Shown in pieces: positions 1-64,000 of a stretch of DNA of 64,000 bases. Origin of the DNA: Candidatus Marinarcus aquaticus. Its GTDB lineage: Bacteria > Campylobacterota > Campylobacteria > Campylobacterales > Arcobacteraceae. The notes below the pieces were generated by a model, which saw only the letters and a list, made by a program, of their open reading frames with translations, was not told the origin of the DNA and did not search any database. The translations under genes were made by a program, and so were the position numbers. The stretch spans positions 124,001 through 188,000 of the forward strand of contig NZ_PDKN01000002.1 of the NCBI RefSeq assembly GCF_004116335.1, written 5' to 3'. The stretch's first letter is position 1; each line of letters opens with the position of its first letter.

Positions 1-2343
1 TTTTAAGATAATCAATAGGGAATTTTTTAATATAGTGAAATGATGAAAAACCAGAACCAAAGTCATCAATGGCAAACTTGTATCCTTCTGATTTAAGGTT
101 TTTAACAAATCGTTCAAGAAGAGAGAAATTTTTAACGGTTTCTCTCTCCGTAATTTCAAATACAATTTTTTCTTTGTCGATGCCATATTGTTCCACCAAA
201 TCATTGATTTGATTGATGAAATCACCCACAACGAGTGATTTGGGTGAAAGGTTAATAAACAAAATTCCTTTATAGTTTTTTTTGTTAATCTCTTCAAACG
301 CTTTTTCAATGACAATAAGATCCATTTTATTAATCAATCCCATAGACTCTGCCACTTCAATGAACTCAAATGCCGAGATGATACGGTCATCTTGTTTGAT
401 TCTCATAAGCAGTTCATGAATTACTAAACCATCTTTGTTGTTGGTTGACATTTGAATGGGTTGGAAATATGGCACAATTTGTCGGTTGTCAATTGCGCTT
501 TTAAGCATCGATGATTTATGCTGTTTTTCGTATAAAATCTCTGTTACATCACCTGCATTAGGAAGTTTAACTGAGTTTTTCCCTTCCTCTTTTACTTGGT
601 ACATCATAGAATCTGCAATCGTGAACATATCTTTTTGTGACATCGTGTGTTGTGGATAGACACAAATTCCAATTGAAATCGTCAAACTCACATTGGTACC
701 ATCTGGAGCTTGAAGTTTTGTTTTGGCAATGGTTTCTGAAATTCTACTTGCAACTGTGTAAGCTCCATTTTCGTCGCACTCTGGTAAGATGACGGTAAAC
801 TCATCTCCTCCATAACGTGCCACAATATCCTCATCTCTTTTTTCAGCTTCTAAAATATCGGCAATGGTTTGTAAGAATTTATCCCCAAAACTGTGTCCAT
901 AACTGTCATTAACTGATTTAAAGTTATCACAATCTATGACCATCAGTGCAAATGAGTAGCTGTGTCGTTTTGCTCGTTTGATTTCATATGCCATAAGGTC
1001 ATTAAATACTCTTTGGTTAAACAAATCGGTTAATGGATCACGTGCAGCGTAATACTCTAAATCTTGAGTATATTTGTTGATGGCTTTTACTGAACCAACT
1101 AAGTTCGCCATGGTGGTTAAAATTGAGTCAATGACAATATATCGTACCGGGTCATTGGCAAATACAGATTGCAGACCAATTCCTACAATTCCACCAATTT
1201 TGGGTGAATCTAAGAAGAGAGATTTTGAACGATACTCTATGTCCTCTTTTTTTAAGTCACTCAAACAATAATCTTTATTGGCAATGATATGTTTGACTTT
1301 AAAATCACTCATGCCTTCAAAATAGCTGGAATTTCGAATGGAGTTATGAATGTACTCTTCAAAAAACTCTTGCACATTTTTCTCTGGTTTACCCAACCAA
1401 AAAATATCGACTTCAAATTGGTCATCTCCCACTCTAAAAATCGTCATAAGGGTGTATGTGTCCATGATTTTATTGATTTCAACGAGTAAATCACTGATAT
1501 ACTCTCGCCAATCTTTGACGACATCTGAAGTGATAATAAACTTATCAAGCAGTTTGATTTCAAACTCCAATAACTCTTTATCTACGGCCACATTTTTAAG
1601 TTTGTGTGCCATTAAATCAACGTGTTTAACCACTTGATTGAGTTCACTAAAATAGAGGTCAATATCTTTTGAGTTGAACTGTTTAAAGTCTTGAATGGAG
1701 TTAATCGCTTCAACTTTGTTATTAAACAGATCAATACTTTTGGTTACTTTTTTACTGGTGTATCGTGAAGTGATAAATGCAACAATGTAAAACAGTGGGA
1801 TGATGATTAAGAAAAAGACAATAAATTGGTATTTGCTTTGTTCAAAGAGTGAGTGTAAGTTTTGTTTGACTTCGATGACCCCTAAAACGTCACCCACTTT
1901 TGCATTGGCATGACATGACAGACACTCTGTTTTAGCATGAAGTGGGAGCAGGTTTCTGACCAAATTATTATCAAAATATTTGAGTTGCTCTTTTTTATTG
2001 TCCAAAATATTTAAAAGGATATTGTCTTTGGTATTCTCTTCCACTTGGCCAAAAAGCTCTTTAACAATGTCGCTTCGGTAGATGTTAATGGTGTAATTGC
2101 TCTCTTTAAAGTTATCACGAAGTGATTGAGTAAACATCTCTACATCACTTTTGCTCCACCCTTTTCTCATGACTTGATACATTGATGAGAAGATTTGATT
2201 TGAAAAATTATCGGAGTGTTTAAGTGCTTCTTGTTTGGTCAATGTCGTATGTAAATAGGTGCCAAAAATAAAACAGATGACGAAAATAATTGTAACTAAA
2301 ATAATTTGGCTGGAGAAAATATAATTTTTAAATGTTTTTTTCA
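1..2343 (-). CDS. Haem c-type sensor GGDEF/EAL protein (3' end outside window)
   Basis: Translated by hand from the minus strand; 781 codons are visible and the frame is open to the window edge. A membrane segment (about residues 8-30) is followed by a periplasmic region holding one CXXCH motif (CLSCH, about residue 140), as in DUF3365-type c-haem sensors. A second membrane segment (about 165-185) leads to a GGDEF domain with an intact RYGGDEF motif (about residue 510) and an RxxD inhibitory site just before it. The EAL domain keeps ELLMR in place of EALLR, the NLSP asparagine, ITE and DDFG. The sequence stops at the window edge just after the DYLK lysine. Both cyclic-di-GMP synthesis and hydrolysis look possible. 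Inferred role: redox- or gas-responsive control of cyclic-di-GMP. Confidence 0.9.
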
Positions 2344-2410
2344 TTATTTTTACCTTTGGAACTTTAAAAAAACTGTGAATAAAACGTATTTTAGCTGAAT
2401 CTAGGTTAAT

Positions 2411-3301
2411 TTATTCATACATTTTATTGGCTAGTTTCCCTTCTAGTTGTTGTGTTACTTCTATAAACTGCATGGGGTCAACTTGCACACCATGAACACG
2501 TATGGAGAAGTGTAAATGTGGTCCAGTGACGCGACCTGTATTTCCTGAAAGTCCAATCTGTTCTCCTTTTGTTACTTTTTGGTTAACTTTGACTCCAATT
2601 TTACTTAAGTGATAATATCCACTATAGACACCATATCCATGATCAATGACAACGGAGTTACCTGCATAAAATCGATCTTGTGCAATACGGACAATGCCTG
2701 AAGCACTGGCATATATGGGAGTACCTACTTGTGCTTTAAAATCAGTACCCGAATGATACCCTTTTAAAGAGCCATTATAGGTGCGTTTAGTACCAAATGC
2801 ACTCGTGATTTTTGTTTTCATGGGATAGATAAACGAGGACTCAAAAGTGTTGGTTGAGATCGTATTATAAACTTCCATGGCTTGGGCATACTCTTTTTGA
2901 GTACGCTTTTGATTTGCTTTTGACAGAATTACTTTAGATGGTGCTACTCTGAGCACTTCACTTTTATAATTGCCTTCAATCAGATGAAAAGAGATCCCTT
3001 TAAAGAGCTTTTTGTTCTTTTTAACATAAGAGACAATTATTCGATGTTCACCTAATTTGCTGTAATAGTCCATGGGAATAAATGCAAAATATGTTCCCTC
3101 TTTTTTTACATGCGGTATAAAGTCAATGTTTCTTTTTTCAATGGTGAGTTTTGGACTGTTAATAGGAACAGAAGATTCTAAATAAAGCAGTGCTGTTTGA
3201 GCATTGCTGATGGATTGTTGTTTGAAAGAGAGTTTAACTTCTTGAGCATTTACAGAAAAAGTCAAAAGTATACAATATAAAAAGAGTATGATTTTTTTCA
3301 T
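2411..3301 (-). CDS. M23 family metallopeptidase (peptidoglycan endopeptidase)
   Basis: A 296-residue secreted protein with an N-terminal signal peptide ending near SVNAQ. The start is placed at ATG 3301 because a GGAG lies about 6 bases upstream; a longer frame to 3337 lacks this. The C-terminal LytM domain carries the zinc ligands H183 and D187 (HSGTD) and the HLH motif at 262-264, so it should be active. The N-terminal beta-rich region resembles that of the Campylobacterota cell-shape endopeptidases (Csd1/Csd2 size class), but I cannot assign it to one of them. Likely acts on peptidoglycan cross-links in the periplasm. It is transcribed alone. Confidence 0.9.
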   Translation of the reverse strand: MKKIILFLYCILLTFSVNAQEVKLSFKQQSISNAQTALLYLESSVPINSPKLTIEKRNIDFIPHVKKEGTYFAFIPMDYYSKLGEHRIIVSYVKKNKKLFKGISFHLIEGNYKSEVLRVAPSKVILSKANQKRTQKEYAQAMEVYNTISTNTFESSFIYPMKTKITSAFGTKRTYNGSLKGYHSGTDFKAQVGTPIYASASGIVRIAQDRFYAGNSVVIDHGYGVYSGYYHLSKIGVKVNQKVTKGEQIGLSGNTGRVTGPHLHFSIRVHGVQVDPMQFIEVTQQLEGKLANKMYE

Positions 3302-3403
3302 AATAGTCTCCGCGCTTAGTACTATAATTCTATACAAAATAGATTAAAGAAATCTAAAAATAACGAAAAAGTTTCTTTTATTTTAAAAATAGGGCTTTTA
3401 AGA

Positions 3404-3409
3404 TATAAT
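3404..3409 (+). promoter_or_regulatory. -10 box (TATAAT) for the orphan nuclease-like gene
   Basis: A perfect TATAAT lies 37 bases before the TTG at 3446. No clear -35 is seen, which is normal for Campylobacterota sigma-70 promoters. Confidence 0.5.
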
Positions 3410-3445
3410 AAAATATACTAATAAAGTAAAACCATATAATAAGAT

Positions 3446-4585
3446 TTGAGATTGTTCCATTTTAAAATAAGTCCTGATATTAAAGCACTGAATTTTTATC
3501 CTATAAAAAATAACCTTTTTCACTACAGTTACAGCAGTAATAACATCAAACATCTTCTTAAAAAGAGGATTGATAAAAACTCACCTCAATTCATTGCTGC
3601 GTATACCAGTTTTAAAGGTGAAATCTTTGAAAACATTATTTATGAATTGTTGATTGAATATGCTTATACTGCTGAAGAAATCACCTCATTTATATTGAAA
3701 GGTCCCTACCAAAATCAAACCATGAAGTTTTATAAAAGTGGTTTGATGATCGACAAAAGCTCACAAATTGTCTATAAAAGTGCGTACAAAGATATCAGTG
3801 AGTTTGATGCACTCTTTTTTACCGAAGACTCTTTATATTTTGTAGAGATGAGTACTTCTAAAAAGACAGAGAGTTTGATCAAACGTCTTTATAAAAAGCA
3901 TGCACTTTTGCGTATGCTTTTCCCTCATTTGACTATACGCGCACTGATTGTCTTAACCGAAGGCAGCAAGGGCATCAGTAAATTCCCATCATACTGTACG
4001 GTGTGGGTGACTAAAGATTTAGAGGATGATGCTTTTGTTGAGCGTATCATTTATGATAAACGTGAAAAGAAACACCTTTTTACCAAACGGCATAAGAAGT
4101 TTATACAGACGTATAAAGTCAAATATGAGAAGTTTCAATATTTTCAAACGCTTGAATATATTTTAGACAAAGCACGTTCTCACCCAAAATTTAAAGTTGA
4201 TTTGAATTTTTTTAAATCGAACCAACTCTCTATATATTTTGATATTTTTACGAAACTGTATATTGGGTATTTAAAGCAAGCAGAGTTTAAAAAGCTTTAC
4301 ACCGATTATGCTTTGCAAGCCAAAGAGGATAAAGTGGTTGTTACGTTGGAGAAAATCAATACTAAAAAGTATGATTTGGTTTATTATGTCAAAGAGAAAA
4401 ATGGCAAACTTAAACGTATTCATATCACCGATAAAGAGGTTAAAGTAAAAGATAAAGAGCTTGATGGCTTTACCAATGCTGAGATGCGCTTTATTCACCG
4501 AACACTTAAAACAGAACATGAACTGCTTGCAAGTGACTTACAAATGCTTCAAAGAGTAGGGTTTAAGTTTAAATCGGCTACTTAA
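3446..4585 (+). CDS. Hypothetical protein, possible PD-(D/E)XK nuclease-like fold
   Basis: A 379-residue soluble protein that I do not recognise. An in-frame TAA at 3440 means that translation must begin at TTG 3446 or TTG 3452; no ATG occurs in frame until about residue 93. The segment at residues 118-140 has the pattern of a restriction-like nuclease core: D121, a hydrophobic beta-hairpin, then E134-M-S-T-S-K139, with a helix containing E59 before it. That would fit a PD-(D/E)XK domain (NERD/DUF1887 type), but it is an inference from pattern only. The C-terminal half is lysine-rich. Its 3' end overlaps the convergent tapT by 8 bases. Confidence 0.6.
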   Translation: MRLFHFKISPDIKALNFYPIKNNLFHYSYSSNNIKHLLKKRIDKNSPQFIAAYTSFKGEIFENIIYELLIEYAYTAEEITSFILKGPYQNQTMKFYKSGLMIDKSSQIVYKSAYKDISEFDALFFTEDSLYFVEMSTSKKTESLIKRLYKKHALLRMLFPHLTIRALIVLTEGSKGISKFPSYCTVWVTKDLEDDAFVERIIYDKREKKHLFTKRHKKFIQTYKVKYEKFQYFQTLEYILDKARSHPKFKVDLNFFKSNQLSIYFDIFTKLYIGYLKQAEFKKLYTDYALQAKEDKVVVTLEKINTKKYDLVYYVKEKNGKLKRIHITDKEVKVKDKELDGFTNAEMRFIHRTLKTEHELLASDLQMLQRVGFKFKSAT

Positions 4586-5201
4586 AACGTATATTTTTGT
4601 TATTGTGTGCACATTGAAGTTGGTAATCCACCATGGCCTTAAAAGGTGTTAAAAACCGTTCAAACTGTGTTGATGTTATTGTTTCAAACTGTTGTGTGTG
4701 CAGATGTTGTAAAATAGAAAGTGTAGATTCAATCGTTGAAAGACACTCTTTTTGGGGTTGCGTTTTGATATGAAATTGTGAGAGTTGAGTGGCTTCAAAA
4801 CTGATGCTTCTCATGGTTTGTAAAAAAGGATTTTGGCGTAAAATTTTTTTTGAACACGGCCAGGTTGAATCAATGATAAACAGCGCCAGTTTTTTTGTTG
4901 TTTCAATTTTTTCTTCATTGAGTAAAATAGAGTCTTTCCCTGGATAGAGCAAAAAAGGTTCATACTTTTTATCGTTTAAAATCGTTTGCACCGATGCATT
5001 TTTCGTAAAATCAATTCCAATATGAATCTCAGAATTCACCAGTGATTTATTGGTCAGATGGCCCGTACCATTTTTCGTTTTTCGATACTCTTTAGGATGC
5101 ATTAAAATGATAAATTTTGTATTGGTTTGTATGGGATGAATGTGTTCACACATACAGCTCGTTTGTGGACGGTAACACTCATAACAAAAGGCACGTGTCA
5201 T
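4578..5201 (-). CDS. tapT: DTW-domain tRNA-uridine aminocarboxypropyltransferase
   Basis: A 207-residue protein with the N-terminal zinc-ribbon cysteines (CYECYRPQTSCMC, residues 6-18) and the family signature DxTW (DSTW, about residue 112) followed by PCSKK. TapT enzymes transfer the 3-amino-3-carboxypropyl group from SAM to uridine 47 in the variable loop of tRNA (acp3U). The start ATG overlaps the stop of the upstream HugZ-like gene as ATGA, so the two are probably translated together. There is no functional link that I can name between them. Confidence 0.85.
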   Translation of the reverse strand: MTRAFCYECYRPQTSCMCEHIHPIQTNTKFIILMHPKEYRKTKNGTGHLTNKSLVNSEIHIGIDFTKNASVQTILNDKKYEPFLLYPGKDSILLNEEKIETTKKLALFIIDSTWPCSKKILRQNPFLQTMRSISFEATQLSQFHIKTQPQKECLSTIESTLSILQHLHTQQFETITSTQFERFLTPFKAMVDYQLQCAHNNKNIRFK

Positions 5202-5677
5202 TTGCTTTGATGTCCTTTAACCCCTTCTCTTTGAAGAAGTTCATTGCAGTGTTTTCCACCAACATTGTATGCTTTGCCAAAGCCAAAGACCGCTTCTCCA
5301 CTTGAAGGCGTAATCTCAAAAAGCTTAAAGTCACTCATTTTCTTTAAAATATTCACTGTTGCACCGTGCTGTTCTTCAAAGAGTTTTATAACTGTGCTAA
5401 AGGTTTCGGACTCTTTATTGATCAATTGTGCTTTTGCATCAAGTTGTACCCGTTTACGAGCAAAAATATTTTCACACATCGATTCATCTTCAATGAAAAA
5501 TAAAGAGAGATGAGGGTTGTTTTTAAGGTTCTTTGAGTGTTTTGCAATATCACTGATAAAGATGTAATAACAATGGTTATAACAGATAAAAGGGGCATAG
5601 CTGCTAAAAGGCAGATTCTCTTTTGTGAGTGTACTTAAAAGGCAACTTTTAAAATTTAAAATAAATTCTGATAACAT
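5198..5677 (-). CDS. HugZ/ChuZ-like FMN-binding split-barrel protein
   Basis: A 159-residue protein with the pyridoxamine-phosphate-oxidase-like split barrel (residues 10-125) and the C-terminal GFGKAY motif of the Campylobacterota haem oxygenase family HugZ/ChuZ. Known HugZ proteins are about 250 residues, so this one matches only the C-terminal barrel half and lacks the N-terminal helical region. Two histidines (GGKH and GHQ) lie in the tail, where known members bind haem. Haem degradation is therefore possible but not shown. It is the first gene of a two-gene unit with tapT. Confidence 0.7.
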   Translation of the reverse strand: MLSEFILNFKSCLLSTLTKENLPFSSYAPFICYNHCYYIFISDIAKHSKNLKNNPHLSLFFIEDESMCENIFARKRVQLDAKAQLINKESETFSTVIKLFEEQHGATVNILKKMSDFKLFEITPSSGEAVFGFGKAYNVGGKHCNELLQREGVKGHQSK

Positions 5678-5763
5678 AAGAATACTTTATATGGTTTTTT
5701 TAATATTAGCATCTTATTACTATATTTGTGGTAAGATAATGGATTTTACAACGAGGAAAAAAG

Positions 5764-6222
5764 ATGGTCATTAAAGTAAATCGTTATATCTATTGGATTT
5801 TGTTTACTTTGCTTGCAACCCCAGTGACACTCTATGTTACAGGGACATTTTCACTGTTTAATGCGGTGATGACTTTTCTTATTATCTTAGCACTTACGAC
5901 ATCTTTTCATTTAATTATTGAGCTTATTTTTCATGTGGTCAACCCAGAATTTTTTGAATACAATGAAGACATATTTTATGATGTAAAATGGAAATGGGAT
6001 TGGAACTTGGATAAGCAAGTGCTTAATTTAAGACCTTATTGTCCCCATTGTGAAAAAGAGTTGTACTCTACGTTTGACACCCTTCTTAATCAAACAGAGT
6101 TTGTTTGTACAGTGTGTGATAAGCAAATAACCAATGTGAACAGTTCTAATAGAAATTTTGTACCTGATTCGGTTAAGAAATCAATTGTTCGAAAGTTAAA
6201 AAAAGAGGACAATTCCTTTTAA
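5764..6222 (+). CDS. Small membrane protein with zinc ribbon
   Basis: A 152-residue protein with two adjacent membrane helices (about 8-30 and 33-58) and a cytoplasmic tail holding two CxxC pairs (CPHC near residue 97, CTVC near 117), a typical zinc-ribbon spacing. The RBS GAGG lies close to the ATG. I do not recognise the family and assign no function. The gene stands alone, and its end runs into a bidirectional hairpin. Confidence 0.75.
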   Translation: MVIKVNRYIYWILFTLLATPVTLYVTGTFSLFNAVMTFLIILALTTSFHLIIELIFHVVNPEFFEYNEDIFYDVKWKWDWNLDKQVLNLRPYCPHCEKELYSTFDTLLNQTEFVCTVCDKQITNVNSSNRNFVPDSVKKSIVRKLKKEDNSF

Positions 6223-6261
6223 AAGAGAAGGGGTTAGTTTTTTAACCCCTCTTTCTCTTTT
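6221..6261. terminator. Bidirectional hairpin terminator
   Basis: The stem GGGGTTA (6230-6236) pairs with TAACCCC (6243-6249) around a T-rich loop. It is extended on both sides by AAAAGAGA/TCTCTTTT with a small bulge, giving a T-tract for either strand. It overlaps the stop codon of the convergent CNNM gene. Confidence 0.75.
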
Positions 6262-7286
6262 CGTTTGGCTTTCATCTTTCGTAAAGCCAGTTTTCTCATA
6301 TCTTCTGTTGTATCGGATTCGTCCATGATTTCAAGTCCAAGCAAGGTCTCAATACAATCTTCTAACGTAACAATTCCTTCCGTTTGATCATAATTGTCCA
6401 AAACAATAAACATGTGTTCTCTTTTTTTAATAAAGAAGTTTAATGCTTTTGAAACAGGAATATTCTCATTGAGTGTAAAGACAGGGAACATAATCGATTC
6501 TACTGTGGCCTCTTTATCATTGATGGCTTGTTTGAACAGTTTTTTTGTTAAAACAACCCCTACAATGTTATCAATGGATTCATCATAAACAGGAACCCTT
6601 GAGAATTTATAGGTTCGTTTGTCATCCAATAAATCTTTGATTTTTGAATTCTTTTGAATTGAGTACATCACGGACCGTGGTGTTAAAATATCTTTGACTT
6701 TAATATCATGCAACGTTAAAGTATTCTCAATAATATCAGATTCTAAATCACCAATAATCCCTTCCTCTTCACTTAACAGTGTTGAGTGGATTAACTCTTC
6801 TCTTGAAATGGTGTCACTGGTATCTTTCCCTTTGGAAATTTTTTTAGTGACGAATTGCGTAACGATGATAATGGGGTTGGTAAAAAGAATAAAATATTTA
6901 ATAAACAGAGCCGCTGTAGGAGCCAACTCTTTCCAATATATCGCTCCAATTGTTTTAGGAATGATCTCTGCAAAAAAGAGAATCATGAATGTTAAAATAA
7001 TTGAAACAGCCAATACGAAATTGCTGTTGCCTTCAAAAACATTTTGTGCTTGTACCCCAATAGCTGTAGCACCAAGTGTATTGGCTATGGTATTTAAGAT
7101 TAAAATTGAAGCGATTGATTTATCAATATCAATTTTAAGCTTTTTAAGTAATGCACCGCGTTTTGGATTTTTTTTCTCTAAAACAGAGATATAAGACAGA
7201 TTTGTAGAGAGTATGATAGACTCTAAAATCGAACATAAAAATGAAACACCAACTACTAACACAAATAATATAATTAATATATCCAT
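6234..7286 (-). CDS. CNNM/CorC-type transporter with CBS pair
   Basis: A 350-residue inner-membrane protein with a DUF21 (CNNM) domain at about 1-180 containing three to four hydrophobic helices, then two CBS domains (about 195-320) that in this family bind ATP-Mg. Homologues (MpfA/YhdP, CorB) export Mg2+, often driven by Na+. The C-terminal CorC_HlyC domain of longer members is absent; the protein ends in a basic tail. The GAGG RBS lies 5 bases before the ATG. A short open frame with a stronger RBS overlaps its start (see 7274-7333). Confidence 0.85.
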   Translation of the reverse strand: MDILIILFVLVVGVSFLCSILESIILSTNLSYISVLEKKNPKRGALLKKLKIDIDKSIASILILNTIANTLGATAIGVQAQNVFEGNSNFVLAVSIILTFMILFFAEIIPKTIGAIYWKELAPTAALFIKYFILFTNPIIIVTQFVTKKISKGKDTSDTISREELIHSTLLSEEEGIIGDLESDIIENTLTLHDIKVKDILTPRSVMYSIQKNSKIKDLLDDKRTYKFSRVPVYDESIDNIVGVVLTKKLFKQAINDKEATVESIMFPVFTLNENIPVSKALNFFIKKREHMFIVLDNYDQTEGIVTLEDCIETLLGLEIMDESDTTEDMRKLALRKMKAKRKEKEGLKN

Positions 7287-7333
7287 GTTACCTCGATTTT
7301 AATGATGTAACACCTCTGGGAATGCTCGTCCAA
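7274..7333 (-). CDS. Possible leader peptide (uORF) of the CNNM gene
   Basis: A 19-codon frame (MDEHSQRCYIIKIEVTWIY) begins with TTG 7 bases after a perfect AAAGGAG and ends 13 bases inside the CNNM gene in another frame. It lies within the presumed leader transcribed from the -10 at 7368-7373. Leader peptides control Mg2+ transporters in enterobacteria (MgtL, CorL), so translational coupling or Mg2+-responsive control is conceivable. This is speculation from one sequence; a chance frame is possible. Confidence 0.3.
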   Translation of the reverse strand: MDEHSQRCYIIKIEVTWIY

Positions 7334-7367
7334 GTTTGAACTCCTTTAGTTTTTAAATTTAACACTT

Positions 7368-7373
7368 ATTATA
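7368..7373 (-). promoter_or_regulatory. -10 box (TATAAT) for the CNNM gene
   Basis: TATAAT on the minus strand, 82-87 bases upstream of the CNNM ATG. It would give a leader of about 75 bases. Confidence 0.5.
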
Positions 7374-7472
7374 CAATAAAATTCAAAGAATTAGTATAAT
7401 TATCAATATTTTCTCATTTAAAATGTTACAAACTAATTTCAAAACTTATATTAGCTTTAAGACTTGTAGAGT

Positions 7473-7478
7473 TATAAT
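7473..7478 (+). promoter_or_regulatory. -10 box (TATAAT) for the FlaG-like gene
   Basis: TATAAT on the plus strand, 40 bases before the ATG at 7518. No conserved -35. I see no GGCAC/TTGC sigma-54 pattern, so control looks housekeeping. Confidence 0.45.
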
Positions 7479-7517
7479 GGATGAATAACGGGGGTAATGA
7501 CAAGTAAGGAGTGTGTT

Positions 7518-7877
7518 ATGGAAGTAGGAAACATACCAAAATTTGAACAATTTGCCAATTTTTCTCAGACAAAAACAGAGAAAGTACAACAAACTCATGA
7601 AACCTCACTTTTAAATGAAGAGGTTCAAAACAGAAATATTCAAAACCCTGAATTGGTTCGTGAGATGGTTCAAAGTAAAGAGACCAAAAAAGTGGAACCC
7701 ACTGTAAAAGAACCGCTAGAGTTTATAATCTCTAATGTCAACTTTGGTTATAACGAAGAGAGTAAAGATTTTTACGTAAAAGTGAACCGAAGTGATTATT
7801 TCGCACAATATCCAACGGATGAAATGATGCGATTAAAAGCCTATTTAATGAGTCTTAACGAAGAGCGAATTGCTTAA
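7518..7877 (+). CDS. FlaG-like protein
   Basis: A 119-residue protein. The start is set at ATG 7518 because AAGGAG lies 6 bases upstream; an ATG at 7497 has no RBS. The N-terminal 65 residues are polar and low-complexity. The C-terminal 50 residues fit FlaG, a flagellin-associated protein: a beta-hairpin (FYVKVNRSDYFAQYP) followed by TDEMMRLKAYL, which matches the usual IPSEEMLRL helix. FlaG proteins affect flagellar filament length. It is not next to flagellin genes here, and the match is distant. Confidence 0.55.
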   Translation: MEVGNIPKFEQFANFSQTKTEKVQQTHETSLLNEEVQNRNIQNPELVREMVQSKETKKVEPTVKEPLEFIISNVNFGYNEESKDFYVKVNRSDYFAQYPTDEMMRLKAYLMSLNEERIA

Positions 7878-7878
7878 T

Positions 7879-8376
7879 CTACATCATAGACAGAGCAACG
7901 CTCTTTATATTTTCAGCTAAATCTTTTGGCACAATGGTTTGCCAACGAATCAAAATATTATCAATCTCTTCATCAAAAAACTGTTTCATCTTTTGATTAA
8001 AAAACTCTTCATTATTGATTTTTTCAATGGTTTCATCCAAGAAAATCTCTGGATGAAGTAAATCAGGATCATTTTTGACATAATCTTCTAAAGCATTAAT
8101 TGAAGCATGTTTTTGTAACTCTGTCTCAAATTTCTCTTTATATGTTGCAAAATTTTTCCAGTTTCGAGTAATGGCAATGATGCTATAAAAAACATGCTCT
8201 GGATCAACTTCCAGTTGCATTTTTTCAAGTTTGGCCAAAGCGGACTCTTTGTCAAACTCTGTTTGTTGCACCAAATACTCTAAAGATATTTGATAGTAAA
8301 GTTCATATTTTGAGAGATTGGTGATCAAATTATCATAGGCAAATTGATTGATAATCTCTTTTTCTGATTGTGTCAT
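7879..8376 (-). CDS. Hypothetical helical protein
   Basis: A 165-residue acidic protein predicted to be nearly all helical, with no signal peptide, membrane segment or recognisable motif. It ends one base from the convergent FlaG-like gene. The family is unknown to me; codon use is like that of its neighbours, so it is probably a real gene. Confidence 0.65.
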   Translation of the reverse strand: MTQSEKEIINQFAYDNLITNLSKYELYYQISLEYLVQQTEFDKESALAKLEKMQLEVDPEHVFYSIIAITRNWKNFATYKEKFETELQKHASINALEDYVKNDPDLLHPEIFLDETIEKINNEEFFNQKMKQFFDEEIDNILIRWQTIVPKDLAENIKSVALSMM

Positions 8377-8419
8377 AGATGCCCTTATTTTTTCTTTTCT
8401 TATAATAACGTAATCTTTT

Positions 8420-9286
8420 TTAAATTGTTGGTAATTTTTTTACAGCTGAAAGTGTGATACCACTTAAGATGATAATGGCAGCAGTAATAAAGTGAAAAGT
8501 GAGTTGCTCTTGTAAAAAAATCACTCCACCCAGTGTCGCTAAAACAGGAACAAGCAGTTGTAAAATACTTGCGGTGCTGGTCTCTATTTTTTTAACAACC
8601 ATATACCAAAGTACGTAACCTAATCCTGAAGTAATCGCACCACTTATGAGTGCATAAATAAAAGCATCTGTTGTAATGGTGATGTTCAGTGTACTGATGA
8701 AACTAAAAAGTATGATAAACAGAAGTGACCAAGTGAAGTTTTGAGAGGTGGTTATAAGTGGGGATTGAATGTTCTTTCCCACGATGGAGTAGACACCCCA
8801 AGCCACACCTGAAAGTGCCATCAATAATGCACCTTCAAATGAGATTTGACTCTTTTGAGAAGGGGATAACAAATAAATTAATCCTAAAAATGCGATGCAA
8901 GCTCCAATGAGTTTAAAACGATTGAGTTGCTGTTTTGTAAAAAATGCATAAGAGATCATCACCACTTGAACCACACCAAAGAGTATGAGTGCACCCACAC
9001 CCGTATCAATAAGTACATAAGAGTAAGAAAAAGTAATGGCGTAAACAAACAGCATCAATGAAGCCAGAAAGTTTTTTTTAGGTTTTTGGGTTTGATTTGA
9101 AAAGATTTGCACCAAAATGAACAGAGTAATAGCACCACTTAAAAGTCGGATAGAAGTAAATGAAAAGGGGTCAATGCCAGTATCTTTAAAAGCGAGTTTA
9201 CATAGAACAGAATTGGCTGCGAGAAATATTAAAGAGAGTATCGTCACGCATAAAAGATAAAATCGATGTGAAGTTAAATGGGACAT
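8420..9286 (-). CDS. EamA/DMT family transporter
   Basis: A 288-residue inner-membrane protein with ten predicted helices arranged as two EamA repeats (about 12-140 and 152-280), the usual length and layout of drug/metabolite exporters. The second repeat contains the conserved proline/glycine pattern SGLGYVLWY. The substrate cannot be told from sequence. It is a single gene. Confidence 0.85.
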   Translation of the reverse strand: MSHLTSHRFYLLCVTILSLIFLAANSVLCKLAFKDTGIDPFSFTSIRLLSGAITLFILVQIFSNQTQKPKKNFLASLMLFVYAITFSYSYVLIDTGVGALILFGVVQVVMISYAFFTKQQLNRFKLIGACIAFLGLIYLLSPSQKSQISFEGALLMALSGVAWGVYSIVGKNIQSPLITTSQNFTWSLLFIILFSFISTLNITITTDAFIYALISGAITSGLGYVLWYMVVKKIETSTASILQLLVPVLATLGGVIFLQEQLTFHFITAAIIILSGITLSAVKKLPTI

Positions 9287-9333
9287 AGAGACTCTTTAAT
9301 CATTTTCTTTCATTATAAAGAAGTTTTGATTAA

Positions 9334-9390
9334 GGGAACCTCTAAAAATAAATATCTTCATATCTTTAGCATACTTTTTTAGAGGCTCCC
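9334..9390 (-). terminator. Long-loop hairpin downstream of the chemoreceptor gene
   Basis: GGGAACCTCTAAAAA (9334-9348) faces TTTTTAGAGGCTCCC (9376-9390). On the minus-strand transcript the single mismatch becomes a G-U pair, so the RNA stem is continuous (15 bp) with a loop of about 27 bases. It sits 14 bases after the MCP stop codon and could stop or protect that mRNA; the long loop is unusual for an intrinsic terminator. Confidence 0.45.
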
Positions 9391-9403
9391 AATGAGTCTC
9401 TAT

Positions 9404-11890
9404 TTATTTGCAGTTGACCACTTTAATTTCATTAAGTTTATCAAAAATATGAATGGTGAGAAACTCAATGTTTGATGAGAGTTCAATGAGTTTGTCGTTG
9501 TCTGCTTTCGATGCACTGTGGGTTACATAGGCCTGTACTGCTTCATTGTATTGTGTATTGAGTTTTTTAAGTTCTTTCCAAACATTGGATGTAATGAATG
9601 TTTGCTTGTTTTGTTCTTGTTCTTTTATCCAAAGTCCCAGTGAGGTTTCATGGGGTTTTTTAAGTGTACTGTTTTTATAGAGTTTTAATGCTGTAAAACT
9701 CTCATTTTTAAATTTAATAATGTCATTTTTAAGTTGGGCTGTTTTATAAACCAATTGCACATCACAAACTTGTTCTCGAACATCAGTGTTGTAGTTGGAT
9801 TTAGAAGCTGCATCAAAGAGACTTTTGGAAAGCTTGGTGATGCCTGAAGAGAGGGTGCTGATGTCTTGCGCATTTTTATTGTTGATGGTGACACTCTCTT
9901 CTAAAATATTCACATCATCATTGATTTTGCTGATACCTTGCTGTTGGATTTTTGAAGAGTGTTCAAGCTCTTGAACCAAGGCGGTGGTGTCATTGATTTT
10001 GGCACTTAAATCGTTATACCCTTCAATCATATTTTGAGCAATGATTTTTCCAGACTGTGTTTTTTGCGTTGCTTTTTCTACCAACTCTTTAATCTCTTTG
10101 GCTGCATCTGCAGCTCTGGTGGCTAAGTTACGAACCTCTTGTGCCACCACAGCAAAACCTTTGCCTGCTTCTCCTGCTGTGGCAGCTTCGACTGCTGCAT
10201 TAAGCGAGAGAATATTCGTTTGAAAGGCAATCTTGTCAATGACTTCAATGGCTTCATTGATGGAGCTCACTTCATTGGTGATTTCATTCATTGCCGTTGC
10301 TGTTTGAGTCGCCAGTTGATAACCTGTTGAGGCTGAGTGCGATACGTTTTGAGCCAAATTGCTCATTTGTTGAGAGTTTTCTCTGTTTTTATTTATTGTT
10401 TGCGTGATCTCTTGCAGTGTTTGAACACTGTTTTTAAGTGCCAAGGTTTGGTTTTCTGAACTTGAACTCAGTTTTTCAACGGTTTCATTCAGTTTTTGGG
10501 TATCAATATGGAGTTGATCTCCTGTGTTCATAATCATGGCTAAAAATTCTGAGATATTATTTCCAATGAGTTTGGTACTGGCAACCAGTGAACCAAAGTC
10601 TCCATTGAGTCGCTCTTTTAAACCTGCTTGTTGCACTTGATAGTTAAAGTTGTATTCCCCATAATTTTCTAAAGATGTGATGATGATATTAAACTTATTT
10701 TTGGTTTGCTCAATCATGGTATTAATAGAAGCGACCAGTTGTTTCATATCGGGTGAAATAATCTCATCAAAGTTGATATTATAAGCAAAGAAACCATTGG
10801 AGATTTTGTGAATGATATCATTGGTTTGATGAATGATTTCTTTGTTATTTTCAAAGGTCTTCATACTGGTATCGATGTTTTTATTGATTTCTTGTGCCAT
10901 CTCATAAAATTCATCTTTGGTTTTAACTTTGATTTTGTGAATATGCTCTTTTTTATAATTGATAAAATCAAAAAAATCATTTAAACCATTTTTAACACTG
11001 GCAAGAGATTTACTGATGCTGTCAAACATTAAAAAAGCCAGCATTAATTCAAACGCAATCATCACAACGGAAATCGTTACCAACACGGTAATAAGCAGAG
11101 ATATTTGTTCGTCCATGTGTTCATCAATATGTTCAGTGGTTTGTGTGACCATGTGTTGAACACTCTTAATGAGTTCACTCATGTTTTTAAGTTTTCCTTC
11201 GTTGAAGTCTTTACCAATGCTCTTTTCAAGTTCAACAATATTTGAAAGAAGATTTTTATACTCTAATAATGCTTTGATGATGACTTGTTGTAGGGGCTTA
11301 TTGGTTGTAAAGTTAATGGAATCTCGAATGGATCGACGCATTTTTATTTGAAGTACATTGAGTTCATCTAAATCAATCTCTTTATTGATTAAAAAGTTTT
11401 TCTCATACAGCTCCATTTTCATCATAAATTGTAACAGTTTATAGTCATAATTTTTTTCAAAAATTTTATTGATGGCATTTTTATTTTCTAACATCTGTTT
11501 TAAATAGAGTTCTACTTGCTCTTTATCATGGACAATATCTAAAAAAAAGGTATTAAGACTTTCAATTTGTGCTTGTGTCTGTTTTAATTGGTCACTCTCA
11601 ATATCCAGTTCAAGCATTTGATTGGTCACTTCATTGAGTGATTGATTGAGTTGTTTATAGGAAGTTTGATACTCTTGAAGGTTTTTTGTTAAGAAGTAAC
11701 TCTCTATGTTCATACTCAGTTGAGTGACTCGGTTTTTAATGGTCAAAAGTTGGTTTCCTACAGATTTATACGCATTGGTTGAGTTAAACATAAAAAGCAT
11801 CATTGCAATTAAAATAATAAAACCAGCGACTGAAATAATTGAAAATATTCGAAGTTTAGCTTTTACGCTAAGATTATGTAGTAATTTCAT
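9404..11890 (-). CDS. Methyl-accepting chemotaxis protein with degenerate CZB domain
   Basis: An 828-residue transmembrane chemoreceptor. The start is placed at ATG 11890, which has GGAG 8 bases upstream; a GTG five codons earlier lacks spacing. Membrane segments lie at about 13-34 and 265-290, flanking a long helical periplasmic ligand-binding region. A HAMP-like and connector region follows, then the signalling hairpin with the conserved tip ([17 protein letters not shown], about residues 560-580). The C-terminal 110 residues look like a chemoreceptor zinc-binding (CZB) domain around SLGLW, but the expected Cys is Ser and the ligand histidines are missing. No CheR-binding pentapeptide is present. 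Confidence 0.9.
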
Positions 11891-11957
11891 AGCATCTCCA
11901 TTCACAGCGCAATATTAACTGAGAGTGGTTACAAATTGATTACGAAATACGATTTTT

Positions 11958-12293
11958 TTAGGATGTGATATTTTTATTTTTGATGTGTAATAATTTTTGT
12001 GCCTGTAAAAAATAATTATGCTGGGGAAGGGTGATTTCATTCAAATAGTGTTCATATTTTAAAAAAGTACTCCACACTTTTTCATAACTTTGAATTTTCC
12101 CTTTTTTATATAATGCCAGAGCCGTTGTACCGTTGATTAAACCTTGTAGGGCTTTGGCTTTTTTATACGCGGTTTGATCATCATTGGCTCGATATGTTTT
12201 TTTATACTCAAGCCAATCATGCTCTAACATCTCATGGGCAGGTGCAAACTCTTCGTTTTGCACTGCTTGGATGAAGCGTTCGATATCACTCAT
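11958..12293 (-). CDS. DUF309 family protein
   Basis: A 111-residue helical protein with the DUF309 signature: FAPAHEMLEHDW (residues 16-27), which matches the family motif FxxAHExLExxW, and the helix LQGLINGTTALALYKKG. The biochemical role of this family is unknown. Its ATG overlaps the uvrA stop (ATGA), so it is translated with uvrA. Confidence 0.8.
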   Translation of the reverse strand: MSDIERFIQAVQNEEFAPAHEMLEHDWLEYKKTYRANDDQTAYKKAKALQGLINGTTALALYKKGKIQSYEKVWSTFLKYEHYLNEITLPQHNYFLQAQKLLHIKNKNITS

Positions 12294-15112
12294 CGTTTGA
12301 GTTCTTTAATCTCTTTTTCTAAATAATAGCCTGTGTATGAACCACTCTTTTTATGGTTGGCCGCTAATTGTGCAGGAGTTCCTTCATCTACAAGCAGACC
12401 CCCTTTGCTTCCACCTTCTGGACCCATGTCAATGATCCAGTCTGCATTTTTAATGATGTCCATGTTGTGTTCAATTACCAATACAGAGTTACCTAAATCA
12501 ACTAAATGGTGTAGTACTTTTGTCAGTCTGTCAACATCGGCAAAATGAAGACCGGTGGTTGGTTCATCCAGAACATACAGTGTGTTTCCTGTATCTTTTT
12601 TGCTGAGTTCTTTGGAGAGTTTAATTCGTTGCGCTTCTCCACCTGAGAGTGTCACAGCATTTTGTCCTAAGGTGATGTACCCAAGACCTACGTCGTTGAG
12701 TGTTTGCAGTTTGGCTTTGATTTTTGGCACTTTTGCAAAGAACTCCAATGCTTCACTGACACTCATGGCTAATACATCGGCAATGCTTTTGCCTTTGTAT
12801 AAAATCTCCAGTGTTTGCGCATTGTATCGTTGACCATGACAATCATCACATTTGACCATGATATCGGGTAAGAAGTGCATTTCAATTTTGATTTCACCTT
12901 CCCCTTGACACTTCTCACATCGCCCACCTTTTACGTTAAAAGAAAATCGTCCGATTGCATAACCTCGAAGTTGTGCCTCTTTGGTTTTTGTAAAGAGTGT
13001 TCGTATTTCATCCATAAGCCCTGTATACGTTGCTGGGTTACTTCGAGGTGTTCGTCCAATAGGGCTTTGATCTAAATAGATGACTTTATCAAGTTTTTCT
13101 AATCCTTCAATGCTCACACCATCGACTTTTTTCACTTTTTTTGCATGATTAAGAAGTTCTTTGGCAACAGGAAGTAAAGTTTGTAGAATCAATGAACTTT
13201 TACCACTTCCACTTACACCCGTAATTGCCACAAGGTTTTTAAGTGGAATTTGCACATTTAAGTTTTTGATGTTGTTAATATTGACATCTTGGATTTCTAT
13301 GAACTCCTCTTGTGGTCGCTCATAGTAGTAGTCAATCTTTTTTTTACCCGTCATATATTGTGCCGTTAACGTCTTGGCTTTATGCATTTTTGCCAAAGTG
13401 CCTGCAAACACAATTTCTCCACCAAATTTCCCCGCTTCTGGTCCAATGTCTACAATAAAATCAGCTGCTTCAATGGTCTCTTTGTCGTGTTCTACGACAA
13501 TAACCGTATTTCCTTTTTCTTGTAGGGCTTTGAGTGTTTTAATCAGTTTGTTTGTATCTCGTTCATGCAAACCAATAGAAGGTTCATCCAATACATACAT
13601 GACTCCTGTCAAACCTGAACCAATTTGTGACGCCACACGAATACGTTGGGCTTCTCCACCAGAAATGGTTCGTGCATCTCGACCTAAAGTGATGTAGCCT
13701 AATCCCACATCATGTAAGAAGAAGATTCTCTCTTTAATCTCTTTTAAAATGGGCGCTGAAATCATCTGATTTTGCTCACTTAAGTAAGCAAAGTTTTTCT
13801 CATTTTGAAAAAATGCATGCGAATCTTCAATAGGAAGTGAAATAATCTCAGGTAGGGTTTTTTGAGCCACTTTCACCGCTTGAGAAGAGGGTTTAAGACG
13901 ATTTCCCCCACAATCAGAGCAGGTTTTTTCTGTCATATACTCAGCAAGGTCTTTTTCCTCTTTAATCATGTCATAAGCAATTTTGACAATCCCTTCCCAT
14001 TTTCGAGAGAGATTGTGTCGTTTCCAGCTGAATTTGGCTTCTTCTACACCACCATGTAAAATCGCTTTTTTCTCATGCTCTTTTAAATCGCCAAACTTTA
14101 CGTTGGTGTCAATGTTGGCGGCTTCACAGAAGGCTTTCATCATTTTAAAGTAATAGCCTTTGTTAAAGCCATAGATAATTCGTACTGCACCATCTTCGAT
14201 GCTGAGCTCTTCATTGATGATTTTTTTCATATCCAAAGCGTATCTTATCCCTAATCCATCACATGAAGGACACGCCCCTTTAGGTGAATTAAATGAGAAG
14301 CTAAGAGGTTCAAGAGGTTCAAATGAGATCTTACAATCAAAACATGCCATGTGCTCAGAGTAGTGAATGTGTTTTTCACACCCTACCTCTTCATGGTTCA
14401 TCACTTCTACTTCAAGTTCTCCAAAGCTCTCTTTGAGACCTTTTTCAACATCTTGTGCAATTCTTTGATGATTTTCTTCTTTAATTACCACACGGTCAAT
14501 GACCACTTTAATGGTATGCATTTGTGTTTTAGCTAATTCAATCTCTTCATCGAGTCGAACCATCACTCCATCAATCATCGCTCGAACATACCCTTTGTTA
14601 CGTAGACTTTCAAGCATATCAGCAAAGGTTCCCTTTTTTCGATTGACAAGCGGTGCTAAAATAACCAGTTTTGCATTTTCTGGTAGACTCATGACTTGTT
14701 CAATGACATCACTTGAACTCATGTGAGAAATAGGTTGACCACATTTATGGCAGTGTTGTTTTCCTACTCGTGCATAAAGCAGACGTAAGTAGTCATACAC
14801 TTCAGTAATGGTCCCCACAGTAGAACGTGGGTTTTTTGAGGTGGTTTTTTGATCAATTGCAATAGCAGGCGTTAATCCTTCAATACGTTCAACATCGGGT
14901 TTTCCAACTTTGTCTAAGAATTGTCGAGCATACGCTGAAAGTGATTCGATGTAACGTCTTTGTCCCTCGGCATAAAGTGTGTCAAATGCCAGTGTCGACT
15001 TTCCAGAACCTGATAATCCCGTAAAAACAATCAGTTTGTTTTTTGGGATCTCTAAATTGATATTTTTTAAATTGTTCTCTTTTGCTTTAAATATTTTAAT
15101 TGAATCTGTCAT
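12290..15112 (-). CDS. uvrA: Excinuclease ABC subunit A
   Basis: A 940-residue ATPase that recognises damage in nucleotide excision repair with UvrB. Two ABC modules are seen: Walker A at GLSGSGKS near the N-terminus and GVSGSGKS near residue 635, with two SGGEAQR signature motifs. The zinc modules CHKCG, CFDC/CPSCDGLG, CSDCGG and CEKCQGEGE are intact. ATG 15112 is preferred over ATG 15118 because AGAGG is 6-7 bases from it and only 1 from the other. The length is typical. Confidence 0.97.
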   Translation of the reverse strand: MTDSIKIFKAKENNLKNINLEIPKNKLIVFTGLSGSGKSTLAFDTLYAEGQRRYIESLSAYARQFLDKVGKPDVERIEGLTPAIAIDQKTTSKNPRSTVGTITEVYDYLRLLYARVGKQHCHKCGQPISHMSSSDVIEQVMSLPENAKLVILAPLVNRKKGTFADMLESLRNKGYVRAMIDGVMVRLDEEIELAKTQMHTIKVVIDRVVIKEENHQRIAQDVEKGLKESFGELEVEVMNHEEVGCEKHIHYSEHMACFDCKISFEPLEPLSFSFNSPKGACPSCDGLGIRYALDMKKIINEELSIEDGAVRIIYGFNKGYYFKMMKAFCEAANIDTNVKFGDLKEHEKKAILHGGVEEAKFSWKRHNLSRKWEGIVKIAYDMIKEEKDLAEYMTEKTCSDCGGNRLKPSSQAVKVAQKTLPEIISLPIEDSHAFFQNEKNFAYLSEQNQMISAPILKEIKERIFFLHDVGLGYITLGRDARTISGGEAQRIRVASQIGSGLTGVMYVLDEPSIGLHERDTNKLIKTLKALQEKGNTVIVVEHDKETIEAADFIVDIGPEAGKFGGEIVFAGTLAKMHKAKTLTAQYMTGKKKIDYYYERPQEEFIEIQDVNINNIKNLNVQIPLKNLVAITGVSGSGKSSLILQTLLPVAKELLNHAKKVKKVDGVSIEGLEKLDKVIYLDQSPIGRTPRSNPATYTGLMDEIRTLFTKTKEAQLRGYAIGRFSFNVKGGRCEKCQGEGEIKIEMHFLPDIMVKCDDCHGQRYNAQTLEILYKGKSIADVLAMSVSEALEFFAKVPKIKAKLQTLNDVGLGYITLGQNAVTLSGGEAQRIKLSKELSKKDTGNTLYVLDEPTTGLHFADVDRLTKVLHHLVDLGNSVLVIEHNMDIIKNADWIIDMGPEGGSKGGLLVDEGTPAQLAANHKKSGSYTGYYLEKEIKELKR

Positions 15113-15137
15113 AATCATCCTCTTATAAAAAGTAGCG

Positions 15138-15143
15138 ATTATA
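15138..15143 (-). promoter_or_regulatory. -10 box (TATAAT) for uvrA
   Basis: TATAAT on the minus strand, about 26-31 bases upstream of the ATG at 15112. No SOS-box palindrome is visible. Confidence 0.5.
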
Positions 15144-15207
15144 TCAAATTAAATCCAAAATAAGGTTATAAAAATAAAACTATATCTCTTTTTAAAGTAA
15201 TTTGAAC

Positions 15208-15954
15208 CTATTGCAAAACAAATGTTTTATAAATCATCGCTACTAAAATCAATGAATACATAATAACCGTATAGGTTTTATAGGATTTGATATTGGTTTT
15301 TGCTTTGAGTTTTATGCCAAAATAGACACCAATTAATGATGCCAATCCTACAACTGCACCTTCAAAATAAAGCATGTGCCCATTGACTGATTGTGATATA
15401 AAACCTGCTAATGAACTGAATATAATAAAAAACAGTGCCAGAGAAGTGGCTTCTTTAATATTATAAAACATGAATCCCACTAAAATTGGGGTTAACATGA
15501 TTGAACCACCCACTCCAATACTCATGGCAATCATTCCAATAATCAAACCAATGCAAAACAGAATCAAAGGATGGTGAGATTTTACTGCACTGTTGTGTTC
15601 AATGACTTTGACAAATCCAACTTTATAAATGGCAAATACCATCACTGCAATAAAAAGGTATTGAAGCGTTTCATTAGAGACAAGTTTTAAAATCAGACCA
15701 CTTTGAAATCCTCCAATAAAACCACCAATCCCTACAACTAACCCATCTTTGAATTGTAAGAGTTTGTTTTTGAAATTTAAAAATGAACCAAAGATGGAGC
15801 TAAAAACCATCTGCATCACAGAAATAGAGACCGATTCTTTCATCGAAAAACCAATAAAAAGAAGCAGGGGTACTAAAACCATTCCCCCACCTACACCAAA
15901 GAAACCAGAGATAAACCCTGTAAGGGTTCCAAAAAATATAAGTTCAATAATCAT
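15208..15954 (-). CDS. TauE/SafE family anion exporter
   Basis: A 248-residue inner-membrane protein with seven to eight hydrophobic helices and the family glycine motif GFFGVGGGMVLVPLLL (residues 17-32), repeated in part as IGVGGSIMLTPIL. Members export sulfite or sulfonates. Its neighbour cysE lies 5 bases upstream on the same strand, which hints at a link with sulfur assimilation, but the substrate is not shown. Confidence 0.85.
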   Translation of the reverse strand: MIIELIFFGTLTGFISGFFGVGGGMVLVPLLLFIGFSMKESVSISVMQMVFSSIFGSFLNFKNKLLQFKDGLVVGIGGFIGGFQSGLILKLVSNETLQYLFIAVMVFAIYKVGFVKVIEHNSAVKSHHPLILFCIGLIIGMIAMSIGVGGSIMLTPILVGFMFYNIKEATSLALFFIIFSSLAGFISQSVNGHMLYFEGAVVGLASLIGVYFGIKLKAKTNIKSYKTYTVIMYSLILVAMIYKTFVLQ

Positions 15955-15959
15955 GGCAA

Positions 15960-16700
15960 TCAGTGTTTAATAGAGTTCATTGCAGATATAAATTTTTTAT
16001 AGATGCACTCTAACTCTTTGTCTTCATTGCTTAAATCAATATCATCGTGTTGTTTGATTGCATGTTCTAACACTGCAACGCGTTTGAGCAGATATTCAAA
16101 CATCTCTTTATTGATATCGGGTAAATCTGCATGGTTGAGTCGTTCATCTTTATTTTCACGTTTGATGATTTTTGCAGGCACACCTACTGCTGTACAGTTT
16201 TTAGGTACATCACAAATTACAACAGAATTGGCACCGATTTTGGCATTTTTACCAATGGTGATGTTTCCTAACACTTTTGCACCACTTCCAATAACGGAGT
16301 TGGATTTAATCGTTGGGTGTCGTTTCCCTTTGTTCAAACTGACTCCACCTAAAGTTACTCCTTGGTAAATGAGTACATCATCTTCAATAATCGCTGTTGC
16401 TCCAATAACCACTCCAATTCCGTGGTCAATAAAGACTCGACGTCCAATCGTACACGCAGGGTGAATGTCCATGTTGGTAAAAAATTGTGAGAATCCACTG
16501 ATGATTCGTGCCAATCTTTTCCAATTTTTGCAATAGAGTTTGTGAGCAATTCTATAGTTGATGATCGCCCATACACCTGGATAGTTAAAAAAAAGTTCCA
16601 AACCAGAGTCCAAAGCTGGGTCGTTTAGTTTTGGAACCATGAAATCCTCTTTTATTTGTTTCCATAAAGAGAGTGGTTCGTGTTGGGTATCATCGTACAT
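15960..16700 (-). CDS. cysE: Serine O-acetyltransferase
   Basis: A 246-residue enzyme that acetylates L-serine with acetyl-CoA, the first step of cysteine synthesis. The left-handed beta-helix hexapeptides run from DIHPACTIGRRVFIDHG to NITIGKNAKIGANSVV, with the catalytic HG in FIDHGIG. ATG 16700 is chosen because GGAG sits 7 bases before it; a TTG four codons earlier overlaps that RBS. It begins 2 bases after the speA stop, so it is cotranscribed with speA and TauE. Confidence 0.93.
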   Translation of the reverse strand: MYDDTQHEPLSLWKQIKEDFMVPKLNDPALDSGLELFFNYPGVWAIINYRIAHKLYCKNWKRLARIISGFSQFFTNMDIHPACTIGRRVFIDHGIGVVIGATAIIEDDVLIYQGVTLGGVSLNKGKRHPTIKSNSVIGSGAKVLGNITIGKNAKIGANSVVICDVPKNCTAVGVPAKIIKRENKDERLNHADLPDINKEMFEYLLKRVAVLEHAIKQHDDIDLSNEDKELECIYKKFISAMNSIKH

Positions 16701-16702
16701 TA

Positions 16703-18499
16703 TTAACTCCAAGTTGTTTTTAAATAATTATTGTCATTGAGATATTGCTCTAAGGTCTTAAAGTCATGTTCATTGACTTTCTCTTTTAATATAGACATGA
16801 TTTCATTCGTGTCGTAATCAATGTCATCTAAAATATCGATGATTTTTTGAGATTCACAAATTTTTTCTAATTTCATTTTTTTGTTTTCAAAAACGATATT
16901 GATTTCAGTTGGATGAGAGAAAAGATTGTGTTTCATCCCTAAAATATCTTGATATGCTCCCACTAAAAAGAAACCTAAGAAGTACTCCTCTTTATCAAGG
17001 TTAACATCGTGCAGATAAAGCGGTTTTCTTGGATTAAAAGGTACCTCTCCATCACTGTCACAAGTGATATCCCAAAGACTTGCACTTCGTGTTGGTTTTT
17101 TGTTTAGGTGTGTAATTGGCATGACTGGGAACTCTTGGTCAATTCCCCAAAAGTCTGGCAGAGATTGAAAAATTGAGAAGTTTAAGAGGTATTTTTCTTG
17201 AATTTTATTATCGATGCGTTTTAACTCATCATAATCATCCACTTCAAGAAGTGAAATGGCTTTTTTAATAATCATGTGCGTTAAAATCTCTGCATTTGAA
17301 CGGTCTTCTAAATCAATATAACCCAAGTCAAAGAGTTTTAGCAGTGACTCTAAGTGGTCAATTGAGTCGTGCATGTACTCTAATGCTACTTTTGAATTGA
17401 TGTCATTAAACAATGAGTTTAACTCTTCAATCAATGGTGGGTTATTATCTTTGAGTCGTAAATGTTCCTCTTCATATTCAGCAGAGAAAAGCTCCAACAC
17501 AGGTGTGATTAATACCGTCGAATTGGCTGCAATAAATCGACCCGATTCAGTGTAAATATCAGGTTCATCAACATTTTTTTGTAAAGCAATGTTCTTAAGT
17601 GTAAAGATTACATCATTGGCAAACTCTTGCATGGAGTAGTTGATGCTCTTTTTAAATTGAGAGTACTCAATGGCCAATCCTCCACCAATGTTAATTGCTT
17701 TTAAATTTTCAGCTCCCAAGTTTTTAAGTTCAGCATAAATATGTCCTGACTCCTTAAGTGCTTTTTTAAGAGGTTTGATGCTCGTCATGGCTGAACCAAT
17801 ATGGAAGTGAATCATTGTCAGTTGCTCTTTTAAGTTATTCTTTTCAAGCATTTCATACGCTTCTAAAATCTCTGTTGAGCTTAAACCAAATTTTGAATCA
17901 ATACCTCCACTTTTTGCCCATACGCCACCACCTTGGTTAAACAGACGTACTCTTAGACCAATATTGGGGCAAGGAAGATTGGTCTCTTTTTTGACTTCTA
18001 AAATGGTTTCAAGTTCATTAAGCCCTTCAATAATCAGCGTGATATTGTGTCCCATTTTTTTAGCAATGAATCCAAGATGAATCATCTCTTTATCTTTAAA
18101 TCCATTGACAGTAATAGGGGCATTGTTTTTGTTATAGGTCATGGCAATAAAAAGCTCGGCTTTACTTCCTGCTTCTAAACCATACTTATACTTCTCACCT
18201 GCTTCAATCAATGGGTGTAAAAAGTTTGGAAGTTGATTCACTTTTAGAGGGAAAACAGCATGAAACTTTCCATTATAATGATAATCTTCAATGGCATTAT
18301 CATATAAGTTGTAGAGTTTCTCTATTTGCTTTTGAGTTAAGTGTGGAAATCTTAAAAGCAATGGCCCTTTATAGTCTTGCGCTCTGATATCTTTGACAAT
18401 GTTAATAAGTGCTGGTTTAGAGGCATGATTGAGTTTAACCATACCATTTTCAATAATGAAATTATCTTCACCCCAGATGTCTATACCGTAATTTTCCAA
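16703..18499 (-). CDS. speA: Biosynthetic arginine decarboxylase
   Basis: A 598-residue PLP enzyme making agmatine, the entry to putrescine and spermidine synthesis. The PLP lysine is in FPLKVNQ (about residue 88); the glycine-rich phosphate-binding segment INIGGGLAIEY follows near residue 275. Shorter than the 658-residue E. coli enzyme, as usual for this phylum. It sits 2 bases from cysE and 3 bases from hisS, and so is part of the long minus-strand unit. Confidence 0.95.
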   Translation of the reverse strand: MENYGIDIWGEDNFIIENGMVKLNHASKPALINIVKDIRAQDYKGPLLLRFPHLTQKQIEKLYNLYDNAIEDYHYNGKFHAVFPLKVNQLPNFLHPLIEAGEKYKYGLEAGSKAELFIAMTYNKNNAPITVNGFKDKEMIHLGFIAKKMGHNITLIIEGLNELETILEVKKETNLPCPNIGLRVRLFNQGGGVWAKSGGIDSKFGLSSTEILEAYEMLEKNNLKEQLTMIHFHIGSAMTSIKPLKKALKESGHIYAELKNLGAENLKAINIGGGLAIEYSQFKKSINYSMQEFANDVIFTLKNIALQKNVDEPDIYTESGRFIAANSTVLITPVLELFSAEYEEEHLRLKDNNPPLIEELNSLFNDINSKVALEYMHDSIDHLESLLKLFDLGYIDLEDRSNAEILTHMIIKKAISLLEVDDYDELKRIDNKIQEKYLLNFSIFQSLPDFWGIDQEFPVMPITHLNKKPTRSASLWDITCDSDGEVPFNPRKPLYLHDVNLDKEEYFLGFFLVGAYQDILGMKHNLFSHPTEINIVFENKKMKLEKICESQKIIDILDDIDYDTNEIMSILKEKVNEHDFKTLEQYLNDNNYLKTTWS

Positions 18500-18501
18500 T
18501 G

Positions 18502-19719
18502 TTATAAATCCTTAATTGAAATCGTTTTTTCCTCTTTGCTTAAGAGGTTTTTTACATAGATGGTACTGTTTTTCAGTTCATCTTCTCCCATGATTGCTAC
18601 ATGCGTTGCATTGATTTTTTCTGCTTGTTTAAAGTGTTTGTTAAACCCACGTGGTGTGTACTCAACACTGCATTGTGTTGAAAGACGTTTATTACTAGCA
18701 ACTTCAAACAGTTTGTCCATACAACTCTCATCCAAAGCACCAAAATAGTAGTGCTCATTTTGGTTTGCTTTCATTTTAATGAGTTCCCAAATTCGTTCAA
18801 TTCCTATGGCAAATCCCACCGCAGGAGTTGCCCGGCCTCCCAAGAACTCAACCAAACGATCATATCGTCCACCCCCAGCAATGGCACTTTGTGCACCAAT
18901 TTCGTCACTGACAAACTCAAAGGCTGTTTGCGTATAATAATCCAATCCACGCACTAAGTTGGTATCTATTTCAAACTCAATGCCATTGGCAGTTAAAATG
19001 GTTTTGAGTTTTTCAAAGTTGGTATCACAGTTTTCACACAGATTGTGTGTGATTTTAGGAGCATCTACTAAAAGTGTTTTACACTTCTCATTTTTACAGT
19101 CCAATACACGAATAGGATTGGTCTCAATTCTTCGATTACAATCTTCACACAGTTCGGTTCGTATGTTGTTTAAGTGTTGCACTAACTTTTCTCTGTAAGG
19201 TGGCATACACTCTTTACATCCTAAAGAGTTGAGTTGCAGTTTAAACTTAATGCCACAAAAATCAAGTATTTGTTTAATCATAATAATGACATTGGCATCT
19301 TCATAAATCGAATCCACACCAAATGATTCACATCCAAATTGGTGAAACTGTCTTAATCGTCCTTTTTGAGGGCGTTCGTATCGAAACATTGAACCGTAGT
19401 AGTAGTATCGGTGCGTTCCTCCTGCTCTATCAAGCTTATTTTGAATAAAACTTCTTACAACCCCCGCAGTTCCTTCAGGACGTAAACAGACATCATTTTC
19501 ACCTTTGTCAATGAATTGATACATCTCTTTATTGACAATATCACTGCTTTCACCCACACTTCGTTTAAACAAAGCAGTCTCTTCTAAAATAGGAGTTTCT
19601 ATATAGCTGTAACCATGATTTTGTGCTATTTGTGAAGCGTGCTTAATAAAGTATGTAAAAAGTTCACTTTCACTGTTTAAAATATCTTTCATGCCTCGAA
19701 GGCTTTGAATATTACTCAT
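18502..19719 (-). CDS. hisS: Histidyl-tRNA synthetase
   Basis: A 405-residue class II synthetase. The start is set at ATG 19719 (MSNIQSLRGMKDIL), the normal N-terminus; a longer frame to 19773 lies inside tmk. Motif 2 is RYERPQKGRLRQFHQFG and the histidine-specific loop is GLDYYTQTAFE. A zinc-like cluster of cysteines (CKECMPPY, CEDC, CENC) lies between them, as in other Campylobacterota HisRS. The start overlaps the tmk stop by 8 bases. Confidence 0.96.
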   Translation of the reverse strand: MSNIQSLRGMKDILNSESELFTYFIKHASQIAQNHGYSYIETPILEETALFKRSVGESSDIVNKEMYQFIDKGENDVCLRPEGTAGVVRSFIQNKLDRAGGTHRYYYYGSMFRYERPQKGRLRQFHQFGCESFGVDSIYEDANVIIMIKQILDFCGIKFKLQLNSLGCKECMPPYREKLVQHLNNIRTELCEDCNRRIETNPIRVLDCKNEKCKTLLVDAPKITHNLCENCDTNFEKLKTILTANGIEFEIDTNLVRGLDYYTQTAFEFVSDEIGAQSAIAGGGRYDRLVEFLGGRATPAVGFAIGIERIWELIKMKANQNEHYYFGALDESCMDKLFEVASNKRLSTQCSVEYTPRGFNKHFKQAEKINATHVAIMGEDELKNSTIYVKNLLSKEEKTISIKDL

Positions 19720-20278
19720 TAATAAAATCCTCAATTTGTTTTGCAATGGTTTCGATGCTTTCACTGGCATCAATATAAATATGATTTATGTTTAAAAGTT
19801 CCATTGTTTTTTTCATTCTGTCTTGAATATCTAAAAGATACTCAATCCCTCGTGATTCAATGCTGTCATGCTCTTTTTGACTCAGACGGTTTTTTAACTC
19901 CTCTTTGCTTAATTCCAGCAAAATAGCATGTGTTGGTAAAGTATTGCTTGTAGCAATTAAGTTTAAACTCGTTACCACTTCAAGTGGTAAACTGTTTGCA
20001 TATGCTATTCCGCTGATAACACTTCTATCACTGATGACCATTTTGTCTTGATTGGGTTTGATGACCTCTTCAATATGCTCAGATCGATCAGCAAGAAACA
20101 GAAACATCTCAGCCATTTTTGATTGAGCTTCTCCGCCCAAAGCCATCTCTCGAAGTTTCACTCCAAGTTTGGTTCCACCGGGTTCCTTGGTGAAAATAGC
20201 ATCAGCATGGTTTTTCTGTAAAATACTCAGCTGTGTTGATTTCCCTGCAGTATCTACTCCTTCAATTACGACATACAT
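19712..20278 (-). CDS. tmk: Thymidylate kinase
   Basis: A 188-residue kinase making dTDP. P-loop EGVDTAGKST (residues 6-15), TKEPGGT and the SDRS loop are all present. It is slightly shorter than the usual 205-210 residues. It overlaps coaD by 13 bases upstream and hisS by 8 bases downstream, so translation is coupled through the run. Confidence 0.95.
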   Translation of the reverse strand: MYVVIEGVDTAGKSTQLSILQKNHADAIFTKEPGGTKLGVKLREMALGGEAQSKMAEMFLFLADRSEHIEEVIKPNQDKMVISDRSVISGIAYANSLPLEVVTSLNLIATSNTLPTHAILLELSKEELKNRLSQKEHDSIESRGIEYLLDIQDRMKKTMELLNINHIYIDASESIETIAKQIEDFINE

Positions 20279-20763
20279 GCAACCACCTCTTGTGGTACGA
20301 GGTGTTCAAATCGTCCATTAAAATGAATAATTTCTCGAACGATGGTCGAAGATACAAACGCATTTTCCAAAGTTGGCATCAAATAAAGTGTTTCAATGTT
20401 TTTATTAATAGATGAATTGGCATATCCCATTTGAAGTTCATATTCAAAATCAGATACCGCCCGTAATCCTCGAATAATCGTACTCACTGCTAAATTCGTT
20501 GCCAAATCAACCAACAATGTATCAAAACCAACAACGCTGACCCCTTTGATTCCTCGTGTTGCCACTTTGACGAACTCCACTCTTTTTTCATGAGAGAACA
20601 TGGGTGATTTTTTTTCACTTTGAGCTACAGCAATAATAACTTCATCAAAAATTTTACTTGCTCGTTTAATAATATCCATATGACCATTGGTAATGGGGTC
20701 AAATGTACCACTGTAAATGGCTCGCTTATAGGAGGTGATTATCTGTTTGTTTTCTTGTTCCAT
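20266..20763 (-). CDS. coaD: Pantetheine-phosphate adenylyltransferase
   Basis: A 165-residue nucleotidyltransferase catalysing the penultimate step of CoA synthesis. The signature GTFDPITNGH (residues 19-28) and the C-terminal VSSTIVREI are intact. An extension of about 12 residues precedes the core strand. It begins 2 bases after ubiX ends. Confidence 0.95.
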   Translation of the reverse strand: MEQENKQIITSYKRAIYSGTFDPITNGHMDIIKRASKIFDEVIIAVAQSEKKSPMFSHEKRVEFVKVATRGIKGVSVVGFDTLLVDLATNLAVSTIIRGLRAVSDFEYELQMGYANSSINKNIETLYLMPTLENAFVSSTIVREIIHFNGRFEHLVPQEVVACMS

Positions 20764-20764
20764 G

Positions 20765-21313
20765 TTATTCCCATCTTTTATATAAGTTATTCTCTATATT
20801 GAGTAAATCAAACCATTTACCAATCAAAAAGTTCTCCATCTCTTCAAGCGTTTGTTGTTGTGAATAGTAGCCTAATACAGGTGGAGCTATTGTGACACCA
20901 AGCGTTGAAAGCTTGTGCATATTTTCCAAAGCAATTGGGCTGTATGGCAATTCACGAGGAGCTAAAACAATATTTTTTCTCTCTTTTAACATAACACTGA
21001 AAGCTCGAGTGATGAGATTGTCCGCAATTCCAACAGCACATTTGGCCAAAGTATTTTGTGAACAAGGAAGGATGATCATAGCATCGGCGCCAAATGACCC
21101 CGAAGCAATGGCAGCATCAATTTGATTCTCTTTATAGATTGTAAAGTGCTCTTGTTGAATTGTTTTTTGGCTCAAATTATTTTCATGTTTGAGTGCAATT
21201 TTTGCGCTTTTAGAAAAGACAATGAAAGTCTCTATGTCTTTAGGTAACAGTTCAAGAAATTTTAAACCAAGGTTCACACCACTGGCTCCCGTAATTGCAA
21301 CAATAAGTTTCAA
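20765..21313 (-). CDS. ubiX: Flavin prenyltransferase
   Basis: A 182-residue flavoprotein making prenylated FMN for UbiD-type decarboxylases. The FMN-binding ITGASG motif (residues 7-12), the SGSFGADAMIILPCS loop and the RELPYSPIALENM segment are present. In menaquinone-making Campylobacterota the partner decarboxylase serves a UbiD-like step. It is the first gene of the coaD-tmk-hisS-speA-cysE run. In C. jejuni, as I recall, flgA precedes ubiX; it is absent here. Confidence 0.92.
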   Translation of the reverse strand: MKLIVAITGASGVNLGLKFLELLPKDIETFIVFSKSAKIALKHENNLSQKTIQQEHFTIYKENQIDAAIASGSFGADAMIILPCSQNTLAKCAVGIADNLITRAFSVMLKERKNIVLAPRELPYSPIALENMHKLSTLGVTIAPPVLGYYSQQQTLEEMENFLIGKWFDLLNIENNLYKRWE

Positions 21314-21534
21314 ATAACAAACCTTATATATCTGTATTTAATAGTAGTGGATTTTATCGAAAAATAGCTTTTTTTTCAAGCTGTATAACAATATATCCTC
21401 CAACATAGAGAAATATGAAGTAAGAGATACCATCATTAGGCTTTTCTTAAGTTTAGTTTAAAAAAATAAATGTTAACATTTCGTATAAATTTAAAATTTA
21501 AAAATTTAATAGTTTGTATTAATATTAAATTTTA
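21314..21534. other. Divergent intergenic region between ubiX and the recombinase-like gene
   Basis: AT-rich spacer. On the minus strand a 30-codon frame without ATG ends at 21354 and reads like the hydrophobic end of a membrane protein (YFIFLYVGGYIVIQLEKK). It may be a remnant or chance. A small AGCTT/AAGCT hairpin lies at about 21366-21382. I see no other feature. Confidence 0.3.
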
Positions 21535-21540
21535 TATAAT
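21535..21540 (+). promoter_or_regulatory. -10 box (TATAAT) for the recombinase-like gene
   Basis: TATAAT 24-29 bases before the ATG at 21564, with AGGAG between them. Confidence 0.55.
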
Positions 21541-21563
21541 ACATTTTGTATCAGGAGTCTATC

Positions 21564-22220
21564 ATGAAAAAAGTCGTCAGTTTCGTTCGTATTAATCAAT
21601 ACAACAAAGAGTATGTAGAGAATCAAAAAACACTTATTAAAAATTATGTAGAAAAACATAATATAGAATTAAATGAAAATATTGAGATAGAAGTGAACCT
21701 TCCTATTCAAGAACAAAACATCATAAACTTGTTAAAAAACTGTCAAGAATCGTGTACGGTGATTGTGGCAGACTTGAATGTTTTTGGACGAACGACAGAG
21801 TTGATTTTAGAGATATTACGATTTTTATTGAAGAAAAAAGTACGTATTATTTCTGTGGCGCAAAACTTGGATTTGATAGATGATGCAGACATGTTAACTC
21901 AGATGATTTTAGGTGTGATTAAAATGACTGTAAACTTAGAAAAAGATCTGATGAGTCTGCGAACGAAAGAGGCTCTTACTGCTAAAAAAGTAGAAGGCGT
22001 TCATTTAGGAAAACCTAAAGGAACGATTCAAAAATCTAAATTTGATAAACAACGAGATAAAATTGAAGAGCTTCTTGCTGTTGGATTATCGGTTCGAAAA
22101 ATTGCAAAACTCTTGGGATACAACAACCACATTGGTTTAAACAATTATGTGAAAAAAAGAAATATCAGAACAAAAGTGCATAATGAAATCCATAATAAAG
22201 AGGATGACATCGCCAGCTGA
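21564..22220 (+). CDS. Serine-recombinase-like protein lacking the catalytic serine
   Basis: A 218-residue protein with a resolvase N-terminal domain (1-130), the long E helix, a GVHLGKPKG hinge and a C-terminal helix-turn-helix (about 165-205: LLAVGLSVRKIAKLLGY). The family motif YARVS reads FVRIN, so the nucleophile Ser10 is Asn; the LDRLGR segment reads LNVFGR, removing Asp67 and Arg68, while Arg8 and Arg71 remain. Strand exchange is therefore unlikely; a DNA-binding regulator is more plausible. ATG 21564 follows AGGAG. No inverted repeats, att sites or cargo suggest a mobile element. Confidence 0.8.
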   Translation: MKKVVSFVRINQYNKEYVENQKTLIKNYVEKHNIELNENIEIEVNLPIQEQNIINLLKNCQESCTVIVADLNVFGRTTELILEILRFLLKKKVRIISVAQNLDLIDDADMLTQMILGVIKMTVNLEKDLMSLRTKEALTAKKVEGVHLGKPKGTIQKSKFDKQRDKIEELLAVGLSVRKIAKLLGYNNHIGLNNYVKKRNIRTKVHNEIHNKEDDIAS

Positions 22221-22224
22221 ACGT

Positions 22225-22254
22225 AAGATCTGTCCAAACTCTTGGACAGATCTT
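22225..22254 (+). terminator. Perfect 13-bp hairpin after the recombinase-like gene
   Basis: AAGATCTGTCCAA (22225-22237), loop ACTC, then TTGGACAGATCTT (22242-22254). The T-rich stretch starts some 10 bases later (CTCTTTTTCTTCTTTTTTT), so it may be a terminator with a spaced T-tract. Its perfection also fits a protein-binding palindrome. Confidence 0.6.
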
Positions 22255-22345
22255 TCAGACTCTCTTTTTCTTCTTTTTTTACCCTTTAACTTTCTTTTTT
22301 TATTATTATTGTAAAATACACCTCATTTAATTATATGGAGCTATT

Positions 22346-22792
22346 ATGAAAGTATTATTGACTAAAGATGTAAAAGGCTTAGGAAAAGCCGGTGAAGTTA
22401 AAGAAGTAAAAGATGGATACGGAAAGAATTTTTTAATCGGGAAAGGGTTTGCACTGCAAGCAACCAATGAAGTTCTGAACAAGCATAAAGCTCAAGAGAA
22501 GAAAAAAGCTGAAATTGAAGCTCAAGAAATTGAAGATGCAAAAGCATTGGCAAGCACACTTGAAGCAACAAAATTTACAATCAAACATAAAGTAGGTGCT
22601 AATGGGCACTTAATTGGTTCAGTCACCAATAAAGAGATAGCTGAAGCAATCAGTGCAGAGCTGAACATTGAATTGGACAAAAAACAAGTGCATTTAGAGA
22701 ATAAAATTAAAACAGAAGGTATCTTTGAAGCCGATTGTAAACTGGGGCATGGAATTCATGCATCATTAAAAGTTGATGTTATAGCAGAGTAA
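22346..22792 (+). CDS. rplI: 50S ribosomal protein L9
   Basis: A 148-residue ribosomal protein of normal length. The N-terminal domain [20 protein letters not shown] and GYGKNFLI match L9; a connecting helix and the RNA-binding C-terminal domain follow. RBS GGAG lies 6 bases before the ATG. hslV starts 4 bases after its stop, so rplI-hslV-hslU form an operon. Confidence 0.97.
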
Positions 22793-22796
22793 ATTC

Positions 22797-23333
22797 ATGT
22801 TTGATGCAACTACGATATTAGCCTATAAAGGTAAAAATAAAGCAGTCATTGGTGGCGATGGACAAGTCACTTTTGGCAATACTGTTTTAAAAGGGAACGC
22901 CACAAAGATTCGAACTCTATATAAAGGCGAAATTCTTGCAGGATTTGCAGGAAGTACCGCCGATGCGTTTAACCTTTTTGATATGTTTGAACAACACTTA
23001 GAGAATACCAAAGGTGACTTACTTAAAGCGGTGGTTGCCTTTTCCAAAGAGTGGCGAAAAGATAAAGTTTTACGTCGACTGGAAGCAATGATGATTGTTT
23101 TGAATAAAGAGCACATCTTTATTTTAAGTGGGACAGGAGATGTCGTTGAACCTGAAGATGGACAAATTGCTGCTATTGGAAGTGGAGGAAACTTTGCTAT
23201 CAGTGCTGCACGAGCTTTGTTTAAACATACACAAATGGATGAAGAGGAGTTGGTAAAAGAGGCTCTTATGATTGCAGGAGAGTTGTGTATTTATACCAAT
23301 CAAAATATTAAAACACTGAAGATTGAGGAATAG
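22797..23333 (+). CDS. hslV: ATP-dependent protease peptidase subunit HslV
   Basis: A 178-residue proteasome-like threonine protease that works with HslU. The reading begins MFDATTIL, so four residues precede the catalytic threonine that is Thr2 in E. coli; H. pylori HslV has the similar MFEATTIL as I recall. The leader must be removed to expose Thr. The core motifs [11 protein letters not shown] and [10 protein letters not shown] are intact. No other start codon is available in frame downstream before the Thr. Confidence 0.95.
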
Positions 23334-23338
23334 TTTAT

Positions 23339-24667
23339 ATGGATTTAACTCCAAAAGAGATTGTTAAATATCTTGATGATTATATCATTGGACAAAATGA
23401 TGCAAAAAAAACAATTGCACTGGCATTGAGAAATCGATACAGAAGAATGCAATTGACACCTGAAATGCAAGAAGAGATTATGCCTAAAAACATTTTGATG
23501 ATAGGTAGCACTGGTGTAGGTAAAACAGAGATTGCAAGACGTTTGGCAAAGATGATGAATTTGCCTTTTATTAAAGTTGAAGCAAGCAAATATACGGAAG
23601 TGGGATTTGTTGGTCGTGATGTAGAATCAATGGTTCGAGATTTGGTTTTTGAATCGATTGCTTTGGTTACAAAAGAGTATGAATCAAAGATTCAAGAAAA
23701 TATTGATGCAGAAGTCATACGACAAATCGTAGAGAAACTTGTACCTCCATTGCCACAAGGTGCCAGTGAAGCTTCAAAAGAGTCTTTCATTAAAACGTAT
23801 AATAAAATGGAAGCCAAAGTTGTAAGTGGTGAGTTGGATGAAAAGAAGATTGAGATTGAACTGCCTAAAAAAACGACCGTAGAGTTGATTGATTCAAATG
23901 TGCCTATGGATTTCTCTTCCATGCAAGAGAGCTTAAATCAAATGTTAGGAAACCTCAATAAAGACAAAGTTAAAAAAGAGGTCTCAATTAAAGATGCCAA
24001 ACAATTGTTGAAACATGAAGCGAGTGAAAAGTTGCTTGACCATGAATCCATTAAAGTGGAAGCACTTAAAAGAGCACAAGATGGTGGAATTATTTTTCTT
24101 GATGAGATTGATAAAATTGCTTCAGGAAAAAGCAATCAAAATCAAGATCCAAGTAAAGAGGGAGTTCAGCGAGATTTACTTCCTATTGTTGAAGGAAGCA
24201 GTGTCACCACAAAATTTGGTCCTGTTAAAACAGACCATATTCTTTTTATTGCTGCTGGGGCTTTTCATGTGAGTAAACCAAGTGATTTACTGCCAGAACT
24301 TCAAGGACGGTTCCCTTTAAGAGTGGAATTGAATCCATTAAATGAAGAGGCTTTATATAAAATCTTAACCAACACTAAAAACTCACTGCTCACGCAATAC
24401 AAAGCGTTGCTTGAAGTTGAAGGTGTGAATTTAGAGTTTGAAGATGAAGCGATTAAAGCATTTGCACACTTAAGTGTATCAGCCAATGCTAAAGCTGAAG
24501 ATATTGGTGCACGAAGATTGCACACCGTTATTGAAAAAGTACTTGAAGATATCAGCTTTGATGCAGATGAAAAAAAGGGCGAAACTGTGAATGTGACAAA
24601 AGAACTGGTGTATCAAAAATTAGAAAATATTGTAGAACAAGAAGATACAGCACGATATATTTTGTAG
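23339..24667 (+). CDS. hslU: ATP-dependent protease ATPase subunit HslU
   Basis: A 442-residue AAA+ unfoldase. Walker A GSTGVGKT (near residue 56), the pore loop GFVGRDV, Walker B IIFLDEID and the sensor/C-terminal DTARYIL that docks on HslV are all present. It is five bases after hslV, and the pair is stoichiometrically coupled. Confidence 0.97.
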   Translation: MDLTPKEIVKYLDDYIIGQNDAKKTIALALRNRYRRMQLTPEMQEEIMPKNILMIGSTGVGKTEIARRLAKMMNLPFIKVEASKYTEVGFVGRDVESMVRDLVFESIALVTKEYESKIQENIDAEVIRQIVEKLVPPLPQGASEASKESFIKTYNKMEAKVVSGELDEKKIEIELPKKTTVELIDSNVPMDFSSMQESLNQMLGNLNKDKVKKEVSIKDAKQLLKHEASEKLLDHESIKVEALKRAQDGGIIFLDEIDKIASGKSNQNQDPSKEGVQRDLLPIVEGSSVTTKFGPVKTDHILFIAAGAFHVSKPSDLLPELQGRFPLRVELNPLNEEALYKILTNTKNSLLTQYKALLEVEGVNLEFEDEAIKAFAHLSVSANAKAEDIGARRLHTVIEKVLEDISFDADEKKGETVNVTKELVYQKLENIVEQEDTARYIL

Positions 24668-24720
24668 TTTTTATTTTTTTTTGATACAATTATTAAAATA
24701 CAATTCAATTGGGGATTAAA

Positions 24721-25020
24721 ATGAAAATAGTTACTTTTTGCGATATCGATAAAGGTTTGTTGGATTCTAAGAATACAGTAGAAGTATTTGGAGAGGGAAG
24801 TACGGGTGATGCTAATTTAGCGATTATTGATATCAATTCTATTTTTGACTTTGAAGAGAATAAAGCTGATGCGTGCGCTGATGAGTTTATCTCAATTGCC
24901 ATCATTGACGATGAGAGTGATTACGATGCATTTAAAAACTTTGGTATTGATGCATGGATTAAACGACAAGACATTGATAAAATCAATGAAATCATTGATT
25001 TAGCTCAACAAAGGTTATAA
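24721..25020 (+). CDS. Small protein resembling part of a receiver domain
   Basis: A 99-residue acidic protein. ATG 24721 is preferred (GGGGA upstream); a TTG four codons earlier overlaps the RBS. The second half (ISIAIIDDESDYDAFKNFG, then IDAWIKRQDIDKI) resembles the last strands and the conserved lysine region of a response-regulator receiver domain, but no phosphorylatable aspartate pocket is seen at the N-terminus. No function is assigned. Its stop at 25018-25020 abuts the proposed start of tatD, which suggests translational coupling. Confidence 0.65.
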   Translation: MKIVTFCDIDKGLLDSKNTVEVFGEGSTGDANLAIIDINSIFDFEENKADACADEFISIAIIDDESDYDAFKNFGIDAWIKRQDIDKINEIIDLAQQRL

Positions 25021-25021
25021 A

Positions 25022-25810
25022 ATTATTATAGATACCCATTGTCATCTGGATAATGAACAGTATTTGGATGACGCTGACACTGTTATTCAAAATGCACTCA
25101 ACGAAGGTATTAACGCTTTTTTAATACCGGGTGCAGACTTTAAAGACTTACCACGAGCCATTGAACTTTCTGAAAAGTATGATGAAGTCTATTTTGCAGT
25201 TGGAATTCATCCTTATGATGCCCAAGATTATGATGAAACCATTATGGACAAATATGTAACTCATCCTAAATGTATTGCCATTGGTGAATGTGGGTTAGAC
25301 TACTTTCGATTGCCTGAAGATGAAGTTGAAAAAGAGGCGAATATGGCCCTTCAAAAAAGAGTATTTATTGCTCAAATAGAGTATGCTAAAAAGGTGAATA
25401 AACCTCTTATTGTACACATTCGTGATGCTTCCAATGATTCAAAAAAGATTTTACTTGATTATGATGCAAAAGAAGTTGGAGGTGTTTTACACTGTTATAA
25501 TGCCGATGAACAACTTATCTCTTTAGCCAAAGAAAACTTCTATTTTGGTATTGGTGGAGTATTGACGTTTAAAAATGCACGAAAATTGCTTCAAAGTATG
25601 CTTAAAATACCTTTGGATAAACTGGTTGTAGAGACCGATGCTCCCTATTTAACGCCACACCCTTTTAGAGGAAAACGAAACGAACCAGTGTATACAAAAT
25701 ATGTCGTTGAAAAGATGGCTGAACTGCTTGAAATGAGTCCAAAAGAGGTTGAAAATCTTACAACACAAAACGCAAAAACGTTATTTAAAGAATTATCTAG
25801 CATAAATTAG
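25022..25810 (+). CDS. tatD: TatD family metal-dependent hydrolase (apparent ATT start)
   Basis: A 262-residue metal-dependent nuclease. The metal motif THCH lies 5 residues after ATT 25022, giving the canonical TatD N-terminus M-I-I-D-T-H-C-H-L-D. An in-frame TAG at 25001 and the absence of ATG, GTG or TTG before it leave ATT as the best start; AAAGG is 7 bases upstream. Starting at TTG 25064 would delete the first metal ligands. Other ligands are seen in GIHPYD, GECGLD, VHIRDA, HCYN and ETDAPYL. It is translated right after the 99-residue gene. Confidence 0.9.
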   Translation: MIIDTHCHLDNEQYLDDADTVIQNALNEGINAFLIPGADFKDLPRAIELSEKYDEVYFAVGIHPYDAQDYDETIMDKYVTHPKCIAIGECGLDYFRLPEDEVEKEANMALQKRVFIAQIEYAKKVNKPLIVHIRDASNDSKKILLDYDAKEVGGVLHCYNADEQLISLAKENFYFGIGGVLTFKNARKLLQSMLKIPLDKLVVETDAPYLTPHPFRGKRNEPVYTKYVVEKMAELLEMSPKEVENLTTQNAKTLFKELSSIN

Positions 25811-25851
25811 GTAAAATAACCTCTATTTAGCACGTTTAAAAGGCATTCACT

Positions 25852-27225
25852 TTGAATAAACTATTCATTTTTATATTCATTTCATTCTCTTGGGTTCACG
25901 CAACCCTCATAGGTTCAAATTTTGATAAACGCGATATTCAGATTTTAAATGAGTTGGATATTGATCCTTCTTTTATTACTGACTACGAACTTCAACAGAC
26001 CTACAACCGATATTTACGGGCCAACAAAGAGTATTATAAACAAAAACTCAGCGATGCAACTCTGTTTGTTCCTAAAATAAAAGACATTTTAAGAAACGAA
26101 GGTATTCCTTCATCTTTTGTCTACTTAGCAATGGCAGAATCAAACTTTTTATTAAGTGCACGTTCAAAAGTTGCCGCCATGGGATTATGGCAATTTATGC
26201 CTGAAACAGGACAACATTATGGTTTAAAGAACAATCTTTATGTTGATGAACGAATGGATTTGGTCAAATCAACGTACGCAGCAACTAAATACCTTAAGCG
26301 ACTCCATGAAACATTTGGTAAATGGTATTTGGCAGCTATGGCATATAATTGTGGTGAAGGTAGAATTATCGAAGCCATTACACGTGCAACGATTGATATG
26401 TATGTCGATGAAAATGGTTCCAAAGCTAAAAAAGATGAAATCAGTGAATATCGAAAAATTATTCGTGATTATCAACAAAAGCGAGTACGATTCAGAGAGT
26501 TGTACAAAATTTATAAAGAGGTCAGTACATGGGATGTTAAACCAGATGTTTACCAACTTTTAGTAGTGCAAAAAAAAATAAATCGTCAATATATCCCTAA
26601 TGAAACGCGAAACTATATTCGAAAAATCATCTCTTTAGGGATGATGAACAACAAAAGTTTTATTGCTGATGATGATGCACATTTGATTAATATTGGAAGC
26701 ACCGCTACTTCCATTGCAACAATTAAGGTCAAAGGTGGAATACATCTTAAAAGTGTGGCAAAAGCCATTGGGATGAACTATAAAGAGTTAGCAAGTTTGA
26801 ATCGGCATATAAAACAGATGATTGTGCCTCCAATGGCCAAAGAGTATGATGTTTATATCCCATACAGCCGACTCTCGCGATTTAATTTAAATAAAGAGAG
26901 CATGAAGCAAGATACCTTTAAAATTCACTTGGTACGTTCAGGTGATACTTTGGGTGGTATTGGAAGAAAATATGGCTTGTCGTATAAAATCATTAAAAAT
27001 TTTAACCAATTAAGAAGTAATATACTCTCTATTAATCAAAAACTGATTATTCCTATTCCAAGTGATTATAAAGAGGTTCAACAAAAAGCCTATTTTGTAA
27101 AAAGTGGAGATACCTTGGCACTGATTTCTCGAAAATTTAATGTCAACTTGAAAAAACTCATGCTAGATAACAATCTGACAAACAGCCATATCAATGTAGG
27201 AGATAAACTTGTTGTTAACTACTAA
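25852..27225 (+). CDS. MltD-like lytic transglycosylase with two LysM domains
   Basis: A 457-residue secreted enzyme. TTG start with AAAAGG upstream; signal peptide ending at VHA (residue 17). The SLT domain (about 75-195) has the catalytic glutamate in AMAESNF, then GLWQFMP and AYNCGEGR. Two LysM modules (about 360-405 and 412-457), each with a VxSGDTL motif, bind peptidoglycan. It cleaves glycan strands to 1,6-anhydro products. It overlaps rlpA by 17 bases, as in a cell-wall hydrolase operon; the same order tatD-mltD-rlpA occurs in H. pylori as I recall. Confidence 0.92.
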   Translation: MNKLFIFIFISFSWVHATLIGSNFDKRDIQILNELDIDPSFITDYELQQTYNRYLRANKEYYKQKLSDATLFVPKIKDILRNEGIPSSFVYLAMAESNFLLSARSKVAAMGLWQFMPETGQHYGLKNNLYVDERMDLVKSTYAATKYLKRLHETFGKWYLAAMAYNCGEGRIIEAITRATIDMYVDENGSKAKKDEISEYRKIIRDYQQKRVRFRELYKIYKEVSTWDVKPDVYQLLVVQKKINRQYIPNETRNYIRKIISLGMMNNKSFIADDDAHLINIGSTATSIATIKVKGGIHLKSVAKAIGMNYKELASLNRHIKQMIVPPMAKEYDVYIPYSRLSRFNLNKESMKQDTFKIHLVRSGDTLGGIGRKYGLSYKIIKNFNQLRSNILSINQKLIIPIPSDYKEVQQKAYFVKSGDTLALISRKFNVNLKKLMLDNNLTNSHINVGDKLVVNY

Positions 27226-28015
27226 GAAAACGATTGCTCTTGGATCGAGTGTTCTTTTAGCAGGACTTTTTGCAGGATGCTCTTCAACATCATATAATTA
27301 TTCAGGGGGGCACTATTCACAAAGTTCATATCGACACGTACCCAAACAAGAGATACGAAACTCACAAGCAATGCATCGTGCGACGATGCGACCTTATAAA
27401 ATTGCAGGAAAATGGTACTACCCAACCTTAGCTAAAGTTGGAGATGAACAACGAGGTATTGCTTCTTGGTATGGACCCAATTTCCATGCAAAAAAGACTT
27501 CTAACGGTGAAGTTTATAATATGTTTGCACAAACTGCTGCACATAAAACCTTGCCGATGAACACAATGGTCAGAGTGGATAACTTAGAGAATGGAAAATC
27601 AACCATTGTGCGAGTTAATGACCGTGGCCCATTTGTATCTGGACGTATTATTGACTTATCAAATAAAGCAGCACATGATATTGATATGGTTAAAAAAGGA
27701 ACGGCACAAGTCAAGCTGACTATTTTAGGATTTAATGCTAAAGTGGCAACCACACAAGCTGAACGAAACGAAGTTGCAACCGTTGGCAAGTATTATGTTC
27801 AAGTGGGCGCCTTCAGACGATATGAGGGTGCAAAAATCACTCAACGTAAATTTAAGTTGATTTTAGAAAACAAATACGATGTTATCATCAAAGAAGGGTA
27901 CTTTGAAGACCAACCAATCAACAGAGTATGGATCAGTGGTTTCAGATCTGAAGCAGAAGCACGTGACTTTAGAGAGAATAATGGCCTAGGTGGCGCAATG
28001 ATTATAGCAGAATAG
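27209..28015 (+). CDS. rlpA: RlpA-family septal ring lytic transglycosylase (lipoprotein)
   Basis: A 268-residue lipoprotein with lipobox LFAGC (Cys24). TTG 27209 is chosen because AGGAG ends 6 bases before it. The double-psi barrel (about 85-175) contains GIASWYGPNFHAKKTSNGE and VRVNDRGPF, keeping the catalytic Glu and Asp region. A SPOR domain (about 190-268: YYVQVGAF) binds denuded glycan at the division site. Coupled with the upstream MltD-like gene. Confidence 0.92.
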   Translation: MLLTTKKTIALGSSVLLAGLFAGCSSTSYNYSGGHYSQSSYRHVPKQEIRNSQAMHRATMRPYKIAGKWYYPTLAKVGDEQRGIASWYGPNFHAKKTSNGEVYNMFAQTAAHKTLPMNTMVRVDNLENGKSTIVRVNDRGPFVSGRIIDLSNKAAHDIDMVKKGTAQVKLTILGFNAKVATTQAERNEVATVGKYYVQVGAFRRYEGAKITQRKFKLILENKYDVIIKEGYFEDQPINRVWISGFRSEAEARDFRENNGLGGAMIIAE

Positions 28016-28025
28016 TGGAGTAACC

Positions 28026-28598
28026 ATGGTAGAACTAAGCAGAAAAACAAAAGAGACCGATATTCGTTGTAGAGTGAATATCGATGGATGTGGAAAATTC
28101 AGTATCAGTACGGGTGTGGGTTTTTTTGACCACATGTTGGAAGCACTTTCGAAGCACAGCGGCATTGATATTGAGTTAGCGTGTAAAGGGGATTTACACA
28201 TTGATGCCCACCACAGCGTAGAGGATTGTGGAATTGTTTTAGGACAAGCGTTGAAAAAAGCCATCTTCCCTATTCAAGCAGTTGAAAGATATGGCAATGC
28301 AACGGTTGTTATGGATGAAGCCTCTACCACATGTGATTTGGATTTGAGTAATCGACCGTTTTTAGTTTATGAAGTGAATGTTTCTGGAAAAGTAGGGGAG
28401 TTTGATACTGAATTGGTTGAAGAGTTCTTTCATGCCTTGGTTAATAATGCTGGAATTACGTGTCATATTATTCAAAACCGAGGACGTAATAAACACCATA
28501 TTTTAGAAGCAAGTTTTAAAGCCTTTGCTGTGGCTCTACGAAGAGCTTTGATTCCTAATGAGAAGTTAGGTGTTCCAAGCACTAAAGGTGTTTTATGA
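28026..28598 (+). CDS. hisB: Imidazoleglycerol-phosphate dehydratase
   Basis: A 190-residue manganese enzyme of histidine synthesis. The paired histidine motifs FFDHMLEALSKHSG, IDAHHSVEDCG, FFHALVNNAG and NKHHILEASFKA are intact. It is monofunctional, without the HisN phosphatase half of the E. coli fusion. Its ATGA overlap with kdsC places it inside the envelope gene run. Confidence 0.96.
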   Translation: MVELSRKTKETDIRCRVNIDGCGKFSISTGVGFFDHMLEALSKHSGIDIELACKGDLHIDAHHSVEDCGIVLGQALKKAIFPIQAVERYGNATVVMDEASTTCDLDLSNRPFLVYEVNVSGKVGEFDTELVEEFFHALVNNAGITCHIIQNRGRNKHHILEASFKAFAVALRRALIPNEKLGVPSTKGVL

Positions 28599-29092
28599 TT
28601 GAATTGATTGTTCTGGATGTCGATGGCACATTGACCAATGGGCAAATCACATATACTAATAGTGGTGATGAGTTAAAAAGCTTTGATGTTAAAGATGGCA
28701 TGGCCATAGCGACATGGACAAAAGTGTTTGGTAAAAAAGCAGCTATTATCACCGGGCGAACATCAATCATTGTTGAAAAACGTGCACAAGATTTGAAAAT
28801 TGAGCATCTCTATCAAGGAGTCCATAATAAAGAAGAAGTTTTAGAAGAAATTTTAAAACAAGAAAAACTATCGTGGAATCAAGTGGCTGCAATTGGGGAT
28901 GATTTAAATGACTATAAGATGCTTAAAAAAGCGGGGCTTTCATTTGCACCTGCAGATGCCAGTCACTACATCAAAGATATTGTAAATGTAATATGCAGTC
29001 AAAAAGGTGGTGAAGGTGCCATCCGAGAGATGTTAGAGTACATCTTTAAAGAGTATGATTTAGAAGAGGAGTTTTTAAGCAGATGGGTATAA
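28595..29092 (+). CDS. kdsC: KDO 8-phosphate phosphatase (HAD family)
   Basis: A 165-residue HAD phosphatase releasing KDO for lipid A and core synthesis. Motif I LDVDGTLTNG (residues 6-15), motif II ITGRTS, and motif IV GDDLNDYKML are present. Cap-less C0 type, as expected for a tetramer. It overlaps lptC by 10 bases and forms a unit with lptC and lptA. Confidence 0.93.
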   Translation: MIELIVLDVDGTLTNGQITYTNSGDELKSFDVKDGMAIATWTKVFGKKAAIITGRTSIIVEKRAQDLKIEHLYQGVHNKEEVLEEILKQEKLSWNQVAAIGDDLNDYKMLKKAGLSFAPADASHYIKDIVNVICSQKGGEGAIREMLEYIFKEYDLEEEFLSRWV

Positions 29093-29616
29093 AAACCTTT
29101 GTATGGACGCTTTTTGTTGTTGCACTCTTCTCTTTATTTGCACAAGTGAGTAATAAAGATATTCAACGAGCAAAAGGGGACAGCCCACTTGTTTATTTTG
29201 AAAATTCAATCATGTATACCATGAATGAAGAGGCATTGCAACAAGTGGTACAATCAACTCAAGCACAACGTTTTAAAGACCGAGATGAGATGTATAATGG
29301 TTCCATTATTTTAAGAGTAGAGGATAAAGAAAATCCCAATTTAAGAGATTTTATCAGTGCACAAAAAATCATTAAAAAAGAAGAAAAAATTGAGATGTAT
29401 GATGATGTTGTGTATGACAGAGGCGATTTTTTTAAGTTAAGAACAAATGAACTTTTTTATGATATGAAGAGCGAAATTGCATATAACAACAAACCATTTC
29501 GTTCGATCTATTATGGGGATGTTTTAAATGGAAGCCATTTTTATATGAATAATACAACCTCATTTTTCAAAGCAAAGCGGTCTCACTTTGAAGTGGACAT
29601 GAACAAAAACAATTAA
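29083..29616 (+). CDS. lptC: LptC-like LPS export protein
   Basis: A 177-residue protein with one N-terminal membrane anchor (residues 5-22) and a periplasmic beta-jellyroll of LptC size. Sequence identity in this family is low, and the call rests on the topology, the size and the place between kdsC and lptA. LptC passes LPS from the LptBFG extractor to LptA. Confidence 0.82.
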   Translation: MGIKTFVWTLFVVALFSLFAQVSNKDIQRAKGDSPLVYFENSIMYTMNEEALQQVVQSTQAQRFKDRDEMYNGSIILRVEDKENPNLRDFISAQKIIKKEEKIEMYDDVVYDRGDFFKLRTNELFYDMKSEIAYNNKPFRSIYYGDVLNGSHFYMNNTTSFFKAKRSHFEVDMNKNN

Positions 29617-29624
29617 GGATTAAT

Positions 29625-30302
29625 ATGAAGATTTTATTGACATTTTTTATACTTTTTATGAGTGCATTTGCTGCAGAAAATAAACTTATAATTGACTCAA
29701 ATAATTTTGAAGCGTATGATGCGAAAGGGATTGCTATTTTTACTGGAGATGTAAAGATGGTACGCATAAAAGACAAACTCAATGCTCAAAAAGTAGTTGT
29801 CTATTTAGCACCTAAAGAAGAGGGAAAAAGCAATAACCGAGAGCCTTTAAAATATGTGGCCACAGGTGAAGTCGATTTTGAAGTGTTTACGGATATCAAA
29901 CACTATAAAGGAAGAGGTGAAAAAGTCATTTACATGCCTCAAGAGATGAAGTATGAAATCATTGGTAATGGGTATTTAAAAGATATCACCGAAGATAAAA
30001 CACTTATTGGTGAGACGATCTATATTGACCAAAAAAGTGGGAATGCCACGGTTAAAGGAAGTAAAGATAAACCCGTACGATTTATTTTAAATATCGAAAG
30101 CAAAAAAGAGAGTCCAAAAGAACCAGAACCAACTCAAGTGGCTCCAAAAGTTCAAGAATCTAAAACAGTTGCTCCTGAAAAAAACGTGTTAGATGAAGTT
30201 CAAAACAGTGAAGCACAAGCAACACAAAAAGAGAAAAATACAGAAACAATGAGTGATGTACAACCAACACCAACAAAGAGTCCAACGAATGAAAATAATT
30301 GA
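29625..30302 (+). CDS. lptA: LptA-like LPS transport periplasmic protein
   Basis: A 225-residue secreted protein: signal peptide ending at AFAAE (about residue 16), an OstA/LptA fold at 18-150 (FEAYDAKGIAIFTGDVKMVR), then a Pro/Glu/Thr-rich disordered tail of about 70 residues. It bridges LptC and LptD. The tail is longer than in the usual 185-residue protein. The last codons overlap the engB start. Confidence 0.88.
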   Translation: MKILLTFFILFMSAFAAENKLIIDSNNFEAYDAKGIAIFTGDVKMVRIKDKLNAQKVVVYLAPKEEGKSNNREPLKYVATGEVDFEVFTDIKHYKGRGEKVIYMPQEMKYEIIGNGYLKDITEDKTLIGETIYIDQKSGNATVKGSKDKPVRFILNIESKKESPKEPEPTQVAPKVQESKTVAPEKNVLDEVQNSEAQATQKEKNTETMSDVQPTPTKSPTNENN

Positions 30303-30900
30303 TGCACAATTTATGCAATCCGCACAAAGTCTAAAAGATTCACCCTCTCCTGATATGGCAGAGGTCGCTTTTTTAGGACGAAGTAATGTAGGGAAAAGTT
30401 CACTTTTAAATACATTAACCAACCGAAAAGGCTTGGCTAAATCCTCTTCTACTCCAGGGAAAACACAATTGATTAACTATTTTCATATTAAGTTTAAAAA
30501 CAATGATGAGAATGTACCGTATCTGTATGCACGATTTGTAGATTTACCGGGCTTTGGTTATGCACGTGTTTCTAAAAGCTTGAAAGAGGATTGGAATAGA
30601 AACTTAACGGGTTATTTAGAACGTCGGGATTGTTTGCAAATTTTTGTACACCTGATTGATGCACGCCATCCTAGCTTGGAAATTGACCAAAACGTGGATG
30701 AGTTTTTACGAACCATTAAACGTGGCGATCAAATCATCATCAATGCCTTTACAAAGATTGATAAACTCAAACAAAATGATTTACAAAAACTAAAACGCGC
30801 TTATCCTGAAGGTATTTTTATCTCTAATTTAAAAAAGAGAGGAATGCAAGATTTAGAACAAGCGATTTCGGAGTATCTATTTGGACATCAAAACCTATAA
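30289..30900 (+). CDS. engB: Ribosome biogenesis GTPase EngB/YsxC
   Basis: A 203-residue GTPase for 50S assembly. G1 GRSNVGKSS, G2 TPGKTQ, G3 DLPGFGYA and G4 TKIDKL are present. ATG 30289 (MKIIDAQF) is the family N-terminus; an upstream ATG at 30253 lies deep inside lptA. Overlaps lptA by 14 bases and the acetyltransferase gene by 20. Confidence 0.95.
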   Translation: MKIIDAQFMQSAQSLKDSPSPDMAEVAFLGRSNVGKSSLLNTLTNRKGLAKSSSTPGKTQLINYFHIKFKNNDENVPYLYARFVDLPGFGYARVSKSLKEDWNRNLTGYLERRDCLQIFVHLIDARHPSLEIDQNVDEFLRTIKRGDQIIINAFTKIDKLKQNDLQKLKRAYPEGIFISNLKKRGMQDLEQAISEYLFGHQNL

Positions 30901-31348
30901 ACCAAACCTAACAGATATTGTTGCCATGCAACAACTGGTGAAAACAGAAGTTGAAAAAGGAATTATCTTGCTTCGTACTTCTGATGAAATGGCTACAACC
31001 ATTCGTTCGTATACTGCTATTGAAGTAGATGGAGTATTGGCAGGCTTTTGTGCTTTACACATTCACAGTGTCAATCTTGCTGAGATTCGAAGTTTGGTTG
31101 TTTCTGATAAATTCAGAGGCTTAGGGTTAGGAAAACGACTCGTTAAAGAGTGTTTGGATGAAGGAAAACATCTGCACGTTAAAGAAGTATTATCGTTAAC
31201 CTATCAAAAAGACTTCTTTGAAAAACTTGGCTTTAATGTGATTTCAAAAGAGAGTATCCCAGAACATAAAATTTGGGCAGACTGTATTCGATGTAAACAC
31301 TTCCCAGTGTGTGATGAAGTGGCTTTGTTATATAAATTAGAGAATTAG
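30881..31348 (+). CDS. GNAT acetyltransferase, short N-acetylglutamate synthase type
   Basis: A 155-residue GNAT protein with TTG start and GGAG 7-8 bases upstream, overlapping engB. The acetyl-CoA motif is FRGLGLGKRL (about residues 85-94). The C-terminal CIRCKHFPVCDEVAL matches the short stand-alone acetyltransferases proposed to make N-acetylglutamate for arginine synthesis in Campylobacterota (ArgA/ArgO-like). Substrate inferred from that tail, not proven. It ends 4 bases from the convergent fliP. Confidence 0.8.
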   Translation: MDIKTYKPNLTDIVAMQQLVKTEVEKGIILLRTSDEMATTIRSYTAIEVDGVLAGFCALHIHSVNLAEIRSLVVSDKFRGLGLGKRLVKECLDEGKHLHVKEVLSLTYQKDFFEKLGFNVISKESIPEHKIWADCIRCKHFPVCDEVALLYKLEN

Positions 31349-31352
31349 AGCG

Positions 31353-32081
31353 TCAAACCTTAAAGGATTGGGCGAGGTTCCCAATAATCAGTTGCCATCC
31401 ATCTACGACAATAAAGAAGATGATTTTAATGGGCAGGGAGATCATTACTGGTGGTAACATCATCATCCCCAGACTCATTAAAATCGAAGCCACAATAATA
31501 TCAATGACCAAAAAAGGTAGGAAAATCAAGAAACCAATTTCAAAGGCTGTTCTTAATTCACTTACAATAAAAGCAGGCATTAAAAGAGTAATTGGAACAT
31601 CATCGATATTTTTAGGGTTCTCTGTTTTTTTAATTCGGTAAAACAGTGCCAAGTCAGATTCTCGAGTATTTTTTATCATAAACTCTTTAAAGGGTTGTAT
31701 CCCTTTTTCAATGGCAACATCGTAACCAATTTTCTCATCCATATAGGGTTTGATTCCTTCATCCCATGACTTTTTACCATACGGTTCCATGATGAAAATC
31801 GTCATGATTAAGGCCAAAGAGATAATCACTTGACTTGGTGGTGTTTGTTGAAGCCCCATGGCTTGTCGAAGAAGTGAGAATACAATAACAAATCGCGTAA
31901 AACTCGTCACCATTAAAAGCAGTGTGGGTGCTAAAACGAGTAGGGCTAGGATAATAGCAATATTAATGGTTCGTACAAACTGTGCGGGCTCTTCAATGGC
32001 TGCAACAGAGAGGTTAATCATGGGTGCATCTGCTGCAAACAGTGTAACAGTAATAAGCAGTAGCGCAAGAACAATTCTCAA
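31353..32081 (-). CDS. fliP: Flagellar export apparatus protein FliP
   Basis: A 242-residue core subunit of the flagellar type III export gate. The start is placed at TTG 32081 because AAGGGA lies about 8 bases upstream and the next residues form a signal peptide (LALLLITVTLFAADAP); a frame to 32120 would add a cysteine-rich stretch that spoils it. The conserved SFTRFVIVFSLLRQAMG, PPSQVIISLAL and the four helices fit the family. Confidence 0.94.
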   Translation of the reverse strand: MRIVLALLLITVTLFAADAPMINLSVAAIEEPAQFVRTINIAIILALLVLAPTLLLMVTSFTRFVIVFSLLRQAMGLQQTPPSQVIISLALIMTIFIMEPYGKKSWDEGIKPYMDEKIGYDVAIEKGIQPFKEFMIKNTRESDLALFYRIKKTENPKNIDDVPITLLMPAFIVSELRTAFEIGFLIFLPFLVIDIIVASILMSLGMMMLPPVMISLPIKIIFFIVVDGWQLIIGNLAQSFKV

Positions 32082-32139
32082 GTTTAAATCCCTTTTTTTA
32101 ATGGTGCAATCATAACACAAGTTCCATTAATCTATGAAA

Positions 32140-33909
32140 CTACTTGATATAACCCAATTCCAACAATTTGTTATAAATTTTTGCAGTGATATCTCCACCC
32201 GCACTTCCTCCGTGCCCACCGTGCTCAATTAAGATGGTAATTACATATTGTGGGTTGTCATAAGGTGCATACGTTGTTAACCAAGCATGTGAACGGTGAT
32301 AATACTCCAGTTCGTGCTCTTTCATTCTGACTTTTTCTGATTGAGGGATACTGACAACTTGTGCCGTACCTGTTTTCCCTGCCATGGTGACTTTACTGTT
32401 TCGTACGTGCCATCGTGCGGTTCCACCTTCTTTATTGGTTACATCATACATGCCTCTTTGGATCATTTTAAGGTGTGCAGGATTCACATCCACTTTTTCA
32501 GGTTCTTTGTATCCATCTTTAAAAAAGTGGGGTGTAGGAAGATTTCCTGTGGCTAAAAAAGCAGTATAACGTGCTACTTGCATTGGCGTCACCAGAACAT
32601 ACCCTTGCCCAATAGATGAAATAACGGTTTCCCCCATATACCATGGTTTATTGTAGCGTTTCTTTTTCCACTCTTTATTAGGATTTACGCCAATAAATTC
32701 ATTGACTTGGTCAATGCCTGTTTTTTGTCCAAAACCGTATTTATTCAAAGTTTGATGCATTTCATCAATGCCTACTTTGAGGCTGAGTTTATAAAAGAAA
32801 ACGTCCACACTCTCTCGTATGGCTTTTCTAAAATTTGTCCAACCATGACCTTCGGGTTTCCAGTCCCTAAAAAGACGTTCTCCCAGTTTCATCTCTGGTG
32901 CACAATAAAGCGAAATATCAGGATCCACATTGTTTTCTAAGAATGCCAAGGCAACGCCCATTTTCCAAACAGACCCAGGAGGATAAAGACCATTAATGAG
33001 TTTATTGGTAAAGGGGTGGTTAAAGTCTGAACTGAGCTCATTCCACTGTTTATGTGTAATGCCATTTACAAAGATATTGTTGTCAAACTCAGGAAAACTT
33101 CCTGCAGCGAGTATTTCGCCATCATTGGCATTCATGACAACAATGGCACCACTTTGATCACCAAATTCATCATGAATAAAAGATTGCAGCTCAATATCAA
33201 GGGTGGTTTGAATGTTATTATCTTTTGAGACCTCTTTTTCATCTAAAATTTCCAAATGCTTATTTAAAGCATTGACTTTGACATCTTTATATCCCAGCTT
33301 GCCTTGAAGTTTTTCATTATAAAACTTCTCTAAACCATTTTTCCCAATGATACCACTGTATTTAGATACGGGGTTTTCTTGTATATCTTCACGTGAAGCT
33401 TTTCCTACATAACCAATGATGTGTGAAGCAATGTTTTGGTAAGGGTAGTATCGTTTTACTGCTGATTCAACCTTAATATTCTCCATGGCATTAAACAAAG
33501 TGTATTTGTCAAAGAAGTTATCATAAGGAATATACTCAATGAGTTGTACATAGGTGTGTCGATAAGGGGAGTCGAGTTTGAGGTATTTTTTAATCAGTTC
33601 CTCTTTTGAAAACTCTGGAAAATATTGCACGATGGTTTCACACAACTCTTCTAAGATTTGTTGGTTTTTATATGAACGTAAATGAGGTTTAACGCTCAGT
33701 GAAAAGCCCAAATTGTTAATGGCCAATGCTACACCGTTTCTGTCTTCAATAATACCTCGAGAAGGTGCTTCATAAATTCTTTTAATATAGTTCTGTTTTG
33801 AAAGCTCTTCATAGTACGTATTGGACTTGATACTTAAAAAGTAGACTCGTGCCAAGAGTAAAAGTGCCATGGCTGCAATAAAAAGAATGATAAAGTTCAG
33901 ACGTTTCAA
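32140..33909 (-). CDS. mrdA: Penicillin-binding protein 2 (transpeptidase)
   Basis: A 589-residue elongasome transpeptidase: an N-terminal anchor (5-25), the dimerisation domain, then the penicilloyl-serine domain with SVWK (about residue 313), SVD and KTGTAQ. Together with RodA and MreB it builds the lateral wall. Its start overlaps the upstream MreD-like gene by ATGA. Confidence 0.95.
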   Translation of the reverse strand: MKRLNFIILFIAAMALLLLARVYFLSIKSNTYYEELSKQNYIKRIYEAPSRGIIEDRNGVALAINNLGFSLSVKPHLRSYKNQQILEELCETIVQYFPEFSKEELIKKYLKLDSPYRHTYVQLIEYIPYDNFFDKYTLFNAMENIKVESAVKRYYPYQNIASHIIGYVGKASREDIQENPVSKYSGIIGKNGLEKFYNEKLQGKLGYKDVKVNALNKHLEILDEKEVSKDNNIQTTLDIELQSFIHDEFGDQSGAIVVMNANDGEILAAGSFPEFDNNIFVNGITHKQWNELSSDFNHPFTNKLINGLYPPGSVWKMGVALAFLENNVDPDISLYCAPEMKLGERLFRDWKPEGHGWTNFRKAIRESVDVFFYKLSLKVGIDEMHQTLNKYGFGQKTGIDQVNEFIGVNPNKEWKKKRYNKPWYMGETVISSIGQGYVLVTPMQVARYTAFLATGNLPTPHFFKDGYKEPEKVDVNPAHLKMIQRGMYDVTNKEGGTARWHVRNSKVTMAGKTGTAQVVSIPQSEKVRMKEHELEYYHRSHAWLTTYAPYDNPQYVITILIEHGGHGGSAGGDITAKIYNKLLELGYIK

Positions 33910-34364
33910 GGGGCAAATCCTATGAGAACCAAGTCAAGAATAAAATTAAAAAATATAATTTTAAAAAGTAGAAAGTTGGTGTCGTGCGTCAAACTCCAAA
34001 TGAAAATTATTCCTACATATAAAAGCACGATTTGTAAAAACTCATTTAAAGAGTCTAACACCATGACACGCGTTAAAAAAGGGATTAAATAGACATAAAT
34101 AAAACTTCCTAAAAGAATGATGCTAAAGGGCTTAAATCCGTTATTGAGTTCTATGAATAAAAAGGAGAGAATAACATAAATCATCGCATAATAGTTTTGT
34201 GTCTTTAAGCAACGTGTAAATGCCACGTAGACAACCCCGGCTAACATGATGCTGATAAAATAGATAGAAGAGATGGTATTGGTAATAACAACTACGATAA
34301 AAAGACCAAACAGAACATAAGCATTATCAAAAACATTTTTACGTTCCCCAATTATTTCACCCAA
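33906..34364 (-). CDS. MreD-like membrane protein
   Basis: A 152-residue protein with five hydrophobic helices and almost no loops, translated from TTG with GGAG about 12 bases upstream. Placed right before mrdA with a 4-base overlap, where other bacteria have mreD; size and topology fit, but sequence motifs of MreD are weak, so the name is an inference. Confidence 0.65.
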   Translation of the reverse strand: MGEIIGERKNVFDNAYVLFGLFIVVVITNTISSIYFISIMLAGVVYVAFTRCLKTQNYYAMIYVILSFLFIELNNGFKPFSIILLGSFIYVYLIPFLTRVMVLDSLNEFLQIVLLYVGIIFIWSLTHDTNFLLFKIIFFNFILDLVLIGFAP

Positions 34365-34428
34365 TGTACATCTGCTCCAGCTTATATTTATATAGATTAT
34401 ATTATAAAATCTCTTAATTAATAAAAGA

Positions 34429-34713
34429 TTAACGCTCTATTTTTTTATTCGTCAATCCATAGATAAAACTAAAAATTTCCGCAACAGCTTTATACATACT
34501 TGGGGGAATCTCTTTGTCAATATCAAGTTGACTTAACAGTTCAACCAAATCTTCATCTTTTTTGATAGGAAGATTATTGTCTTGAGCAATTTTGATGATG
34601 TTTTTGGCCACATCACCTTTTCCCTTTGCAACGACATGTGGGGCATTACTGATTTTTTGATCATATTTGAGTGCAGCCGCTTTTTGTATGTGTGGTTTGT
34701 TTTCATTTTGCAT
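34429..34713 (-). CDS. flhX: FlhB C-terminal-domain paralogue (FlhX)
   Basis: A 94-residue soluble protein equal to the cytoplasmic FlhB domain after its NPTH cleavage site: AAALKYDQ, APHVVAKGKGDVAKNIIKIAQDNNLPI, and DIDKEIPPSMYKAVAEIFSF. In Campylobacterota FlhX can partly replace the cleaved FlhB C-terminal peptide in export switching. It starts 2 bases after the FliK-like gene, its likely functional partner. Confidence 0.9.
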   Translation of the reverse strand: MQNENKPHIQKAAALKYDQKISNAPHVVAKGKGDVAKNIIKIAQDNNLPIKKDEDLVELLSQLDIDKEIPPSMYKAVAEIFSFIYGLTNKKIER

Positions 34714-34715
34714 TA

Positions 34716-36659
34716 TCAGACCCTTATATCCACACCCAAATGCAGTTCACTACTGTAGTCATTAAAAATATTGCTTTGACTTTTTTGTTGTTCTTCTTTC
34801 TCTTTTAAATCAAGCAGTTTAACGTTCAAGGGAATCAATCCTACGCTGTTGAGCTGTTTTTTGAGTTCTTGTATGTTCTTGTGAATCATCTGCTTAAAAT
34901 CCTCTTTTTGTGCGAGTATGGTGATGTCCAGATTGTTTTTATTGTAAATGGCCAAGAGAAGATTGAGTTTTCCATACTCTTTGAGTTTGAGATTGATTTC
35001 ACAATAGAATTTTTCTTGGTCCGTTTTCATCGTGGCAATTGTACCTTCTTCTAAGAGGTTCCACATAAAAGGGACATAAACAAAGTTAGTATTTGAAGTA
35101 TGACTCATGAGTTGGCTGTAGTCAATTTGCGTTAAGAGTCTGTCGACTTGTTTGGAGATATCTTGTGGATTTGTTATGGAAGTAGGGTTGGCATTGATCT
35201 CTTGTTGAATTTGTAGCAATATAGCTTTCATATCATGAGAAACTCCCTCTTTGAGCAAAGCAGGGTTATTGGCTGGATTAGTGAAAATAGGGTTATTGAG
35301 TATCTCTTTTGTCACAAGTGTTTCAAATTTTGTAATGAGTTGACCCAACTCTTTAAATTGCATACTGTTTTGCATGAGGTTTTGCAGTGAGTCGTTACTT
35401 TTAATGTGGGTAAAGAGCTCTTGCAAAGTGTTCACAAGCAAAGTAGGGTTGCTTTGCGTTTGAGGTAAGAGTGCTTTTTGTAGCAGTGCCGTTAACTCTT
35501 TGGTATCAATGTTACTCAGTTGTGCAACCACTGGTTGAAGTTGTGTAAGCAGTGTTTTAATCTCATTGAGTATTTCAGGTTTAATAGGTGGAAGCGATGT
35601 TGTGTTGAGTGAATTTATCGTTTGGTTTTGTAACGGCGCTGTTATACTAGATGAAGGTAAGAGGGTACTTAAAAGTTGCTCCAATTTTTGTGTCAATTGT
35701 ACAAACTCATTGGGTGAGGTGTTATTATAAGCAAGTGAAGCCTGTATTTGAGGCAGTTGTTTGAGTGTTTGTAAAAACTCTTTTCCTTGTGCAAGAAGTA
35801 AGGGTGTATTTTGGGTAGTTGCACTGTTAAGTTTATCTAAAAGTTGTGTCACCTCTTTAGCCAATGTAGGTTGTGTATGAGAGACTTGAGATTGAAGTTG
35901 GGTGAGCACATTTTTAAGTTCAGATGCCACTTCAGGTTTCATGGTGTTTATAGTAGGTTGATTGAATGCTTGAGGCAACTCTTTATTTAAAAGGGTTTCC
36001 AGTTTAGTGACCAGTTGTGTCAACTGAGCTTGTGGAGTGTTTTGAGTGCTTTGCAGTTGTGTAAAAACATCTTTAATCGTATTCATAAGTGTTTTTATAT
36101 CATTGAGTGTTTGTGTGGGGTTATTTTGCCCTTGATTGGTGATGATTTTATCTATTAAATTTAAGATGGCTTCTTTATTGGGAAGGTTGGTTTGTTGCAA
36201 TGCTGTTTTTATCTCATTGAGTGTTTGCATGATCGCATTGGGAAGCGTTCCCAATGTTTTTGCTATCTTGGCTTCTAAAAAAACTCCTGAATTATTGAGT
36301 TGCTTTTGGATGTTGTCTTCATTCATGGAGGTAATATTGAGCATAAACTTTTCAAGAACTCCTTCGAATTTTTGTAAAGAAGGGGTGTTTTTAATCGTTG
36401 TTAAAAGGGTTTGTAACTCTTTAGGAAAAGAACCCATTTCTTTAAATATATTGGTGTTTTTGAGTATGTTTAAAACAGTTTCATTGGATTTTGTATTGTT
36501 TGTGATATCATCAAAGAGTCCTTTTAAGACATCTTGAATATTGCCGCCTTTATTGTTTGAAAGCAATTGTTCAACATCGGCTTGTTTGAGTGCTTCTTTA
36601 AGGACTTTATTATCATTGGGTAAAAGTATATTTAAAAGGTTATTTGATGATATTTCCAT
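34716..36659 (-). CDS. FliK-like protein with internal repeats
   Basis: A 647-residue Gln/Thr/Asn/Leu-rich protein. The last 100 residues fit a flagellar hook-length-control C-terminal domain (about 548-617: LKLKEYGKLNLLLAIYNK, then LKKQLNSVGL). Before it three degenerate units of about 110-120 residues (181-280, 284-402, 404-515), and perhaps a fourth (60-178), repeat the pattern LxQLxxKLExLL and LKxxLxQLQ. FliK measures hook length and then signals FlhB, so the neighbour FlhX supports the call. A T3SS-type export signal cannot be judged. Hook-length control itself is not shown. Confidence 0.7.
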   Translation of the reverse strand: MEISSNNLLNILLPNDNKVLKEALKQADVEQLLSNNKGGNIQDVLKGLFDDITNNTKSNETVLNILKNTNIFKEMGSFPKELQTLLTTIKNTPSLQKFEGVLEKFMLNITSMNEDNIQKQLNNSGVFLEAKIAKTLGTLPNAIMQTLNEIKTALQQTNLPNKEAILNLIDKIITNQGQNNPTQTLNDIKTLMNTIKDVFTQLQSTQNTPQAQLTQLVTKLETLLNKELPQAFNQPTINTMKPEVASELKNVLTQLQSQVSHTQPTLAKEVTQLLDKLNSATTQNTPLLLAQGKEFLQTLKQLPQIQASLAYNNTSPNEFVQLTQKLEQLLSTLLPSSSITAPLQNQTINSLNTTSLPPIKPEILNEIKTLLTQLQPVVAQLSNIDTKELTALLQKALLPQTQSNPTLLVNTLQELFTHIKSNDSLQNLMQNSMQFKELGQLITKFETLVTKEILNNPIFTNPANNPALLKEGVSHDMKAILLQIQQEINANPTSITNPQDISKQVDRLLTQIDYSQLMSHTSNTNFVYVPFMWNLLEEGTIATMKTDQEKFYCEINLKLKEYGKLNLLLAIYNKNNLDITILAQKEDFKQMIHKNIQELKKQLNSVGLIPLNVKLLDLKEKEEQQKSQSNIFNDYSSELHLGVDIRV

Positions 36660-36702
36660 GGATAAAGTATATCATAATGATGGGAAAATTGGTAGTTGAT
36701 GG

Positions 36703-36789
36703 TGGTGCGAATGGTGAGAATCGAACTCACACTCCGAAACCGGAACGGGATTTTAAGTCCCGCGCGTCTACCTATTCCGCCACACTCGC
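36703..36789 (-). tRNA. tRNA-Leu (TAA)
   Basis: An 87-base tRNA with long variable arm; 7-bp acceptor GCGAGTG/CATTCGC with one G-U, anticodon TAA in a CTTAAAA loop, CCA encoded. Last gene of the first tRNA cluster in transcription order. Confidence 0.95.
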
Positions 36790-36814
36790 ACAATCAATCA
36801 TAAGTTTTTTAAAG

Positions 36815-36891
36815 TGGAGCGGGAGACGAGACTCGAACTCGCGACAATCTGCTTGGAAGGCAGAGGCTCTAGCCAACTGAGCTACTCCCGC
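36815..36891 (-). tRNA. tRNA-Gly (TCC)
   Basis: A 77-base tRNA, acceptor GCGGGAG/CTCCCGC perfect, anticodon loop CTTCCAA, CCA encoded. Confidence 0.95.
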
Positions 36892-36905
36892 AACTTTAAA
36901 AAAAA

Positions 36906-36981
36906 TGGTGGCGCGGGGCAGAATCGAACTGCCGACACAAGGATTTTCAGTCCTTTGCTCTACCGACTGAGCTACCGAGCC
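36906..36981 (-). tRNA. tRNA-Phe (GAA)
   Basis: A 76-base tRNA, anticodon loop CTGAAAA, T-stem GGCAG/CTGCC, CCA encoded. The acceptor stem GGCTCGG/CCGCGCC has a U-C mismatch at the fourth pair, which is unusual. Confidence 0.93.
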
Positions 36982-36986
36982 ACAAG

Positions 36987-37071
36987 TGGTGGTGAGAGAA
37001 GGATTTGAACCTTCGAAGCCATAGGCGGGAGATTTACAGTCTCCTGGATTTGACCACTCTCCAACCTCACC
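36987..37071 (-). tRNA. tRNA-Tyr (GTA)
   Basis: An 85-base tRNA with long variable arm, anticodon loop CTGTAAA, acceptor GGTGAGG/TCTCACC, CCA encoded. Only 5 bases from tRNA-Phe. Confidence 0.95.
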
Positions 37072-37087
37072 ACTGTAAAGTTTTTAA

Positions 37088-37162
37088 TGGATGGGATAGC
37101 AGGATTCGAACCTGCGAATGACGGTACCAAAAACCGTTGCCTTACCACTTGGCGATACCCCA
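37088..37162 (-). tRNA. tRNA-Gln (TTG), copy 1
   Basis: A 75-base tRNA, anticodon loop TTTTGGT, acceptor TGGGGTA/TATCCCA, CCA encoded. Identical in sequence to the copy at 38580-38654. First gene of its cluster. Confidence 0.95.
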
Positions 37163-37193
37163 ATATGTCGTTTCTTTTCGAAACGTGGACGGG

Positions 37194-37199
37194 ATTATA
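37194..37199 (-). promoter_or_regulatory. -10 box (TATAAT) of the first tRNA cluster
   Basis: TATAAT on the minus strand, 32-37 bases before tRNA-Gln copy 1; a small CGTTTC/GAAACG hairpin (37169-37185) lies between. The -35 is poor. Confidence 0.5.
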
Positions 37200-37333
37200 A
37201 ACCATTCTTTCTTAACATATAATTAAATTATTACTTTTAAGCTTTTTTTTTGTTAAAAAACTTTTTTTAAGATTAATATTGGATTATGTCATTTTTTTAT
37301 ACAATTATTTCAATTTGTTTAAGGAGTATGATA

Positions 37334-37513
37334 ATGCGAAATTTAATGCAACTTTTTTTAATTGTTTTTCTATCAGTATTTGTTTTGGGATGCAGTAAAA
37401 CATGGGAAGGTGTGAAAGAAGATACTTCTCAAAACTGGGAAACTACAAAAGAGAAAACACAAGAAGCATGGGATTCAACTAAAGAAGCCGTGCATGACGC
37501 AACAGCAGACTAA
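37334..37513 (+). CDS. Small lipoprotein
   Basis: A 59-residue lipoprotein: ATG 37334 with AAGGAG 7 bases upstream, signal peptide and lipobox VLGC (Cys17). The mature part is an amphipathic helix with repeated W and K/E/T spacing (TWEGVKEDTSQNWETTKE, then EAWDSTKEAVHDA, about 11-residue period), like entericidin- or LEA-type small envelope proteins. Function unknown. Lies alone between the tRNA clusters. Confidence 0.75.
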   Translation: MRNLMQLFLIVFLSVFVLGCSKTWEGVKEDTSQNWETTKEKTQEAWDSTKEAVHDATAD

Positions 37514-37710
37514 ACTTTTTTGTTCTGCTGTTTGAGATACTTCTCTTTGGCAATAAAGAGTTGTTCAACCAGCATATTTTTAAAATCGTCAGGAATATCA
37601 GGGGTATTATAAATAATATCACACATCTGTTTCTCATTCATATTGATAACATAGGGTAAGATGGTATCCTCAATGGCTTTTTTAAATATCTCTATCTCTT
37701 CAGCTGTCAT
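37510..37710 (-). CDS. Small hypothetical protein
   Basis: A 66-residue soluble helical protein with a good RBS (AAGGA before the ATG). It ends 4 bases inside the convergent lipoprotein gene. The segment IIYNTPDIPDDFKNML resembles IVNESDVIPEEDKEYM in the gene at 37860, so the two may be paralogues. No known family recognised. Confidence 0.6.
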   Translation of the reverse strand: MTAEEIEIFKKAIEDTILPYVINMNEKQMCDIIYNTPDIPDDFKNMLVEQLFIAKEKYLKQQNKKV

Positions 37711-37859
37711 AATGTTCCTTATTTTAAAAGCTGTATTATAATGAAAAGAAGATAAAACGGAACTGTATTTTTGTTATTTTTATAAGTTATATTTTTAATA
37801 ATATCTCTATTTTGTGACAAGCATATGTTACAATTATTAAATTGCATAGAAGGGGTGTT

Positions 37860-38051
37860 ATGACGACTTATAAAAACATATTTGACTTTATAAGAAAGCT
37901 CAAAGAGTCACACTATAAAGAGACGCTTCATCAAGAAATCATCAAAAAAATTGTGAATGAATCAGATGTTATTCCTGAAGAGGATAAAGAGTATATGATT
38001 CGTTATATGAATGAGGATGCAAGACTAAAGAGTTGTATACAAACGGCATAG
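37860..38051 (+). CDS. Small hypothetical protein
   Basis: A 63-residue helical protein. ATG 37860 follows AAGGGG by 6 bases; an in-frame TTG at 37842 precedes the RBS and is not used. It resembles the 66-residue protein encoded opposite (see 37510). Function unknown. Confidence 0.6.
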   Translation: MTTYKNIFDFIRKLKESHYKETLHQEIIKKIVNESDVIPEEDKEYMIRYMNEDARLKSCIQTA

Positions 38052-38056
38052 ATTAA

Positions 38057-38167
38057 AAAAATGGCACGTAATAAAATATTCAAATATATGTATCAAGATG
38101 GTTCGTGTATGTTTTAGGAGAAAAAGCTTTTTAGTTTGATTGTTGCTTGAAATCTCGTGCCATTTTT
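38057..38167. repeat. 12-bp inverted repeat enclosing 87 bases
   Basis: AAAAATGGCACG (38057-38068) and CGTGCCATTTTT (38156-38167) are perfect inverted copies around an AT-rich core that itself holds the palindrome AAAAAGCTTTTT (38121-38132). It fills the gap between the 63-residue gene and the second tRNA cluster. It could be a small structured RNA, the end of the tRNA transcript, or a miniature element. No Rfam family is recognisable to me. Confidence 0.5.
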
Positions 38168-38178
38168 CGTTATTTTTT

Positions 38179-38255
<77 letters not shown>

Positions 38256-38265
38256 GTTTAAGAAG

Positions 38266-38342
38266 TGGAGCTGGTGAAGGGAGTTGAACCCCCGACCTGC
38301 TGATTACAAATCAGCTGCTCTAGCCAACTGAGCTACACCAGC
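38266..38342 (-). tRNA. tRNA-Thr (TGT)
   Basis: A 77-base tRNA, acceptor GCTGGTG/CACCAGC perfect, anticodon loop TTTGTAA, CCA encoded. Confidence 0.95.
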
Positions 38343-38387
38343 GCCAATAAACAAATGAGTTACATAAGTGATTTATGTGCATTCGAA

Positions 38388-38464
38388 TGGTGTCAAGAGA
38401 GAGACTTGAACTCTCGACCTCCGGCTTATGAGACCAGCGCTCTAGCCAGCTGAGCTACCTTGAC
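38388..38464 (-). tRNA. tRNA-Met (CAT), elongator
   Basis: A 77-base tRNA with anticodon CAT, paired G1-C72 and a weaker anticodon stem (CTGGT/GCCGG), so not an initiator. Elongator Met is more likely than lysidine-modified tRNA-Ile(CAT), but the sequence alone does not settle it. Confidence 0.85.
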
Positions 38465-38485
38465 ATAAGACACACATTCGTAAAT

Positions 38486-38562
<77 letters not shown>

Positions 38563-38579
38563 TTATGTAAACCATTAAG

Positions 38580-38654
38580 TGGATGGGATAGCAGGATTCG
38601 AACCTGCGAATGACGGTACCAAAAACCGTTGCCTTACCACTTGGCGATACCCCA
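38580..38654 (-). tRNA. tRNA-Gln (TTG), copy 2
   Basis: A 75-base tRNA identical to copy 1 at 37088. First gene of the second cluster, about 18 bases below a consensus promoter. Confidence 0.95.
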
Positions 38655-38671
38655 AATGTTTAAGTGCCGAA

Positions 38672-38700
38672 ATTATAGTTAAAAATTATTTTATTGTCAA
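38672..38700 (-). promoter_or_regulatory. Consensus sigma-70 promoter of the second tRNA cluster
   Basis: On the minus strand TTGACA (38700-38695) and TATAAT (38677-38672) are perfect and separated by 17 bases. A full -35 is rare in this phylum and fits a strong tRNA promoter. Confidence 0.85.
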
Positions 38701-38728
38701 GGCTTTTTAGAAAAAATTTTAAAATTTT

Positions 38729-38737
38729 TGCTATAAT
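38729..38737 (+). promoter_or_regulatory. Extended -10 promoter of ribB
   Basis: TGCTATAAT: a TGn extension plus a perfect TATAAT (38732-38737), 33-38 bases before the ATG. Divergent from the tRNA promoter. The leader is too short for an FMN riboswitch. Confidence 0.65.
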
Positions 38738-38769
38738 TATGGTTCAAAAAAAATGTGGAAAGAGTAAAT

Positions 38770-39801
38770 ATGACAGCGATAGAACGAGTAAAAGAAGCAA
38801 TTGAAGAGATCAGAAAAGGAAACATGGTCATCATGCTTGATGATGAAGACAGAGAAAATGAGGGTGACCTAGTTTACGCAGCTGCATTAAGTACTCCAGA
38901 AAAAGTAAATTTTATGGCAACACACGCCAAAGGTTTAATTTGTGTATCGGTGACATCAGAAACTGCAAAAAAGTTAGAGTTGTATCCTATGGTGGCAGCT
39001 AACACATCTTCATATGAGACAGCTTTTACAGTATCTGTTGATGCTGCAAGTGCTGCTACTGGTATCAGTGCAGGGGAGAGAGATGATACCATTAAAATTT
39101 TAGCAAACCCTGTATCAAAAGCAGAAGAGTTAGTCAAACCAGGACATATCTTTCCTTTGATTGCAAAAGATGGCGGCGTTCTAGTTCGAACAGGACACAC
39201 TGAAGGATCATTGGATCTTTGTAAATTAGCAGGGCTGAATGGTGAAGCAGTTATTTGTGAAATCATGAAAGAAGATGGAAGTATGGCAAGACGCGATGAC
39301 TTGGATATTTTTGCCCAAAAACATGATTTAAAACAGATTTTCATCTCGGATTTGGTGGAGTACCGACTCTCACATGAAACACTTGTTGAAGAGATCAATT
39401 CAGAATCGTATATATTTTTTAATACGCCGGTTGTAAAAAAAGAGTATAAAGATCATTTAAATAACATTCATACCGCCATTGTATTTCCTGATACAACTGA
39501 GACAACACACGTGAAGTTTCATACGATTATCCCTGATATAAATCTGTTTTTAAATGACGATAAACTGCAATCAATGCTTAAAACAATCAATTTTATGCAA
39601 GCAAAAGGGGGGATTTTAATCTTTTTAAATGAATCAATGAAACACAATGAGACACAAAAGGATTATGGGATTGGTGCACAAATTCTAAATGCGCTTAAAA
39701 TCAAACGAATTAAGCTGTTGACAAGTGGTGGGAAACATTCGTTTGTAGGACTTCAAGGTTTTGGTTTGGAAATCCTTGAAGAGATTCAAATCGAGGGTTA
39801 G
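38770..39801 (+). CDS. ribB: 3,4-dihydroxy-2-butanone 4-phosphate synthase with decayed GTP cyclohydrolase II domain
   Basis: A 343-residue protein. Residues 1-200 are a complete DHBP synthase making the four-carbon unit of riboflavin: DDEDRENEGD, GLICVS, the HTEGS loop and GLNGEAVICEIM. Residues 205-343 follow the GTP cyclohydrolase II layout (ending IGAQILNALKIKRIKLLT) but lack the three zinc cysteines and the RQEGRGIGL motif, so that half cannot be catalytic and a separate ribA is expected. ATG 38770 is preferred to the GTG at 38755. Confidence 0.92.
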   Translation: MTAIERVKEAIEEIRKGNMVIMLDDEDRENEGDLVYAAALSTPEKVNFMATHAKGLICVSVTSETAKKLELYPMVAANTSSYETAFTVSVDAASAATGISAGERDDTIKILANPVSKAEELVKPGHIFPLIAKDGGVLVRTGHTEGSLDLCKLAGLNGEAVICEIMKEDGSMARRDDLDIFAQKHDLKQIFISDLVEYRLSHETLVEEINSESYIFFNTPVVKKEYKDHLNNIHTAIVFPDTTETTHVKFHTIIPDINLFLNDDKLQSMLKTINFMQAKGGILIFLNESMKHNETQKDYGIGAQILNALKIKRIKLLTSGGKHSFVGLQGFGLEILEEIQIEG

Positions 39802-39803
39802 TT

Positions 39804-40619
39804 TTACTTTTGTAAAGTAGAACTCACCTCTTTTACAGAGTCATACTCTGACTCTTTTAAATACACAAAACCAGATAACTCCATTCCTGGTTGATTGTTT
39901 TTATATGCTAACAATGCTTTTCTGAGCTTTTGAATCTCCTCTTTATTTAATCTTGTTGTTGCAAGATAAGAATCATTGGGAATGGGTTTACTGCGTTTTA
40001 AAATGCGAATGGTCATAGGGTGTTCTTGTATGGCTTTAAAGATGGCTTTATCATAGGCTGCACCAGCGTCAATGGAGCCTTTTAGAAGGGCATCTATTAC
40101 ACGATCATGCTTTTTAAGATAATAGACTTTTTCAAAATCTGTTTTGTAGTTGATGCCCTCTTGTTTAAGCATAGAAATGGGATAAAGAAAACCTGAAGTG
40201 GAGTTTTTATCCGTAAAAGCAAAGGATTTTCCTTTTAAATTTTTTATGCTTTCAATACTGCTTTTTTCAAGTGTGATGATATGACTCTTATACGACCAAT
40301 AATTTTGCCCACGAATGTTTCGTGTGGCAGTAGCTAAATATTCAATGTTGTTAAGTCTTTGTTTTGTTTGTACGTATAAAAAAGGTCCTAATATGGCAAA
40401 GTCGACTTGATTCTCTTTGATTAAAAAATAGAGGTTGTCATAATCTTTGGCAATATGAATTTTTATATCGCAATTAAGCTCTTTTGATAAGTAGTTGGTT
40501 AAAGGAGTATATATTTTAAAAAGTTCTGTTTTGTTCATGTAGGGTACAACTCCAAAAATGAGTGTTTTAGAAAAAAGTGTGATTGAAAAAAGAAGAAGGA
40601 AAAGAATAGATTTTAACAT
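39804..40619 (-). CDS. PhnD-like periplasmic binding protein (distal gene of DGC module)
   Basis: A 271-residue secreted protein (signal peptide to about residue 17) with a phosphate/phosphonate-binding-like fold: FGVVPYMNKTELFKIYTPLT, VDFAILGPFLYV, AFTDKNSTSGFLYP and KHDRVIDALLKGSIDAGAAYD. No ABC permease or ATPase is nearby. It lies 4 bases after the diguanylate cyclase gene, so it probably acts as a ligand-sensing partner of that membrane protein. The ligand is unknown. Confidence 0.85.
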   Translation of the reverse strand: MLKSILFLLLFSITLFSKTLIFGVVPYMNKTELFKIYTPLTNYLSKELNCDIKIHIAKDYDNLYFLIKENQVDFAILGPFLYVQTKQRLNNIEYLATATRNIRGQNYWSYKSHIITLEKSSIESIKNLKGKSFAFTDKNSTSGFLYPISMLKQEGINYKTDFEKVYYLKKHDRVIDALLKGSIDAGAAYDKAIFKAIQEHPMTIRILKRSKPIPNDSYLATTRLNKEEIQKLRKALLAYKNNQPGMELSGFVYLKESEYDSVKEVSSTLQK

Positions 40620-40623
40620 GGAT

Positions 40624-42054
40624 TTATCCTATGACTTGGTTTCGACCCATACGTTTTGCTTTGTACAGGTTTTTATCGGCTTGTCGTATTAACTCTTCAA
40701 GACTGAGGGAGTGCTCATTGAACTCAGCAACTCCAATACTGATAGTAACTTTTATATTATTACAAAACTCTGTGTTTTGAGTACTTGCACGAAGTTTTTC
40801 AGCTAAAAGAATGGTCTCAACTGAAGTTGAGTTTGGACAGATGATGACAAATTCTTCACCTCCATATCGTCCAAAATAGTCACTTTCTCGGATATGAGAA
40901 GAGAGTTTATTGGCCAATTTTTTTAAGACTTCATCGCCTGCTTGATGACCAAATTCATCATTGATATTTTTAAAATGGTCAATATCAATAATCATAATAG
41001 AAAAATGCGTGTGGTATCTGAGCGCTTGTCGTGTTAAGTCATTGAGAATATTATTGAGTTTTCTTCGATTAGAAATATTGGTTAAAGCATCTGTTTGTGA
41101 AAGTAGCTCTAAGTTGGATTGGGTTTTATCAATCTGTTTGGCCATCGTATGTACGGTATTTGAGATAGCGGAAATTTCATGTTTTCGATGTTTTTTTGTG
41201 AAAGAGTCACTTTGTTTAATCAACTCTTTTAAGGTGATTTTATCATCTGTAAAGTGTTCAACGATTTGGGCGAAGTCACTGTAGGCAATCAAGTGTTTTT
41301 TTATCACTTGATATAAAGAGATAATCAATACAGAGATTAAAAGCAGGGTATAAAATAGAATGTTGTTTTTGACACTCTCTAAATCTTTTTCTTGAGTGTT
41401 ATTAATAAGTTCAAATCCAAGAGTACCTTCATTGTATGTGATGTTATTTAAATGAATGGAGAAAAGAGTTTCTTTATTTGAAGTGGTAATAGTATAGTTG
41501 GTTCCTTTTGTAATTTCATTGATAAATGCAGCATCAAGGTGTTTAGCAATAATAATGTAACCAACAACTAATTCTCCATACTGTTTTATGGGTTTTGCTT
41601 CAAGCAGTGCAAGTTGTGTATCATCAATGCTCTTTAAAGAGCTGTAGTATTGATTATTTTGCAGTGCATTTAAAAACTCTGGTTTAAGAGTGTCTCCAAA
41701 TTTAAATTCATCATGCGCTCTTGAAATGATGACACCATGAATATCGGTGAAGATGATTTTATCGTTGGTACTTAAAAATTTTTTTCCCCAGATGCTCAGA
41801 ACATCATTGTCATTATATTTAACGGCTTCAACCACTTCATATGCATTGGTTAATATATCCAAATCGCGTTGGATAAGAGTAAGTGTTTTTTTGAGTCTGT
41901 TTTCTATCATCACTCTTTGAATGGCATTGGTGTTCTCAATGGTTTGTAGTTGTTTTTGTGTAAAGTATTCAATTTGTGAAAAATTAATGATGGAGATAAG
42001 AAGAATGGGTATGAGTGCAACAAAAAATATTTTATAGTAGAGGTTACGTTTCAT
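40624..42054 (-). CDS. Membrane diguanylate cyclase
   Basis: A 476-residue inner-membrane protein: helix at about 8-27, an extracytoplasmic single-Cache-like region to about 225, a second helix (about 229-250), a HAMP-like stretch, then a GGDEF domain (about 315-476) with RYGGEEF near residue 397 and an RxxD inhibitory site (RESD) just before it. It should make cyclic-di-GMP and be feedback-inhibited. Its ATG overlaps the stop of the upstream PhnD-like gene (ATGA), and a second PhnD-like gene follows. Confidence 0.9.
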   Translation of the reverse strand: MKRNLYYKIFFVALIPILLISIINFSQIEYFTQKQLQTIENTNAIQRVMIENRLKKTLTLIQRDLDILTNAYEVVEAVKYNDNDVLSIWGKKFLSTNDKIIFTDIHGVIISRAHDEFKFGDTLKPEFLNALQNNQYYSSLKSIDDTQLALLEAKPIKQYGELVVGYIIIAKHLDAAFINEITKGTNYTITTSNKETLFSIHLNNITYNEGTLGFELINNTQEKDLESVKNNILFYTLLLISVLIISLYQVIKKHLIAYSDFAQIVEHFTDDKITLKELIKQSDSFTKKHRKHEISAISNTVHTMAKQIDKTQSNLELLSQTDALTNISNRRKLNNILNDLTRQALRYHTHFSIMIIDIDHFKNINDEFGHQAGDEVLKKLANKLSSHIRESDYFGRYGGEEFVIICPNSTSVETILLAEKLRASTQNTEFCNNIKVTISIGVAEFNEHSLSLEELIRQADKNLYKAKRMGRNQVIG

Positions 42055-42884
42055 TCGAGTGCTTTTTGTAATACATCATAAAGCTCTTTATTGTGAGCAT
42101 TAAATCCAGCTGCATTCCAACCCAAGTGCTCTTTTATTCCTTTAAGTGCAGTTGAGTTCACATCAATGGTATTAAGAATATCCGCCAGTTTCTTTATGTG
42201 TATTGTATCTATGGTTGATGACCCTACGATTACATCCAATGGTATTTTATCGGATTGTTTTATAATATGAAAGATGTCACCATACTTTTCAACGGCAGCA
42301 TAATAAGTTCCATCTGAAATCGCACCTGCATCAATAGAGTCATTGACCAAAGCTTCAATCACGCGATCATGTTTTTTTAAAAAGAAATATTTAGAGAAAT
42401 AGTTTTGATAGTTGATGTGGTTGTCTTTTAAAATTTTATTGGGGTAAGCATAACCCGAAGTAGAAAGTCTGTCTGTGAAAGCAAAACGTCGGTTTTTAAG
42501 CATTTTGAGTGTATACAGATTATTTTTTTTAAGTGTAACAATAAACGCTCTATAGTAAGGGGTGATTTGATGTGTAAATTTCTCTTCTTCCATATAGGTT
42601 GTGATGTATTGTAGGTCTTTGACATTTTGTTTGATGTCAATGTAGTTTTTAGACCCTAACCATGCAAAATCAATGGTTTTGTTGTCTAATCTTTGAGCCA
42701 ATTCTCTATAATCGCGTGTGATTATCAACTCATACGTATCACCAGTAGTTTGTGTTAAATAGTGCGTAAAAGGTAAAAAGGCCTTGAATATCTTTTCAGG
42801 TGTATTGGATGGATATAATCCAAAAGTAAAGTGTTGAGCATTGAGCAGTGTGCTTAAAAAAAGTATTAATAAAGTTTTGTTCAT
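42051..42884 (-). CDS. PhnD-like periplasmic binding protein (first gene of DGC module)
   Basis: A 277-residue secreted protein (signal peptide to about residue 16), paralogous to the one at 39804: FGLYPSNTPEKIFKAFLPFT, IDFAWLGSKNYI, AFTDRLSTSGYAYP and KHDRVIEALVNDSIDAGAISD align. The two differ enough to bind different ligands. It leads the operon and is translationally coupled with the cyclase. Confidence 0.85.
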   Translation of the reverse strand: MNKTLLILFLSTLLNAQHFTFGLYPSNTPEKIFKAFLPFTHYLTQTTGDTYELIITRDYRELAQRLDNKTIDFAWLGSKNYIDIKQNVKDLQYITTYMEEEKFTHQITPYYRAFIVTLKKNNLYTLKMLKNRRFAFTDRLSTSGYAYPNKILKDNHINYQNYFSKYFFLKKHDRVIEALVNDSIDAGAISDGTYYAAVEKYGDIFHIIKQSDKIPLDVIVGSSTIDTIHIKKLADILNTIDVNSTALKGIKEHLGWNAAGFNAHNKELYDVLQKALE

Positions 42885-42951
42885 ATTCTATTTTATAATA
42901 TAATAACTAAAACTATTATCATATGAGTATTCATTCAGAAAATAAATACAA

Positions 42952-42986
42952 AAAAAGGGAGAACAGGATATCTGTTCTCCCTTTTT
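42952..42986 (-). terminator. Strong intrinsic terminator of the oad-pckA operon
   Basis: A perfect 15-bp stem, AAAAAGGGAGAACAG (42952-42966) and CTGTTCTCCCTTTTT (42972-42986), with a 5-base loop and a T-tract on the minus strand, 20 bases after the pckA stop. Confidence 0.92.
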
Positions 42987-43006
42987 AATAAATAAGAAAC
43001 GTTCAA

Positions 43007-44584
43007 TTACAACTGAGGTCCAGCTGCAGTGAAATCAAATTCACTCTCTAATGTAAGATATTTTTTGAAGTTTTCAATATACATTGCTGCAAGTTTCTTA
43101 GCATTTTCATCATACTCTGCTTTATTTTCCCATGTATTTCTAGGGTTTAATACAGCAGTGTCAACACCTGATAATGTTTTTGGCATCGCAAGGTTGAAGT
43201 ATGGCAGTGTTTCAAACTCAGAATCATTGATAGAACCATCTAAAATAGCATTGATACAAGCTCGTGTATTTTTAATACTCATTCTGCTACCAACACCGTA
43301 TGCTCCACCAGTCCATCCCGTGTTTACTAAGAATACATTAACATTGTGTTTGTCAATCTTTTGCCCCAGTAAATCAGCATAAATGGTTGGGTGAAGTGGT
43401 AAGAATGCTTCTCCAAAACAAGAACTGAATGTTGCAACAGGCTCAGTAATACCTCGCTCAGTTCCTGCAACTTTTGCAGTATAACCACTTAAGAAGTAGT
43501 ACATTGCTTGCTCTTTTGAGAGTTTCGATACAGGAGGTAAAACACCAAAAGCATCGGCACTTAAGAAGATGATATTTTTAGGGTGATTCCCCATCATATC
43601 AGGTGTATGGTTTTCAATGTGGTCAATTGGGTATGAGACACGAGTGTTTTCAGTTTTAGAACCATCTGTGAAGTCAACGTTTCCATTTTCATCGGCAATA
43701 ACGTTTTCTAAAATGGCACCTTTTTTAATGGCACCAAAAATCTCTGGTTCACTTGATTTATCAAGGTTAATAACTTTTGCATAACAACCCCCTTCGAAGT
43801 TGAAAATACCATTATCATCCCACCCATGTTCATCATCTCCAATTAATGCTCGGTTTGGATCGGTTGAAAGGGTTGTTTTACCTGTTCCTGAAAGTCCAAA
43901 GAATAAGGCAGTATCCCCATCTTTTCCAATATTAGCTGAACAGTGCATAGAGAGTTTTCCTTCTAAAGGAAGCCAGTAGTTCATCATAGAAAAAATTCCT
44001 TTTTTCATCTCACCAGCATACCACGTACCACCAATGATTGAAGTGTTTTTCTCTACATTAAATACCACGAAAACTTCAGAGTGCAGTCCATGACTCACAT
44101 AAGACATATCGACTGTTTTACATGCATTGTAAACTGTAAATTGAGGTTCAAAGTTCTCTAATTCCTCTTTTGAAGGAACAATAAACATATTTTGAATAAA
44201 GTTTGCTTGCCATGCAACTTCTGTAATAAATCGAACTGAACGTCTTGAGTCTAAACTTGCACCACAGTATACATCTGTGACATATAAATCTTTATTGCTG
44301 AGTTGTTTTTTTGCAGTGGCTTCTAAGTCGTCATAGACCTTTGCATCAACTGCTCGGTTAACATCACCCCAAGAGATGTGTTTATTTGAAGGGTCTTGGT
44401 TTACGAAAAATTTATCTTTAGGACTTCTCCCCGTGAAGATTCCTGTGTCAATCATCAATGCGCCACTTGAAGAGAGCTTCGCCCCTTCATTTTTAATGGC
44501 ATGTTCCCTTAAGGTGTCAATATCTAAGTTTCTATAAACTGTTCCTACGTTTTCTAAACCAAGAGCGTCTTTAATATCAGACAT
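43007..44584 (-). CDS. pckA: Phosphoenolpyruvate carboxykinase (ATP)
   Basis: A 525-residue enzyme converting oxaloacetate and ATP to PEP and CO2. P-loop [11 protein letters not shown] (near residue 232), the Mg-binding GDDEHGWDD and the RxxxGARTDR-equivalent region are in place. Last gene of the oadG-oadA-oadB-pckA unit, 22 bases after oadB, so the same operon holds two routes out of oxaloacetate. Confidence 0.95.
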
Positions 44585-44606
44585 ATGTATATTTCCTATT
44601 TATTAT

Positions 44607-45938
44607 TTATTTAAAAATTGATAAAAGTACACCGGCGGCAACGGCTGAACCAATTACTCCGGCAACATTTGGACCCATCGCATGCATTAATAATACATTT
44701 GATCGATCATATTCTTGACCAACTTTACTCACAACTCGCGCCGCCATTGGTACAGCTGATACACCAGCAGCTCCAATGAGTGGATTCACTTTGTTCTCTT
44801 CTGAAGAGAATTTGTTCATAATTTTAGCCATAATAACTCCTGCAGCTGTCCCAGCAGCAAAAGCAATTAATCCAATAACCATAATTCCTAATGTTTCTAA
44901 AACAAGGAATTTATCTGCAGCCAACTTCGAACCAACCCCTAAACCTAGGAAGATTGTAACGATGTTGATTAATGAATTTTGCATTGTATCAGAAAGTCTC
45001 TCAACAACTCCTGATTGTTTTAAGAAATTTCCAAATGCAAATGCACCAATCAGTGGTGTTGACTCAGGTAAGAACATGATGGCTAACATTAAAATCAAAA
45101 TAGGCAAGAAAAGGTTCTCTAACTTGTGTACCTTTCTGAGTTTTCCCATTTTGATTTTTCGTTCAGCTTCTGTTGTTAAAGCTTTCATAATCGGTGGTTG
45201 AATTACAGGTACCAACGCCATATATGAATACGCAGCAACGGCAATAGCTCCAAGCATCTCTGGTGCAAGTCTGTTTGCAATAAAGATTGATGTTGGTCCA
45301 TCAGCCCCACCAATGATTGAAATTGCAGATGCAGTTTGCAAGTCAAATCCAAGTGCAACGGCACCTACAAGTGATCCAAAGATACCAAACTGTGCAGCTC
45401 CACCTAATATGGCAGCTTTTGGATTGGCTAAAAGTGGGGTAAAGTCCGTCATAGCTCCAACACCCATAAAAATAAGCAGTGGGAAGAACTCGTTTGCAAT
45501 TCCCATGTTATAAATGATCCCCAACATTCCATGTTCTCCACCCATGTGTGCTAATGGAATGTTTGCTAATAAACCACCAAATGCGATTGGTAATAATAAT
45601 AAAGGTTCAAACCCTTTTGCAATGGCAAGATAAAAAAGAACAAACACAATAATGATCATAATGACCCGTCCCCAAGTTTGTTCAAATGTTGTCATTGGCC
45701 GTGCATGCTCTGGATTTGGTTCTGATGTCATTACATCATCACTTGGATTTAAAATGGCGTTAATCCCAGTGGTTTCATAAAATGATGACATCAACTGTGT
45801 GATTGATTTAGGCTTGTACTCATGTACTACTTCAGTTTCTGCTTCATGCGCAGTTGCAGCTGCGTCACTGGCAAAAACATTCGTAGTAAACAGAGCAAAG
45901 AAGACCAATAGCACTGATAGTATTACTTTTTTATTCAT
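44607..45938 (-). CDS. oadB: Sodium-pumping oxaloacetate decarboxylase, beta subunit
   Basis: A 443-residue inner-membrane protein. An N-terminal hydrophobic segment and a linker (to about 85) precede the ion-pumping core with about nine helices; conserved [20 protein letters not shown] and [14 protein letters not shown] are present. It couples decarboxylation of carboxybiotin to Na+ export. The N-terminal extension with a signal-like peptide is longer than in Klebsiella OadB. Confidence 0.93.
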
Positions 45939-45974
45939 AAAATTCTCTCCAAACTGTAATGAATTTACAAGTTA

Positions 45975-47786
45975 TTAGCTAATTGTAGCTATTGTTTGAC
46001 CTTCTTCAACTGCTTCATTTGCTGAAACGGTGATTGATGCAATTTTACCAGCAACAGGTGCTTCAACATCAATTTCCATTTTCATCGCTTCTAAAATAGC
46101 AACAACTTGACCTTTTTCAACAGTGTCTCCCACTTTAACTAACAGTTTCCATACGTTTCCAGCAACCGTTGCAGGAACTTCTGCTCCTCCAGCACTTGGT
46201 GCAGCAGCTGGTGCAGTACTTGCAGCAGGTGTTACTTGAATATCCGCATTTCCTTCAGCAACAGTTACGTTAAATTTTTGTCCATCAACGACTACAGTGT
46301 AGTTTCCAGTAGCATTACTCATAGCTTTATCTTCTCCTAATTTACAATCTTTGTTATCTTCACATACCAAATCAGCTTCATCCACTTTTCTTACATTTAA
46401 AGGTCCATCCCCTTTTAAGAAGGTAATCCCTTTTTCATCACAAGCTGCTGCAATAAAGATGTTCTCTTCAGTTGCCTCAATACCTTCTTCTTTAAGTCTG
46501 TTTTCCCAGAATGCCATTGTTTTTCTTTCATCTCTGTCAGCAATGTCAAGAGGGTTCTCTTTAGTAGGTTCAAGTTTAAGTTTTTCACTTGCAAGTTTTA
46601 CGATTTCTGGATCTGGCTCAACGGGAGTTTTACCAAAATATCCAAGTACCATTTTCCCATAACCTGGTGCAATTTGTTTCCATGGACCAAACATAACGTT
46701 TGCATATGCTTGTTGCCAATAGAATTGAGATACAGGAGTTACAGAGGTACCAAAACCACCTCTCTCAACCACTTCTCTCATTGCTTTGATTACTTCTGGA
46801 AATTTATGTAAAGTGTTGTTGTCTCTCATCATTTGCGTGTTTGCAGTCAACGCACCACCTGGCATAGGTGAGAATGGGATAAGAGGTGAAACTTGAGTTG
46901 CCTCAGGTGGCATAAAGTAGTCTTTTAATTGGTCTCTTAAAACTTCTTCATACTTCAATACTTTTTCAATGTCTAAACCACCTAAGTCGTAGTTTTTACC
47001 TTTTACAGCATGCAACATTGTTAAAATATCTGGTTGTGATGTTCCTCCAGATACAGGACTTGCAGCTAGGTCAATACCATCTGCACCTGCTTCTAAAGCA
47101 GCTAAATAACACGCCACAGAAACACCTGCTGTTTCATGTGTGTGCAGTCTGATATGCATATCTTCACCCACAAGTTTTCGAGCCATTTGAATGGTCTCAT
47201 ATACTTTTTGAGGAGAAGATGTACCTGACGCATCTTTAAAACAGAGTGAATCAAAAGGTACACCACTGTCTAAAATTTGACGTAAAGTTTGCTCATAGAA
47301 AGGAACATCGTGTGCTCCTTCACATCCTGGAGGTAGATCCATAAGTGTTACTACCACTTCATGGTTTAAACCATACTTTTTAATACACTCAGCACTGTAC
47401 TCTAAATTTTGTACATCATTGAGTGCATCAAAGTTTCGAATAGTTGTCACACCATGTTTTGCAAACATTTTTGCATGCATGTCTACAAGTTCTCTTGAAC
47501 CCGTATCCAACATTACAGTGTTAATTCCTCTGGCTAATGTTTGAAGATTAGCTTCAGGTCCAACGATTTCTCTGAATCGATCCATCATTTCAAATGCATT
47601 TTCTCTTAAATAGAAGAAAAGTGATTGGAAACGTGCTCCACCTCCAAATTCGAAGTGAGTGATACCTGCTTCTTTTGCAGCTTCAACAGCTGGAAAGAAA
47701 TCATCCATAAGTACTCTACCACCAAAAACAGATTGAAATCCATCTCGGAAGGTGGTATCCATTACATCAATATATTTCTTTGACAT
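45975..47786 (-). CDS. oadA: Oxaloacetate decarboxylase alpha / pyruvate carboxylase B subunit
   Basis: A 603-residue protein: a carboxyltransferase TIM barrel (DTTFRDGFQS at residue 10, HTHETAG, metal ligands) and a C-terminal biotin domain with EAMKMEIDVEAP, whose lysine carries biotin. An Ala/Pro-rich linker lies before the biotin domain. The neighbours oadB and oadG favour the decarboxylase Na+ pump; with a separate PycA it might serve as pyruvate carboxylase instead. Confidence 0.93.
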   Translation of the reverse strand: MSKKYIDVMDTTFRDGFQSVFGGRVLMDDFFPAVEAAKEAGITHFEFGGGARFQSLFFYLRENAFEMMDRFREIVGPEANLQTLARGINTVMLDTGSRELVDMHAKMFAKHGVTTIRNFDALNDVQNLEYSAECIKKYGLNHEVVVTLMDLPPGCEGAHDVPFYEQTLRQILDSGVPFDSLCFKDASGTSSPQKVYETIQMARKLVGEDMHIRLHTHETAGVSVACYLAALEAGADGIDLAASPVSGGTSQPDILTMLHAVKGKNYDLGGLDIEKVLKYEEVLRDQLKDYFMPPEATQVSPLIPFSPMPGGALTANTQMMRDNNTLHKFPEVIKAMREVVERGGFGTSVTPVSQFYWQQAYANVMFGPWKQIAPGYGKMVLGYFGKTPVEPDPEIVKLASEKLKLEPTKENPLDIADRDERKTMAFWENRLKEEGIEATEENIFIAAACDEKGITFLKGDGPLNVRKVDEADLVCEDNKDCKLGEDKAMSNATGNYTVVVDGQKFNVTVAEGNADIQVTPAASTAPAAAPSAGGAEVPATVAGNVWKLLVKVGDTVEKGQVVAILEAMKMEIDVEAPVAGKIASITVSANEAVEEGQTIATIS

Positions 47787-47791
47787 TTACA

Positions 47792-48040
47792 TTAACCTTT
47801 TAGATTGTTGTGATGTTGAATAACTGCGGCGATAGCAGCTACTTTTTTTGCAGTTTCATCAGATGCGTGAGTTTGAGGTTGCACCTTTTTAGGGGGTTGT
47901 TTCTCTTTGACAGGGAAAAACTTGTTAATCAGCACTGCTTGTGCCTTTAACGCGTAAATCATGATGATAAGAAAGGCAAAGACGACGCCCATTCCCAACA
48001 TCATAAACTTTAAAGCCTCGACGACTAAATTTACTTCCAT
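47792..48040 (-). CDS. oadG: Oxaloacetate decarboxylase gamma subunit
   Basis: An 82-residue single-helix membrane protein (helix about 8-30: MLGMGVVFAFLIIMIYAL) with a Pro/Lys-rich tail ending in a histidine pair (IQHHNNLKG), which in OadG binds zinc and anchors alpha to beta. ATG 48040 follows GGAGAG; a GTG seven codons upstream lies before that RBS. It is the first gene of the operon, 5 bases before oadA. Confidence 0.85.
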   Translation of the reverse strand: MEVNLVVEALKFMMLGMGVVFAFLIIMIYALKAQAVLINKFFPVKEKQPPKKVQPQTHASDETAKKVAAIAAVIQHHNNLKG

Positions 48041-48314
48041 ATTACTCTCCGTGGTTACCACTGTAATTTGTAGGAAGCATTTTAATAAAAGTAACCTTTA
48101 GTAAAATTGATATAAAAGGTATTATTGAGTGAAATTTTGAAACTTTTGAAATTGTTGCAAAAAGTTAAAAAATCTTGTCCCCAATTCTGTAAATCATGTT
48201 GTCTATTTTATAAACCATTGACATAAAATAGTTGTTCATTTTTATAATTTTTGCGCTCATTTGTTATCCTTTTGGAAATAATATGACAAATTTTAATAAA
48301 AAATTTAAAAGTAC
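48041..48314. other. Divergent regulatory region between oadG and the S24 regulator
   Basis: With the promoter below, this gene-free stretch (48041-48360) is 320 bases. It holds the oad operon promoter region (no convincing -10), a 9-bp inverted repeat at 48203-48231, and a half-site-like TTGCAAAA near 48155. No open frame of note. Confidence 0.6.
48203..48231. promoter_or_regulatory. 9-bp inverted repeat, possible operator
   Basis: CTATTTTAT (48203-48211) and ATAAAATAG (48223-48231) with an 11-base spacer. The centre-to-centre distance is about two helical turns, as for a dimeric repressor. Which protein binds it is unknown. Confidence 0.4.
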
Positions 48315-48343
48315 TTGAAAAATATTGCAAAATGTAATATAAT
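48315..48343 (+). promoter_or_regulatory. Sigma-70 promoter of the S24 regulator
   Basis: TTGAAA (48315-48320), 17-base spacer, TATAAT (48338-48343); the AAAGGAG RBS follows. Confidence 0.75.
48322..48340. promoter_or_regulatory. Palindrome in the S24 promoter, likely autoregulatory operator
   Basis: ATATTGCA-AAA-TGTAATAT: 8-bp arms with one mismatch around a 3-base centre, lying between and over the -35/-10 elements. A bound dimer would block transcription. Binding by the S24 protein is an inference. Confidence 0.5.
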
Positions 48344-48360
48344 TATTTAAAGGAGTTTTT

Positions 48361-49017
48361 ATGTTAGTTGTAAGTGAAATTATTGAGCGATTAAAAGATG
48401 TTTTAAGTACAGATGGAAAAAAAGGAAAAGTTTTTGATAAAGATGTGGCTGAAGCACTTGGTCTTTCCCAAGTCAATTTTGCGACCATGAAAAACAGAAG
48501 TAAAATACCGTTTTCCAATGTTTTAGACTTCTGCGCATTGAAAAAAATCTCTATTAACTGGTTACTGTATAATCAAAATCCAAATTCATTGCTTGATTCA
48601 ACGGATAAGTACTGGATTAAGTACTATCCAAGTGTGAATGTCAGTGCGGGAGGAGGAGCCTATGAAGATGAAGACAGTTATGAACCTTTAGAGGTGCCAG
48701 CTTATTTTACAGCCATGCTAGGTGGTGAAAAAAATCTTAAGAATATTGAAGCGATTAATGTAGTAGGGGACTCTATGGAACCCACACTGAATTCAGATAA
48801 TATTATCTTTTTAGATTCGACCAAAAAAGATTTCTCAAAAGAGGGTATTTATGCCTTTACGACAGTTCATGGTCTGTTTGTAAAACGAATACAAAGAAGA
48901 ATAGATGGAAAGCTTGATATTATTTCAGATAACAGTGAGTACCCAAAACAAGTAGTTGCAACCAATGAGATACAAATATTAGGAAAAGTGATTGGTTCGT
49001 TTGGAAGTGTTTATTAA
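48361..49017 (+). CDS. LexA/CI-like regulator with S24 peptidase domain
   Basis: A 218-residue protein: an N-terminal helix-turn-helix (about 24-46, DVAEALGLSQVNFATMKNR), an Ala-Gly cleavage site in VSAGGG (96-97) and the self-cleaving serine/lysine pair S138 (GDSME) and K175 (VKRIQ). Such proteins cut themselves after DNA damage or other stress. Neighbours are housekeeping genes, so it is not part of a prophage. LexA proper is missing in this phylum; the regulon is unknown. Confidence 0.85.
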   Translation: MLVVSEIIERLKDVLSTDGKKGKVFDKDVAEALGLSQVNFATMKNRSKIPFSNVLDFCALKKISINWLLYNQNPNSLLDSTDKYWIKYYPSVNVSAGGGAYEDEDSYEPLEVPAYFTAMLGGEKNLKNIEAINVVGDSMEPTLNSDNIIFLDSTKKDFSKEGIYAFTTVHGLFVKRIQRRIDGKLDIISDNSEYPKQVVATNEIQILGKVIGSFGSVY

Positions 49018-50003
49018 AGAAGCGGTTGTGTGGAGTTGTTATTTGAAAAAAGCAACTCTACATGCTTTTTTTGAAACCCTACAATATAAGCTGCGTTGAA
49101 ACTGTTGTATTGCAGTGTTTTATAAATCTCATCAAGTTCTTGTACAACAAAATTTGTAATGCCATCAATGGTCATTTCTTCTTTTGAAATAAGAATGGTT
49201 TTTGCATACTTATACTTCTCTTTTATATAATATATCTCTTTATGCAGTTGTGATTCATCTTCTTGAACTAAGATGAATTTATCACTTCGTCCATACTCTG
49301 TCATATTAAAATATTTATCAATAAAAATAGGTTTAAAGAGTTCAAATTTTTTGAGTCGATTTAAATCTACACTTTTATTAAAAAAGTAGTAGACCTTTAA
49401 AAATTCATTGAGATAAAGGCTTGAGATTCTTAATTTTGAAAAGAAGTCATTCAGATAACTGAATGATGTCTCAAACAGTGAGTGTTCAATAAGGTTATTA
49501 ATCACAAAGTTTCTGTCATTGAAATTTTCATTTTTAGGATAAATGGCATCTAAGAGTGTTTGGTCCATACAAAATAGAGTGTCATGATTTTCAAGTATAT
49601 TTAAAAGTTTAATGTTTTGTGAAACATTGTTTGAAATAAACTTGATATGATTATGGTGTGATGTTTTAAAGAGTTTGAGCATTTCATAACTGATTTGATT
49701 ACTGTAAAATGCTTGTAGTTCAAATTGACTCAGAACATAACGTATGTATCGAATAATGGCTTTGTTTAAATCATCCACTTTTATCCATGCAACTTCATTG
49801 TCCAATACTTTGTGGTCGTTCTCTACCACTATTGCAAAAGCACCATTTTTAAGTGCCGTTGGAATGTCTTCAGGGCAAAGTGCAAAAAAAAGATCTCCTT
49901 CACTTACTTTTTGAGCACGACTTTTGATGTTGTAAACAGAAGTGATGGCAGGAGAGTTGAGCAACTCTCCTTGTATAATGTCTGTAAGTGATGAAATTTG
50001 CAC
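49014..50003 (-). CDS. Mur ligase-like protein without ATP-binding site
   Basis: A 329-residue soluble protein. Residues 25-62 (SRAQKVSEGDLFFAL, then ALKNGAFAIVVEND) match the N-terminal domain of MurE/MurF (SRKVKKGDLFFAL, GAxAIVVE). Where the central domain should carry the GTNGKT P-loop, the sequence reads FYSNQISYEML, and no later Mur motif is evident. It is thus a structural relative with no ligase activity, or a new function. It begins 2 bases after metG ends and overlaps the S24 gene's end by 4 bases. Confidence 0.7.
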   Translation of the reverse strand: MQISSLTDIIQGELLNSPAITSVYNIKSRAQKVSEGDLFFALCPEDIPTALKNGAFAIVVENDHKVLDNEVAWIKVDDLNKAIIRYIRYVLSQFELQAFYSNQISYEMLKLFKTSHHNHIKFISNNVSQNIKLLNILENHDTLFCMDQTLLDAIYPKNENFNDRNFVINNLIEHSLFETSFSYLNDFFSKLRISSLYLNEFLKVYYFFNKSVDLNRLKKFELFKPIFIDKYFNMTEYGRSDKFILVQEDESQLHKEIYYIKEKYKYAKTILISKEEMTIDGITNFVVQELDEIYKTLQYNSFNAAYIVGFQKKHVELLFSNNNSTQPLL

Positions 50004-50004
50004 G

Positions 50005-51969
50005 TTAGCTTATTTTTGTACCAATAGTTTTTGGTTTTTCAGGTCGAATAAGGTTTAACCCATTTTCATCTTTGGCTGCTAGAAGCATTCCTTCACTGAG
50101 CATTCCCATAAGTTTAGCTGGTTTTAGGTTTGCAACCACACATGCTTGTGTTCCTATTAACTCTTGGGCAGTATAGAACTCTTTAATTCCTGCAAGGATT
50201 TGTCGATTTTTCCCTTCACCTAAATCAACTTGTAACTTTAATAGTTTTTTAGATTTAGGTACTTCTTCAGCCTCTACAATCGTTCCAATTTTTAAAGATG
50301 TTTCAAAGAACTTGTCAATGGTAATAAGGTTGTCTTCATCTTTTTTTTCTTCTTTTTGAGTTTTTTTCTCTTTGGCTTCAAGTTCTGTTTGGTTTTGCGT
50401 TACATCTGCTGGTGCTGCTTGTTGCAGTAACATCTCTTCAATTCGTGGAAAGAGTTGTTCAATTTTTGTGATGGTTGTTGATTGAACTAAGTTTTTATTG
50501 ACAATCAAGTTGGTATAACTTGTTGTATCAATCGCAATACCTAAACATTTTGCTACTTCTTTGATCTTTTCTGGCATGACTGAATCTAAAAGTAGAGCAA
50601 CTTTAGCAACAATGTTGGTAATAAGTGCTACCAATGCCATTGCTTCATCCTCTTTACCCTCTTTCATTTTTGCCCAAGGTTCATAATCTCCAATGGCTTT
50701 GTTCGCAATGGTTAACACTTTCCAAATTTCTTCTAAGTATCGGTTGAGTTGCATGTTATAGATGTACTCTTCTACATTACCTAAAATGGCGTTGACTTCA
50801 TCCAACTCTTTTTGATGATATTTTGCCACATCTTTTGATGTGATTTTAAAATCAAAATATTTTCCACTCATTCCCATGATTCTGTTTAGAAGGTTTCCTA
50901 AATCATTTCCTAAATCAGAGTTGATTCTGTCCATTAAAGCTTTTTGTGAGAAGTCTCCATCTTGTCCAAAAGGTACCTCTCTTAACATGAAGTATCGAAA
51001 TGCATCTAATCCATATGCATCTGCTACTTCTTTTGGATTAACGACATTTCCTTTTGATTTTGACATCTTTTCACCATCTCGTGTCCACCAACCATGAGCT
51101 GCAATATGTTTTGGCAAAGGTAAATCCAAACTCATTAAAAACGCTGGCCAATAAATTGAGTGGAAACGTAAAATATCTTTTCCTACTAAATGAATGCTTG
51201 CAGGCCATCGGTGCATGTTCTCTTCTGTTGTTCCATATCCCAATGCAGTGATATAGTTCATCAAAGCATCCAACCACACGTACATAACATGTTTTGGTTC
51301 ATTGACCGATTCAGGTAGTTTTACACCCCAGTCAAAAGAGGTTCGTGAGATGGATAAATCTTTAAGTCCACCTTTTACAAAGTTGATGATTTCATTTTTT
51401 TTAGCTCGTGGTAAAATACAATCTTCATTCTCTTCATACCATTTAATTAAAGCATCTTCATATTTTGAGAGTTTAAAGAAAAAGCTCTCTTCTTTTACAA
51501 TATGAGTAGGCTTTCCACAATCAGGACAGAATTCACCATCAATGAGCTGTTTTTCTGTAAAGAAGGTTTCACACGATACGCAATAGTATCCCTCGTAATC
51601 TCCTTTATAGATATCCCCTTTGGCATACATTTTTTCAAACGCTTTTTGAACACCTGTTTTATGCTCTTCATCTGTTGTTCGAATGAATTTATCATATGAG
51701 ATATCAAAGTCATCCCACAGGGCTTTGAATTTCCCACTGACTTCATCTGCGTACTCTTTAGGAGTTTTTCCTCTGGCTTCTGCACTTTGAGCAATCTTTT
51801 GACCGTGTTCATCCGTTCCTGTTAATAAAAACGTGTTGGCACCTGTTAATCTTGAATATCTTGCTAACATATCTGCAATGATGGTTGTATACGCATGCCC
51901 AATATGAGCAACATCATTCACATAATAAATTGGAGTAGTTATATAGACATTCTTGCAAGCATTTTCCAT
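50005..51969 (-). CDS. metG: Methionyl-tRNA synthetase
   Basis: A 654-residue class I synthetase. HIGH motif in VAHIGHAYT, zinc knuckle CVSCETFF/CPDCGKP, KMSKSKGN, anticodon domain, a Lys/Glu linker, and a C-terminal EMAP-II-like tRNA-binding domain (about 550-654). Head of the metG-Mur-like pair. Confidence 0.97.
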   Translation of the reverse strand: MENACKNVYITTPIYYVNDVAHIGHAYTTIIADMLARYSRLTGANTFLLTGTDEHGQKIAQSAEARGKTPKEYADEVSGKFKALWDDFDISYDKFIRTTDEEHKTGVQKAFEKMYAKGDIYKGDYEGYYCVSCETFFTEKQLIDGEFCPDCGKPTHIVKEESFFFKLSKYEDALIKWYEENEDCILPRAKKNEIINFVKGGLKDLSISRTSFDWGVKLPESVNEPKHVMYVWLDALMNYITALGYGTTEENMHRWPASIHLVGKDILRFHSIYWPAFLMSLDLPLPKHIAAHGWWTRDGEKMSKSKGNVVNPKEVADAYGLDAFRYFMLREVPFGQDGDFSQKALMDRINSDLGNDLGNLLNRIMGMSGKYFDFKITSKDVAKYHQKELDEVNAILGNVEEYIYNMQLNRYLEEIWKVLTIANKAIGDYEPWAKMKEGKEDEAMALVALITNIVAKVALLLDSVMPEKIKEVAKCLGIAIDTTSYTNLIVNKNLVQSTTITKIEQLFPRIEEMLLQQAAPADVTQNQTELEAKEKKTQKEEKKDEDNLITIDKFFETSLKIGTIVEAEEVPKSKKLLKLQVDLGEGKNRQILAGIKEFYTAQELIGTQACVVANLKPAKLMGMLSEGMLLAAKDENGLNLIRPEKPKTIGTKIS

Positions 51970-51982
51970 TGTTTACCTTTAA

Positions 51983-52189
51983 TTAAAATTCAAAGCCACC
52001 GCCAGAACCTTTGTTCATAGATTCATAGACGGCAACCACATACTGTTTTCTTTTTTCGCAATCAAAAAATTCACTGCAAGTTTCACAACCGGGTAAATTT
52101 TTTGATGTTTGACACTCTTTAAGGAGTTTCAACTCGTTCTCGAGTTTAAGTTCCCACTCATCAATCTCAATGACTTCACTATTTTTCAT
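51983..52189 (-). CDS. Small cysteine-rich protein conserved next to metG
   Basis: A 68-residue acidic protein with four cysteines (C26, C35, C38, C44; CETC plus flanking Cys) suited to metal binding, and a Gly-rich end. C. jejuni has a small gene at the same place between metG and fbp, as I recall. It overlaps fbp by 11 bases. Function unknown. Confidence 0.75.
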
Positions 52190-53024
52190 TGGCTTTATAG
52201 ACTTCTTTTACTCGGTTAATCTCTTCGTTTGAACCAAAAAAACAAGGTGATGTATCATGAATGTGCGTTGTAGCAATATTAAGTACACGATCAAAGCCAT
52301 CAATGGCTTGTCCACCTGCTTTTTCAAATACAAAGGCAAAAGGAAAGACCTCAAAGAGTTGTCGAAGTTTCCCTTTAGGACGATCTGTTGTCCCTGGATA
52401 AGAGAAAAGTCCGCCTCCTTTTAACAGAATTTGGTGCAAGTCTGGAACCATTCCTCCAGAGTATCGTAAGCGATATCCATCATTGAAAATATCATCAATG
52501 AGTTGTTTATGGTAGGGTGCCCAACAATTTTGTGTTGAACCCGGTGCATTGAGTTTTCCTTTTTCATTCAGTTTTATATTTTGGATGAATTTAAACTCTC
52601 CATTTAAAAGTCGATACATTTTAACGTCTGTTTGTGCGACAACCATCTCTACTCTTGGTCCAAACACTACATAAACTGAAGCAATCAAATTTTTACCAGT
52701 AAATTCGTCTTCATAAATTCCAAAGATTGAACCCACCGATAAATTCACATCTACAAGTGATGAACCATCTAATGGATCATATGCAATTAAGTATTGACCA
52801 TCTTGGTGTAAAGGCACAACGGCTTCTTGCTCTTCAGATACGATTTGTTTGATACTTGGAACTTTTGAAAAAATGGATTCAATGATTTTATCGCTTTGAA
52901 TATCCAGTTTAAGTTGAGTATCACCTGTTGAGTTTTCAAGCTCACTCTTTCCCGTATCTCCGGTTTCAATGAGGTGTTTTATCTCTATGGCACTTTGTTT
53001 AATGGCTTCAAAAATCTCTATCAT
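52179..53024 (-). CDS. fbp: Fructose-1,6-bisphosphatase class I
   Basis: A 281-residue gluconeogenic phosphatase. Metal site YDPLDGSSL (near residue 90), substrate loop [20 protein letters not shown] and [10 protein letters not shown] are present. ATG 53024 overlaps the mobB stop as ATGA; a longer frame to 53054 lies inside mobB. Consistent with PckA in a gluconeogenic cell. Confidence 0.95.
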
Positions 53025-53539
53025 TTTACTCTCTTTGCATTGTTTTCTATCCATTCAATCACTTCTTCAGGATTGTTTAAATCCAGTTGAGTAATCGTTG
53101 ATGGAATATCTTCTTTATTGATGCTTTCATCACAAGCGATGGCATCAGTGACTTCAAAATAGGTTTCATCTAAACTGTTTCTAAAAACGGAGACTCGTGG
53201 AAGAGGCAAGGTTTTTAACCCTTCAACCAGCAGATAATCAAACTCTTTAAACAGTTCAATGAGCTCTTCAATGGTGGATGTGGATTGTTTAAACAGTGTG
53301 GTTCGTGTAGGGCTGACAACAGCTACATTGGCACCTGTTTGAGAGAATTTATGTGAATCTTTTCCCTCTTTATCAAAGAGTGCTTTATCTTTAGGGTCGT
53401 GTTTCACAATACAGACTTTATATCCTCTGTCTTGTAAAATATTGGAGACTTTCACAACCAAAGTTGTTTTTCCACTGTTGGAAGGCCCACTAAAAGCAAC
53501 GGCAAGTTGTTTGTATGTTGTCTGTACATCTTTATTCAT
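53021..53539 (-). CDS. mobB: Molybdopterin-guanine dinucleotide biosynthesis protein B
   Basis: A 172-residue GTP-binding adaptor for MobA in bis-MGD synthesis. P-loop [11 protein letters not shown] (residues 14-24), KHDPKDK and the [10 protein letters not shown] motif are seen. Coupled with fbp by overlap; no functional link is known. Confidence 0.93.
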
Positions 53540-53616
53540 AGGGGGATTTTACCTAAATGATGGTTAAAGTATCTTTAGTGTACAATACGTGACTTATTAA
53601 TTGTTAAAGGGCTTGA

Positions 53617-54189
53617 ATGAAAAAAACTTTTTTTCTTTTTACTTTGGTTATCTCATTTATATTTACAGGTTGCACTGAACATTTAGCAACACGATATTTT
53701 GACAAAAGTTCCCTTTATTCAAGTGCATTACAATACACAAAAAAAGCCGATATTGTGTATGAAGATGAAGTAAAAGTTATGATGAATGTAACGTATTTGA
53801 ACGCTGTCAATAAGATGTGGGACGATGAGTTTGAAAATTTTATCATTGGTATTTACATTGTTGATAATACGAAACAAGAGATTGATAACTCTTTAGAAGA
53901 TTTAAGTTTTTTCTTGTCTTTAAATGGTCGTAACTATGTCTCTCTTGAAAAGTTGACACCTGAACATGTGATGTATAATAACCTTCCATTGATGAATCAA
54001 TGGGCGAGTTATTATGTGGTGAAGTTTGACCAAGATGAAAACGATAAAGGAACACTCAAAGCCAACTATTATGATACTTCTGATTTTAATAACTCTGAAG
54101 AAATTAAGTTTACCAATAACGATATCTTAACATTGAAGCTCAATCACACTACTTATGGTGAGACTTCTTTATCGTTTGAATTAAGGTAG
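53617..54189 (+). CDS. Lipoprotein of unknown function
   Basis: A 190-residue lipoprotein, lipobox FTGC (Cys19). The mature part is mostly beta-strand with no recognised domain. It is flanked by mobB and slt as in C. jejuni, where a lipoprotein gene also sits at this place. Its last 41 bases overlap the convergent slt. Confidence 0.8.
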   Translation: MKKTFFLFTLVISFIFTGCTEHLATRYFDKSSLYSSALQYTKKADIVYEDEVKVMMNVTYLNAVNKMWDDEFENFIIGIYIVDNTKQEIDNSLEDLSFFLSLNGRNYVSLEKLTPEHVMYNNLPLMNQWASYYVVKFDQDENDKGTLKANYYDTSDFNNSEEIKFTNNDILTLKLNHTTYGETSLSFELR

Positions 54190-55777
54190 AAAACACCGTT
54201 TTATTTTTGGGATTGAGATGGTTATAGTAGATAAAATAGTTTGCTAAAACTTTCTTCCCATATTTTCTGCTCTCATCAACTGGAACCAACTCCATGCTTA
54301 AATAAGGTTCATACTCTTTTTTGTCCAAATCAAAAATATCTGTTTTAAGCATTTGTTGTGTAAACCCAATACCTCCATTATAGGCATAGGCAATAAAAAG
54401 TGGGTGAGAGAGATGTTCTTCTAAATAGTTCAGATGTTCATTGGCGTATGTGATACTGATTTTAGGATTAAGTTGTGCGTAGATGTTGAACGATTCTTTG
54501 CTTTTTTGCGAGAGATGTTTGGCTAAAAAAGGCATGATTTGCATCACTCCCAGTGCATATGAAGGGGAAATGGCACTTGCTATTAAGTGGCTTTCCTGTT
54601 TGGCTAATGCATAAATAAGCGCTTTGCGTTGAGTGGATTGTTCTTTTAAGAAGCTTTCATATGGCGTAATAAAATAGTGTTTCTGATACTTATTGTATTT
54701 TTCATAAATATAGGCCAAATTGGGTTTTGAATACTCTTGCGTAAAGAGATGTTCGTATTTTTTAATATCATAATTTGTTGTCAGTTCATTTTTTATTTTT
54801 TGCCATAAAAATGGATTGGTGACATCAAAACTGCTTTTTTCATCAAGTTGCTTAATATCATACTCTATATTTGTAAAGACTTCTTTGAATTGCTCTTTTG
54901 CAAAGAGGGTATAGATATTAATATCGTTGCTCTTATTGAGTGTTTCAAGATAGGATTTATCTTTGGTTGTTTGATAGAGCCAAAAATTGATTTTGTCTTT
55001 TTCAAATCGTAAATAATTCTTTTGTGATGCCGCTTTAAAATAATTGATTGCCAATTCATTGTGGTTGTGTCTTAACGCATTGATGCCCAAATAAAAGAGT
55101 GAATCGGAGGTTAATATATCTGCTTTAAACTCTTTTAAAAGTGATGTTTGCAAATTGGATAACTCAAGGTTGGTTACTATAATTTTAATGGTTTGATTAA
55201 ATTTTGTATCTATTTGCAACTGTTCAAGTCTGTTTTTAGGAAGTTTATAGTTAAAATAGTGTTTTATATAGGCTGCACCCACTTGATTAAAAACATCGAA
55301 AAAGCCTTCATTGTGGCTTGCAATGAGTTTTGTAAAAGGAAGTGGAGAATTTAAAATTAACAGTGTGGCGGCTTTTTGGGGATATTTTTCTTTTAATTTT
55401 TCATAGAGCTCTTTTTTTTGTATGTAAGTCAAAGTAGTCATTTCATAGGTCGACAGACCAGCAGCAATACAATCGGCATTCGTTTGAATGAGTTCTTTTG
55501 TGGACGCTTGTAGACACTGTACTACAGCATAAGTCTCGTCATGTTGCAATTTTTTTGCATAAGCAAAGAAAAGCTTATAGTTCATGTTATGAATCAACTC
55601 TAATGCTTCAATGGCTTGTGTAGGAGTGATTTCTTGGTTGAGAAACTGTAAGATATAAAAATCTCTGGCAAATGATTTGGGTTGCTCTTGAAGCCAAGCC
55701 AGATTGATTTGTGAACTGTAAAGGTTTGAAAGCAAAAGTGTAAGCATGAAAAGCTTACTAAGCAGAGAACTTTTCAT
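54149..55777 (-). CDS. slt: Soluble lytic transglycosylase Slt
   Basis: A 542-residue periplasmic enzyme: signal peptide (to about 22), a long alpha-helical ring domain, then an SLT domain with catalytic Glu in AKQESH and ALGVMQIMP, AYNGG. ATG 55777 gives a proper signal peptide; the frame is open to 55810 but would add charged residues inside yggT. Cuts glycan strands exolytically. Confidence 0.92.
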   Translation of the reverse strand: MKSSLLSKLFMLTLLLSNLYSSQINLAWLQEQPKSFARDFYILQFLNQEITPTQAIEALELIHNMNYKLFFAYAKKLQHDETYAVVQCLQASTKELIQTNADCIAAGLSTYEMTTLTYIQKKELYEKLKEKYPQKAATLLILNSPLPFTKLIASHNEGFFDVFNQVGAAYIKHYFNYKLPKNRLEQLQIDTKFNQTIKIIVTNLELSNLQTSLLKEFKADILTSDSLFYLGINALRHNHNELAINYFKAASQKNYLRFEKDKINFWLYQTTKDKSYLETLNKSNDINIYTLFAKEQFKEVFTNIEYDIKQLDEKSSFDVTNPFLWQKIKNELTTNYDIKKYEHLFTQEYSKPNLAYIYEKYNKYQKHYFITPYESFLKEQSTQRKALIYALAKQESHLIASAISPSYALGVMQIMPFLAKHLSQKSKESFNIYAQLNPKISITYANEHLNYLEEHLSHPLFIAYAYNGGIGFTQQMLKTDIFDLDKKEYEPYLSMELVPVDESRKYGKKVLANYFIYYNHLNPKNKTVFSTLIQTIKKSHHK

Positions 55778-55793
55778 CTTACACTCTTTATAT

Positions 55794-56075
55794 TTAAAGC
55801 ATACCAGCAAAAATTCTGGCTAAAAAGGTCTCTAAAAATATAAGAATAAAGATAATAATCAGTGGTGCTAAATCAATACCACCGACCACTGTTGGAATAA
55901 ATCGTCGAACCAGTGCATAGGCAGGTTGTGTTAATCGATCTAACATCTGTACAATTGGATTATATGGATCTGGTCTGACCCAACTTAATATGGCTGAGAT
56001 AATAATAACCCAGTAATAGAGTTTTATTATCCCCAGAACAACGACAGCAACTGAGCTTATAAGTGCATCAATCAT
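55794..56075 (-). CDS. YggT family membrane protein
   Basis: A 93-residue protein with two helices and the YggT motif (ILSWVRPDPYNPIVQMLDRLT). The family is linked to cell division and osmotic or membrane stability. Between gltX-like (4-base overlap) and slt, the conserved order in Campylobacter. Confidence 0.88.
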   Translation of the reverse strand: MIDALISSVAVVVLGIIKLYYWVIIISAILSWVRPDPYNPIVQMLDRLTQPAYALVRRFIPTVVGGIDLAPLIIIFILIFLETFLARIFAGML

Positions 56076-57349
56076 TTTACAATTTCTCCTAAATAGTTTT
56101 TAATAAAAGGATAGACTTCATCAAGTGAAGGTCCTGATTCATTTCCTGTTAATATATAGCAAAGTGACGCTGTTGAATCATTAAGGTCAAATTGAGTCTC
56201 TTGTTTTAAATAGTTTAAAAGGGCATCAAAGTTCTCAAAGTAGGGTGCTTTTTCAAGTGCCTCTTTTAAAACAGGAAACTCGTCTTTAAATTTTTTAATT
56301 GGTTTTTTAGGTGCAAATATGGCATCCATTTTCGCCTTGATTTCTTTAATTGTAGAGCAATTATTTAAATAGAGTTTTGAAAGTTTTCCTATATCTTCAT
56401 CGGCAAAACCAATGATTTTGGACAGACGCATATTTCCCATAGTTTCAATATGTTGTTTATTGATCTCTTTTAATTTGTTTATATCAAATGTGAGATTCTC
56501 TTTGGATAAAGAATTAATATCAAACCATTCAAGAGCTTCTTCCAGTGTAAAAATCTCTTTAGGTGCATTGCTCCCTAACAGCACAAGATAGTTTGCAATG
56601 GCTGCAGGTAAAAAACCTTCATCGATTAAGTATTTGACACTGTTGGCTTCTTTTATATCACAACTAATGTCCGCGCAGTGTGTATAAGCAATCACTTTAT
56701 TGTACCCTAATGCTTTTTGAATATGAATCTGTCGAGTTGTGTTCAGCAGGTGCTTTGAAGAGCGAATAATGGTTGAAATATCATAAAGCATATCATCAAC
56801 GGCACAAGCATAATTATATGTCGGTGTTTTATCATGTTTCAAAATAATAAAGGCATCTATTTCATCAGGTGTATGGTTTACACTCCCTTGAAGCGAGTCT
56901 GAAAATTCAATATTTTCAGTTGGTTTTTGCATTCTGATTGTAAAAGGAGCATTGACATTTAAAACCGTTTCATCGCTTAGCGTTGCACAAAAACCATCAT
57001 ATGAGTAAAGTGTGTTCTTTTGTTGAGCTTCTTCTTTGAGTTCATCGAGTTTCTCTTGTGAACAAAAACATGAAAAAGCTTTTTTTTGCATCAAAAGTTG
57101 CATCGCCATTTTTTGATGATATTTTAAGTTCTCACTTTGAAAAATAACACGTGAATGACCAATTGAAAAAAGGGTAAGAAGTTCTTGTATCTCTTTTTCA
57201 CAGTTTTCAATGTTGAGCTCTTTATCTGTATCATCTATACGAAGAACCAACTCTTCTTTGTGTTGTTGAGCGACAATATAGTTTAAAAGAGCAATTCGAA
57301 GACTGTTGATACTTAATGGTTCAGTTGGACTTACGGCAAATCTAAACAC
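56072..57349 (-). CDS. Glutamyl-tRNA synthetase homologue without HIGH and KMSKS motifs
   Basis: A 425-residue protein, co-linear with bacterial GluRS from FRFAVSPT (2-9) through PTYNYACAVDDMLYDIS (about 176-192) to the helical anticodon region. The HIGH motif (normally LHIG) reads LSINS (12-16), the RGxDHLxNT segment reads RSSKHLLNT, and KLSKR reads SCDIKEANS (229-237). These residues bind ATP and are needed for adenylate formation, so ordinary aminoacylation is doubtful. It sits where C. jejuni has gltX1. A second GluRS is expected elsewhere. The reading frame is intact. Confidence 0.85.
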   Translation of the reverse strand: MFRFAVSPTEPLSINSLRIALLNYIVAQQHKEELVLRIDDTDKELNIENCEKEIQELLTLFSIGHSRVIFQSENLKYHQKMAMQLLMQKKAFSCFCSQEKLDELKEEAQQKNTLYSYDGFCATLSDETVLNVNAPFTIRMQKPTENIEFSDSLQGSVNHTPDEIDAFIILKHDKTPTYNYACAVDDMLYDISTIIRSSKHLLNTTRQIHIQKALGYNKVIAYTHCADISCDIKEANSVKYLIDEGFLPAAIANYLVLLGSNAPKEIFTLEEALEWFDINSLSKENLTFDINKLKEINKQHIETMGNMRLSKIIGFADEDIGKLSKLYLNNCSTIKEIKAKMDAIFAPKKPIKKFKDEFPVLKEALEKAPYFENFDALLNYLKQETQFDLNDSTASLCYILTGNESGPSLDEVYPFIKNYLGEIVK

Positions 57350-57350
57350 A

Positions 57351-58655
57351 CTACTTCCTTACAATCGAAAATGAGAGTTGTTCGATTTCTTGGTGTGATT
57401 TGATGAAGTTATTGAGTTCTTCAAGCTCCACTTTTTCGATTTTTTTAAGTTCAAGTTCAGCAAAGTTTGCACCCAAACCTCTATAATAGTAGGTAAATGC
57501 ACGGTTCAGTCTTTGACTGAGTGTTTCAGTTCTTAATGGTTCGCTTCCAAGCAAGAATTTTTTTGCACTATCTAACTCTTTTTGTGTCACTCCCTTTTTC
57601 ACAAACTCATTGACCAACTCTTGTACGAGTTCTTGAGCCTCTTTTGCACTCTCTAGTTTGGTTTGTAAATAACCAGTAAAGTAGGTGTGTGATTTATTCA
57701 CTGAGATATACCCATATGCACTATAAGCTAAACCACGTTTCACACGAATCTCCTCCATAAGACGGCTACCAAAACCACTTCCACCTAGGATAAATGAAGC
57801 CACTTTTGCTAAATAGGTGTGTTGGTCTTGTGAGGTCATAAAGAATGGACTGGCAAAATAGATATAGGCTTGTTCTGTCTCTTTGATCTCCTCTTTAACT
57901 TGAGCTTTGCTTGTGATTGAAATGGTTTCAAGTTCCTCATTTTTTCCTTTTGGAAGATTTGTAAGAAGTTTTTTGATTTGTTTTTCTAACTCTTCAAACG
58001 TAATCTCACCGCCTGCAACGACAATTAAGTTATTTAACGTCAATGCATTATCTAAAAAAGCTTTGATATCTTTGACTTTAATATTTGCAATAGACTCAAT
58101 GGTTCCACTTGAAGGGTTTTCAAGAGCTGTATCTTTAAAAATAAGCTTTTTGAGGTTATTTTTTGCAACATAATCGTAGTCATTCTCTTTACGTTTCAAA
58201 ACACCCATTTGTGTTGTTTTAATTTTATCAAGAACGTTTTTATCATAATTAGGTGAAGCCAACAAATCTTTTAAAAGTTTTAAGCCTGTTGTATATTCAC
58301 TTTTTAAGCTCGCTAATTCAATCACAAAGGTTTCAAACCCATTGGATGCACTTAAAGAAATTGCACGGTTTTCAAGCTTTTGGGCAAACTTTACGCTTCC
58401 TAGCTCTTTTGTTCCTTCGTTTAAAAGTTTTGCACTGATATTGGCAAGTCCTGGTTTTGTTTTATCTTGTATATAACCTGAGTTTTTAAATACAAGTTGC
58501 ATATTAAATGTCGGCAGTGAGTTCTCTTGCTCAAAAATAACGGGTATTTCAACACCACTTATTGTAACATGCTTAATTGTAGCACTCATTAAAAATCCTT
58601 GTGTACATAGTGTAATGAATAAAAGATTAAAAAGTAAGCGTGATAGCTTAGTCAT
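57351..58655 (-). CDS. M16 peptidase-like protein without HXXEH
   Basis: A 434-residue secreted protein with the two M16 domains (about 30-215 and 220-434; SGGSGFGSRLMEEIRVKRGLAYSAYGY in family style). The zinc motif HXXEH after PGLA is replaced by NISAK, so it is non-catalytic, like subunit-type M16 proteins (YmxG/PqqL partners). One base from the gltX-like gene and 2 from mqnC. Confidence 0.88.
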   Translation of the reverse strand: MTKLSRLLFNLLFITLCTQGFLMSATIKHVTISGVEIPVIFEQENSLPTFNMQLVFKNSGYIQDKTKPGLANISAKLLNEGTKELGSVKFAQKLENRAISLSASNGFETFVIELASLKSEYTTGLKLLKDLLASPNYDKNVLDKIKTTQMGVLKRKENDYDYVAKNNLKKLIFKDTALENPSSGTIESIANIKVKDIKAFLDNALTLNNLIVVAGGEITFEELEKQIKKLLTNLPKGKNEELETISITSKAQVKEEIKETEQAYIYFASPFFMTSQDQHTYLAKVASFILGGSGFGSRLMEEIRVKRGLAYSAYGYISVNKSHTYFTGYLQTKLESAKEAQELVQELVNEFVKKGVTQKELDSAKKFLLGSEPLRTETLSQRLNRAFTYYYRGLGANFAELELKKIEKVELEELNNFIKSHQEIEQLSFSIVRK

Positions 58656-58656
58656 T

Positions 58657-59715
58657 TTAAAACCTTTCTAGTATTTCGTAGGCAGTATTTCGTTTAGCAG
58701 GGTTTTCCCCCACATCTTTGATGAGTTGTATCATTTCATCTTGATTCATGCAGTTTGTAGCTCCTGCAGCAGCTACTACATTCTCTTCCATCATGGTACT
58801 TCCTAAGTCATTGGCACCAAATTTAAGAGCCATTTGACCAATATAACTTCCTTGAGTAACCCATGAACTTTGAATATTTTTAAAATTGTCTAAAAAGAGT
58901 CGTGCAACGGCAAGCAGTCTGAGATATCGATTTGAAGATTGTGGTTTTAAATCGGGTATTTCTTGAAGCAGTTTGGTGTTGGCACTTTGAAATGACCACA
59001 TGATAAAGGCTCTAAAACCACCCGTTCTGTCTTGAAGTTCTCTGATTTTATCCCAATGTTCAATGATCTCTTCATCGGTTTCAACGGTACCAAACATCAT
59101 GGTTGCAGTTGTTTTCATATCAATTTTGTGAGCAGCTTCATGGACATCCAACCACTTTTGAGCATCCAGTTTTTTAGGTGCGACAATATCTCGTACTCGA
59201 TCACTTAATATTTCAGCTCCAGCTCCAGGAATAGAACTTAACCCTTTTGCTTGAAGTCGTGTCAAAACTTCATTATAAGTAAGTTTAGAAACCTTTGCAA
59301 TATAATCAATCTCAATAGCTGAAAAAGAGTGCAGTGTGATTTGTGGAAAATTTGTATGAATGTGTTCAACTAAATCTTCATAAAAATCAATTTTTAATTT
59401 AGGGTGAACACCCCCTTGCATTAAAATTTGAGTTCCACCAATGGCTAAAAGCTCTTCAATTTTTTGATCAATTTCTTCATAGGATAAAATATAGGCATCA
59501 TCGTCTCGTCCATGTCTGTAAAAAGCGCAGAATTTACAATCTACAAAACAGACATTGGTATAGTTTATGTTTCTATCAACCACAAAAGTAGTGGTTTTAG
59601 TAGGATGCAGTTGAAGTTTTTTTTCAAATGCCAACTCTCCCAGTTCTAAAAGAGGCATATTTTGAATTAAATCAAGTGCCTCCTCTTTCGTCAATCTCTT
59701 CTCTAAATCAATCAT
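58657..59715 (-). CDS. mqnC: Cyclic dehypoxanthinyl futalosine synthase
   Basis: A 352-residue radical-SAM enzyme of the futalosine menaquinone pathway. The cluster motif CxxxCxFC is CFVDCKFCAF (about residues 56-65), followed by YRHGRDDDAYILS and GGVHPKL; the C-terminal Met/Glu-rich region fits MqnC rather than MqnE. Its ATG overlaps the bamA stop by 1 base. Confidence 0.94.
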   Translation of the reverse strand: MIDLEKRLTKEEALDLIQNMPLLELGELAFEKKLQLHPTKTTTFVVDRNINYTNVCFVDCKFCAFYRHGRDDDAYILSYEEIDQKIEELLAIGGTQILMQGGVHPKLKIDFYEDLVEHIHTNFPQITLHSFSAIEIDYIAKVSKLTYNEVLTRLQAKGLSSIPGAGAEILSDRVRDIVAPKKLDAQKWLDVHEAAHKIDMKTTATMMFGTVETDEEIIEHWDKIRELQDRTGGFRAFIMWSFQSANTKLLQEIPDLKPQSSNRYLRLLAVARLFLDNFKNIQSSWVTQGSYIGQMALKFGANDLGSTMMEENVVAAAGATNCMNQDEMIQLIKDVGENPAKRNTAYEILERF

Positions 59716-61988
59716 TAAAAGCTGGTTCCTAAACTAAATTCAAAGGTTGATGTTTTATCTCCTGATTCATCATCAATTGGTTGAGCAAAGATAAATTGCA
59801 GTGGACCAAATGGTGAGACCCACTCAATAAGGGCACCTGTACCACTTCGTTTAATATCATTAAATGAATCTTCCCCAATCATACCGTAATCATAAAAAAG
59901 ACCCCATCGCATTTTTGCAGAAGGCACCAATGGGAAACTCAATTCAAAACCATTGGTGAACATTTTTGTGTATGGGTCATCATTGACATTTTCATCATAA
60001 TCTGGACCAAATGCATATGATTCATATCCTCTGAGTGATTTTGGTCCCCCTAAATAGAATGAACTTCCGTATGGAACCATACCGTTATCTTCAATGATTT
60101 TAAGATTGGCTCTATATCTGAATACAGCATCCCAATCTAACCAGTTTTCAAGCGAGTAGAAGTATTTAAAGTACGTTGAACTCTCAATGTATTTTGCATC
60201 TCCCCCTACACCTGCAAACTCTAAAGAGGTTCCTGCTTTAATACCATTTCTTGGAAAATAGTAATCATCTGTTGAGTTGTAATTAATATAAGGTGTAATA
60301 GAGCTTAAAAGGTAATCTTCATCTTCTCTCATAAAATTAGATGGATTGGCTTTATTGGAAGCATAATCGTCTTCATAATCAAACTCTTCTTCAATGTTCT
60401 CTAGTTTATATGTTAACCCTGCATAAAAGTTTCGTGTGAGTTCTTTTCCTACACTGATAGAAAATCCCGTTGTTTTTTTATCCAGATCATACTCTCCATA
60501 ATCATTGTCGTGTTCAATATCGAGTGTTCGATTATAAATACTGAAACTTCCATTGTAACTGCTGTCATTAATTGCTGGGTTTGCTAAAGAGAGTTCAAAG
60601 TTATCTCTTTTATCTGAAGTATCAATAGAGAAACCTAAGTTAAGACCTGAACCAAAGATATTTCTGTCTTGAATTGAGGCATTTACAATGAAACCATCAT
60701 ATGAACCAAATCCACCACCAAGTATGAGTTGACCCGTTGGCATCTCTTTCACTTTGACAATTAAGTCCATTTTATCTTCAGAAATTCTTTTTTGATCAAT
60801 CGTTACGTCTTCAAAGAAACCTTGACGTTTTAATTTACTGATAGAGTCTTTATAGTCTGTTAAGCTGTATAAATCCCCATGAGCCAAATAGACATTTCTT
60901 CTTATAACTCGGTCTAATGTTTTGGTGTTTCCAGAGATATAAACATCATTGATGTATACTTTTTTACCTGGAATGACAGAATAAACGATACTGGCTTTTT
61001 TATTTTCAGTGTCTTTTTTAATATCAAATTGTACTTGAGTATAAGCATACCCCAAATCGGCAATTTGTGTTTTAATATACTCCACATCTTTTCGAAGCTT
61101 CTTCATATTAAACACATCGTCTTTTTCAAGTTGAAGTTTTGGGTAAAGGCTTGCTGGGTCCATAATAGAAGCATCCAAATAGATGATTACATCATCCACA
61201 CTGTATTGTACCCCTTCTTCAATAAAAAAGTCCAGTTTTGCTTGGTTCGCTGCAAAGTCTACTTTCATAAAAGGTGGTTTTACTTTGGAGTCCAAGAATC
61301 CATGTTCAAAATAGAGTTCGTTGATTCGCATGTTCTCATAAGGGAGTTGATCTACCATTACTTCCCCACTGTTTTGTCCAAACCACCAAGAGACAAAGTC
61401 TTCTTCTCTGTTCGCTGTTACGGGTTCGAAATCATCTTCATCTAAATAAGTAGCTCCATTATAGTTTACTTTTTTGATGATAATTTCATCCCCTTTGTTT
61501 ACATCTACTGTAACTGCAACGGAATCATCATTGAGTTTATCAATAGTGATTTCAACGACTGAGTTGACGTACCCTTCTCGTTGAAGTTCTGTTAAGAGTT
61601 GCTCTTTGGCATTTTGGATTTTTGCTTTTGTGTACATGGTTCCTTTTGAGAGACCAATTCGTTTTAGCACTTCATCAATATCTTCTTGTCGTGACTTATA
61701 ACCGTTCATTTCTGCATTTGCAATGGATGGTTTTTCTGTAAAAATAAATTCTAAGATTCCTTTGTTGTCGTTTACTCTGATGTCATCAAAATAGCCGAAT
61801 CGATAAAATTTCTTAATGGCTTCATTTACTTTATCAACGTCTAGCTCATCACCTTCTTTAATATCAATCGTTTCTAGGGCAATTTTTGGAGAAACTTTTG
61901 ATAGGTTTTTAAACTCAATTTTTTGAATTGTTTGGGCTCCAAGTATCGAAGCTAGCGCAATAGATATAAAAGCGACACTTTTTTTCAC
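59715..61988 (-). CDS. bamA: Outer-membrane assembly factor BamA
   Basis: A 757-residue outer-membrane protein: signal peptide (to about 19), five POTRA domains (to about 420), then a 16-stranded Omp85 barrel with the lid-loop GPKSLRGYESYAFGP and a C-terminal phenylalanine. It inserts beta-barrel proteins. The bamA-tyrA neighbourhood is as in C. jejuni. Confidence 0.95.
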   Translation of the reverse strand: MKKSVAFISIALASILGAQTIQKIEFKNLSKVSPKIALETIDIKEGDELDVDKVNEAIKKFYRFGYFDDIRVNDNKGILEFIFTEKPSIANAEMNGYKSRQEDIDEVLKRIGLSKGTMYTKAKIQNAKEQLLTELQREGYVNSVVEITIDKLNDDSVAVTVDVNKGDEIIIKKVNYNGATYLDEDDFEPVTANREEDFVSWWFGQNSGEVMVDQLPYENMRINELYFEHGFLDSKVKPPFMKVDFAANQAKLDFFIEEGVQYSVDDVIIYLDASIMDPASLYPKLQLEKDDVFNMKKLRKDVEYIKTQIADLGYAYTQVQFDIKKDTENKKASIVYSVIPGKKVYINDVYISGNTKTLDRVIRRNVYLAHGDLYSLTDYKDSISKLKRQGFFEDVTIDQKRISEDKMDLIVKVKEMPTGQLILGGGFGSYDGFIVNASIQDRNIFGSGLNLGFSIDTSDKRDNFELSLANPAINDSSYNGSFSIYNRTLDIEHDNDYGEYDLDKKTTGFSISVGKELTRNFYAGLTYKLENIEEEFDYEDDYASNKANPSNFMREDEDYLLSSITPYINYNSTDDYYFPRNGIKAGTSLEFAGVGGDAKYIESSTYFKYFYSLENWLDWDAVFRYRANLKIIEDNGMVPYGSSFYLGGPKSLRGYESYAFGPDYDENVNDDPYTKMFTNGFELSFPLVPSAKMRWGLFYDYGMIGEDSFNDIKRSGTGALIEWVSPFGPLQFIFAQPIDDESGDKTSTFEFSLGTSF

Positions 61989-62061
61989 AGTTATCCTTAG
62001 TATTGTAGTTATAAAATAAAGTAGCTAATATAACTAAATAAACTTTATAGGATGGTTAAGA

Positions 62062-62067
62062 TATAAT
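62062..62067 (+). promoter_or_regulatory. -10 box (TATAAT) for tyrA
   Basis: TATAAT 36-41 bases before the GTG start; AAAGG RBS follows at about 62092. Confidence 0.5.
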
Positions 62068-62102
62068 ATTTTGAAATTTAATAGATTATTTAAAGGTTTA
62101 CA

Positions 62103-62933
62103 GTGAATATAGGAATTATTGGATTGGGTTTAATGGGAGGATCGATTGCTAAAGCAGTAAAAAAATACTCCATTGCAAAAAATGTATACGGTTACGTGAG
62201 CAGAGAATCAACTAAAAAAGAGGTTTTAGAATTAGGTTTGGTTGATGAAATAATGGATTTAGATGCATTAAAAGAGCAATCGGATGTGATTATTTTGGCC
62301 ATTCCAGTTGATGCAATCATTGAGATGTTCCCACAATTTTTAGATATATCAAAAAATACAACCATCATTGATTTGGGTTCAACCAAAGAGTTTATTATTG
62401 AAAATGTACCAGAGAGTATCAGGGAGCAGTTTATTGCAGCACACCCTATGACTGGAACAGAAAAATCTGGACCAAAAGCAGCAATTGATGAGTTGTATGA
62501 AGGTAAAACGGTTGTTTTATGTAATTTAGAAAAGAATGAAAACATACATGTCAATAAAGCTTTTAGGATTTTTCAAGGCATTGGTATGCGTATTGTGGTT
62601 ATGGATGCAAAAGACCATGATATTCATGCGTGTTATATGTCACATCTGCCTCATGCCATCTCTTTTTCATTAGCCAATACGGTCATGGGACATGAAGATC
62701 CAAAATCAATCATTGCCTTAGCTGCGGGTGGTTTTAAAGATATGAGTCGTATTGCTAAATCAAGCCCCGATATGTGGACCGATATTTTCAAACAAAACAA
62801 AAAAAACTTACTCAGTTCCATTGAAGTGTTTGAAAAACAGATGCAAATGGTGAAAACAATGGTTGAAAATGATGATTATGAGCAATTAAAAAAGTGGATG
62901 ATAAAGGCAAATTCTCTACACGAAATACTCTAA
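62103..62933 (+). CDS. tyrA: Prephenate dehydrogenase
   Basis: A 276-residue NAD-dependent enzyme of tyrosine synthesis, from a GTG start with AAAGG upstream. Rossmann motif GLGLMGGS (residues 6-13), HPMTGTEKSGP and the catalytic His in YMSHLPHA are present. Monofunctional, without a chorismate mutase domain. Followed 14 bases later by the luxP-like gene. Confidence 0.95.
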   Translation: MNIGIIGLGLMGGSIAKAVKKYSIAKNVYGYVSRESTKKEVLELGLVDEIMDLDALKEQSDVIILAIPVDAIIEMFPQFLDISKNTTIIDLGSTKEFIIENVPESIREQFIAAHPMTGTEKSGPKAAIDELYEGKTVVLCNLEKNENIHVNKAFRIFQGIGMRIVVMDAKDHDIHACYMSHLPHAISFSLANTVMGHEDPKSIIALAAGGFKDMSRIAKSSPDMWTDIFKQNKKNLLSSIEVFEKQMQMVKTMVENDDYEQLKKWMIKANSLHEIL

Positions 62934-62947
62934 CCAAAGGATAGGAC

Positions 62948-64000
62948 ATGCGTTATCTCATATTGATTTTTTTTTGTGTACTTCAGCTGAGTGCTAATGC
63001 GTATTGGACCATTGATGAATATGTTGAAAAAAATCCTGAACAAAAGTATTACATGCAACATTTCAATAAAATGGTTCAAGGTAACGCAGTTCCTTTAACA
63101 CAAACACACAAAAAAGTTAAAATTGCCTTGTTGTATCCGGGTAATCAAATTACAGATTATTGGAAACGAAGTCAAACCTCGTTTGAAGCACGTTTACAAG
63201 AGTTACATGTGAATTATGAAGTTATTCCTGTTTTTGTAGATGAGAATGATGTGAAAACAATGCAACAAAAATTGAAAGAGCTATTGGCTTTAAAGAGTGA
63301 TTATCTGGTTTTTACACTCAATATTGATGGGCATAAAAAACTCATTTCACAACTTATTACCAATAAAAAACCAAAACTGATTTTGCAAAATATTACGACA
63401 CCATTGAAACAATGGGGTGATACGCAACCTTTTATGTATGTTGGATTTGACCATGTAGAGGGTACAAAATTGTTAGCTAAGTATTATGCAAAAACACTTC
63501 CTAAACATTCTAATTATTTGATGTTGTATCATAACGAAGGGTACATCTCTCAGATGCGAGGCGACAGTTTTATTCATATTTTTAAAGATGATTACACTCT
63601 TAAAGGTGCTTATTACACTTATGTGAAGAAAGAGTTGGCAAAACGAATAGTCAAAGAGTATTCAGGACTTGATAACATAAGTTTTATTTACAACTGTTCA
63701 ACGGACATTGCTGTGGGTGCGAGTGAAGCTTTAGAAGAATTGGGCATGAAAGAAAAAATCATGATCAATGGTTGGGGTGGTGGAAGCTTAGAGCTTCAGA
63801 TGATTCAAGAAGGAAAACTTGACGTTACGGCGATGCGAATGAATGATGACAATGGTGTAGCTATGGCTGAAGCAATTAAGCTTGATATTATGAACAAAAG
63901 CGTTCCTACCATTTATTCAGGGCAGTTTGAGTTGGTGGATAAAAACAGTACCAAAGAGGAAATAGAATCATTCAAACAGCGAGCATTTAGGTACAGTCAT
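62948..64000 (+). CDS. LuxP-like autoinducer-2 binding periplasmic protein (3' end outside window)
   Basis: At least 351 codons, open to the window edge. Signal peptide ending at ANA (about residue 18), then AYWTIDEYVEKNPEQ as in LuxP, and the periplasmic-binding fold KIALLYPGNQITDYW, DGHKKLI, VGFDHVEGTKLLA and CSTDIAVGASEAL. LuxP binds AI-2 and signals through LuxQ; the downstream partner is outside the window. Other sugar binding cannot be excluded. No ABC transporter gene is visible. Confidence 0.8.
   Translation, partial: MRYLILIFFCVLQLSANAYWTIDEYVEKNPEQKYYMQHFNKMVQGNAVPLTQTHKKVKIALLYPGNQITDYWKRSQTSFEARLQELHVNYEVIPVFVDENDVKTMQQKLKELLALKSDYLVFTLNIDGHKKLISQLITNKKPKLILQNITTPLKQWGDTQPFMYVGFDHVEGTKLLAKYYAKTLPKHSNYLMLYHNEGYISQMRGDSFIHIFKDDYTLKGAYYTYVKKELAKRIVKEYSGLDNISFIYNCSTDIAVGASEALEELGMKEKIMINGWGGGSLELQMIQEGKLDVTAMRMNDDNGVAMAEAIKLDIMNKSVPTIYSGQFELVDKNSTKEEIESFKQRAFRYSH

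What the first reader, a model, noticed from the sequence alone, without database searches (positions are those of the whole stretch)
56072..57349. Full-length GluRS homologue that lost both class I signature motifs
The HIGH region reads LSINS, the RGxDHL segment reads RSSKHL and KLSKR reads SCDIKEANS, while the frame is intact over 425 residues and stays in the conserved yggT-gltX position. An essential enzyme would not lose these, so this copy probably has another role (tRNA or amino-acid binding, regulation, partner of a second GluRS).
Basis: partly seen in the sequence, partly recalled or inferred. Interest (0 to 1): 0.65.

Follow-up and report, generated by a model that had tools for sequence, protein, structure and literature searches.

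The report
Dead GluRS2 kept after GlnRS takeover
This gene was once a tRNA-charging enzyme (GluRS2, which loads glutamate onto tRNA-Gln); it has lost its chemistry in a genome that also carries a direct glutamine enzyme (GlnRS), the same happened many times in related bacteria, and yet selection still preserves the dead protein, so it probably has a second, non-catalytic job.

Summary
The 425-aa minus-strand ORF at 56072-57349 is an intact GluRS homologue: it passes NCBIfam gltX and AlphaFold gives a full GluRS fold. Its HIGH reads SINS, RGEDH reads RSSKH, and the KMSKR loop is shortened and replaced.

It is the orthologue of Campylobacterota GluRS2, the tRNA-Gln-specific misacylating enzyme. 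The genome also has an intact GluRS1 and a GlnRS.

I compared 216 orthologues. 65 of 66 genomes without GlnRS have an intact GluRS2; 138 of 150 with GlnRS have one with degraded motifs (11 phylogenetically independent pairs for, 0 against; p about 0.001). So GlnRS most likely took over and GluRS2 lost catalysis repeatedly. The one published comment I found (PMC3927822) guessed the reverse, that the GlnRS is non-functional.

The dead copies are not plain junk. They remain open frames, and pairs sharing an inherited lesion have dN/dS about 0.18 (intact pairs 0.096). Constraint is best kept in the zinc-bearing CP domain and the first helical domain; ATP and anticodon sites relax. GatCAB is kept almost everywhere, presumably for tRNA-Asn.

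Best reading: a pseudo-synthetase kept for protein binding. The partner is unproven; GatCAB is my best guess.

The parts
56072..57349 (-). gltX2: full-length GluRS2 homologue without class I signature motifs (425 aa, GTG start)
57302..57316 (-). HIGH-site replacement, residues 12-16 LSINS (intact orthologues MHIGN)
   Evidence: H13 and G15 invariant in 65/65 intact GlnRS-minus copies
56747..56764 (-). RGEDHx-site replacement, residues 196-201 RSSKHL
56639..56665 (-). KMSKS-loop remnant, residues 229-237 SCDIKEANS; eight residues shorter than in intact copies
56987..57070 (-). Retained zinc motif CxCx20Yx3C in the CP domain (C94, C96, Y117, C121)
   Evidence: motif definition in PMC4381286
55794..56075 (-). 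yggT, start codon overlapping the gltX2 stop (ATGA)
54149..55810 (-). slt, lytic transglycosylase-like, downstream of yggT (ORF as listed; true start may be further in)
   Evidence: name by similarity and from memory
57351..58655 (-). M16-type peptidase gene immediately upstream of gltX2
   Evidence: name from memory
58657..59715 (-). mqnC-like radical SAM gene upstream
   Evidence: name from memory
37088..37162 (-). tRNA-Gln(UUG), copy 1; U1-A72 pair and U73
38580..38654 (-). tRNA-Gln(UUG), copy 2, identical to copy 1

Best explanation
SHOWN: the gene is the Campylobacterota GluRS2 orthologue; it lacks the ATP-site motifs HIGH and KMSKS; across the order this loss goes with presence of GlnRS and arose many times; the dead proteins are under purifying selection. 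INFERRED, step 1: a GlnRS acquired by horizontal transfer charges tRNA-Gln directly, so GluRS2 no longer has to make Glu-tRNA-Gln and loses catalysis, KMSKS loop first, HIGH afterwards. INFERRED, step 2: the folded protein is kept because GluRS2 has a second role that needs neither ATP nor, probably, tRNA: a protein-binding pseudo-synthetase working through its zinc-bearing CP domain and first helical domain (domain 4). Most likely partner (about 0.35): GatCAB, which these genomes keep although AsnRS is absent, and which touches GluRS through this zinc domain in the T. maritima transamidosome. The confidence given is for steps 1 and 2 together, without the partner.
For: GlnRS-minus 65 intact / 1 degraded, GlnRS-plus 138 degraded / 12 intact. 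Independent pairs 11 for, 0 against, 2 ties, p about 0.001. Eight genera hold both states, all in the same direction. Intact GluRS1 and GlnRS in the own genome. Dead copies remain open frames; dN/dS in dead pairs with a shared inherited lesion: median 0.183, range 0.10-0.36, 18 pairs, against 0.096 in 16 intact pairs; codon models with omega fixed at 1 are 367-824 log units worse in five dead sets. Dead/intact omega ratio: domain 4 1.0, CP/zinc 1.6, Rossmann and SC 3-4, domain 5 3.6, KMSKS loop 6.5. Zinc cysteines kept in 96-97%. Full GluRS fold predicted, pLDDT 91. GatB over cutoff in 101/104 family genomes, AsnRS in 0/104. Zinc domain contacts GatCAB: PMC4381286.
Against: Relaxation is real (omega about twofold up), and the gene is absent from 16 of 109 GlnRS-plus genomes outside the family, so the second role is dispensable in some; 15 of those 16 keep GatB, which weakens the GatCAB idea. 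Eight of the GlnRS-minus genomes surveyed also lack GluRS2. Three f19 copies have lost domains 4 and 5, so domain 4 is not needed everywhere. Twelve GlnRS-plus genomes keep intact core motifs. GlnRS presence and motif loss are correlated; the order of events is inferred. No expression, binding or activity data.
Confidence: 0.68

Rival explanations
1. A slowly dying relic: GluRS2 became useless after GlnRS arrived and is drifting towards loss, with no function left.
For: Omega is about twice that of intact copies; the terminal domain 5 is strongly relaxed (omega 0.51); the gene is missing in 16 of 109 GlnRS-plus genomes; three copies are C-terminally truncated.
Against: Pairs whose ancestor was already dead still show omega 0.10-0.36, far below 1; omega = 1 is rejected by 367-824 log units; open frames kept across very many lineages; zinc cysteines kept in 96-97%, and Tyr to Cys at the fourth ligand in 13 copies of two families should keep a zinc site.
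Confidence: 0.12
2. A partner or regulator of GlnRS (or of its expression): glnS settled beside gltX2 and the dead protein assists or controls GlnRS.
For: glnS lies within 6 kb of gltX2 in 52 of 92 GlnRS-plus genomes of other families, divergent in f15 and f5, tandem in f19; in G121 the two frames overlap by 8 nt.
Against: gltX2 stays at its old place beside yggT-slt, so glnS moved there, perhaps by recombination at a conserved locus; in the window's genome and most of its family the two genes are far apart; no adjacency in f3, f6 or f9.
Confidence: 0.14
3. A glutamate or glutamine sensor, in the manner of HisZ: the amino-acid pocket is kept while ATP activation is lost.
For: R3 (equivalent of T. 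thermophilus R5) kept in 136/138, acidic residue at 39 in 95%, against H13 26% and KMSKS lysines 14% and 8%. The own copy keeps R3, Y178 and R196.
Against: Other pocket residues are not kept: Y178 52%, R196 66%; R3 may be structural.
Confidence: 0.12
4. Kept only as a translational lead-in for the overlapping yggT-slt genes, with no need for the protein itself.
For: Four-nt stop/start overlap with yggT in the window, yggT directly downstream in almost all loci.
Against: Lead-in function would protect the frame, not the amino acids; omega about 0.18 and invariant zinc cysteines say the protein sequence matters.
Confidence: 0.04
5. Still an active synthetase with unusual motifs, the GlnRS being the idle enzyme (extension of the guess in PMC3927822).
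For: Fold is complete; the paper considered the GlnRS of epsilon-proteobacteria possibly non-functional.
Against: His of HIGH and both KMSKS lysines, invariant in 65/65 intact copies, remain in 26%, 14% and 8% of degraded copies and are replaced by many residues or gaps; the KMSKS loop is the most relaxed region (6.5-fold); the own GlnRS has intact motifs.
Confidence: 0.03

Closest known systems
GluRS2 of Helicobacter pylori and other Campylobacterota (tRNA-Gln-specific misacylating GluRS)
   Same: Orthologous lineage by sequence and by yggT-slt neighbourhood in most families of the order; intact relatives carry the HIGN signature published for epsilon GluRS2.
   Different: The window copy and 138 GlnRS-plus relatives lack KMSKS, most also HIGH; positive charge and anticodon-domain residues decay.
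Inactive GluRS2 of Thermotoga maritima type (PMC3927822)
   Same: A second GluRS reported not to charge either tRNA.
   Different: That one arose by duplication of the catalytic domain and keeps its HIGH-type motif according to the paper; here motif loss is recurrent and coupled to GlnRS.
GluQ-RS (YadB)
   Same: GluRS paralogue with another role and the same CxCx(n)Yx3C zinc motif.
   Different: GluQ-RS is catalytically active and lacks the C-terminal domains; the window protein is full length and its GluQ-RS model scores are far below their cutoffs.
HisZ and other synthetase-derived regulatory pseudo-synthetases (from memory; reviewed in PMC9437257)
   Same: Synthetase fold without tRNA charging, apparently kept by selection for another role.
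   Different: HisZ is class II with a known partner; no partner is established here, and the loss is repeated in many lineages.

Membership tests
Bacterial glutamate--tRNA ligase (TIGR00464) | Whole-protein score over the curated cutoff | tested here: met
   318.8 against 289.95 bits
Bacterial glutamate--tRNA ligase (TIGR00464) | Class I signature motifs HIGH and KMSKS | tested here: not met
   SINS; KMSKR loop shortened and replaced. So not filed as an active ligase.
Bacterial glutamate--tRNA ligase (TIGR00464) | Charging activity | not testable with these tools
   needs an in vitro assay
Campylobacterota GluRS2 lineage | HIGN-type orthologue distinct from GluRS1 (HIGG) | tested here: met
   Intact orthologues read HIGN; the genome's other GluRS reads HIGG and is 37% identical; signature from PMC3927822
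Campylobacterota GluRS2 lineage | Conserved neighbourhood gltX2-yggT-slt | tested here: met
Selected pseudo-synthetase | Purifying selection after loss of the catalytic motifs | tested here: met
   omega 0.10-0.36 in pairs sharing an inherited lesion
Selected pseudo-synthetase | A defined non-catalytic function | not testable with these tools
   no binding or genetic data
GluQ-RS (YadB) | Model score over cutoff, catalytic domain only | tested here: not met
   134.8 against 256 and 134.5 against 276.7 bits; full-length protein with C-terminal domains
GatCAB-bound transamidosome component | Zinc domain used for the GatCAB contact is present | tested here: met
   CxCx20Yx3C present; use of this domain in T. 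maritima from PMC4381286
GatCAB-bound transamidosome component | Physical binding to GatCAB | not testable with these tools
   no complex prediction or binding assay; co-loss test uninformative because GatB is nearly universal

The most novel reading that the evidence does not exclude
Campylobacterota GluRS2 carries an old second function independent of aminoacylation (for example binding or gating GatCAB through its zinc domain). It would be present also in the active GluRS2 of Helicobacter and Campylobacter, and it shows only where GlnRS has repeatedly removed the first function while the protein stayed under selection.
Probability: 0.38. Interest if true: 0.8.

Novelty: new variant of a known kind. 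Interest (0 to 1): 0.64.

Why it matters
It is a natural experiment replicated many times: where a direct tRNA-Gln pathway is present, the enzyme of the indirect pathway turns into a selected pseudo-synthetase instead of simply disappearing. It points the other way from the published guess that epsilon-proteobacterial GlnRS is non-functional. It makes a hidden non-catalytic role of GluRS2 testable, and it warns that many annotated gltX genes in these genomes are probably not enzymes.

Tried and rejected
(1) Sequencing or MAG artefact: rejected, lesions at the same sites with different residues in 138 GlnRS-plus orthologues, including isolates (Poseidonibacter ostreae L004, Malaciobacter halophilus L006). 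(2) Loss of an indispensable GluRS: rejected, intact GluRS1 present. (3) Testing the GatCAB partner by co-loss: uninformative, GatB nearly universal and AsnRS absent. (4) A change of tRNA-Gln identity: not seen, U1-A72 and U73 in 30/30 genomes, 19 with and 11 without GlnRS. (5) tRNA chaperone: disfavoured by loss of positive charge and of anticodon-domain residues. (6) glnS adjacency as proof of a joint function: not accepted, because glnS moved to gltX2. (8) Literature: the open library gave one paper noting GluRS2 plus GlnRS in epsilon-proteobacteria (PMC3927822); I found no report of motif loss there, but I read only parts, and subscription papers and preprints were not covered. (10) Distant dN/dS pairs across families are saturated and were not used.

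Full report
OBSERVATION. The ORF is on the minus strand, window 57349 down to 56072, GTG start, 425 residues, no internal stop. It passes NCBIfam gltX_bact (318.8 against 289.95 bits) and matches Pfam tRNA-synt_1c. AlphaFold with 23 sequences gives pLDDT 91.3 and pTM 0.87, a full GluRS fold, TM 0.87 to T. thermophilus GluRS 1j09. The gene sits in a tight run mqnC-M16-gltX2-yggT-slt; the gltX2 stop overlaps the yggT start.

GENOME CONTEXT. The window is G000:C2:124001-188000 of a 2.53 Mb, 99.98% complete genome. That genome has a second, intact GluRS (HIGG, KLSKR; C3:142874-144028) and a GlnRS (701 bits, cutoff 425.8) with intact HIGH and MSKRK and a GatB-tail-like C-terminus (C8:119336-120901). 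GatB is present; no AsnRS passes its cutoff. The published signature is HxGN for epsilon-proteobacterial GluRS2 and HxGG for GluRS1 (PMC3927822). Intact orthologues of the window gene read HIGN and the genome's other GluRS reads HIGG, so the window gene is of the GluRS2 lineage, whose H. pylori member charges tRNA-Gln and not tRNA-Glu (PMC3927822).

PATTERN IN THE ORDER. I collected 216 orthologues, 99 from the window's family and 117 from other families. GlnRS presence came from TIGR00440. Without GlnRS: 65 intact, 1 degraded (G077, a 74% complete genome where GlnRS may simply be missing from the assembly). With GlnRS: 138 degraded, 12 intact. One of the 12, G045, has a GlnRS match with 15 internal stops. 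'Intact' means the core letters of HIGH and KMSKS; some of the 12, such as G279 and G383, already depart nearby. Of the 138, 120 lost both motifs and 18 only KMSKS; none lost only HIGH, which suggests that KMSKS goes first. Eight genera contain both GlnRS-minus intact and GlnRS-plus degraded members, and none shows the opposite. On a GluRS2 tree built without the motif columns, independent pairs give 11 for, 0 against, 2 ties (p about 0.001); 33 all-dead clades appear, an upper bound for independent losses since this is a gene tree. In 16 of 109 GlnRS-plus genomes outside the family no GluRS2 was found.

WHAT SELECTION KEEPS. The degraded copies are single open frames; three f19 copies end early and one is cut by a contig end. 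For pairs that share an inherited lesion, so that their ancestor was probably already dead, median dN/dS is 0.183 (0.10-0.36, 18 pairs); same-genus intact pairs give 0.096 (16 pairs). Motif columns evolve more slowly than the rest in intact copies (dN 0.019 against 0.047) and faster in dead ones (0.166 against 0.109). Codon models with omega fixed at 1 (and kappa fixed at 2) are 367-824 log units worse in five dead sets; fitted omega is 0.06-0.14 in dead and 0.02-0.05 in intact sets. The dead/intact omega ratio is 1.0 in helical domain 4, 1.6 in the CP/zinc domain, 3-4 in Rossmann, SC and terminal anticodon domains and 6.5 in the KMSKS loop. Zinc cysteines are kept in 96-97%; in 13 copies of two families the Tyr ligand became Cys, which should still bind zinc. 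Net charge is -14 to -16 in dead copies against -5 to -2 in intact ones, and anticodon-domain residues K386, K396, G397 and R405 decay. The dead protein therefore probably no longer binds tRNA as GluRS does.

MECHANISM. Shown: GlnRS presence and motif loss go together, and the dead protein is selected. Inferred: GlnRS took over tRNA-Gln charging; and the second role predates the losses, since the protein survived many separate ones. Inferred weakly: the partner is GatCAB. It persists in genomes without AsnRS; in the T. maritima transamidosome GluRS contacts GatCAB through the zinc domain, and GatB binding was proposed as the core role of that domain (PMC4381286); this domain is among the least relaxed here. 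Against it: 15 genomes keep GatB without GluRS2. GlnRS as partner is suggested by glnS lying within 6 kb of gltX2 in 52 of 92 genomes of other families, in both orientations (overlapping frames in G121; divergent in G278). But gltX2 stays beside yggT, so glnS moved there, and the window's genome lacks the adjacency. tRNA-Gln itself did not change: U1-A72 and U73 in all 30 genomes compared, 19 with and 11 without GlnRS. The switch is on the enzyme side.

COMPARISON. PMC3927822 noticed GlnRS beside GluRS2 in 6 of 10 epsilon-proteobacteria and suggested that the GlnRS may be non-functional; the present data point the other way. It also describes an inactive GluRS2 in T. maritima of different origin that keeps its HIGH-type motif. 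A 2022 review of duplicated synthetases lists only GluQ-RS for GluRS (PMC9437257). I found no report of the recurrent motif loss, within an open-access library only.

VERDICT. Observation confirmed, interpretation partly supported. A new variant of a known kind: a recurrent, selected pseudo-synthetase left where GlnRS is present. The role itself, and the partner, remain to be shown.

Noticed in passing
window 37088-37162 and 38580-38654: Two identical tRNA-Gln(UUG) genes lie in this same window, in a tRNA cluster.
   Followed up: partly
G000:C8:119336-120901 (locus L134) and other GlnRS-plus genomes: GlnRS carries a C-terminal extension that matches the tail of GatB (YqeY-like fusion), giving weak second gatB hits.
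   Followed up: no
L189 4289-6541 and 2998-4296 (G121); L187 (G278): glnS lies directly upstream of dead gltX2, tandem with overlapping frames or divergent, in three families of the order.
   Followed up: partly
G045:C171:7988-9214, G072:C290:7543-8937, G051:C10:40063-40902: GlnRS matches that are full of stops (G045, G072) or partial (G051); G045 and G051 have an intact GluRS2, as expected if GlnRS is broken or incomplete there.
   Followed up: no
G115, G118, G122, G131, G134, G144, G155, G156: Genomes with neither GlnRS nor a GluRS2 match but with GatB; their single GluRS may be non-discriminating.
   Followed up: no
G137:C1:1540348-1541636: GluRS2 of a GlnRS-minus genome appears split in two frames with in-frame TAG codons.
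   Followed up: no
zinc site of dead GluRS2 in f19 g38, f5 g68 and g75: In 13 dead copies the zinc-ligand Tyr (position 117) is replaced by Cys, giving a four-Cys site.
   Followed up: no
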